In this document: positions 1-33,125 of the stretch, piece after piece
How the letters are laid out: every line of letters starts with the position of its first letter
Position numbering within the stretch: the stretch's first letter is position 1
Source: Chloroflexota bacterium
GTDB lineage: Bacteria > Chloroflexota > Anaerolineae > Anaerolineales > Villigracilaceae
Length of the DNA: 33,125 nucleotides
Assembly (NCBI GenBank): GCA_026390015.1
Contig: JAPLGS010000135.1
Coordinates: 1-33,125 of the forward strand
Direction: 5' to 3'
Position numbers and translations under genes: made by a program
The notes under the pieces: model-generated
What the model was told of the DNA's origin: nothing
The model's input: only the letters and a program-made list of their open reading frames with translations
The model's database searches: none

Positions 1-98
1 ACAAATACTACCTGACCGACTTCGGGCGCCAGACCGCTGCTATGGCTTTGAAGTTACGCGAGATGGTCGTGATCCCTACCCTCGCTTATGCAGCTTAA
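1..98 (+). CDS. C-terminal fragment of an unidentified protein, cut by the window edge
   Basis: One frame is open from the window edge (first full codon at base 3) to a TAA at 96-98 and gives about 31 residues, including YYLTDFGRQTAA and a final VVIPTLAYAA. The 'YxLTxxGR' pattern followed by a hydrophobic helix resembles the tail of a winged-helix-like fold, but this is too short for assignment. It converges on the cyclase gene that ends at 245. About 145 bases with no clear gene or terminator lie between the two. Whether this is a real gene end or a chance frame depends on sequence outside the window. Confidence 0.4.
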   Translation, partial: KYYLTDFGRQTAAMALKLREMVVIPTLAYAA

Positions 99-244
99 TT
101 TTCTTGCTTTTTGTACAAGCATTTAACTTTCAAGGTACTAATAATATGAGTTGGTTGATATTCAGCCCCGCGCAAATTCCGGAAATGCTCCGTCAACTAT
201 ATGCTTTTTTTAGTGGACACAGTCGTAGATTCTGGAATCCGTTA

Positions 245-2704
245 TTAATGACTCAATGCCAGAGAGGCATTAAAGAATCGTCTGGCTTCCTCGTAGTCTC
301 CAAGTTCGCGGGCATACTCGCCAGCTTTTTCTAAATAATGAACAGCTTTGGGAATGTCGTCAGCAGCCTGCCAGTGGAGGGCTAACTCTGCATAAAGTGG
401 CATGGTGGAAGCGGCTTGCTCAAGCTGTTCTGCGATTGCGCGATGGATTTGACGCCTTTGGGCAAATAGCATAAGAGTGTAGGCAGTTTCGTGTGTCAAC
501 GGATCTTTGAAACTATAAGTTGCTGGCTCGGTCGAACGTTTAATGATCAGATCCAATTCAGCAAGGGTTTGCAAATGTTTCGGCAGATCATCACGGTCGA
601 TCAGCTCCGGATAAATGGCAGACAAGGTGGCGAAAGTGAAAACTTTACCGATCACGCTCGCAACTTTAAGCGTCAACTGCTCGGCCGGCGACAGGCGATC
701 AATGAGTAACACCCGCTCATCTGTACGGCCGAGCAAATTCGCCGATGAAATATTACCCTCGCGCAATTTACGGATCGGACGATAAATTGCAACCGGCTCC
801 GACTTTCCTTTGACCACAATAGGCGGCGGGTACTCGAATTCAAATTGTGTTTGTGTCGCTTGATAAATGGAGTCATTGCATAGAATTCCAGAACCTTGAC
901 CGCTGCCTCCAGCGGCCTGCATCAGACGGGCAGCCAGGTTGGTCTTATCCCCAATCGCGCCATAGGTACGATGGGCAGAACTTCCATAAGTTCCAACCCG
1001 CATTTGACCACGCGTCAACCCGATCTGGATATCAGTGATAAAAGCCAGCGACTTGGGCGGATCAGCGAGCTCCAATGCAGCTGACAGGGCTAGCGCCGCG
1101 TCGTCATGATGAGAAACAGGCGCACCAAAAACAATATAGAGATAATTGCCTTTATCACCAACGATCAATTGAATGAGTGCGCCATCGTAACGCGCAATCA
1201 CCTGATCAACCCATTGTACAAATGTATCGAGTTCTCCCCCTGCGTCGGCTTCAGTATCAAATGCCAGGCTTCCAAATTTTAGAAATAATGCAATGGCCGG
1301 TCTTAGTTCGGATAATAGATCGCTCTTCCCTGCGCGCACCTTTTCAAAAACAGACGGTAACATCCACGGCTTGGCCTGAGTCTCTGAAATGGCATTTTTA
1401 GGCAGGTCAGGCCAGGGAGTTGGAACTACATCCTGCATCAGCCCGGTGACTATGGCAAACTTATGTTCCTCACGCCATTCGGAAATAATAAATTTATCTT
1501 CGATCGAAGTGTAACCAGATGAAGCAACTAAAATTTCACCTTTACGCGCCGAAAGCTCTGTCTCAGCTAAAACGGCCAGTGTGTTCCCAGCCAAGACATC
1601 GATCAGGTGCTGATTTGGATCACCGACCAAAAAACGGCGTGCAGGACCGATAGCTATTGCCACTTTAATCTCCAGGGTAAGGGTTTTCCCGTTAGGCGTC
1701 ATGATTGTTGCAAACTGGCGCATGCCCGCCTGCATAGCCAGAGCACAAGCGATTGCGCGCTCGGCAGAGGTACCTGGTCGTTGAGTTCCCTTTAGGTTGA
1801 TATCATCAAACCAACAAGTGACCGCATCTCCGCTGAAAGTTATGATACTGCCTGCATAGCGATGTACCTCTTCAACTAAAGTAGTATATACACGGTTGAG
1901 ATGACGAATAACTTCCTCGGCGCCGCGATGTAAGCCCAATTCATTTGCCAGAGATTCGGTCAGTATTGTGAAGCCGGATACATCTGCAAACAAGGTCGCG
2001 CCTTGGGCGTACTCAGGCAAGCTTTTTCCCTGAGCCATCGCCTGACGGCGGTCCATGGGGATATAGATGGCAACTGTCTCGGCTTTTGCCATTTGCTTTT
2101 CTTCGATATCTAATTGCAGTTCTTGAAGTTGGCGCTTGAGGCGCTGTTCACGGGCGCGGACTTCCTCTTCCATTCTTCGGAAGACGCGCGCCAACTCGCC
2201 CAGTGCGTCAGTCCGAGCTGCCACCAGTTCGATCATCCCGGCTTGGTATGTGCCTTGTCCGATGGCACTGGCCGCATTGGTTAATTGTTCCACTTGGCGA
2301 AGATATTCGATTTCCTGATCGCGGAATCGTTTTTTAATCAAGCCGGCATCGATACGGGCCTGCAACAATACTGGTTCAAAGGGCTTGGGGAGGTAATCTT
2401 CCGCGCCTTGCTTGATCCCCTTTACAATGCTTTGCAGATCGTTATTGGCTGAAATGATGATGACAGGAATATCGCGCGTGGAGGGGGACGCCTTTAAACG
2501 TGATAAAACTTCGAAGCCATCCATAATGGGCATCATAATATCGAGCAATATAAGGTCAGGAGATTCGGCTTGCACCAGATCCAGCGCTTCCTGTCCATTG
2601 CTGGCGGAGATGGTTTCGTAATTTAACTCTTCCAATTCCTGTTCAAGATAATCGACATTATAGGGTTCGTCATCTACGATAAGTATCTTTGCACGTTCGT
2701 TCAT
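245..2704 (-). CDS. Response-regulator/class III nucleotidyl cyclase protein lacking its ATPase module
   Basis: Cytosolic 819-residue signalling protein. Visible domains in order are: a receiver domain (about 1-125; acidic pair D11/D12, phospho-acceptor D55 in LILLDIMMP, K107); a HAMP-like/coiled-coil linker (about 140-205, with ELARVFRRMEEEVRAREQ); a first class III cyclase domain (about 232-420; metal aspartates expected at D241 in FADVSGFT and D293 in SGDAV); and a second, degenerate cyclase half (about 468-645; 'FLKFGSLAFD' lacks the first metal Asp). This matches the paired catalytic halves of soluble adenylate cyclases. In that family a P-loop AAA/NB-ARC ATPase and many TPRs normally follow. 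Here LLGRTDER (658-665), the usual start of the ATPase, runs almost directly into LSPAEQLTLKVASVIG (671-686), its usual end, and only about one TPR remains before the stop. No Walker A is present. A plausible ribosome site (GGAG) precedes the ATG. It is the last gene of the kinase operon, separated from the receiver gene by a MITE-like insertion. Cyclase activity is inferred, not shown. Confidence 0.85.
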   Translation of the reverse strand: MNERAKILIVDDEPYNVDYLEQELEELNYETISASNGQEALDLVQAESPDLILLDIMMPIMDGFEVLSRLKASPSTRDIPVIIISANNDLQSIVKGIKQGAEDYLPKPFEPVLLQARIDAGLIKKRFRDQEIEYLRQVEQLTNAASAIGQGTYQAGMIELVAARTDALGELARVFRRMEEEVRAREQRLKRQLQELQLDIEEKQMAKAETVAIYIPMDRRQAMAQGKSLPEYAQGATLFADVSGFTILTESLANELGLHRGAEEVIRHLNRVYTTLVEEVHRYAGSIITFSGDAVTCWFDDINLKGTQRPGTSAERAIACALAMQAGMRQFATIMTPNGKTLTLEIKVAIAIGPARRFLVGDPNQHLIDVLAGNTLAVLAETELSARKGEILVASSGYTSIEDKFIISEWREEHKFAIVTGLMQDVVPTPWPDLPKNAISETQAKPWMLPSVFEKVRAGKSDLLSELRPAIALFLKFGSLAFDTEADAGGELDTFVQWVDQVIARYDGALIQLIVGDKGNYLYIVFGAPVSHHDDAALALSAALELADPPKSLAFITDIQIGLTRGQMRVGTYGSSAHRTYGAIGDKTNLAARLMQAAGGSGQGSGILCNDSIYQATQTQFEFEYPPPIVVKGKSEPVAIYRPIRKLREGNISSANLLGRTDERVLLIDRLSPAEQLTLKVASVIGKVFTFATLSAIYPELIDRDDLPKHLQTLAELDLIIKRSTEPATYSFKDPLTHETAYTLMLFAQRRQIHRAIAEQLEQAASTMPLYAELALHWQAADDIPKAVHYLEKAGEYARELGDYEEARRFFNASLALSH

Positions 2705-2730
2705 CTTCCAACTCCGGAATTACACTAAAG

Positions 2731-2852
2731 AGTCCGCTGCAAAAACCAGTTCTGCCACAGCCCACAGGGTAATAAGCACACAGAGAAAACAAGAGAAAAA
2801 AATTCAAAAACTCTGTGCCTTCTGTGGCTAAATGATCTTTTTGCAGTAGAGT
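2731..2852 (-). repeat. MITE-like element, copy 1 (122 bp)
   Basis: Read on the minus strand it starts ACTCTACTGCAAAAA and ends TTTTTGCAGCGGACT, an imperfect 15-bp terminal inverted repeat (12 of 15). It is flanked by a perfect 8-bp direct repeat, CACTAAAG, at 2723-2730 and 2853-2860, as expected for a target-site duplication. A near-identical element lies at 10490-10610 in the opposite orientation, with four substitutions and one single-base indel by my alignment. No ORF of note lies inside. It inserted two bases after the stop codon of the receiver gene at 2863 and ahead of the cyclase gene, so it now forms the spacer of this operon and may fold in the mRNA. Confidence 0.85.
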
Positions 2853-2862
2853 CACTAAAGGA

Positions 2863-3222
2863 TTACCGCAAATACTCTTTTAATTTTTTGAACAACTCTT
2901 CGTCATTGATCGGCTTGGTCAGGTAGTCATTACAGCCTGCCGCTTTTGCCATTTGTTCATGTGTGCTCATAGCGTGCGCCGATAGCCCAATGATCGGTAT
3001 GGACTTAAGCGCATCATTCGTACGGATGCGGCGCGTGGCTTCGTAGCCGTCTATGACTGGCAGGTTGATATCCATTAAGATCAGATCTGGCAGATGCTGG
3101 ATCGCCATCGCCACACCTTCTTCCCCATCATGGGCAACTACCAGGTTATGATCATCTTCGAGCAGTTGGGTAAGCAAGTCAATGTTTAGTTCGGTATCGT
3201 CTACGATTAAAATAGTTTTCAT
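2863..3222 (-). CDS. Single-domain response regulator (DivK/CheY-like)
   Basis: A stand-alone receiver domain of 119 residues with no output domain. MKTILIVDD supplies the acidic pair D8/D9, LPDLILMDINLPVIDG the phospho-acceptor D51, and YLTKPI the conserved K103. The ATG at 3222 is preferred over an upstream in-frame start because AGGAG (3232-3236 on the minus strand) stands just ahead of it. It lies 150 bases downstream of the four-GAF histidine kinase on the same strand, so it is the probable phosphotransfer partner of that kinase, perhaps as a shuttle to the REC domain of the cyclase protein that follows. That wiring is inferred from gene order. Overlaying a lost kinase-linked receiver (remnant at 3249-3407), it may have taken over that role. 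Confidence 0.9.
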   Translation of the reverse strand: MKTILIVDDTELNIDLLTQLLEDDHNLVVAHDGEEGVAMAIQHLPDLILMDINLPVIDGYEATRRIRTNDALKSIPIIGLSAHAMSTHEQMAKAAGCNDYLTKPINDEELFKKLKEYLR

Positions 3223-3248
3223 TTGGAAAATCTCCTTTGGGTAAACGT

Positions 3249-3407
3249 TCAAAGGTTCAACGCATTGCCGATCTCTTGCACGAAATTCTCGCCATCAAAG
3301 CCCTGCTTCTTCATTACAAAAGTGACACTTTCCTTTAGGCGTGTGGATTCTTCATCGGTCAATTCCTTGGTGCTAATGACGAGGCTCGGCAGGCGAAGTT
3401 GATGTAT
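3249..3407 (-). pseudogene. Remnant of a receiver-domain C-terminus, out of frame with the kinase
   Basis: Directly behind the kinase, one base-frame away, the minus strand reads [20 protein letters not shown] and on through VTFVMKKQGFDGENFVQEIG to a TGA at 3249-3251. '[14 protein letters not shown]' followed by a 'KKQGFDGENF' helix corresponds to the last strand and helix of receiver domains that end hybrid kinases (the usual form is P-x-V-x-x-T-A-K-x-L-T-x-E-E). The first part overlaps the last codons of the kinase frame. There is no start codon or ribosome site of its own. The simplest reading is that the kinase once carried a C-terminal receiver and that an out-of-frame deletion removed most of it. 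Confidence 0.6.
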
Positions 3408-6378
3408 TTTTTTCATCCACATAATGAATTGGCAATGTGAGCGTGAATGTTGAACCTACATCGGGCGTGCTCGTGACGGTTAAGTCTCCTCCCAAAAGAT
3501 GGGCGAGGTTTCTGCTAATGGCGAGACCCAAACCCGTGCCGCCGTATTGACGCGTGGTGCTGGTATCGGCTTGTTGGAATTCTTCAAAGATGCGGCCAAG
3601 TGATTCCTCGGTCATGCCGATGCCGCTATCGCTGACATCGACTATGAACAGGGCATCTGAGTGACAGACATTCATGCGGATGCTGCCCGCGTGTGTGAAC
3701 TTCGCGGCGTTGCTCAATAAATTGAGAATGATCTGCTTGATCTTATCCTGATCGGAATGCACTATGGGAATATCGGGATCTAAATTCTTTTCAAGAGTTA
3801 CATTTGGTTTGATCAACGGCGCGGCAACATTCGCGCATTGATCGGCAAGTATATTGATGTTGAAATTGGAGGCTTGCACATCCATGCGGCCCGCTTCGAT
3901 CTTGGCAATATCTAATACAGTGTTGATCAGACTCAGTAAATGCTCACCGCTGGATAACACTTTATCAAGATTATCCGTTTGTTTTTCAGGAAGCACACCT
4001 TCCGCCTTCTTGCGGACAATTCTAGTGAAGCCGATGATGGCGTTGAGCGGTGTACGCAGTTCGTGACTCATGTTGGCAAGAAAGGCGCTCTTGGCATTGT
4101 TTGCAGTCTCAGCGGCGGCGCGAGATTCCTGCGCTTCGTTGAGCAATTTCGCAGTATGGAGAGCGGCGCCCGCATTAGCAGCGATGGTGGTAAGCAGGCG
4201 CAGAGAATCTTCGTTGAACACGCCTTCTGCGGTTGTGTTTTGCACACTCAAGACACCGATCGTCTCTTTGCCTGCTTTGATCGGCACGCCGATATACGAT
4301 AATGACTCCTTGCCTATCCGCGTCACGCCAAGTTCTTTACTGCGCTCGTTCAGGTTCCTGTTGATGATCAACGATTCGCCGGTCTGCATGATCCTGCCTG
4401 TATGCCCTTCCCCGATTTTAAGCGTGGTAAAAGACTCTCCCACTTGATACGGGAAATGGATCAGATTGGTCCGCGGATCGAGCAGCGCCACATAGACAAT
4501 ATCTGCATTAAAGATCTCGCGCATCTGACGCCCGATAAGCTGGATCGTGCTATCGAGTTCAGTTTCCGCTACGAGCGCCTGACTAACCTTACTGATGGCG
4601 GCCAGTTCCGCAGCACGGTCTTCGGTCTCTTTGAGCAGGCGCTGGGTCTCATCAAAGAGACGCGCATTTTCGATGGCAACCCCCATGTTGGTGGATAATG
4701 TTTGCAAGAGACGCAGGTTATCTTCATTGAACGCGTTAGGTTTATTACTTTGAACATCCACCACACCCAACACCCGGTCACCAACCATGATCGGCACACC
4801 CATGTAAGACTGTGAGTCTTCAGTATTTATCGGCGCGGTGACATAGGATGCCGCCCCATTTTCATCCATTTCCTGTGCTGAGTTCAATAAAAGCGGACTG
4901 CGGCTAAGGATGATCTTTGAGGTCAATCCTTCTCCCAATTCCCACGGCGGTTCGTTCTCAAAATATTGACCGCTATAACTGTATACCAAATTAACCAGAT
5001 TCGTTTTTGGATCGTATAACAAAACGTCCGCGATCTCCGCCTTAAAAATATCGCGGACTTTATCGCCCACATTATAGGTAACAGTCCTGACATCTAATTT
5101 TCTGGTCATTGCTTCACCAACACTGTTAAGGATGGCCAATTCCGCATTGCGTGATTCAGTCTCTTTGAGCAGGCGCTGAGTCTCGTTGAAAAGACGCGCG
5201 TTTTCAAGCGCCACGCTCATGGCAGAAACAACAGTCTGCAATAAACGCACGTTCGAATGATTGAAAGCATTCTCTATCTCGTAGTTGCTAATGCTGACCA
5301 TGCCCAGAATGCGCTCCCCGACGATGATCGGTACCGCCATAAGGGATTTCTCCATCTGAGTGCCCGACAGCGTGAACGATTCGAGATCTGCCATACGTTC
5401 GGCTAATTTTTCATTGATCACCAGGGGTTGGCGTGTTGTGAAAACATGCTTCGAAATACCCTGCAAAGGAGATGGAGGAATTGTCATTTTCTCTCCGTGC
5501 TCCCGCATGTATAGGTAAAATACCTGATTGCTCTCGGGTGAAAATAAACGGATATCAATATCGAGGCTATTCATCACCTCGCTTAATTTATCACCGACCA
5601 ATTCGTAGATGGCTTCCATATCCAACTTGGAAGCCAACCCTGCCTGTACGCTGTTGATGATGGCAAGTTCGGCGGCGCGGTCTTCGGTGATCTTAAGCAG
5701 GCGTTGAGTCTCGTCAAAGAGACGCGCATTCTCGAGCGCCACACTCATGCTATTGGCGAGGGTCTCTAAAAGACGCACATCCGATTCGGGGAAAGCGTGC
5801 TCACGTTCAAAAGACTGCAGGGATATCACGCCCAACACATTTTCACCGGCGATAATCGGAACATATACCAACGATAAGGGGTCTTCGTCGCCTGCCATGG
5901 TATATGACCCCACCTCAGCACTGCGACGTTCCATATCCTCATTGACGACGATCGTTTGACGTTTGCGAATCGCTTCGCCTGAGAACGCACCAAGCTCCCC
6001 CTCAGGTAGATCACGGTATTTTATTCCGCGGTTAATCGCGTAAGGGAATGAAGTACGGTTTGTTGCCGGATTGTATATTCCGATTAAAAGAATGTTGGGA
6101 TTGAAAATCTCATACAGTTTATCGCCAACAAGGTCAATGATACCGGTGAAATCCAGCTTGGACACCAGTCCCATCTGAACACTATTGAGGATGGCAAGTT
6201 CATTTTCCCGTTGCGCTAATTGTTGTTCAACCAGCTGCAATTTATTCTTAGCTAAAGCAGATTTTCTTCCGCCGATAATTTTCTTGACAGGTGCAGAAGA
6301 TGGCTTTGGTTTGACTTTTATTGATTCTTTACTCTTAGGTTTAACAGTCTTAATTACGGTTGATGACTTTTTTGTCAT
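3373..6378 (-). CDS. Sensor histidine kinase with four tandem GAF domains
   Basis: A 1001-residue, probably soluble sensor kinase; no membrane segment is visible. A basic Lys-rich N-terminus (1-45) leads through a coiled coil to four GAF domains (about 60-220, 238-395, 414-575 and 594-745). These are joined by near-identical helices of the type [13 protein letters not shown], so the array looks like repeated duplication of one ~178-residue unit. HisKA follows with [12 protein letters not shown] (H772), then HATPase_c with N886/N890 (NLLSN), DSGIGM (917-922) and [10 protein letters not shown] (946 onwards), so all catalytic boxes are intact. The ATG at 6378 is chosen because AAGGAG precedes it. 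A longer frame to 6423 exists but lacks a good ribosome site. It ends with an aberrant tail ([14 protein letters not shown]) where a receiver domain seems to have been lost. First gene of an operon with the DivK-like receiver and REC-cyclase. The GAF ligands are unknown. Confidence 0.92.
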
Positions 6379-6488
6379 AGCCGCTCTCCTTTTTAACGAA
6401 GGCAATTGCATTATGTCAATCAAAGCAGATATTCATGCAAAAGCTGGTTCTTAATGTAGTTTACTTTATAACCCAGATGATTACAACC

Positions 6489-6516
6489 TTATTAGTACAC
6501 TTAGAGTGCATATCAA
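6489..6516 (-). promoter_or_regulatory. Possible promoter of the kinase-receiver-cyclase operon
   Basis: On the minus strand TTGATA (6511-6516) and TAATAA (6489-6494) are 16 bases apart, an acceptable sigma-70-like pair about 110 bases ahead of the kinase start. A small inverted repeat CACT-TAG-AGTG (6498-6508) lies in the spacer and could be a regulator site. Both boxes deviate from consensus, so this is a weak call. Confidence 0.3.
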
Positions 6517-6565
6517 GAAAATCGCCTGACATTCCCCACATGAAGGGGTCGGCAGGCCTGTAGAT

Positions 6566-6606
6566 AAAAATGTACGCCACGCCACCCAAATGGCGGAGCG
6601 GCATAC
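6566..6606 (-). terminator. Rho-independent terminator-like hairpin behind the lipoprotein gene
   Basis: On the minus strand the sequence pairs GTATGCC...CGCCA with TGGCG...GGCGTAC across a TTTGGG loop, with a small bulge in the 5' arm, followed by ATTTTT. It lies about 140 bases after the stop of the gene at 6748, in the right orientation to end that transcript before the kinase promoter. Confidence 0.6.
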
Positions 6607-6747
6607 ATTCGATCATTCAACTTAAGACTTACTCAAGACAAAAATCGGAAACCTCTCCTCACGGCCTCCACGAGGGAGCATACCAATCATATTCAGTGGA
6701 TAAACCCGGCGCTTCCAATATCTTCTTTCGCATTGAGGCAAGATCGA

Positions 6748-8403
6748 TCAAAAATAAATGGCCGCCGCACCATTGGAAAAACTGCTGTAATAATTAAATG
6801 CGATAAATTTACTGTCGGGTGACCAGACGAGCGGATATAAACTTCCCCCTGTAAAGGTGGCCAGCGTTACAGCATTCGCACCATCAGGCTCCATCACCTT
6901 CAACAAATGAATTTGACTGGAGTAATCATACTCATCATACGCGAGCAAACTTGCATCAGGTGAAGCAACAAATGGGGATTTCGTTAACAACGTTTCGAAC
7001 ATCGGGCGCGCCTGTCCATTGGCGGCGCGTACTAAATAAATGGAGCCTTCATGGCCAGGCAACGCCGACCTCATGATCACATTTTCCGTATACCAGCCAT
7101 CCATTATATAAGGACGCCCTTCCAGGGGCATGCTTGCTGATATTCTTTTCAACTCCGTACCGTTCGGATGAACCACATATACATCTTCCCCACCCAGCCC
7201 ATCCTGTGTACGAAACGCGATCCATTGACCATCACGCGACCAAAATGGCGGGTCAATATAAGGGAACTCGGCGAGTGAAGTCCATTTTTTTGTAGAAGCA
7301 TCAAACAGCCATAATTTTGTCGGCGTGCCTTTTGAGTTATCTGAATAAGCAAATGCGGCATATTTTCCATCAGGCGACCAGCTCAATGCGCTGATCGTAA
7401 AGTTAAAAGCAAACGGAACTTCGATCTTTTCCAAGGGCGGGCATTTCGCGCCGTCAACCACACACATACCCGACACGCGCACCAATTGAATGGATTGACC
7501 CGCTTGCCCTTGCCGCGGCTGTAAAAAGAAATACAACTCCCCCGCTTCCTGTGCGGTCATTGGGCTGGATTCTGTAACAACAGGCACGCCCCCAACTGGA
7601 ACAGACGCCAACTCCTGCGACAGATCAGCCGGTGCAGCAAATAAAGATGGGGCAAGAGTCTGATCATAGCTGATCTGATTTACCACTCGCTCTCCCTGCA
7701 AGGTACCGTTTCCATCTTTTCCAAATTCCTGTAATTTCAAGATGACTGCCGTTCTTGTATCAAGCCACATCCTCCATGAAAGGAAAGAATTCGCGCTGAA
7801 CATCCACTCAACAACCAGAGTTTCGCGCCCAGCGATAGAAGCCATTTCCACAGGTTTGAAAACTCCCTTATTTTGAGCATAATCAGAAGGGAAGGCAAGC
7901 TGGGAAAGTGGCGTGCCGATCTGCGCCCAAATTGGATTTGGATAAGCCTCTCCTTCAACAACTGGCGGAATATATTGACCGATACGCGCGAAATCAGGAT
8001 ATAAAGAAGTTTCCACCTGCCCCGAATTGTTGTTTGTATAAATATTTATGCTGTCGCTGATCTTCGATAATTTTTCGGCACTATTGGTCACGCCGGTCAA
8101 ATCAATTTTAAATCTGCTGTTGAGAGGGTCGAGCAACACCTGTTCCGAATATATTTGTATTGTGCCGTCAGATGAATACGAGGTAATATCCCCGTTCATT
8201 TGGATGGTCTGCCATCTGGCCGCGCTCTCAAGCATGGCGAGCTGGATCTGCCCGGAGGTGGAATCAACTGTCAGATTTAATGGAGCAAGACCGGGTGCGG
8301 TACTGATCGGTGTTATTGAATCAAAATATGAAGCAGGAGTTGGAGCTGCCAGCGGGGCACAAGCAGTCATAAAAATCAATGTCAGGATCAAAAAATTTTT
8401 CAT
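6748..8403 (-). CDS. Exported lipoprotein with PD40/TolB-like beta-propeller repeats
   Basis: A 551-residue predicted lipoprotein. MKNFLILTLIFMTACAPLAA is a short signal peptide with a lipobox ending in the modified Cys (MTAC, C15), followed by a Pro/Thr-rich spacer. Residues to about 300 form a beta-rich region of uncertain family. It speaks of averaged membrane-lipoprotein folds (an IQLAMLESAARWQTIQMNGD start) but I cannot name it firmly. From about 330, repeats of the form LSWSPDGKYAAFAY, PFWSRDGQWIAFRT and LVWSPDSKFIAFNY mark a WD40-like/PD40 propeller as in TolB and S9 peptidase N-domains. No peptidase domain follows; the protein ends in AAIYF. The ATG at 8403 has GAGGAG six bases upstream and restores the lipobox spacing. 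It probably acts on the outer face of the membrane, binding protein or polysaccharide. It stands alone between two terminator-like hairpins. Confidence 0.8.
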   Translation of the reverse strand: MKNFLILTLIFMTACAPLAAPTPASYFDSITPISTAPGLAPLNLTVDSTSGQIQLAMLESAARWQTIQMNGDITSYSSDGTIQIYSEQVLLDPLNSRFKIDLTGVTNSAEKLSKISDSINIYTNNNSGQVETSLYPDFARIGQYIPPVVEGEAYPNPIWAQIGTPLSQLAFPSDYAQNKGVFKPVEMASIAGRETLVVEWMFSANSFLSWRMWLDTRTAVILKLQEFGKDGNGTLQGERVVNQISYDQTLAPSLFAAPADLSQELASVPVGGVPVVTESSPMTAQEAGELYFFLQPRQGQAGQSIQLVRVSGMCVVDGAKCPPLEKIEVPFAFNFTISALSWSPDGKYAAFAYSDNSKGTPTKLWLFDASTKKWTSLAEFPYIDPPFWSRDGQWIAFRTQDGLGGEDVYVVHPNGTELKRISASMPLEGRPYIMDGWYTENVIMRSALPGHEGSIYLVRAANGQARPMFETLLTKSPFVASPDASLLAYDEYDYSSQIHLLKVMEPDGANAVTLATFTGGSLYPLVWSPDSKFIAFNYYSSFSNGAAAIYF

Positions 8404-8460
8404 AGAATCTCCTCGCTTGGATAGAATCAGCAAACCGATTTACAGACGACCGCGTAAATT

Positions 8461-8496
8461 AACAGTTCCTGTTGTCAAAAGACAACAGGAACTGTT
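8461..8496. terminator. Perfect 16-bp hairpin, likely terminator (possibly bidirectional)
   Basis: The arms 8461-8476 and 8481-8496 are perfect inverted repeats (AACAGTTCCTGTTGTC and its complement) around an AAAA loop. A T-rich run (TTTA then ATTTTC) follows on the plus strand, and TTAATTTA follows on the minus strand. Gene orientation favours a role in ending the minus-strand transcript of the secreted protein at 8611. The rest of the 8404-8610 gap shows nothing convincing. Confidence 0.7.
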
Positions 8497-8610
8497 TTTA
8501 ATTTTCTAAATTAAAACTGAAGTAATTTGCGCTTTTGTTGCCAGCGTTCAAACAGCGCCAATTCAGCAGCAACCAACCTGATGTTGGATCGTTGTGCCGA
8601 GCGGATGGAA

Positions 8611-10311
8611 TCACTGTTTATTAATCGTGGTGCTCTTTGACGGAGTCGGCCCTACGCCGCCGCCCGAGGCAGTTGCCAGGTTCGTCACAGAAACAGCAGT
8701 CATGTCACCTGCGGTAATAGTGTAAGGAGCAGTACAGGATACCGTAGCACTTGGAGCCAGAGTGAGGGTCGCAATTCCGCAGTTGATTGGAGTGGCGCCA
8801 ATAAGTCCATCCGTCACGGTGAACTGAGCCGGGCCCAGAGCTACATTGCCAGTGTTCGTAATGATATAGGAAAAAGTGATTATATTACCGGCCGCGCTAT
8901 AGGTGGTTGGAGTGGCCGAGGTTGCCAGTGTCAGTGCTTTTACGGCTTTATTGATCGTGAAACTCTTGGCCGCAGAGGGTCCCACTCCGCCGCCCGAGGC
9001 GGTTGCGGTATTCGTTACGGAAGCAGCTGTCAGATTCGCTGCGGTGATCTTGTAAGGAACGGCGTTGCAGGAAACTTCCGCGTTTGGAGCCAGGCTGGTG
9101 GCGGCAGCGCCGCAGTTGAATGCCGCGCCAAAGAGATTGTCGGTTACTGTGAACTGAGTCGGGCCTAGAGTTGTCGTGCCAGTGTTTTTAATGACATATG
9201 AATATGTGATCACCTGGTCAACTGTGTCATAGATAACTGGGTTGGCCAGGGTGGTTACTGTTAGTGGAGTGGGAGTACCTGAAACATTAATCTTCACCCA
9301 GAACGACTTATTGCAACCGAGTGTTTTGTTACCAAAGGGGGCAAGCGCAAAATCAACACTCTTATCGTTTTTAAATTTCCAATAGCCGGTGTAGGCGCCC
9401 GCAGTGCTGGGCGCGGTGAGGTTAACGGAAATATCTACAACTGCGTTTGGGGCGACAGATAATGGCAAGGCCGCTGTATTTGGTCCGCCCATCTGATTAC
9501 TATCTGATTTCGTCGAGTCAAAAACAAGTTGATAGGCAGTTGTCCATGTAGTAGTGCCGATGTTCCGAAGCTGCCAATGCTTGGTAAATGTTTCGCCGGG
9601 TTTAAAAGTTGTGCCATCCTTAATAAGAAGGTCACTTTCAAACTTCGCGGAATCTGTACAACTCGTAGATGGAGTTGGAGGCACGCCACTACCGGATCTG
9701 GTGATGCGTGGACTGCCCCACAAAGCGCGGTCACCTGCGGCGGAACTATCATATGCAGAAACATACAGGATGAATTTTACGTTTTTTCCGGCAAGTGAAT
9801 TAAGACTGATGTTTACAGAGTAAGTATTGCCTTCATATTTTTCACGAAAGGGTGGTTCTTTCCATAGGGTTTTTACATCCGTCGAGCCATCAATTTGATA
9901 TTGAAGGCGGTACGCAACATAGCAAGTTGTTGCGCCAGTTTGGCATCCAATCCGGGATTGGAAACTGTCACCAGTTTGAACCAGGAACGGGGGATAGATC
10001 GCCTGAATAAAGCCGTTGGCCGCATTATTCGGTACAAATAATAAACCAGCTCCATAATCTTTTCCATCTTCAAATATGGGCTTGTCAAATTTGAGCGCAA
10101 AGCCGCTGGCATTCCCTTCCGTACCGGGGAAAGTTAGCGCACCTGCGCCGCTGGACCATATAACACCGCTGGCGCCGGTATCTGCGGCATGCGCGACGAA
10201 ATCATAGCCGATCGTTTCTGCCGCATACCCAACAGTAACTCCTGTTGGCATAAACGATAGAATTAAAACCAGTAAAAGAATTTTTGAAGCCAATTTCATT
10301 CGAAGTCGCAT
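8611..10311 (-). CDS. Secreted modular protein: unrecognised domain, NBR1-like Ig domain, two DUF11-type repeats
   Basis: A 566-residue secreted protein; ATG at 10311 follows AAGGAGG. A signal peptide (about 1-31, hydrophobic KILLLVLILSFMPTG, cleavage near AYAAE-like YAAET) leads to a ~170-residue domain (35-205) that I do not recognise but which recurs twice in the neighbour at 10673. Its marks are YDF, SGAGALTFPGT, PNN.NGFIQAIYP, GDSFQSRIGC and AGDRALW.SPRI. Next comes an NBR1-like Ig domain (218-343; FKPGETFTKHWQLRNIGTTTW, 'GYWKF', FWVKINV), then two ~105-residue repeats (349-455 and 460-563) of the DUF11/conserved-repeat type (YVIKNTGTTTLGPTQFTVTD). The last repeat ends almost at the stop with no anchor, so it is presumably released or held non-covalently. 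A cell-surface adhesion or glycan-binding role is plausible but not shown. It has its own promoter candidate. Confidence 0.82.
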   Translation of the reverse strand: MRLRMKLASKILLLVLILSFMPTGVTVGYAAETIGYDFVAHAADTGASGVIWSSGAGALTFPGTEGNASGFALKFDKPIFEDGKDYGAGLLFVPNNAANGFIQAIYPPFLVQTGDSFQSRIGCQTGATTCYVAYRLQYQIDGSTDVKTLWKEPPFREKYEGNTYSVNISLNSLAGKNVKFILYVSAYDSSAAGDRALWGSPRITRSGSGVPPTPSTSCTDSAKFESDLLIKDGTTFKPGETFTKHWQLRNIGTTTWTTAYQLVFDSTKSDSNQMGGPNTAALPLSVAPNAVVDISVNLTAPSTAGAYTGYWKFKNDKSVDFALAPFGNKTLGCNKSFWVKINVSGTPTPLTVTTLANPVIYDTVDQVITYSYVIKNTGTTTLGPTQFTVTDNLFGAAFNCGAAATSLAPNAEVSCNAVPYKITAANLTAASVTNTATASGGGVGPSAAKSFTINKAVKALTLATSATPTTYSAAGNIITFSYIITNTGNVALGPAQFTVTDGLIGATPINCGIATLTLAPSATVSCTAPYTITAGDMTAVSVTNLATASGGGVGPTPSKSTTINKQ

Positions 10312-10389
10312 AAGATCCTCCTTAAATAGTAATAAAAAAATGAGCTGTCATTGAACAAAAATTTCGTCCAATGAAGATACGATAACGCA

Positions 10390-10418
10390 AGTATATCTTC
10401 ATATAAAAAAAATACCAA
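10390..10418 (-). promoter_or_regulatory. Candidate promoter of the secreted protein gene at 8611
   Basis: On the minus strand TTGGTA (10413-10418) and TATACT (10390-10395) are separated by exactly 17 bases that include a T8 run, about 75 bases ahead of the ATG at 10311. The 361-base gap 10312-10672 holds this promoter, a MITE-like element (10490-10610) and the terminator of the upstream gene (10621-10655); nothing else is evident. Confidence 0.5.
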
Positions 10419-10489
10419 CCCTTGATGAGAATTACTGGGATATCCAGGAAGGTTCCGGTATCAAGTTTTTTTACGCGATTCCAGACATG

Positions 10490-10610
10490 ACTCTACTGCA
10501 AAAAGGTCATTTAGCCACAGAGGGCACAGAGTTTTTGATTTTTTTCTCTTGTTTTCTCTGTGTGCTTATTACCCTGTGGGCTGTGGCAGAGCTGGTTTTT
10601 GCAGTGGACT
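10490..10610 (+). repeat. MITE-like element, copy 2 (121 bp)
   Basis: Second copy of the element at 2731-2852, in the opposite orientation. It runs from ACTCTACTGCAAAAA to TTTTTGCAGTGGACT, whose ends match as inverted repeats at 13 of 15 positions. The adjoining 8-mers CAGACATG (10482-10489) and CAGGCATA (10611-10618) agree at 6 of 8 positions, which fits an aged target duplication. Internally, TTAGCCACAGA, GGCACAGAG and CTCTGTGTGC give further partial self-complementarity. It lies between a terminator and a promoter and does not interrupt a gene. Confidence 0.82.
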
Positions 10611-10620
10611 CAGGCATAAT

Positions 10621-10655
10621 TAAAAAAATTCCCATTACCTTTCGGCAACGGGAAT
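10621..10655 (-). terminator. Rho-independent terminator of the secreted protein gene at 10673
   Basis: Minus-strand arms ATTCCCGTTGCC and GGTAATGGGAAT pair over 12 positions, with two G-U pairs, around a GAAA tetraloop and are followed by a run of T residues (complement of 10622-10628). It begins 18 bases after the stop codon. Textbook form. Confidence 0.85.
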
Positions 10656-10672
10656 AAATTTCAACTTTTTTA

Positions 10673-12730
10673 TTACGGAGTGGCTGTTGGGGTGGCCGTG
10701 GATGTAGCTGTTACGGTAGCGGTAGCGGTTGCCGTGGATGTTGGAGTGGCGGTGTTCGTTGCGGTGGCAGCTACCAACCCGGCATTAAAGATCATCGGTG
10801 CAACCCAGAGAGCGCGGTCACCTGTTGGCGAGCCGTTAGAAAGAATGGTGAGGATAAATTTTATATCGGTACCCACAAGTGCTGCGAGGCTCTGATCAGC
10901 GGTACCATAACTGCCTTCATTTATTTCGCCAAAAAACCATAAGGTCTGAATGGTGGAACTGCCGGAAATGGAATAATCCAGGCGGAAGGTTACATTACAC
11001 TGCGCACTGCCTTCGCAACTAACAAGCGAGCGGAACTTATCACCGCTTTTCACTGTATAAGCTGGATAGATGCCTTGAATATAACCATTAGTAACATTCT
11101 GAGGGAAGGTGACCAAGCCAGTGCGATTATCGTTGACGCCATTCTCCAGCCTGGAAGGATTGACCTTCAAAACAAATCCTTTTGCATCACCATCAGTGCC
11201 GGGGCATGGTAATGATCCGGCTCCGCTGAACCAGGTCGCTGCGCACACGTTCGAAACAAAATCATAGCTTGTGCCGGCGATGGGAGTAGCTGTCGCCCCA
11301 GATGTGGGAGATGGGCCGGGTGTCACTGCTGTACCAGATACTTTGATCTCAACCCAGAATGATTTTGTGCCGCCGGTGCCAATTCCAAATGGAACGCCTG
11401 CGCTAGTCTTAAGTTTCCAGTAGCCGCGATAGGTAGCGGCGGCCGCGGGTGCGGTCAGGTTGATGCTGATATCAACAGTTTGGCCGGCCGCTACGGTCGT
11501 GGGGATGACCGCCGGCTCGAGGCCGCCCATCTTCTCGCCTGTGTCAAAGATCAAGCTGTAGTTCGTCCAGGAGCAGGTGCCAATATTCTTAAGGCGCCAG
11601 GTCTTTAAGAAAGGAGCATTCGGCTGGAAGGAGGTGCCATCCGGTACGTTCACATCGGATACGAATTGAGCAAGATTAGTACAACCAGAAACAGTGGTTG
11701 CGGTTTTAGTTGGAGTAATCGTAGGGGGCGTTCCCGTAACGGTGGGAGCCGGCGTATTTGTTGCAACCACGCCGCCCGAACGCGAAATGATCGGGTTTAC
11801 CCACAAGGAACGGTCACCCGTTGGTGAACCATACGCCGAAATAACGAGAATAAACTTTACGTCCTTACCCGCAAATGAACTCAGATCAAGATTTACATTG
11901 TATGTCCAGCCTTCATATTTTTCACGGAAGGTCCAGAAGGTTTTCACTGGATCAGTACCGATCTGGTAATCCAGGCGATAAGCCACGTAGCAAGCGGTAG
12001 CGTTAAATTCGCAGCCAATGGTCGACTGGAAGCGGTCACCACTTTGTACTTTGAAGATTGGATAAATCCCTTGAACATACCCATTGTTGACATTGTTTGG
12101 AGCAAGCAGCAATCCAGCCAGCGAAGATTCGACTCCGCTTTCGAATTTGGGTTTATCCAATTTAAGCGCAAAGCCGTTGGCGTTCCCGTCCGTACCGGGG
12201 AATGTGAATGCACCCGCGCCAGTAGACCAGGTCGCATCGCCTGCCTTTGCAGTAAAATCATAGCCTGTACCGGCGGAGGGCGATGAACCTACATTGATCT
12301 CAACCCAAAAAGTACTGTTGGCGTTGGAACCTATTCCGAACTCGCCGCCTGCAGTGCTCTTAAGTTTATAGTAGCCGAAGTAGTGACCCGCAGCGGCAGG
12401 CGCGGTCATATCCACTGAGATATCAACTGTGGCGCCAACAGCGACAGCTGTGGGAAGTGCCGCCGAGGCGGGCGCACCCATCTTCTCTCCGCTTGCAAAG
12501 ATCAAAGAGACATCGCTCCAGGCGCATGTCCCGATATTCTTAAGTCTCCATGTCTTTTTGAAAGCCGCACCTGGTGCATAATTCGTGCCATCGGGTACGG
12601 TCACATCAGAAACAAATTGTGCCCAATTACATACTGCGGCTTTAGCAGGTTGCACAGCCGCAGCAGGTAGGATGGAAAGCATCAAGGCAAGTAAAAGCAG
12701 AGATGTTGCAAGTTTCGATAGAAATTTCAT
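10673..12730 (-). CDS. Secreted protein with duplicated NBR1-like Ig plus unrecognised domain, Thr/Ala/Pro tail
   Basis: A 685-residue secreted protein. The ATG at 12730 has GGAGG five bases ahead. A signal peptide (about 1-33, LATSLLLLALMLSILPAAA) precedes an NBR1-like Ig domain (about 33-147), an unrecognised domain (156-317), a Thr/Pro linker (318-349), a second NBR1-like Ig (350-465), a second linker, and a second copy of the unrecognised domain (488-650). Thus the whole body is a tandem duplication of a ~320-residue unit. The unrecognised domain is the one seen once in the 8611 gene; shared marks are YDF, GAG.FTFPGTDG, NGYVQGIYP, FRLDY/YRLDY and SPTGDR.LWV.P. The C-terminal copy has diverged more. 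The final 34 residues are nearly all Thr, Ala, Pro, Ser and Val and lead to no further domain, which is unusual because such runs normally connect domains. The tail may be glycosylated or span the cell envelope. The function is unknown, and surface binding is the likeliest role. Confidence 0.82.
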   Translation of the reverse strand: MKFLSKLATSLLLLALMLSILPAAAVQPAKAAVCNWAQFVSDVTVPDGTNYAPGAAFKKTWRLKNIGTCAWSDVSLIFASGEKMGAPASAALPTAVAVGATVDISVDMTAPAAAGHYFGYYKLKSTAGGEFGIGSNANSTFWVEINVGSSPSAGTGYDFTAKAGDATWSTGAGAFTFPGTDGNANGFALKLDKPKFESGVESSLAGLLLAPNNVNNGYVQGIYPIFKVQSGDRFQSTIGCEFNATACYVAYRLDYQIGTDPVKTFWTFREKYEGWTYNVNLDLSSFAGKDVKFILVISAYGSPTGDRSLWVNPIISRSGGVVATNTPAPTVTGTPPTITPTKTATTVSGCTNLAQFVSDVNVPDGTSFQPNAPFLKTWRLKNIGTCSWTNYSLIFDTGEKMGGLEPAVIPTTVAAGQTVDISINLTAPAAAATYRGYWKLKTSAGVPFGIGTGGTKSFWVEIKVSGTAVTPGPSPTSGATATPIAGTSYDFVSNVCAATWFSGAGSLPCPGTDGDAKGFVLKVNPSRLENGVNDNRTGLVTFPQNVTNGYIQGIYPAYTVKSGDKFRSLVSCEGSAQCNVTFRLDYSISGSSTIQTLWFFGEINEGSYGTADQSLAALVGTDIKFILTILSNGSPTGDRALWVAPMIFNAGLVAATATNTATPTSTATATATVTATSTATPTATP

Positions 12731-12807
12731 TTCTTCCTCCATTCAATACACACACATTATAAGAACGTAAAATAATCCAAAAAGTTCCCTGACCATACGC
12801 TGTCACT

Positions 12808-12836
12808 AGTATAACTATTCTTTTGAGAATGTTCAA
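12808..12836 (-). promoter_or_regulatory. Candidate promoter of the secreted protein gene at 10673
   Basis: On the minus strand TTGAAC (12831-12836) and TATACT (12808-12813) have a 17-base spacer and lie about 80 bases ahead of the ATG at 12730. A second TATAAT box (complement of 12756-12761) sits closer to the gene but has no good -35 partner. Confidence 0.5.
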
Positions 12837-12904
12837 TATTATTAACGGGCAATTTACTGGTCAATTTTTACCATATCAGCCAGACTTCAAAAGCCTACAT
12901 AAAC

Positions 12905-12910
12905 TATAAT
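12905..12910 (+). promoter_or_regulatory. Consensus -10 box placing the dinB transcript start at its ATG
   Basis: A perfect TATAAT ends seven bases before the dinB ATG at 12918. The predicted transcription start is at or next to the A of ATG, and no Shine-Dalgarno sequence precedes the gene, so a leaderless mRNA is likely. The -35 region is not convincing. No LexA-type palindrome was noticed upstream. Confidence 0.5.
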
Positions 12911-12917
12911 CACGAAT

Positions 12918-14084
12918 ATGCCACGCACTATTCTTCATTTAGATCTTGACGCTTTCTTTTGTTCCGTTGAAGAAACTCAAAATCCCGATCTACGCGGAAA
13001 GCCTTTTGCAGTAGGAGGCAAGCCCAATGAGCGCGGCGTTGTGGCATCCTGTTCCTATGCCGCACGCGCTATTGGAGTACACAGTGCCATGCCCATGTCG
13101 CGCGCGCTTCAACTATGCAGGAATCTGATCATCGTGCCCGGGCGGCATAAATTGTATGGCGAATGCTCAGAAAAAGTAATGATCAAACTACGGAACTTGA
13201 CAGGTTTGGTCGAGCAGATTTCCATAGACGAGGCCTTTCTCGACATCTCAGACATGCGCGAAGCCCCGGCGCACATCGCACTCGACCTGCAAGCTGATAT
13301 CAAAAACAATTTACATTTACCCAGCTCGATCGGAATCGCATCCAACAAACTCGTGGCAAAAATCGCGACCGAGGTTGGAAAGAAATCAAACAAGAAAAGA
13401 ACCGAACCGCCTTTTGCATTAACCATTGTACCGTATGCTGACGAAGCAAAATTCCTCGCGCCCCTACCTGCGGATATGCTCTGGGGCGTGGGACCAAAAA
13501 CCTCGGCGCGATTAACCCAACTCGGCATCCACACCATCGGTGACATTGCCAAATGGCCTGAAAAAGAGATCGTTAATCTCTTCGGCGAGAATGGCCGCGA
13601 CCTCTGGCATCATGCGCATGGAATTGACAACCGTCCCATTGTCACAGAATATGAAACAAAATCCATCAGCCAGGAAAATACATTCAACGTGGATATCCGT
13701 GATGACAAGACGCTCGAAAAAACAATTCGTGAACAATCAAAAGAAATTGGACGTCAGCTTCGTAAGAATGATCTCGCTGGAAAAACTGTCAAGCTAAAAA
13801 TCCGCTGGCCTGATTTCACAACATTGACCAGACAAATCACATTACCAACATCCACGGATAACGATGATGAAATTTTCCACGCGGCCATCAAGCTGATGAA
13901 AACTGTCCGCAAGCAGAATCAAGCCGTTCGGTTGGTCGGAGTCGGCGTCAGTGGAATCGGCGCTCCAGTACGTCAACTCAGTTTGTGGGACGCAGGCAGC
14001 GAGAAGTCGCGTAAACTTCAGGAAGTGGTCGATCAGCTTCAGGAAAAATATGGAAGGGATATCATCCATAAAGGAGAATCATGA
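12918..14084 (+). CDS. dinB: DNA polymerase IV (Y-family translesion polymerase)
   Basis: A 388-residue error-prone polymerase that extends past damaged template bases. The catalytic acids are present: D9 in HLDLDAFFCSVE and D104/E105 in SIDEAFLD. YAARAIGVHSAMP (finger region) and the helix-hairpin-helix-like LWGVGPKTSARLTQLGI are also typical, and the length is usual for the family. Near the C-terminus, QLSLW (353-357) fits a sliding-clamp-binding motif, followed by an extra ~30-residue helical tail. It heads a plus-strand cluster. The GyrI-like gene overlaps its last four bases (ATGA), so the two are translationally coupled. It appears to be transcribed from a -10 box directly at the start codon. 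Confidence 0.95.
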   Translation: MPRTILHLDLDAFFCSVEETQNPDLRGKPFAVGGKPNERGVVASCSYAARAIGVHSAMPMSRALQLCRNLIIVPGRHKLYGECSEKVMIKLRNLTGLVEQISIDEAFLDISDMREAPAHIALDLQADIKNNLHLPSSIGIASNKLVAKIATEVGKKSNKKRTEPPFALTIVPYADEAKFLAPLPADMLWGVGPKTSARLTQLGIHTIGDIAKWPEKEIVNLFGENGRDLWHHAHGIDNRPIVTEYETKSISQENTFNVDIRDDKTLEKTIREQSKEIGRQLRKNDLAGKTVKLKIRWPDFTTLTRQITLPTSTDNDDEIFHAAIKLMKTVRKQNQAVRLVGVGVSGIGAPVRQLSLWDAGSEKSRKLQEVVDQLQEKYGRDIIHKGES

Positions 14085-14725
14085 AAATACTAGATTTGAA
14101 GAAGAAGTTTAAATATCTCTATCAACCTTCAGCCAAAAAGATGGAGATTATTCAGGTGCCTAATTTGCAATTCGCCATGATCAACGGCGCAATTGAAAAG
14201 GGACAGGCCCCTGGCACATCCCCTTTATTTGCACAAGCCACACAAGCGCTTTATGGACTTTCATACACGCTCAAGTTCATGCTCAAAAAACGCAAGACAA
14301 ACGCCGTTGATTATTCCGTCATGGCGCTCGAAGGTTTGTGGTGGGTGGAAGATGGCATGTTCGACATCACAATAAAAGACAATTGGTTTTACACGTTGAT
14401 GATCATGCAGCCCGAAGTCATTACGAAAGAGATTTTCGAGGAAGCGAGAGAACAAGTCCGCAAGAAAAAAGGGGCTAGCGAAATATTATCCAAATTGAAA
14501 CTTGCTACTTTTGATGAAGGCCTGTGCGTGCAAGTGATGCACATCGGCCCGTACGCCGCAGAACCAGCAACCATTGACCGCATGAAGGAATTCATGACCG
14601 AGAATAATTTGCGTGATAACGTGGGGCCGAATGGCAAACATCACGAGATCTATCTTAGCGATCCACGCAAGGCTGCACCTGAGAAGATGAAGACGATTTT
14701 GAGACACCCTGTTATGAAGAATTGA
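14081..14725 (+). CDS. GyrI-like small-molecule-binding domain protein
   Basis: A 214-residue cytosolic protein of the GyrI-like (SHV/AraC-effector-binding-like) family that stands alone without a DNA-binding domain. Typical stretches are the N-terminal LKKKFKYLYQPSAKKMEIIQ, VPNLQFAMINGAIEKG, and late in the chain VMHIGPYAAEPATIDRMKEF followed by KHHEIYLSDPRKA, where the conserved HxEIYLSDP stretch sits. Family members bind cationic or hydrophobic small molecules, and some hydrolyse them; the substrate here is unknown. The start is fixed by AAAGGAG and by the ATGA overlap with dinB. Coupling to a translesion polymerase suggests expression under toxic or genotoxic stress, but this is inference. 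Confidence 0.82.
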   Translation: MKILDLKKKFKYLYQPSAKKMEIIQVPNLQFAMINGAIEKGQAPGTSPLFAQATQALYGLSYTLKFMLKKRKTNAVDYSVMALEGLWWVEDGMFDITIKDNWFYTLMIMQPEVITKEIFEEAREQVRKKKGASEILSKLKLATFDEGLCVQVMHIGPYAAEPATIDRMKEFMTENNLRDNVGPNGKHHEIYLSDPRKAAPEKMKTILRHPVMKN

Positions 14726-14734
14726 GGAAAAAAG

Positions 14735-15094
14735 ATGAATTGTTTTTATCACCCTGAAAAACCCGCTATTGGGCTCTGCAAACATTGTCAGCGCGGACTG
14801 TGCGCCGAGTGCGCCGCCGTGCTCGATGATGTGCTCGCTTGCAAACATCGCCACGAAGATGCCGTACAAAAACAAGAACAGCTCAGCGCGCGCAATTTGT
14901 TCCAATCCAAACGAGTGGCCTCGGCATACAATCGCAACGCAATTTTTTATGGATTGGTCGGCGCGTTGTTCACAGGTTTTGGAGCCATGCAATATCGCTT
15001 TCTGGGATCACAGGCTGTGTTCTTTATCATGATCGGGTTTTTCCTGCTCTACGCAGCCAGCGCAAATTATTTTGAAGGCAGAAAGCATAAGTAA
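14735..15094 (+). CDS. Small membrane protein with N-terminal B-box-type zinc finger
   Basis: 119 residues. The N-terminus MNCFYHPEKPAIGLCKHCQR followed by GLCAECA supplies C3, H6, C15, C18, C23 and C26, with C36, H38 and H40 further on, a B-box-like zinc-binding pattern common on short bacterial membrane proteins. Two hydrophobic helices follow (about 70-86 and 91-108: IFYGLVGALFTGFGAM and AVFFIMIGFFLLYAA), ending in a basic EGRKHK. It starts nine bases after the GyrI-like stop with a GAGG ribosome site, so it belongs to the dinB transcript. The function is unknown; the zinc finger probably faces the cytosol and binds a partner protein. Confidence 0.75.
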   Translation: MNCFYHPEKPAIGLCKHCQRGLCAECAAVLDDVLACKHRHEDAVQKQEQLSARNLFQSKRVASAYNRNAIFYGLVGALFTGFGAMQYRFLGSQAVFFIMIGFFLLYAASANYFEGRKHK

Positions 15095-15156
15095 TTTTTT
15101 GCAACTCTTTTCGTTTGACTGCGTAAAGTAAACAGACAAAACAAAAGGAGAAAAAA

Positions 15157-15360
15157 ATGAACAACTATAAAACCCTAACCCGAAGCAAATCCAACCGCAT
15201 GGCTGCGGGCGTGTGCGCAGGTCTCGCAGATTATCTCAACATGGATCCCACCTTTGTGCGCCTTCTATTCGTTCTGAGTTTCTTTGCTTTGCATGGTGGT
15301 CTCGTGCTAGCCTATATCATCATGGCCATCGTCACCCCCGAAGAATCTGTCACGCAATAA
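15157..15360 (+). CDS. PspC-domain membrane protein
   Basis: A 67-residue protein that is essentially one PspC domain. LTRSKSNRMAAGVCAGLADY followed by LNMDPTFVRLLFVLSFF is the family signature, and a second hydrophobic helix (GGLVLAYIIMAIVTPEE) ends it. In proteobacteria PspC senses and answers membrane stress with PspA/B; no pspA or pspB is seen here. AAAAGGAG lies ahead of the ATG. It is 62 bases after the B-box protein gene and is followed at once by a strong terminator, making it the last gene of the dinB cluster, although a promoter of its own (a TTGACT at about 15115) is possible. Confidence 0.9.
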   Translation: MNNYKTLTRSKSNRMAAGVCAGLADYLNMDPTFVRLLFVLSFFALHGGLVLAYIIMAIVTPEESVTQ

Positions 15361-15367
15361 ATACGAG

Positions 15368-15419
15368 TTGGCAGGTTTAATGGTTTGAACGTTGAAACCT
15401 TTAAACCTGCCAATTTTTT
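15368..15419 (+). terminator. Rho-independent terminator of the dinB-pspC cluster
   Basis: TTGGCAGGTTTAA (15368-15380) pairs perfectly with 15401-15413, a further GGTTT/AAACC stem lies in the loop, and six T residues follow (15414-15419). It separates the plus-strand cluster from the convergent ABC operon that ends at 15429. The minus-strand side lacks a T run, so it mainly serves the plus strand. Confidence 0.9.
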
Positions 15420-15428
15420 AAAGCGTTC

Positions 15429-16334
15429 TTAACGAGCCAACGTCAGGAAGACATCCTCCAAAGTTGGTTCGCCTTTTTCGATTTTTTCCACGCGCAAGCC
15501 TGCTCTACTTAAGAGGCTCTGCATCGCATCTTGCTTGACCTGTGAGCTGATCACGCGCAAATGGTCCCCCGACAACCCGACGCGTTCCACGCCCGGCATA
15601 GCCGAGAGAATCTCCACGCCGCGTTCCAGCGGATGTGTGTACACTTCCCAAACATCACCGATAATAATGGATTTCTTAAGATTGGTTGGCGTATCCAGGG
15701 CCAGCAATTTTCCATCGCGCATCACGCCGACTCTCTCGCAGTATTCGGCTTCGTCCATATAATGCGTGGTGACTAAAATGGTCACGCCGCCCTCTGCCAA
15801 CTCATAGATCAGATCCCAGAATGCGCGGCGCGCGGTGGGGTCAACACCTGAGGTGGGTTCATCGAGGAATAATAATTTCGGTTCATGCACAAGCGCGATA
15901 CCCAGCGAGAGTCTTTGCCGCCAGCCAGTGGACATGTCTTTCGTCAGGGTATTCTCATGCCCCTTGAGTCCGACCAGTTCGAGGGTACGTTGAATGCGGG
16001 CTTTGTCGTTGATCCCATAGACGCCGCCGTAGAATGTCAAATTTTCGAGAGTCGTTAAATCATCATAGATCGCAAATTTTTGAGACATGTACCCAACGCG
16101 CGCGCGGATCTCTTCGCTTTGTTTGAAAACGTCGTAACCGAGGACCGTCGCTTTGCCGTCACTTGGTTTTAACAAACCGAGCAACATACGGATGGTGGTG
16201 GTTTTGCCAGAACCATTCGGGCCGAGATATCCAACCACCTCGCCCGCCTGTACTTCAAAGTTGATGTGATCCACGGCGACGAAATCGCCGAAGCGGCGCG
16301 TGAGATTTTCTACAACGATCACTGGCTCAATCAT
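15429..16334 (-). CDS. ABC exporter ATPase subunit, equivalent to the C-terminal half of YbhF
   Basis: A 301-residue nucleotide-binding subunit. Walker A is GPNGSGKT (38-45), Walker B is LLFLDEPTSGVD, and the switch His is in TTHYMDEAE. The ABC signature is degenerate (MSTGWRQRLSLG), a form usual for the second ATPase half of YbhF-type drug exporters. The C-terminal ~80 residues are the usual extra domain ending ...EPTLEDVFLTLAR. The ATG at 16334 follows CGGAG and overlaps the upstream ATPase gene by eight bases, so they are coupled and probably form a heterodimer that powers the permease at 19192. Last gene of the operon. Confidence 0.9.
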   Translation of the reverse strand: MIEPVIVVENLTRRFGDFVAVDHINFEVQAGEVVGYLGPNGSGKTTTIRMLLGLLKPSDGKATVLGYDVFKQSEEIRARVGYMSQKFAIYDDLTTLENLTFYGGVYGINDKARIQRTLELVGLKGHENTLTKDMSTGWRQRLSLGIALVHEPKLLFLDEPTSGVDPTARRAFWDLIYELAEGGVTILVTTHYMDEAEYCERVGVMRDGKLLALDTPTNLKKSIIIGDVWEVYTHPLERGVEILSAMPGVERVGLSGDHLRVISSQVKQDAMQSLLSRAGLRVEKIEKGEPTLEDVFLTLAR

Positions 16335-17322
16335 GATTTGACTCCGATAATGCGATAAAAACATCTTCCAACGCGGGCGGAATCACGCGCAAATCTGTAA
16401 CCGTTCCACCAGCAGATTTGATCTCCTCGGGCAAACGCTTCATGATGAGATCGGTCTTGCCCGCGCGCACACGGACGTGTAGTTTATCGCCAAACGCCGC
16501 TACATCTTCAACATCTTCATCTTGATGCGCGACATGGCGTAATTTATTGATGGGCGAGCCGCGCAATTCAAGAACACGATTATTGAAACGCGCACGCAAA
16601 TTGGATGGAGTATCTTCGGCGATGATCTTGCCCTCTCTCATAAATCCAACACGATGACAGCGCGAGGCTTCATCCATATATGGAGTTGAGATGATGACAC
16701 TAACACCACCCTGTTCTTCGGACATCCTCCCATGTTCTCCGAAAACGGGGGGAGAATCAACGTGGGGAGTCGAAACAAGTTTGATCACAAGTTGCCAAAA
16801 ATCCTGACGGGTGACAGGGTCAACACCTGTGGTGGGTTCATCCAACAACAACAAGCGCGGACGTGTGACAAGCGCAGAAGCCAATCCAAGTTTTTGCTTC
16901 ATGCCGCCAGAGAGCTGCCCCGCGCGGCGGTCTTTGAATTTATCGAGGCCGACGAATTCAAGAATTTCCATCGAACGCGGCAGCCATTCTGTGGAAGAGA
17001 GTCCGCGTATTTCGGCGAAGAAGCGAATGTTTTCCAAAACAGTTAAATCTTCGTACATCGAAAATCTTTGCGAAAGATAACCGATCGTTGAGCGTGCCAA
17101 CTCTGTCTGCTTTCGCAAGTCATATCCGCAAATGGTGACATCGCCTTGATCCGGTAATAATGCGCCGACCAACAGCCGCATGGTGGTAGTCTTGCCTGCG
17201 CCATCGGAGCCGACGAGTCCATAAATTTCACCTGCTTTGATATTCAGGTCAACACCATCCACGGCATGGACTTTGCCGAAATATTTTTTTATTCCATTTG
17301 CTTGAACTAAATAATTTGTCAC
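16327..17322 (-). CDS. ABC exporter ATPase subunit, equivalent to the N-terminal half of YbhF, with an insertion
   Basis: A 331-residue ATPase with a canonical signature. Walker A is GSDGAGKT (38-45), the signature is LSGGMKQKL (138 onwards), Walker B is LLLLDEPTTGVD, and STPYMDEA replaces the usual switch-His motif, as in the YbhF N-terminal half. Between Walker B and the switch, residues ~184-206 (HVDSPPVFGEHGRMSEEQGG and neighbours) form a hydrophilic insertion not expected in the family. The start codon is GTG, two bases after the stop of the F420-type gene, with only a weak ribosome site (GTGAGAA), so translation is probably coupled to that gene. It pairs with the ATPase that overlaps its end. 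Confidence 0.88.
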   Translation of the reverse strand: MTNYLVQANGIKKYFGKVHAVDGVDLNIKAGEIYGLVGSDGAGKTTTMRLLVGALLPDQGDVTICGYDLRKQTELARSTIGYLSQRFSMYEDLTVLENIRFFAEIRGLSSTEWLPRSMEILEFVGLDKFKDRRAGQLSGGMKQKLGLASALVTRPRLLLLDEPTTGVDPVTRQDFWQLVIKLVSTPHVDSPPVFGEHGRMSEEQGGVSVIISTPYMDEASRCHRVGFMREGKIIAEDTPSNLRARFNNRVLELRGSPINKLRHVAHQDEDVEDVAAFGDKLHVRVRAGKTDLIMKRLPEEIKSAGGTVTDLRVIPPALEDVFIALSESNHD

Positions 17323-17324
17323 GG

Positions 17325-17804
17325 TTAATTCTCACTGAATGTTGTTGGATGAACGATCACAAATGCTTCGTTTTTTGCCAGGTCTTCCAATTGCTCGCGG
17401 CTGGGGCGGCGGGGCAATCCATGCGCTTTCTGCATGATAAAGCCGATCATGCGTGGATGTCTTTGAAGCCGCACTTCCATAAAATCCGCGAACCTTGATG
17501 GGTCGCTGATAACTTCCGCAATACCGTAAAAATGTTTTGCGCCGACTCTCAATTCCACTTGTGGATTAACTTGGATATTACGCACCCAATCAGAGCTCAT
17601 GCCGCGCGCCGAACCCAGATAATAATCCGCGCCGATGATTTCATATTGAAGAGGAGTCACCCGCTTAATTCCTGAACTGCGGCCTGTGGTGGTCAAAAGG
17701 AGGATGATCCTGCCGATGAGCGGGCCAAACCCGATCGCGTACAGCACTCGATGAATTTTTTGTACATTCTTCATCTTCACCCAATCGAAATTCATTAGGG
17801 CCAT
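17325..17804 (-). CDS. Nitroreductase/deazaflavin-dependent oxidoreductase-like protein (Ddn/DUF385 family)
   Basis: A 159-residue split-beta-barrel protein. LTTTGRSSG (37-45), TPLQYE (50-55) and SDWVRNIQVNPQVE (71-84) match the Ddn/F420H2-dependent quinone reductase family. Members use reduced F420 or flavin to reduce quinones, nitroimidazoles and similar compounds; the cofactor here cannot be told from sequence by eye. The N-terminal helix with FGPLIGRIILLL could touch the membrane. Its position inside an export operon, two bases ahead of an ATPase gene, suggests chemical modification of, or protection from, the exported compound, an inference only. The ATG at 17804 has a poor ribosome site; an in-frame ATG four codons on is an alternative. 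Confidence 0.82.
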   Translation of the reverse strand: MALMNFDWVKMKNVQKIHRVLYAIGFGPLIGRIILLLTTTGRSSGIKRVTPLQYEIIGADYYLGSARGMSSDWVRNIQVNPQVELRVGAKHFYGIAEVISDPSRFADFMEVRLQRHPRMIGFIMQKAHGLPRRPSREQLEDLAKNEAFVIVHPTTFSEN

Positions 17805-17846
17805 GTTATTTCAACTTTTACTTTTGAAATGTTTAAACGTTCGACA

Positions 17847-19151
17847 TTACTTAAAAACCACATCCGCCGGCATACCGATCTTCAACTTCCCTGCGGGATC
17901 TGCTACTTTTAATTTGATCGCATAGAAAGTGGAGCTTCGTCCTTCAACAGTTTGGACATTGCGTGGAGTGAATTCCGCTTGATCTGCAATGTGGACGACC
18001 GTGGCTGTGAAAGTTAGATCGGGGAACGAGTCCACGCGAACTTCGGCGGTTTGGTTAAGGCTGACTTGTCCATAAAGAGCTTCGGGAACATAGACAGTGA
18101 TGGTTAAGTCAGTGAGATCAGCCATCGTCAACGCAACAGCGCCAGACTGGACGAATTCACCAGGCTCAACATTACGGACGAGGATGACTCCATCCATCGG
18201 CGCGAGAATGGCAAGTTTGGTAACTTGCGTATCAAGCAAAGCAAGATTTGCATCGGCTTGCGCCACTGAAAAATTAGCCTGATCCAGAGATTTGAGAGCG
18301 GCAACAACGGCTGGAGATTCCGCGCCTGTTTGGAAGGAAAGCCAACGCGCGTATGCCGCGTAATATCTTTGCTGCGCGGCGATGACTTTTCCGCGGGCGT
18401 ATTCAAGATCATTGGCCTGGTCAGTGGTGAGCAAATCGTTATATGCAATCTGCGCGTCATCAAGCTCGGTCAGCGCGATTTCGTAATAATCATTCGCGGC
18501 ATCTAGCAGCCCTCCGCTATTTGATGCATCCTCGGCCTGGCTCTTTACAGCGTCGGCGATCAAGAACGCGGCGCGGGCATCGGCAAGACGTTTTTCGGCT
18601 TTGAGATAAGCAGAGTCATTCAACTTGCTAATTACGTTTTTCAAATTTTCAGCTACATCATTCAGCGCGGTTTGAGCGTTATCCAATTCCAATTTTGCAG
18701 ATTGAACTTGTTCAGCTGGATCAAAAAACCATGCAGGCTGACTAAAATCACCGGGCTTGCTGACTTTCAGATCTTTTGCGCGTTGAGCATCCTGCGCTGC
18801 GATGGCGGCTTGCAAGGCTTGATCATATTTGACCTGAGCGGATGCGAGGGCGGCGTTGGCCGAGTCCACTGAAGCGGCGGCGACTGCCCGTTGAGCAGTC
18901 AGCAGGTTCGGGTCCAGATGAAGAAGCGGGTCATTCATCTTAACAGGTTGTGATTCCTGCACGAGAACATCTGTCACCTTTCCAGCAATTTCAGGTGAAA
19001 CATTTACAATGGTGGCTTCGATACTGCCTGAAGCAACCAGGTCAGTGCTGACAGAGTCATTGAGAGTCCGATACGCAACATAAACCAGCGCGCCGACGGC
19101 GATCACTGCAAGAAGAATGCGAACTGGCATGGGTGGAAATTTATTTTTCAT
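17847..19151 (-). CDS. HlyD-family membrane fusion/periplasmic adaptor protein (YbhG-like)
   Basis: 434 residues. One N-terminal membrane helix (about 9-28, PVRILLAVIAVGALVYVAY) is followed by a first half-barrel with the lipoyl-like strand VSPEIAGKVTDVLVQESQPV. A long alpha-helical hairpin (about 85-330, rich in Ala, Gln, Asp and Lys) comes next, then the second lipoyl half (LAILAPMDGVILVRNVEPGE) and a beta-barrel domain (VYVPEALYGQVSLNQTAEVR...). The ATG at 19151 follows AGGAG; a longer frame exists but lacks a signal. The adaptor is expected to link the permease to export across the envelope, although a typical Chloroflexota cell may lack a classical outer membrane. Second structural gene after the permease. 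Confidence 0.9.
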   Translation of the reverse strand: MKNKFPPMPVRILLAVIAVGALVYVAYRTLNDSVSTDLVASGSIEATIVNVSPEIAGKVTDVLVQESQPVKMNDPLLHLDPNLLTAQRAVAAASVDSANAALASAQVKYDQALQAAIAAQDAQRAKDLKVSKPGDFSQPAWFFDPAEQVQSAKLELDNAQTALNDVAENLKNVISKLNDSAYLKAEKRLADARAAFLIADAVKSQAEDASNSGGLLDAANDYYEIALTELDDAQIAYNDLLTTDQANDLEYARGKVIAAQQRYYAAYARWLSFQTGAESPAVVAALKSLDQANFSVAQADANLALLDTQVTKLAILAPMDGVILVRNVEPGEFVQSGAVALTMADLTDLTITVYVPEALYGQVSLNQTAEVRVDSFPDLTFTATVVHIADQAEFTPRNVQTVEGRSSTFYAIKLKVADPAGKLKIGMPADVVFK

Positions 19152-19191
19152 GTACAACTCCTGTGAAGAATATTTTTGAAGTAGGTGGAAA

Positions 19192-20319
19192 TTAATCAAG
19201 TCTCTTGCGGAAGCGAAGCGAAGCGGCGCCCATAATGACAACGCCAAATATGATCAGCGCGATCACTTCGCTTTGAATGGCTGCCAGGCCGACGCCTTTG
19301 ATCAGAAGAGAGCGAATGATGGTCAGATAGTAACGAAGCGGGATCGCGTATGAAACGATCTGTAAAAATTTTGGCATGGCCGCAATTGGGAAAAAGAAAC
19401 CCGAGAGAAAGATCATGGGCAGGTTGAACATCATCACCGTCATCATGGCTTCCTGCTGTGTGTTTGCCAAAGTGGAAGCCAACAGACCAATGCCCAAGCT
19501 GGACATGAGGAATAAGCCCGATGTGAGAATAATTAATCCACCGCTGCCGCGGATGGGAACACCAAACCACCAATGGCCGATCAACAAGATCTCAAATGTT
19601 TCGATAAAGCCCAAGATCACATAAGGCAGTAATTTGCCCGCGATCAATTCCCACGATCGAATGGGAGTGACGATCAACTGCTCAATTGTGCCGCGTTCGC
19701 GTTCACGCACAATGGTTGTCGCTGTAAGAATGGAAGTGATGAAGGAAAGAATCATACCGATCACGCCGGGGATGTTAAAGTAGGCACTGTTAAGATCGGG
19801 GTTGTACCAAACCTGCGTACGAACCTCCACTGGTGCGGATGGTGCGGCACGCCCGGCAAGCGAAGTCTGTTCGTTCATTATTTTTGTGGAGTATGCCTGC
19901 CCAACAAGACGCGCCGTGGAAAGAGCAGTGGCGCCGACAGTGGCGTCTGAACCGTCGAGCACCATTAAGACCTGGGCATTGCCTTCGATCAGGCGGCGGT
20001 CATAGTCGGGTGGAATGACCAGCACCACGCGCGTATCACCTGATTCGATCAAGGCTTGATACTCCTCTAAAGAGCCGACAGAATGTTCAATAACGAAATA
20101 ATCCGCGGCACGGAAGGCATCCAGCAGATTGCGTGATTGTATGGTTTTGCTTTGATCCCATACTGTCATGGAGATGTTCTTAACATCTGTGGTTGCCGCA
20201 TAACCCAGCAGGAACAATTGCATAATAGGCATGATGATGATCATCGCCAGCGTGCGCGGATCACGGAATATTTGCAGGAACTCTTTTCGGATAATGGAGA
20301 AGATGCGAGAATTGAACAT
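19192..20319 (-). CDS. ABC-2 type permease (YbhS/YbhR-like)
   Basis: A 375-residue membrane subunit. The opening IRKEFLQIFRDPRTLAMIII is the ABC-2 family hallmark, with a first membrane helix at about 22-42. A ~140-residue extracytoplasmic domain follows, then a cluster of about five helices with RERERGTIEQLIVTPI in the cytosolic coupling loop and FLSGFFFPIAAMP in a late helix pair. The ATG follows CGGAG. It is the first gene after the TetR gene. YbhFSR-type exporters normally have two permeases; only one is present, so it may homodimerise. Confidence 0.92.
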   Translation of the reverse strand: MFNSRIFSIIRKEFLQIFRDPRTLAMIIIMPIMQLFLLGYAATTDVKNISMTVWDQSKTIQSRNLLDAFRAADYFVIEHSVGSLEEYQALIESGDTRVVLVIPPDYDRRLIEGNAQVLMVLDGSDATVGATALSTARLVGQAYSTKIMNEQTSLAGRAAPSAPVEVRTQVWYNPDLNSAYFNIPGVIGMILSFITSILTATTIVRERERGTIEQLIVTPIRSWELIAGKLLPYVILGFIETFEILLIGHWWFGVPIRGSGGLIILTSGLFLMSSLGIGLLASTLANTQQEAMMTVMMFNLPMIFLSGFFFPIAAMPKFLQIVSYAIPLRYYLTIIRSLLIKGVGLAAIQSEVIALIIFGVVIMGAASLRFRKRLD

Positions 20320-20399
20320 AGGGACTCCGAGGGAAAGGATAAAATAGGAAGGATGAATAAATGGAAGATGAACCGGGTTTAGGGCTTTTTGTTTTGAAT

Positions 20400-21014
20400 T
20401 CAGCCTTCATCCTTTGTTTTTAGAACGCCGTGTAAAATTACGTCCACATAAACATCCATGGGGTTTTTCGGCATAAGAACCCCAACCATGGAATTTGACA
20501 TGATCATGTCAGTCATAAAATAGGAAAGCACCATGCCGAAAAATATTCGCATGAGCATTGCAGGGTTGGTCACGCGCAGATTTTTCCTGGTCTTTACGAT
20601 CTTCTCAAAAACTGGCAAAACCTTGGGCGCGATTTCTTTCAATATTAACGCGCCGTGTTTGCCATTAAACTCAACAAGCTCGATCATCATCAGCTTGATG
20701 TAATACGGTTCCCTGCCAAATTCAGTAATGGCGGTTTGCATGGCATTTTTCAAAAGATCCTCAATATTTTCTCCTTGTGCCTCCAATACCAAAGGTAATA
20801 TCTTCTTGTAAGGATGCTTATCCACGATGATGGCTTCGAAAATCTCATCTTTGCTCTTGAAATGATTGTAGATGCCGCCTAATGCCAGGTCAGCGCGTTC
20901 AGCGATCTGGCGCATGGACGTGGCATGATAGCCGTGTTCCATGAACAATTCGACGGCAGCATCTTCAACCGCGAGACGGGTTGTTCCGCCTTTTGTTTGT
21001 GTTTCCTCGACCAT
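20400..21014 (-). CDS. TetR/AcrR-family repressor of the ABC export operon (CecR-like)
   Basis: A 204-residue one-component regulator. The N-terminal helix-turn-helix is clear: AAVELFMEHGYHATSMRQIA followed by ERADLALGGIYNHFKSKDEI. The rest is a helical ligand-binding and dimer domain of uncharacterised specificity. The ATG at 21014 follows TGGAG seven bases upstream; a longer frame to 21089 reads through the promoter and is rejected. It is the first gene of the operon. A 14-bp perfect palindrome lies between its -10 box and its start codon, so autorepression with repression of the exporter is likely, relieved by an exported or toxic compound. Confidence 0.92.
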   Translation of the reverse strand: MVEETQTKGGTTRLAVEDAAVELFMEHGYHATSMRQIAERADLALGGIYNHFKSKDEIFEAIIVDKHPYKKILPLVLEAQGENIEDLLKNAMQTAITEFGREPYYIKLMMIELVEFNGKHGALILKEIAPKVLPVFEKIVKTRKNLRVTNPAMLMRIFFGMVLSYFMTDMIMSNSMVGVLMPKNPMDVYVDVILHGVLKTKDEG

Positions 21015-21034
21015 GATCAGCTCCAATAAAAATG

Positions 21035-21048
21035 AACGAACGTTCGTT
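21035..21048. promoter_or_regulatory. Palindromic TetR operator
   Basis: AACGAACGTTCGTT is a perfect 14-bp palindrome seven bases downstream of the operon's -10 box, covering the expected transcription start. Such GAACGNNCGTTC-like sites are typical TetR-family operators, and it is the only strong palindrome in this divergent region. Confidence 0.7.
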
Positions 21049-21054
21049 TTTATT

Positions 21055-21082
21055 ATTTTACCCAAAAACCAATACGTGTCAA
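21055..21082 (-). promoter_or_regulatory. Promoter of the TetR-ABC export operon
   Basis: On the minus strand a consensus TTGACA (21077-21082) and TAAAAT (21055-21060) are 16 bases apart. The operator lies directly downstream, a standard repression layout. Confidence 0.7.
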
Positions 21083-21102
21083 GGGTCAAAAATCTCGAAT
21101 GG

Positions 21103-21108
21103 TAAAAT
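21103..21108 (+). promoter_or_regulatory. -10 box directly ahead of the MFS gene
   Basis: TAAAAT ends six bases before the ATG at 21115, so the transcript would start at or next to the start codon. There is no ribosome site and no clear -35 box. The site lies about 55 bases from the TetR operator. Confidence 0.35.
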
Positions 21109-21114
21109 CAATCC

Positions 21115-22386
21115 ATGCTGCCCCTCACAATACTTGAAAAGAATATTCGCGAAAACCTGAAACATAACGTCATCGTCAACCTTTGGGATGGCGGCTTATT
21201 TGGTATGGCACTTGGCTTTGCATCCTTCAGCACCATCCTGCCGCTCTTCGTCGCTTCAATGACAACCTCAGCCTTATTGATCGGCCTTGTGCCCGCCATT
21301 CATTCGGTCGGCTGGCAGCTGCCGCAACTCTTTACCGCGAGTCATGTCTCACGTCTGCGCAAATACAAACTCACTGTCTTAATGACAACCATCCACGAAC
21401 GAATTCCATTTCTGGGATTCGCCATCGTTGCTTTACTGCTGCCCGCCATCGGCTTGCAAGCCGGACTCGTTATCACTTTTATTTTATTGATCTGGCAGGG
21501 ACTCGGCGGCGGATTCACGGCCAACTCGTGGACAAGCATGATCTCAAAAATAATTCCAGCAGAATCTCGCGGCACATTTTTTGGATTCCAGGGCGCGATC
21601 GCAAACTTGTTCATCAGCGGATCGGCGATTGCGGCGGGCTATCTTTTGAATTACCTCGCTTCGCCCATCAACTTTGCGGCCTGCTTCTTCATCGCAAGCA
21701 TATTCTTCGTCATATCATGGTTCGCACTCGCGCTGACACGTGAACCCGAAGATACCGAAAAGATCATCCCTGAAGAAAAAACCCACTTTTGGGACGACTC
21801 AAAAAAAATTCTTAGCCGCGACATAAACTTCAAATGGTTTCTAAGCACACGCTTTCTTTCACAATTCGCGACCATGGGATTCTCGTTCTACATCATCTAC
21901 GCCCTGCGCCGCTTCAACATGGATGCAGTCACTGCCGGGTTTCTCACCGCCACCCTCACCTTCTCACAGACAATTGCCAACGCAAGCATGGGCTGGCTGG
22001 GTGATAAATGGGGGCATCGTTCCATGTTGATCTTTGGCGCGATCGCGGCCCTGGCAAGTTCAATTCTGGCATGGGCGGCCACCTCGATTGCCTGGTTCTA
22101 TCCGATCTTCCTGCTGGCAGGCATCGCCAATGTTTCCATTTGGACGATCGGCATGGCCATGACGGTCAGCTTTGGCAATGAAAGCGAACGACCACTTTAC
22201 ATTGGACTATCACAAACCCTGACAGCGCCCGCCACGATCTTCGCTCCATTGCTGGGCGGCTTTATCGTGGACGCAGTCGGGTTCATTCCAACATTTTCAA
22301 TTTCAATCGCAGTAGCTATTATCACAATATTGATCTTGATCTTTATGGTAAAAGATCCGCGCAAACAATTACCTCGGTTCGCATAA
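21115..22386 (+). CDS. Major facilitator superfamily transporter
   Basis: A 423-residue membrane protein with about 12 hydrophobic helices. WDGGLFGMALGFASFSTILP, ESRGTFFGFQGAIANLFISG (loop and helix 5-like) and WLGDKWGHRSMLIFG (a D-x-x-G-x-R-type loop between helices 8 and 9) fit the MFS fold. The substrate is not evident. The divergent position beside a TetR-controlled exporter suggests a drug or metabolite efflux carrier, possibly under the same regulator, though the operator covers the other promoter. No Shine-Dalgarno sequence precedes the ATG, which again points to a leaderless mRNA. The gene after it, at 22515, converges. Confidence 0.88.
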   Translation: MLPLTILEKNIRENLKHNVIVNLWDGGLFGMALGFASFSTILPLFVASMTTSALLIGLVPAIHSVGWQLPQLFTASHVSRLRKYKLTVLMTTIHERIPFLGFAIVALLLPAIGLQAGLVITFILLIWQGLGGGFTANSWTSMISKIIPAESRGTFFGFQGAIANLFISGSAIAAGYLLNYLASPINFAACFFIASIFFVISWFALALTREPEDTEKIIPEEKTHFWDDSKKILSRDINFKWFLSTRFLSQFATMGFSFYIIYALRRFNMDAVTAGFLTATLTFSQTIANASMGWLGDKWGHRSMLIFGAIAALASSILAWAATSIAWFYPIFLLAGIANVSIWTIGMAMTVSFGNESERPLYIGLSQTLTAPATIFAPLLGGFIVDAVGFIPTFSISIAVAIITILILIFMVKDPRKQLPRFA

Positions 22387-22426
22387 ATCGATGAAAGAAT
22401 ACGGCGTGGGATTTACCCGTCCTCAG

Positions 22427-22465
22427 AAAAACATTCCCCCGACTTTTCAAATTTAGTCGAGGGAA
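22427..22465 (-). terminator. Terminator-like hairpin behind the HD-GYP gene
   Basis: On the minus strand TTCCCTCGACT pairs with AGTCGGGGGAA (10 of 11) and the run GTTTTTC follows. It lies about 50 bases after the stop at 22515 and separates it from the convergent MFS gene. Confidence 0.65.
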
Positions 22466-22514
22466 TTGGAAAAGAGAAACCTACTGTTTCAACCCGCCAG
22501 TCGCGAGTCGAATC

Positions 22515-23219
22515 TCACCAGGCAAGGGGGAGGTTTGCGTTTTGACCTCTATTTATAGATGTCTTTTCCCATACCGCACTCAAAAACAATTCCACCGCCC
22601 CAGGGTCAAAATGAGTCCCTGACTCACGTTGAATATATTCCATCACCCTCTCTTCCGGCCACGCTTCACGATATACACGCTCAGAAGAGAGGGTTTCCCA
22701 CACATCTACGATCGCAAAAAGACGGGCGGCCAGGGGAATCTCTTCGCCTTTTAATCCCTGCGGATAACCTGTCCCGTCCCATTTCTCATGATGAGAATAT
22801 GGAATGGGTAAACACGGTCTGAGATAACCGACAGGATAAATTAAATCGTACGCATAATCAGGATGTTTGCGCATGATATCCCACTCATCGCGTGACAGCC
22901 TGCCTGGTTTGAGCAAAATGGAATCAGGGATGCCCATTTTTCCGATATCATGCAGCAAGGCGCCATATCTCACATAAGTGATTTCACTCTGCGGTATTTC
23001 TGCCAACCCTGCCAGGGTAACGGTCATTTCGGCAACGCACAAAGTATGTTCTTCGGTTTCTTTATTGCGTAACCAGACAGCCTCTGACCAGCCTTCGATC
23101 TCCAGTGCCTTTGGCCAGCTTTTATTGTGCAGATCATGGGCTGACGTTATATCCATGCCTGAGTATTGCGAATAACCGCTGCCAGTAACTGCATCCGCTT
23201 GTTTTCCATAATTTTCCAT
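22515..23219 (-). CDS. HD-GYP domain phosphohydrolase, probable cyclic-di-GMP phosphodiesterase
   Basis: A 234-residue soluble protein consisting of one HD-GYP domain with a ~45-residue N-terminal helix region. The metal ligands and signature are present: H58 in ETEEHT, H90/D91 in LLHDIGK, H119 in RKHPDY, H143/H144 in SHHEKWDGTGYPQGLKG (the GYP at 151-153), and D172 in VDVWETL. The usual 'VDVYDALTSDRPYR' reads VDVWETLSSERVYR, a conservative drift. No receiver domain is attached. The ATG at 23219 is picked for the GGAGG six bases ahead; the longer frame would begin at a TTG. It probably lowers c-di-GMP, although no GGDEF protein is visible in the window. It follows glgC with a gap of about 94 bases. 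Confidence 0.88.
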   Translation of the reverse strand: MENYGKQADAVTGSGYSQYSGMDITSAHDLHNKSWPKALEIEGWSEAVWLRNKETEEHTLCVAEMTVTLAGLAEIPQSEITYVRYGALLHDIGKMGIPDSILLKPGRLSRDEWDIMRKHPDYAYDLIYPVGYLRPCLPIPYSHHEKWDGTGYPQGLKGEEIPLAARLFAIVDVWETLSSERVYREAWPEERVMEYIQRESGTHFDPGAVELFLSAVWEKTSINRGQNANLPLAW

Positions 23220-23313
23220 TTCTGCCTCCATGCTATGAAATTGATTTTGCAATAAGATTTCTGTCTGTCTTGAAATTAATATCTAACTCTGCCATTTGAA
23301 TTGGCGAGTAGCT

Positions 23314-24732
23314 TCAGAGCACCGCCTCCAAAACTTTTCGGGACGGGGATTTTCTCCAAAGATTTTCGGTTTGGTTGCCCGTGACAATATCAAAACAAAG
23401 GCTGTCAACCTTCTGTATCGAAAACTTGTTGAAGCGAAAAACTTCAGGTGTGATGACGGTGCCAGCTGGGATCTCTGCATCCTTGGGGATCACCACGATT
23501 CCCTCGCGCACAAACCAATTGCCGCATTCCATTTCCACCTCACGCGGGAACGGGCGGATGATCACGCCCTCACCGATTCTCACGTTCTTATCTAATATCG
23601 CGCCCTCGATCGAGCAGTTCGGGCCGATGCCTCTTGCAACGGTTGATTGCCGTTTTTCCATTTGACCATGATTCGTGAGTTTATTAACAGCCAGACGTCT
23701 TTCATAATGGTCAGCGCCCATCACAATACAATCTTTGATCGTCACACCGCTTGAGATCTGACTGCAACTGCCGATAACGGAATGCTCGATCTTTGCGCCG
23801 AAAACTTGACAACCTTCCGCCAGCATTACATCTTTTAGTTCACTGTTCTCGATCACCGAACTGGGCAAAGACTGCGCGGCGGTATAAATGGGAAACTTTG
23901 AACAGTGAAAACTGAAAGGCGAGTTGGAAGTAGTGAACGCGAGATTCGTTTCATAAAAGGAACGGATCGTACCGATATCGCGCCAATAACCGTCAAACAC
24001 ATAACCATATACCGCGTGCGAATGAATCGCATTAGGGATTACATCGCTGCCGAAATCGTCATCACCGGGATTGCGGGTTAATAGATCGATCAACGTCTTT
24101 GTGTTGAACATATAAATGCCCATGGAGCCGAGGAATGGCATTTGAGAATCATCGCCGCTGATAAATTTATTTTGTGTTTCAGCATCCGTCGGTTTCTCAA
24201 CAAAGTTGGATATGCGGAAATCAGATTCGCACTTGAGGATTCCCAACCGCGACGCATCGCTTCGCGCGACTGGTTGAACTGCCACTGTGATATCGGCTTT
24301 GTTCTCCCAGTGGAATTTTGCCATCTCTTCATAATCCATACGATACAAATGATCGCCGGCAAGGATGAGCGTAACCTCGGCGCCGGAGCTTTGGATCTCC
24401 ACCAATTGTTTGCGGACCGCGTCTGCCGTGCCTTGATACCAGTCCTCCCTTTCATGAGTCTGCGCAGCAGCGAGCAGCTGCACCGAGCCGCGAAAAGCGT
24501 TGAGGTTATACGCGCCGGAGATATGGCGATGCAAAGATGCAGAGTTGAACTGCGTCAACACCGCAATATGATAAATGCCCGAATTAATACAATTGCTAAT
24601 AGGAATATCAATCAGACGATACTTGCCTGCGATCGGCACAGCGGGTTTCGAACGCGTTTGTGTCAGCGGACGCATGCGGGTACCTCGCCCTCCCCCCAGA
24701 ATCACCGCGAGAACATTATTCATATTTAGCAT
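23314..24732 (-). CDS. glgC: Glucose-1-phosphate adenylyltransferase (ADP-glucose pyrophosphorylase), with a C-terminal extension
   Basis: A 472-residue enzyme making ADP-glucose from ATP and glucose-1-phosphate, the committed step of glycogen synthesis. The nucleotidyltransferase domain shows GGGRGTRMRPLT (13-24), RSKPAVP (27-33), LAGDHLYRMDY (catalytic D127) and NFVEKP (176-181, K180). FDGYWRDIGT follows, then a left-handed beta-helix with PNCSIEGAILDKNVRIGEG. The family normally ends at about GIVVIPKDAEIPAGTVI (411-427). Here 45 residues follow, from TPEVFRFNKF to KVLEAVL, of no recognised type. The ATG follows CGGGAG. No other glycogen gene is near. An upstream TATAAG could be its -10 box. 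Confidence 0.93.
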   Translation of the reverse strand: MLNMNNVLAVILGGGRGTRMRPLTQTRSKPAVPIAGKYRLIDIPISNCINSGIYHIAVLTQFNSASLHRHISGAYNLNAFRGSVQLLAAAQTHEREDWYQGTADAVRKQLVEIQSSGAEVTLILAGDHLYRMDYEEMAKFHWENKADITVAVQPVARSDASRLGILKCESDFRISNFVEKPTDAETQNKFISGDDSQMPFLGSMGIYMFNTKTLIDLLTRNPGDDDFGSDVIPNAIHSHAVYGYVFDGYWRDIGTIRSFYETNLAFTTSNSPFSFHCSKFPIYTAAQSLPSSVIENSELKDVMLAEGCQVFGAKIEHSVIGSCSQISSGVTIKDCIVMGADHYERRLAVNKLTNHGQMEKRQSTVARGIGPNCSIEGAILDKNVRIGEGVIIRPFPREVEMECGNWFVREGIVVIPKDAEIPAGTVITPEVFRFNKFSIQKVDSLCFDIVTGNQTENLWRKSPSRKVLEAVL

Positions 24733-24963
24733 ACCAGACTCCCGAATGCAAAATCTTATACTTACTTAAGATGGTTATCATGCCGAAGGCTGCGATGAAA
24801 TGCGCCAGCAAGTTCCCGTCTTAAACTACAAGGCTGGAAAATAATTAAGAACCCCTCCAAGCGACACGACTAGACATATATAATACTAAAAAGGCGCGCG
24901 CGGCGATACCCGCAAACGGGCAGGTTTTACATAGATAAAAGGATATATCCATTTGGGGGTATT

Positions 24964-25629
24964 CTATTCAGGGAGTATTTTTTCCCTCAGCGCGATTGAA
25001 ACTGCCTCAGTACGGTTGCTAACCCCAAGTTTTTGGTACAAACTAGAAAGTGCCTGCTTGACGGTGGAAGGCTGAATATGCAGCGTAACTGCGATCAGCT
25101 TGGTGGATTTTCCCTCAACCAATAAGTTCAAGACATCTTTTTCGCGCGGAGTGAGTTTTACATCACCATGCCCGGACCGCGAATCGCTCTTTTGAAGGGG
25201 AATCGTTTTACTCATCAGAATACCGAGAAGATCTGAATCTAAAACAGCCTGACCCGCATGCACCTGACGGATCGCATTGATCAACTCGTCAGCGCCGACA
25301 TCTTTGTAGTGAAATCCGCGTGCGCCTGCCCGAAGCGCATTCCTGATCAGTTGTTCGTCAGGAAAGGATGTCAAGGCGATTATGCTGATCGACGGGTTTT
25401 CCGCGCAAATCGAGCGAATAGCTTCGATCCCGCTGACTTCTGGCATGATAATATCCATCAATACCACATCCGGTTGCAGCTCATGGCACATTGCGATGGC
25501 CTGTCTGCCGTCTTCAGCCTCCCCCACAAGAATAAAGTCAGAAACGCCTTGAATTAAAACAGAAAGTCCTTTGCGAACCATTAAGTGATCGTCCGCGATC
25601 AAAATACGAATTGCTTTTATATCGCTCAT
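24964..25629 (-). CDS. NarL/LuxR-type response regulator
   Basis: A 221-residue transcription factor. The receiver domain (1-125) has D13/D14, phospho-acceptor D59 (VVLMDIIMPEVSG) and K109 (HYKD). A linker carries a SDSRSGHGD stretch, and the LuxR helix-turn-helix (about 155-215) shows LTPREKDVLNLLVEGKST followed by STVKQALSSLYQKLGVSNRT. Its ATG overlaps the stop of the PAS kinase upstream (ATGA), so it is certainly that kinase's partner. Usual LuxR members read 'IAxxLxIsxxTVKxHl'; here VKQAL replaces VKxHL, a small deviation in the recognition helix. Target genes are not evident. Confidence 0.95.
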   Translation of the reverse strand: MSDIKAIRILIADDHLMVRKGLSVLIQGVSDFILVGEAEDGRQAIAMCHELQPDVVLMDIIMPEVSGIEAIRSICAENPSISIIALTSFPDEQLIRNALRAGARGFHYKDVGADELINAIRQVHAGQAVLDSDLLGILMSKTIPLQKSDSRSGHGDVKLTPREKDVLNLLVEGKSTKLIAVTLHIQPSTVKQALSSLYQKLGVSNRTEAVSIALREKILPE

Positions 25630-28600
25630 GGTTTCTCCTCCTTCCGGGAAACAGTGACCGATGTTCCACTGCCAGGTTGGGATGAAACATTCAGATCGAC
25701 CCCGGCCTGATCTGCGCGCTCTCGCATGATCTGCAATCCAAAATGATCATCAGAAACCTGATCAATGGAGAAACCCGTGCCATCATCCGCAATGATCATT
25801 TCCAGCGTTTGCTCATTTTCCTGCAGAATACAATTGATGTTAGCGGGCTTGCCATGTTTGATGGCATTGCTAATCGCTTCCTGCGCGATGCGATAAAAGG
25901 CGAGCTTGACCTGTGCCGGTAAAACAAGATCATCAACGTGGCATTGAAAGATAAGGTTCGCGTTGGTGCGCGCCATGCTTGAATCGATCAGGTTTACGAG
26001 CAGGGTATTCAGGCTGACATTCAAAAGCGCATTATTCCGAAGTTCAACCAACACCAGACGGATCTCACCGCTGGCGGAACGCACAAGCCGGTTGAGATCC
26101 ATCAACGAGCGTGTGAATACATCAGATTGGCGATCAGGCTGGCGCAGGAGTGTCTCGGCGGTCAATCGGGCAGAGAAAAGCGTTTGGCTGACCGCGTCAT
26201 GCAGGTCACTTGCGATGCGCTGGCGCTCCTCCAACAGGGTGATCTCGCGGCTGTAGGCCTCATTCGCTTCTTCCATTCGCTTACGCTCGGTGATATCCTG
26301 GAAAATCGTATAGAAATAAACGTGGTCATCCAACGAAAGTGTCTTTACCCAGACATGTATATTTCTGATCTCTCCACTTTTGGTGCGGTGCAGAGTCTCG
26401 AAATCGTCACTGCCTTCGCCGGCTATTTTTTGCATATGCCCCGCAACTTCGGCAGGATCCTCTGTCGCTTCGTAGTCTGAAATCTTCAGACTGGCAAATT
26501 CATCGCGGGTATAACCCAATTGCCTACTGGTAATTTCATTCGCCTCGATCACACTTCCCGTTTCAGGATGCACCAGCAGAACACCGTATGGTGATTGTTC
26601 AAATAAAACGTGATAGCGTGTTTCAGCATCCTTCAGCGCCTTGACCTGCCTTGATTCGGTAATATCGTGAGCATATAGATTGGCATAGTGGGCGGAAACG
26701 ATCGGCGCAACATAGAACGCATACAACCGATCTCCATGCTCAAGATCAAGCGTTTGATTTTTTCCATTTTGCATGGATTGAAAGACAGCCTCCCGTAACC
26801 TGGGAGAGGCTGCTGCGCCAACCTGTAAATTCCATTGCGACAGGAGATTCAAACCGGCCTCGTTGATGTAGAGCAGGGTACCATCCTGTGCAACACGCAA
26901 AACAGGGTTGGGGTCTTCGGCTGGAAGCTTCGCCAGAAATTGGATTTGTTCCTCTGCCTGTTTACGCGCGGTGATATTTTCGATAAACCCTTCGTAATAT
27001 AAAATTTCGCCTTTTTCATTTTTTACCGCGCGGGCGTTTGTGGAAACCCAGAATAGGCTCCCATCCCTGCGCCGATTTTGGGTGATGAATCCTGATACTT
27101 CGTTATCATCAGCAAGCAGGCTTTGAAATTTCCAACGCGAGGATGAATCTACGTAGACCTGCGTGGCGATTGAATCGATATCATTGATCATTTCTTCGGG
27201 CAGGTCATACCTGTACATGTCTGCCATCGCCTGGTTAGCTTTCACAAAACGTCCCTCAACCGTAGATCGAAAAATTCCAACCGGCGCTCTCTCAAAGATG
27301 GCGCGATAATCCGCTTCTGCCATTCGCAAAGCCTCTTCCATGTGCATGCGTTTGGAAATGTCTTGATGTGTGCCGGACATAAGAAGCGGCTTGCCATCCT
27401 CTGTCCAGGTTGCGACCTTCCCTCGATCGAGCACCCATACCCAAAATCCATTTTTGTGGCGCATTCGCGTTTCAATTTCATAATAATCAAGTTCACCCTT
27501 GAAGTGTTTCTCAAGCAATTCGTTTGAGCGCTTTAAGTCCTCCGGGTAGGTAAACTTGAGCCATGTGTCAATGGAAACAGGGGAAAGTTCATCTAGTGTA
27601 TATCCAATAATTTCCGCCCAGCGTTCATTGAAAATGGTTTGACCGCTTTGAACATTCCACTCCCAGGTGCCGGCATTTGTGCCTTTTAAAATATCAGCGA
27701 GTCTTCCCCTTTCTGTTGCAAGCGCGCTTTCCATTTGCTTGCGTTCTGTAATATCATTCCCTACTGCCTGATGTTCGATCAGTTTATCGGAGGCATCATA
27801 AATACCGCGATGAGTCCATCTCTGCCAGCGAATTTCGCCGTCCGACTTGATGATGCGATGTTCATAAACGACAACGGAATCTTGAGGGGTAATCTCAAGG
27901 ATTTTTCCAATAACCATTGAGATATCCGGCTCTGGGATATTAGGGATGAAATTCGTGTTGATAAGCCTCTGCGCGGTTTCGCTATAATATCGGGCATACG
28001 CTTCGTTGACAAAAGAGAGCCGTCCATCCGGCAAATAGCGGCAGATCAATTCGGTCTGGTCTTCAAGAATGGAGCGGTATCTGGCTTCGCTTTCGCGCAA
28101 GGCTACAAGCGCAGCCTCTCTTTGAGACTCGGCGCGTTTGCGGTCGGTAATATCCCATATCAAATCTGCGAGGCGCGAGGCGTATGAGATATCCTCCTCT
28201 GTGTAATCCACCGATTTATTGCCTACGCCGATGATCGCCACAATTTTTTGGTTGCGCATTATGGGGAAAACCATTTCGCGTACTATCGGCGCGTGCCCCT
28301 GCGGCAATCCCTTGCGTTGCGAAGCGGGCAGGTTGGCATAATCATTATGAATGACAGGGCGCCCCTCGCGTACGCAGTCCACCCATACCCCGGCTTGATC
28401 AATATTGTAGTGTTGTCCTTTACCCTCGGCAGTGCACATTTCTTTAAGAGTACGTGTCGACCATGTCTGGAGTGAAAGTGTGATCTGGTCAGGTTCAACG
28501 AAATGGAAAAATCCGATTGGGCTATGGGTAAGACCGCAGAGTTCATCCAGAGCATTTTGGAGCAGATCATCCAGAGAATGTTCGGCGCCAAACTCGGTGA

Positions 28601-29219
28601 TGCGAAGCCGCGCCTGCAGGATATCTTCTACACGCTTGTGCTCGGAGATGTCTCTCACTACTGCATTACACACTTCGCCTTGTCCCTGTATACTATCAGA
28701 GCAGGTCGCTTCGATATGTACCCAGATCGGTATATGCCCGTTTTTCAGAAGTTCAACCTCGCAGCTTTCTTGTCCACATGCTTCTGAAAATACCCTTTCA
28801 AGAAAACTACTGAAGACAGGACGGGATTCGAAAGATACGAACATCCCAAAACGCCGCTTGATCAGGTTGCCGCGTTCTATACCCAACAGACTCGCCCCAG
28901 TCAAATTGACTTGAACAATGATGTCGCCACTGCGCGCCAGGGTAAAATAACCCAACGGGGCAAAATCGTACAGGTTTTGGAATTCATGCAGAGTTGCTTC
29001 CGTCTCGGCGCACCTCTGCGCCAATTGATCGTTCTGCAACTCAAGTTCGATCTGGTTCACTTGCAATTCGTTGATGAGGTGCTGGGTCTCAGCCAGCGCC
29101 GCGTGAGTTGTCCCTTGTTTCTGCCTGCCCTTATACAACTTCGCCTTTAGCTGAGTCCCCAATTGGGCAGTTGGCTGTTCGGCAGTTTTTTCACTTGTTA
29201 TGTTTTTTTTAGGAGACAT
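25626..29219 (-). CDS. Large multi-PAS/GAF histidine kinase of the NarX/HisKA_3 type
   Basis: A 1197-residue, probably soluble sensor kinase. After a coiled-coil start (1-75) come PAS (76-196), GAF (about 204-360), PAS (378-495), PAS (505-625), PAS (632-755), a weaker PAS (760-860) and PAS (863-985), most ending in the C-terminal 'DITERK' cap (ISEHKR, ITDRKR, ITERKQ, ISKRMH, ITARKQ, ITESRQ, ITERKR). HisKA_3 follows with ERQRIASDLHDAVSQTLFSA (H1007), then HATPase_c with N1118 (AISNAIKHG) and DDGTGF (1145-1150). The ATG at 29219 is chosen over one nine codons upstream because of AGTGAG ahead of it, though this is a weak site. The many input domains suggest integration of redox, ligand or light signals; no haem or flavin residue is certain. 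It is coupled by overlap to the LuxR regulator. Confidence 0.95.
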   Translation of the reverse strand: MSPKKNITSEKTAEQPTAQLGTQLKAKLYKGRQKQGTTHAALAETQHLINELQVNQIELELQNDQLAQRCAETEATLHEFQNLYDFAPLGYFTLARSGDIIVQVNLTGASLLGIERGNLIKRRFGMFVSFESRPVFSSFLERVFSEACGQESCEVELLKNGHIPIWVHIEATCSDSIQGQGEVCNAVVRDISEHKRVEDILQARLRITEFGAEHSLDDLLQNALDELCGLTHSPIGFFHFVEPDQITLSLQTWSTRTLKEMCTAEGKGQHYNIDQAGVWVDCVREGRPVIHNDYANLPASQRKGLPQGHAPIVREMVFPIMRNQKIVAIIGVGNKSVDYTEEDISYASRLADLIWDITDRKRAESQREAALVALRESEARYRSILEDQTELICRYLPDGRLSFVNEAYARYYSETAQRLINTNFIPNIPEPDISMVIGKILEITPQDSVVVYEHRIIKSDGEIRWQRWTHRGIYDASDKLIEHQAVGNDITERKQMESALATERGRLADILKGTNAGTWEWNVQSGQTIFNERWAEIIGYTLDELSPVSIDTWLKFTYPEDLKRSNELLEKHFKGELDYYEIETRMRHKNGFWVWVLDRGKVATWTEDGKPLLMSGTHQDISKRMHMEEALRMAEADYRAIFERAPVGIFRSTVEGRFVKANQAMADMYRYDLPEEMINDIDSIATQVYVDSSSRWKFQSLLADDNEVSGFITQNRRRDGSLFWVSTNARAVKNEKGEILYYEGFIENITARKQAEEQIQFLAKLPAEDPNPVLRVAQDGTLLYINEAGLNLLSQWNLQVGAAASPRLREAVFQSMQNGKNQTLDLEHGDRLYAFYVAPIVSAHYANLYAHDITESRQVKALKDAETRYHVLFEQSPYGVLLVHPETGSVIEANEITSRQLGYTRDEFASLKISDYEATEDPAEVAGHMQKIAGEGSDDFETLHRTKSGEIRNIHVWVKTLSLDDHVYFYTIFQDITERKRMEEANEAYSREITLLEERQRIASDLHDAVSQTLFSARLTAETLLRQPDRQSDVFTRSLMDLNRLVRSASGEIRLVLVELRNNALLNVSLNTLLVNLIDSSMARTNANLIFQCHVDDLVLPAQVKLAFYRIAQEAISNAIKHGKPANINCILQENEQTLEMIIADDGTGFSIDQVSDDHFGLQIMRERADQAGVDLNVSSQPGSGTSVTVSRKEEKP

Positions 29220-29445
29220 GGCATACTCACTTTTAATACGTGGCATAACGAAAAAGTTGAATAGATGACTTTATGGATTTTACCCCAACAACAAATGCTT
29301 TTGTTAAATATACTACTTAACTCGGGCAAGCCGAAACCAAGAAAGTTTAAGACCTTTGGATACGGGTTTGACGGATTAACTCAATGAGCAAGTCAATTTC
29401 CTGGAATTCAACAAAACAACCAGGTCAATGCAGCGGAATCTATGT

Positions 29446-29468
29446 TAAAGTCAAGCATAGTGACTTTA
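29446..29468. promoter_or_regulatory. Inverted repeat, possible regulator-binding site
   Basis: TAAAGTCA (29446-29453) and TGACTTTA (29461-29468) are perfect 8-bp inverted repeats with a 7-base spacer, so the half-site centres lie 15 bases apart. No T run follows, so it does not look like a terminator. It is about 90 bases ahead of the -10 box of the decarboxylase operon. Confidence 0.4.
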
Positions 29469-29552
29469 CTTGACATGCTACTCGTGTGCAAATCAGTGGC
29501 GTATCATCCTATTCATTTTATGTCATCCGACACTACATATTCGCCAGCTCGG

Positions 29553-29561
29553 TGCTATACT
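29553..29561 (+). promoter_or_regulatory. Extended -10 promoter of the decarboxylase operon
   Basis: TGCTATACT combines an upstream TG with a good -10 box (TATACT, 29556-29561). It would start a transcript near 29568 with a leader of about 28 bases that contains the AAAGGA ribosome site of the first gene. There is no recognisable -35 box, as expected for an extended -10 promoter. Confidence 0.5.
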
Positions 29562-29595
29562 CTTGATTGTGAAATTTATCACCTAAAGGATTACT

Positions 29596-31149
29596 ATGAC
29601 AAATGAAGATCCCAGAATACTTGAACTACGAAGAGTCCGCGCGAAGGCACTGGAAGGCGGCGGCGAGGAACGAATCAAAAAACAAAAAGCAAAAGGTAAG
29701 TTGACGGCGCGCGAGCGCGTTGAGTTGTTGCTAGACTCAGGCACTTTCAACGAGATCGAGCCATTCATCACCCACCAGGGCGACGAGATGAATTTGCTAA
29801 CCGAAAGATTTTATGGCGATGGTGTCATCACGGGCTACGGTCAGATCAACGGGCGGACTGTTTATTTATATTCACAGGATTTTACAATTTACGGCGGCAC
29901 ACTCAGCGAAATGCAATCGCACAAAATTTGCCGGGTGATGGATCTAGCGGTGCGTAACGGCGTGCCATTCATTTCGCTGATCGACTCAGGCGGCGCGCGC
30001 ATTCAGGAAGGCGTGCGCTCCATGGGCGGGTACGCCGAAATATTCAGACGCAACGCGCAATACTCGGGCGTGGTTCCGCAAGTGAGTGTGATGCTCGGAC
30101 CCTGCGCGGGCGGAGCGGCCTACTCCCCTGCTCTCACCGATCTGGTCATCATGGTGGAAAAATCCTCGTTCATGTTCCTGACCGGGCCGGATGTGATAAA
30201 AGCTGTAACCGGTGAAGTGATCGACTCAGAATCGCTGGGCGGAGCGAGTGTGCATACTTCTGTCAGCGGCGTGGCGCATTTGAGTGTTGAAAATGAAAAA
30301 GCCGCGCTTGAAATGGCAAGGCATTTTCTTTCCTATCTACCTTCAAACAATGTTGAGAATCCGCCATACGTGCAATCTGATGATGAACTCTCGCGCATGG
30401 ACGAATCACTTAACAGCATAATCCCCCTTGATCCGAGCGAACCGTATGTCATGCATCAGGTCATCGAAAAAATTATTGACCAAGGTTCGTTCCTTGAAAT
30501 TCAACCTGATTGGGCACGGAACGCGATCGTCGGACTTGCCCGCATTGGCGGACATAGTGTCGGAATTGTCGGTCAGGAACCTTCGATCATGGCTGGCGTG
30601 ATCGACATTGACGCGAGCGACAAGATGACGCGCTTCGTGCGTATGTGTGATTGTTTCAATATTCCTCTGGTCACCTTCGTTGACTCACCGGGCTTTTTAC
30701 CGGGCATCGCTCAGGAACATGGCGGCATTATTCGTCACGGCGCGAAATTACTTTATGCTTATTCAGAAGCAACTGTCCCGAAGATTTGCATCATCACGCG
30801 CAAGGCCTATGGCGGCGCGTACGTGGTTATGTCGAGTAAATATCTCGGAACAGATGTAACCTACGCGTGGCCTTCCGCCGAGATCGCGGTGATCGGCGCG
30901 GAAGGTGCGGCGAATATTTTATTCAAGAAACAAATTGAAACCGCGCATGATCCCGCCGCAGAACGCAAAAAACTCGCCGCAGAATATCGCGAGAAATTTA
31001 ACAATCCCTATTACGCCGCATCCACCGGTTATGTAGATGACATCATCGAGCCGCGCGAATCAAGGCCGAAGATCATCGCATCACTGTCTGCGCTGCGCGA
31101 CAAATACGCGCCCGCACCGCCACGCAAACATGGGAATATTCCTGTCTAA
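29596..31149 (+). CDS. mmdA: Carboxyltransferase (alpha) subunit, methylmalonyl-CoA decarboxylase/propionyl-CoA carboxylase beta type
   Basis: A 517-residue biotin-dependent carboxyltransferase of normal length. It moves CO2 between an acyl-CoA (probably methylmalonyl-CoA) and biotin. It has the two crotonase-like halves: SGGARIQEGV (131-140) and GPCAGGAAYSPAL (168-180) in the first, VTFVDSPGFLPG and AYGGAYVVMSSK (404-415) in the second, each forming an oxyanion site. AAAGGA lies ahead of the ATG. The downstream OadG-like, biotin-carrier and OadB-like genes, and the absence of a biotin carboxylase gene, favour a Na+-pumping decarboxylase over an ATP-driven carboxylase. Substrate choice cannot be decided by eye, so the gene symbol is provisional. 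Confidence 0.9.
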   Translation: MTNEDPRILELRRVRAKALEGGGEERIKKQKAKGKLTARERVELLLDSGTFNEIEPFITHQGDEMNLLTERFYGDGVITGYGQINGRTVYLYSQDFTIYGGTLSEMQSHKICRVMDLAVRNGVPFISLIDSGGARIQEGVRSMGGYAEIFRRNAQYSGVVPQVSVMLGPCAGGAAYSPALTDLVIMVEKSSFMFLTGPDVIKAVTGEVIDSESLGGASVHTSVSGVAHLSVENEKAALEMARHFLSYLPSNNVENPPYVQSDDELSRMDESLNSIIPLDPSEPYVMHQVIEKIIDQGSFLEIQPDWARNAIVGLARIGGHSVGIVGQEPSIMAGVIDIDASDKMTRFVRMCDCFNIPLVTFVDSPGFLPGIAQEHGGIIRHGAKLLYAYSEATVPKICIITRKAYGGAYVVMSSKYLGTDVTYAWPSAEIAVIGAEGAANILFKKQIETAHDPAAERKKLAAEYREKFNNPYYAASTGYVDDIIEPRESRPKIIASLSALRDKYAPAPPRKHGNIPV

Positions 31150-31152
31150 CAT

Positions 31153-31228
31153 GTCATTGCGAGCGCCCCTTGCGAAGCAATCCCAACACGATGAGGAGAT
31201 TGCTTCGGGCTAGCGCCCTCGCAATGAC
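31153..31228. repeat. Palindromic repeat element inside the decarboxylase operon
   Basis: GTCATTGCGAG at 31153 is mirrored by CTCGCAATGAC ending at 31228, and GCGAAGCAATC by GATTGCTTCG further in, giving a 76-base imperfect palindrome with short unpaired insertions. 'GTCATTGCGAGCGAAGCAATC'-like palindromes are known as dispersed repeats in many bacterial genomes. This one fills the gap between the mmdA and OadG-like genes, ending 13 bases before the next ATG, and would form a stable hairpin in the mRNA. Confidence 0.8.
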
Positions 31229-31241
31229 GAAACGAGAAACT

Positions 31242-31571
31242 ATGACTGACTTTCTACTCTCTCTTCAAATCACCGCCCTCGGCATGGGACTTGTCTTCGG
31301 CGCGATCCTTCTGCTTTGGCTGATGATGGTTCTGCTGACTCTTTTCACTGCGGATAAAAAACCCGCAGAAGACTCGCCCGAGCCTGCTCCAGTTTCTGAA
31401 AGCGGATTCAAAGCTCAAGCCGCCGCGCTGGCCGTGGCAATTGCCCTCGCCGAGCAGGGACAGTCCAGTGCACACCCGTTGCCTGAACCTCCCACAGCCA
31501 TTATCTCTGCCTGGCAATTGGGAATGCGAACCAGACAAATGTCTGAAAAAGGAAGCACAAAAAGACATTAA
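31242..31571 (+). CDS. OadG-like small membrane subunit (delta) of a sodium-pumping decarboxylase
   Basis: A 109-residue protein with one N-terminal membrane helix (about 4-35, SLQITALGMGLVFGAILLLW then LMMVLLTLF), a Pro/Glu-rich linker and a short helical C-terminus (AAALAVAIALAEQ ... AWQLGMRTRQM) of the type seen at the end of OadG/MmdD subunits. This subunit holds the membrane beta subunit and the carboxyltransferase together. An ATG at 31242 is used; a longer frame through the palindromic repeat starting at a TTG is rejected. The ribosome site (GAGAAA) is weak. Confidence 0.82.
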   Translation: MTDFLLSLQITALGMGLVFGAILLLWLMMVLLTLFTADKKPAEDSPEPAPVSESGFKAQAAALAVAIALAEQGQSSAHPLPEPPTAIISAWQLGMRTRQMSEKGSTKRH

Positions 31572-31585
31572 TAATTAGGAATGTT

Positions 31586-32056
31586 ATGAAATATAAAATT
31601 ACAGCCAACAACAAAACATATGAAGTTGAAATTGAGAATATCAATGCGCGGCCTGTCATCGCGTTCGTGGATGGTATTCGGTTTGAGGTAATGCCCGAGC
31701 ACGCTGATCAGGCTGAAACAAAAAACGAATCGAGCGGGATGAAATACATCGCGGAGAAAAAAACATTTAATCCGAATCCTACTTCAGCCGCCGCGCCCTC
31801 TCCCAATCCCGCATTAAATGGGAATACATTAACCGCGCCGCTGCCTGGAACGGTCATAGATGTTTTTGTGAAAGCTGGCGAAAAAGTGGAAGCGGGTCAG
31901 GTGGTGGTGATCATCGAAGCGATGAAGATGAAAAATAGTATTCGGTCGGTGTTTAGCGGGGTCGTGGGCGAGGTGCTTGTGAGTGCGGGGCAAAGTGTGG
32001 CGCACAAACAGGCGTTAATGAAATTCGCAGAACTGGGCGAGGCTTCATGGATGTAG
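31586..32056 (+). CDS. Biotin carboxyl carrier (gamma) subunit
   Basis: 156 residues. The N-terminal half is a small beta domain (KYKITANNKTYEVEIENINA) followed by a Pro/Ala/Asn linker (about 60-82), and the C-terminal half is a biotinyl domain with LTAPLPGTVIDVFVKAGEKV and the biotin site EAMKMKN (K114). It shuttles CO2 from the carboxyltransferase to the membrane decarboxylase. TAGGA lies ahead of the ATG. The end overlaps the start of the OadB-like gene by ten bases, so the two are coupled. Confidence 0.92.
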   Translation: MKYKITANNKTYEVEIENINARPVIAFVDGIRFEVMPEHADQAETKNESSGMKYIAEKKTFNPNPTSAAAPSPNPALNGNTLTAPLPGTVIDVFVKAGEKVEAGQVVVIIEAMKMKNSIRSVFSGVVGEVLVSAGQSVAHKQALMKFAELGEASWM

Positions 32057-33119
32057 GCTCATTACTCCCTGAGTTATTAAAAGGTTTTACACATTTCACA
32101 TTGGGCAATGCGCTGATGATATTTGCCGCGTTGATATTGATCTATCTGGCGGTGTTCAAAGAGATCGAACCTGTGCTGCTATTGCCAATTGGGTTTGGAT
32201 GTTTGCTGGCAAATATTCCGCTGGCCGGCATGACCGCCGCCGAAGGCATGACAAAAGTTTTATATGACGCGGGCATCAAAACGCTCAGCCGCGCATGGTG
32301 TTGCTCGGCGCTGCGGGACAATTCGGGATCTTCGGCACACTGATCCTCGCGATCTTATTGGGATTCCCTTTGAATCAAGCCGCATCCATCGGCGTGATCG
32401 GCGCCATTGACGGACCGACTTCCATTTTCGTCGCGACCAAACTCGCGCCTGAATTGCTGGCTCCGATCGCAGTGGCGGCATATTCATACATGAGTCTGAT
32501 TCCCATTATCCAACCGCCCATAATGAGATTGCTCACCACAAAAAAAGAGCGCTTGATCCAGATGGATTATGCGCCGAAACCCATCTCCAAGAAGACGCTG
32601 ATTTTATTTCCCGTTGTGCTGACAATCGTTGTCGGTTTGCTTGTCCCTGAAGCGACTCCATTAATATCCATGCTCATGCTGGGAAATCTTCTCAAGATGT
32701 CTGGCGTAGTGGATAGATTAAGTAAAGCAGCTGAAAATGAAATCATCAACATCGCCACATTATTTTTGGGTCTGGCAATTGGTTCAACGATGAGCGCGGT
32801 TTCATTTCTGAATTTAGATACGGGCAAGATCATGGTGCTGGGATTGTTCGCCTTTGTGCTCGACACAATTGCTGGATTGTTATTCGGCAAATTGATGTGT
32901 GTCATTTCAGGCGGCAAGATCAATCCGTTGATCGGCGCAGCGGGCATATCCGCTTTTCCGATGGCGGGACGTATCGCCGCTAAAATGGCGAATGACGAGG
33001 ATCCAAATAACTTCATCCTCATGCACGCGATGGGCGCGAATACCGCGGGTCAACTGGGGAGTGTGATCGCGGGCGGAATTTTGCTTTCGGTTGTGAGTAA
33101 GATATTGGGGATTAACTAA
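32047..33119 (+). pseudogene. OadB/MmdB-like Na+-pump beta subunit, frameshifted with a probable internal deletion
   Basis: Membrane decarboxylase subunit that couples removal of CO2 from carboxybiotin to Na+ export. The first frame from the ATG at 32047 gives a good family N-terminus (GNALMIFAALILIYLAVFKE, LLPIGFGCLLANIPL, LYDAGIKT) until about 32280. It then continues as nonsense to a stop at 32341-32343. The match resumes in another frame at about 32283 with AQPRMVLLGAAGQFGIFGTL and runs to the proper C-terminus (stop 33117-33119), including IGVIGAIDGPTSIFVATKLA and AHTMGAN-like HAMGANTAGQLGS. Between the two halves the conserved stretch that normally reads like 'LFPLLIFIGxGAMxDFxPLL' is missing. 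The fit needs a loss of 3n+1 bases, roughly 64. That region holds an Asp needed for Na+ coupling in OadB. Either the gene is broken, or the assembly dropped these bases. Confidence 0.8.
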
Positions 33120-33125
33120 TCGGTG

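Follow-up and report, generated by a model that had tools for sequence, protein, structure and literature searches.

The DNA analyzed here, a stretch of 33,125 bp (the window) from an uncultured Chloroflexota bacterium, is contig 78 of a 4.3-Mb genome that is assembled in 177 contigs and 95% complete. Among its minus-strand genes is an operon in which a GAF-domain histidine kinase gene (3373-6423) lies upstream of RR1, coding for a receiver domain protein (2863-3252; a listed open reading frame of 129 amino acids with a TTG start), which is followed by RR2 (245-2704), coding for a protein of 819 amino acids. In the RR2 product a receiver is fused to a soluble-adenylyl-cyclase-like region, recognized by phmmer (4cm2, E 6.6e-24), while a Pfam scan of the same protein recognized the receiver and not the cyclase part. 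An earlier, sequence-only reading of the window had called this gene a cyclase and had placed an inserted block directly past the stop codon of the receiver gene, and both statements are borne out. The block is a MITE of 124 bp (copy 1, 2730-2853). A second copy of 123 bp (copy 2, 10489-10611) has the opposite orientation. The minus-strand genes on its two sides (8611-10311 and 10673-12742) encode N_BRCA1_IG domain proteins, one of which also has DUF7507 repeats.

Copy 1 has the features by which MITEs are recognized: a length of 124 bp, imperfect terminal inverted repeats of 16 bp, and no transposase gene, with no open reading frame of 80 or more amino acids inside it. The left terminal repeat, GAGTCCGCTGCAAAAA, occupies 2730-2745 on the plus strand, and the right terminal repeat, GACTCTACTGCAAAAA on the minus strand, occupies 2838-2853; read along the plus strand, the element runs from GAGTC to GAGTC (inverted repeats GAGTC/GACTC). 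A target duplication, ACTAAA, adjoins it flush on the left (2724-2729) and on the right (2854-2859). The imperfect terminal repeats and the lack of an open reading frame had been correctly noticed before, in a block of 122 bp at 2731-2852 whose limits are replaced by those given here. Likewise, the 8-mer CACTAAAG does stand on both sides (2723-2730 and 2853-2860), as had been claimed, but it is not an 8-bp duplication, as its extra C and G are element bases at one junction and chance matches at the other, and the real target is the 6-bp ACTAAA. The near-identical second copy had also been seen, at about 10490-10610 and bounded by 8-mers agreeing at six of eight positions; with the limits corrected to 10489-10611, its flanks are AGACAT on the left (10483-10488) and AGGCAT on the right (10612-10617), which match at five of six positions.

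The length of the duplication emerges most clearly from a set of 43 distinct insertions, 42 from 10 genomes of the genus and one from G208, which belongs to another class of the phylum. Exact duplications of 4, 5, 6, 7, 8, and 9 bp were counted in 0, 0, 26, 4, 0, and 0 of these insertions, respectively, and a target duplication of 8 bp is accordingly rejected. A 6-bp duplication with at most one mismatch is present in 36 of the 43, as compared with control values of 0.7% (exact) and 7.6% (at most one mismatch) when left and right flanks of different insertions are paired at this length. The exact 6-bp targets begin with A in 22 of 26 cases and end with T in 25 of 26. Three insertions, the copy in G008 (L065), L183, and L189, have neither five of six nor seven of seven matching flank bases. 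These counts cover part of the end matches: paired ends were retrieved in a targeted way from G001, G033, G036, and G065 and otherwise came with matched loci, many ends in G020, G034, G070, G077, and G080 were left out, and L176, a paired element whose right flank is cut by a contig end, was omitted from the duplication count.

Comparison of the block with its own genome returned 28 matching loci. Allowing at most one mismatch, the end consensus GASTCYRCTGCAAAAA was found 26 times in that genome, 13 times on each strand, the reversed control giving no match, and one or more end matches are present in at least 41 of the 57 genomes of the genus. Within the own genome there are 12 insertions with both ends; one of these is the 1807-bp insertion sequence described below, and the 11 that have no transposase all show five or six of six bases duplicated. 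Many copies with the same ends and with flanking duplications (of 6 bp, exact in the 26 of 43 cases given above) are what the earlier reading had named as support for a transposable element. Nine of the own copies differ from their 124-bp consensus at 1 to 16 positions, the value of 16 counting an 11-base gap; copy 1 differs from it at 3 positions, and a 125-bp copy in G008, with no duplication in its flanks, at 9. Stop-to-stop frames through 12 empty sites reach at most 284 amino acids, at L005, whose insertion touches the end of a gene; the next longest measure 208, 198, and 185 amino acids, and the others 37 to 123 amino acids. As these frames are mostly short, the insertions look mostly intergenic, a statement that applies to the set rather than to each member.

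A full-length insertion sequence with the same terminal repeats, also foreseen in the earlier reading, is found in the same genome, where the ends recur 1807 bp apart (G000:C87:59592-61398) with ACATAT on both sides and an uninterrupted open reading frame of 572 amino acids. Compared with the 16-bp ends of the MITE, one of its ends has 15 identical bases and the other 14. These approximately 16 bases at the ends are all that MITE and insertion sequence have in common, and the MITE interior is therefore not simply a deleted copy of the insertion sequence. The transposase, the single match in its own genome, has DDE transposase domains. The best curated model for it is IS1182 (NCBIfam, E 4e-34), and because its 118.4 bits fall below the cut-off of 270 for that model, the element is named here only “IS1182-like.” Of 15 plasmid relatives among the matches listed (the best 15 of 72), six are annotated as IS1182 family transposases, at 24-27% identity; the closest among the plasmid matches listed, at 30-35% identity, are annotated just as “transposase.” A relative of 1816 bp in G008, flanked by ACCCCT on both sides, encodes a protein 87% identical to that of the insertion sequence. 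Matches to the transposase occur in eight of the 57 genomes of the genus, its own included, many of them as short pieces at contig ends. In G020 and G080, many contig ends match the N- or C-terminal residues of the transposase, as would be expected if a repeated insertion sequence had broken the assemblies, and its copy number in these two genomes is probably high. A transposase coded elsewhere had been proposed as the mover of the block, and the protein encoded at this locus is a candidate for that role. Judged by the shared ends, it is the likely mover of the MITE, acting in trans, although the real one could be a different transposase that was lost or is absent from the 95%-complete assembly.

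The interior of the MITE presents a quite different kind of pattern. It is a non-coding, imperfect palindrome with a 9-bp rhythm of CCACAGAGnnCACAGAGA-like units, whose left arm (2754-2786, plus strand) contains the 24-base signature GCCACAGCCCACAGGGTAATAAGC that is common to the TIR-2 and TIR-3 families considered below, and whose right arm, CTCTGTGCCTTCTGTGGC (2811-2828, plus strand), pairs with the left arm in predicted folds. Two CRCRRAG motifs exactly 9 bp apart are present in 31 of 40 transposase-less elements (39 of the genus and L176, with L250 left out) and in none of the elements in each of 100 dinucleotide-shuffled sets, a comparison to be read with the understanding that the motif was picked after the elements had been viewed and that copies within one genome are not independent. 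Within a range of 5 to 15 bp, the distances between paired motifs are 9 (49 times), 8 (12 times), and 10 (once), with no others. The dialect of the core varies with the species, being CACAGAG in the own genome, CACAAAG/CACGAAG in G036 and G033, CACGAAG in G065, and CGCGAAG in G001. The element of G208 (L250), from another class, has these same ends around a CACAGAG interior and is flanked directly by a 6-bp duplication, AATAAT.

The same core is found between ends of more than one kind. A signature, CACA(G/A/T)GGTAATAA, is present in 23 of the 28 own-genome loci and absent from five. By their ends, the loci that bear it divide into 11 of TIR-1 (the family of copy 1), 8 of TIR-2 (TATACYRARCRCGG...), and 4 of TIR-3 (CCTCTTGCRNAAGT...), and in several of them just one end is recognizable. 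The longest match between family 1 and the other two is the 24-base GCCACAGCCCACAGGGTAATAAGC (in a comparison of 9 family-1, 5 TIR-2, and 4 TIR-3 loci), and TIR-2 and TIR-3 loci have identical stretches of up to 35 bases. Ends of the TIR-2 and TIR-3 kinds are present in 13 and 17 of the 57 genomes of the genus, respectively, often as short paired elements. No TIR-2 or TIR-3 transposase was found among the open reading frames beside 21 unpaired ends, inspected by eye over their first 60 residues, and the families are accordingly termed “unrelated” with respect to end sequence only. The TIR-2 element looks like a TA-inserting element of the IS630 type, judging by its terminal TA and by the chimera described next.

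How a core might pass from one set of ends to another is illustrated by a chimeric locus of the own genome, L013 (G000:C134). It starts with 60 family-1 bases, 58 of them identical, then tracks L212, a TIR-2 element, over 122 bases that include two differences, as far as a terminal TATA, and re-enters family 1 at TAAATCACC. The simplest history for this arrangement would be insertion of a TIR-2 element into a TA of a TIR-1 MITE, after which their homologous cores recombined. A TIR-3 element nested inside a TIR-1 element (L189) was likewise found by eye in G036. Taken with the chimera, this nested element makes it plausible that cores are exchanged by nested insertion and then recombination, in which the order of events would be the one just given.

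A further issue for understanding these elements is that palindromes with the 9-bp rhythm also exist without recognizable transposon ends. A strict detector was applied to arbitrary stretches of 11 genomes of the genus, 537,411 bases in all; it recognizes just 13 of the 40 known elements, and neither copy in the window is among them. It returned nine palindromes (four in G007, three in G036, and one each in G032 and G015) and none in the reversed control; in none of the nine did an inverted repeat outside the arms rise above the 95% level of random flanks. Two cores of the own genome, L230 (G000:C151:105321) and L205 (G000:C51:52040), also lack recognizable MITE ends, and by eye both lie just past apparent stop codons. 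Across the phylum, the exact motif CCACAGAGNNCACAGAGA is patchily distributed, occurring in 27 of 400 genomes, the richest of which has 59 copies (the reversed control gave three matches in two genomes), and some of these matches are tandem arrays (G208) or non-palindromic. The array in G208 (G208:C1:1517606-1518564 and on), in a genome of another class, repeats CCACAGAGAGCACAGAGA at a spacing of 96 bp or approximately twice that.

One way to account for such palindromes is that the core is itself mobile, whether REP-like or otherwise, and entered the three MITE families independently, so that the ends are incidental carriers. The nine palindromes without inverted repeats beyond their arms and the patchy occurrence of the exact motif argue for this explanation, which is nevertheless judged rather unlikely, as no duplication or conserved end has been demonstrated for a stand-alone core, the core shows no enrichment in a small sample of Y1 transposase loci, and L346, among the nine, is by eye part of a larger repeat. 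In two places of G036, L346 (370-416) and the insert at the RR1-RR2 junction (G036:C50; L165, approximately 492-547), a CACGAAG/CACAAAG palindrome is embedded in a longer common repeat in which no obvious terminal inverted repeats are visible. As for a REP-like identity in particular, inspection by eye revealed neither a GTAG nor a CGTC tag at the ends of the palindrome; the right MITE end (CAGTAGAGTC), which lies beyond the core, does contain a GTAG. The 20 loci of Y1 (RAYT-type) transposases among the matches listed have one motif pair in 62,182 bases as compared with 29 in 537,411 elsewhere, which are small numbers, and mobilization of the core by a REP/RAYT system is unsupported. A broader conjecture, to which similarly low odds are given, is that palindromes of this rhythm (CCACAGAGnnCACAGAGA and the CACAAAG, CACGAAG, and CGCGAAG dialects) constitute an undescribed class of self-spreading modules that have repeatedly been captured as the interior of MITEs of unrelated transposases, with ends and core interchangeable, and that may bind a common host protein or aid the transposition or survival of the MITEs. 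Repeats of this kind may have a link to GxxExxY proteins.

The junction at which copy 1 is inserted offers a different perspective. Empty orthologous sites, whose presence the sequence-only reading would have counted in favor of transposition, are found at 15 RR1-RR2 junctions in 14 genomes of the genus, with gaps of about 3 to 103 bp; six of these gaps were measured (11-83 bp), and the other nine junctions were assigned by eye, five of them with a computed gap. The stretches inspected by eye numbered 16, of which four (G018, G028, G030, and G010) did not show the RR1-RR2 junction and one (G068) is a repeat of an earlier one. By eye, the element-free junctions of G004, G015, and G001 contain short GC-rich palindromes of a different kind. 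Unrelated inserts occupy the same junction in G036 (193 bp), G031 (about 200 bp), and G029 (220 bp), all with palindromic arms in the 9-bp rhythm. Those of G031:C208 (L331) and G029:C6 (L326), with ends TTATCGGAAATAA and GAGYGTTTCTTAA, look by eye like two further kinds of MITE.

Such recurrence raises the question of whether copy 1 has been kept as an intercistronic RNA element, its hairpin altering mRNA processing or uncoupling translation of the cyclase from that of the receiver gene. The transcribed strand of the insert does fold into a long hairpin (-40.3 kcal/mol, z -2.1), and three genomes carry different palindromic inserts of 193-220 bp at this junction. Any inverted-repeat element folds, however, and the opposite strand has the more unusual fold (z -4.4); no intrinsic terminator was predicted in 2600-3000, and no Rfam family matched the window at its gathering score. 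Moreover, the 15 orthologous junctions do without such an insert, and palindromes are so frequent in some genomes that their recurrence at one junction may be chance, for which reason a convergent function of the recurrent inserts was set aside. Two promoter-like matches on the plus strand (2623-2680, where a mean of 0.7 is expected) lie outside the element. An RNA role between the receiver and cyclase genes is thus possible but unsupported, and retention for such a role appears quite improbable; the element is taken as a selfish insertion, probably with no selected function.

The remaining alternative, that the two copies in the window belong to a larger segmental duplication and are not a transposable element, has a negligible probability, as the flush 6-bp duplications in most of the 43 insertions speak against it and the 300-bp flanks of 10 copies (the nine own copies and that of G008) have nothing in common, their best local score being 31, a value without a random control. 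Finding the block only within longer duplicated segments would have contradicted the earlier reading, and these unrelated flanks are the opposite of that. The block is a real, recently mobile MITE family, the recent mobility proposed at the outset being supported by copies at unrelated sites, by the duplications, and by junctions without the element.

Taken together, the observed ends, duplications, copies, partner insertion sequence, element-free junctions, common core, and single chimera are best explained, with high confidence, by a MITE whose ends are substrates of an IS1182-like DDE transposase acting in trans on 6-bp ANNNNT targets and whose core is exchangeable with those of other MITE-like families. 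The transposase encoded at G000:C87:59592-61398 would act in trans on the 16-bp ends of the MITE, which would enter a 6-bp target having A first and T last and leave a 6-bp duplication. Exchange of the core with MITE-like families having other ends would proceed by nested insertion and subsequent recombination in the common arms.

Several known systems resemble this family in part. MITEPye1 of Paracoccus yeei has ends that match an IS1182-family insertion sequence and direct repeats of 4 bp (PMC11578231), and for the ISMac2-linked MITEs of Methanosarcina acetivorans direct repeats of 4 bp (one set) or none are listed (PMC3852290). Both are, like the family described here, short, non-coding elements with IS1182-family-matching ends in a few to a dozen or so copies, and MITEPye1 likewise folds into long stem-loops; they differ in having direct repeats of 4 bp or none, in contrast to 6 bp here, and the descriptions consulted do not mention a core common to MITEs with other ends. 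The sole IS1182-family element in a table of Paracoccus elements also has 4 bp (PMC3281130). The IS1182 family is termed heterogeneous in another report, according to which IS1272 replaces palindromes without target duplication (PMC5678879). With this family, IS1272 included, the insertion sequence described here shares a DDE transposase, IS1182 as the best curated model, and short inverted ends of 16 bp; it differs from the family in that its transposase lies under the model cut-off (118 versus 270 bits) and from IS1272 in its 6-bp duplication.

REP palindromes, tagged with GTAG or CGTC and with GTAG repeats reported in Chloroflexi among others (PMC3733652), are also dispersed palindromes of intergenic DNA, whereas the core described here has a 9-bp rhythm, by eye no such end tag, and no enrichment at the 20 Y1 loci covered. 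A string of the repeat occurs in a PCR primer for a promoter region of Bacteroides fragilis, given in PMC3090145. In limited searches outside subscription journals and ISfinder, neither the core with its 9-bp rhythm nor its occurrence in more than one MITE family was found described. TIMEs, miniature elements of the Tn3 family, are non-autonomous and mosaic-forming as well, but have Tn3 ends, and their mosaics arise when pairs of elements mobilize the DNA between them (PMC4133298) rather than when families whose ends are unrelated exchange cores.

MITEs of the IS1182 type, and mosaic miniature elements in the case of Tn3, are thus already in print. Added to them here are an IS1182-like MITE family with 6-bp duplications from uncultured Chloroflexota, the presence in a single genome of one palindromic core in elements with three unrelated kinds of ends, and the recurrence of the same ends with 9-bp-rhythm cores throughout a genus and, in one instance, in a different class of its phylum. 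These draw attention to an abundant class of repeats, the palindromes of 9-bp rhythm, and, together with the chimera, which preserves a likely route of exchange, provide a testable case of modular evolution in bacterial MITEs.
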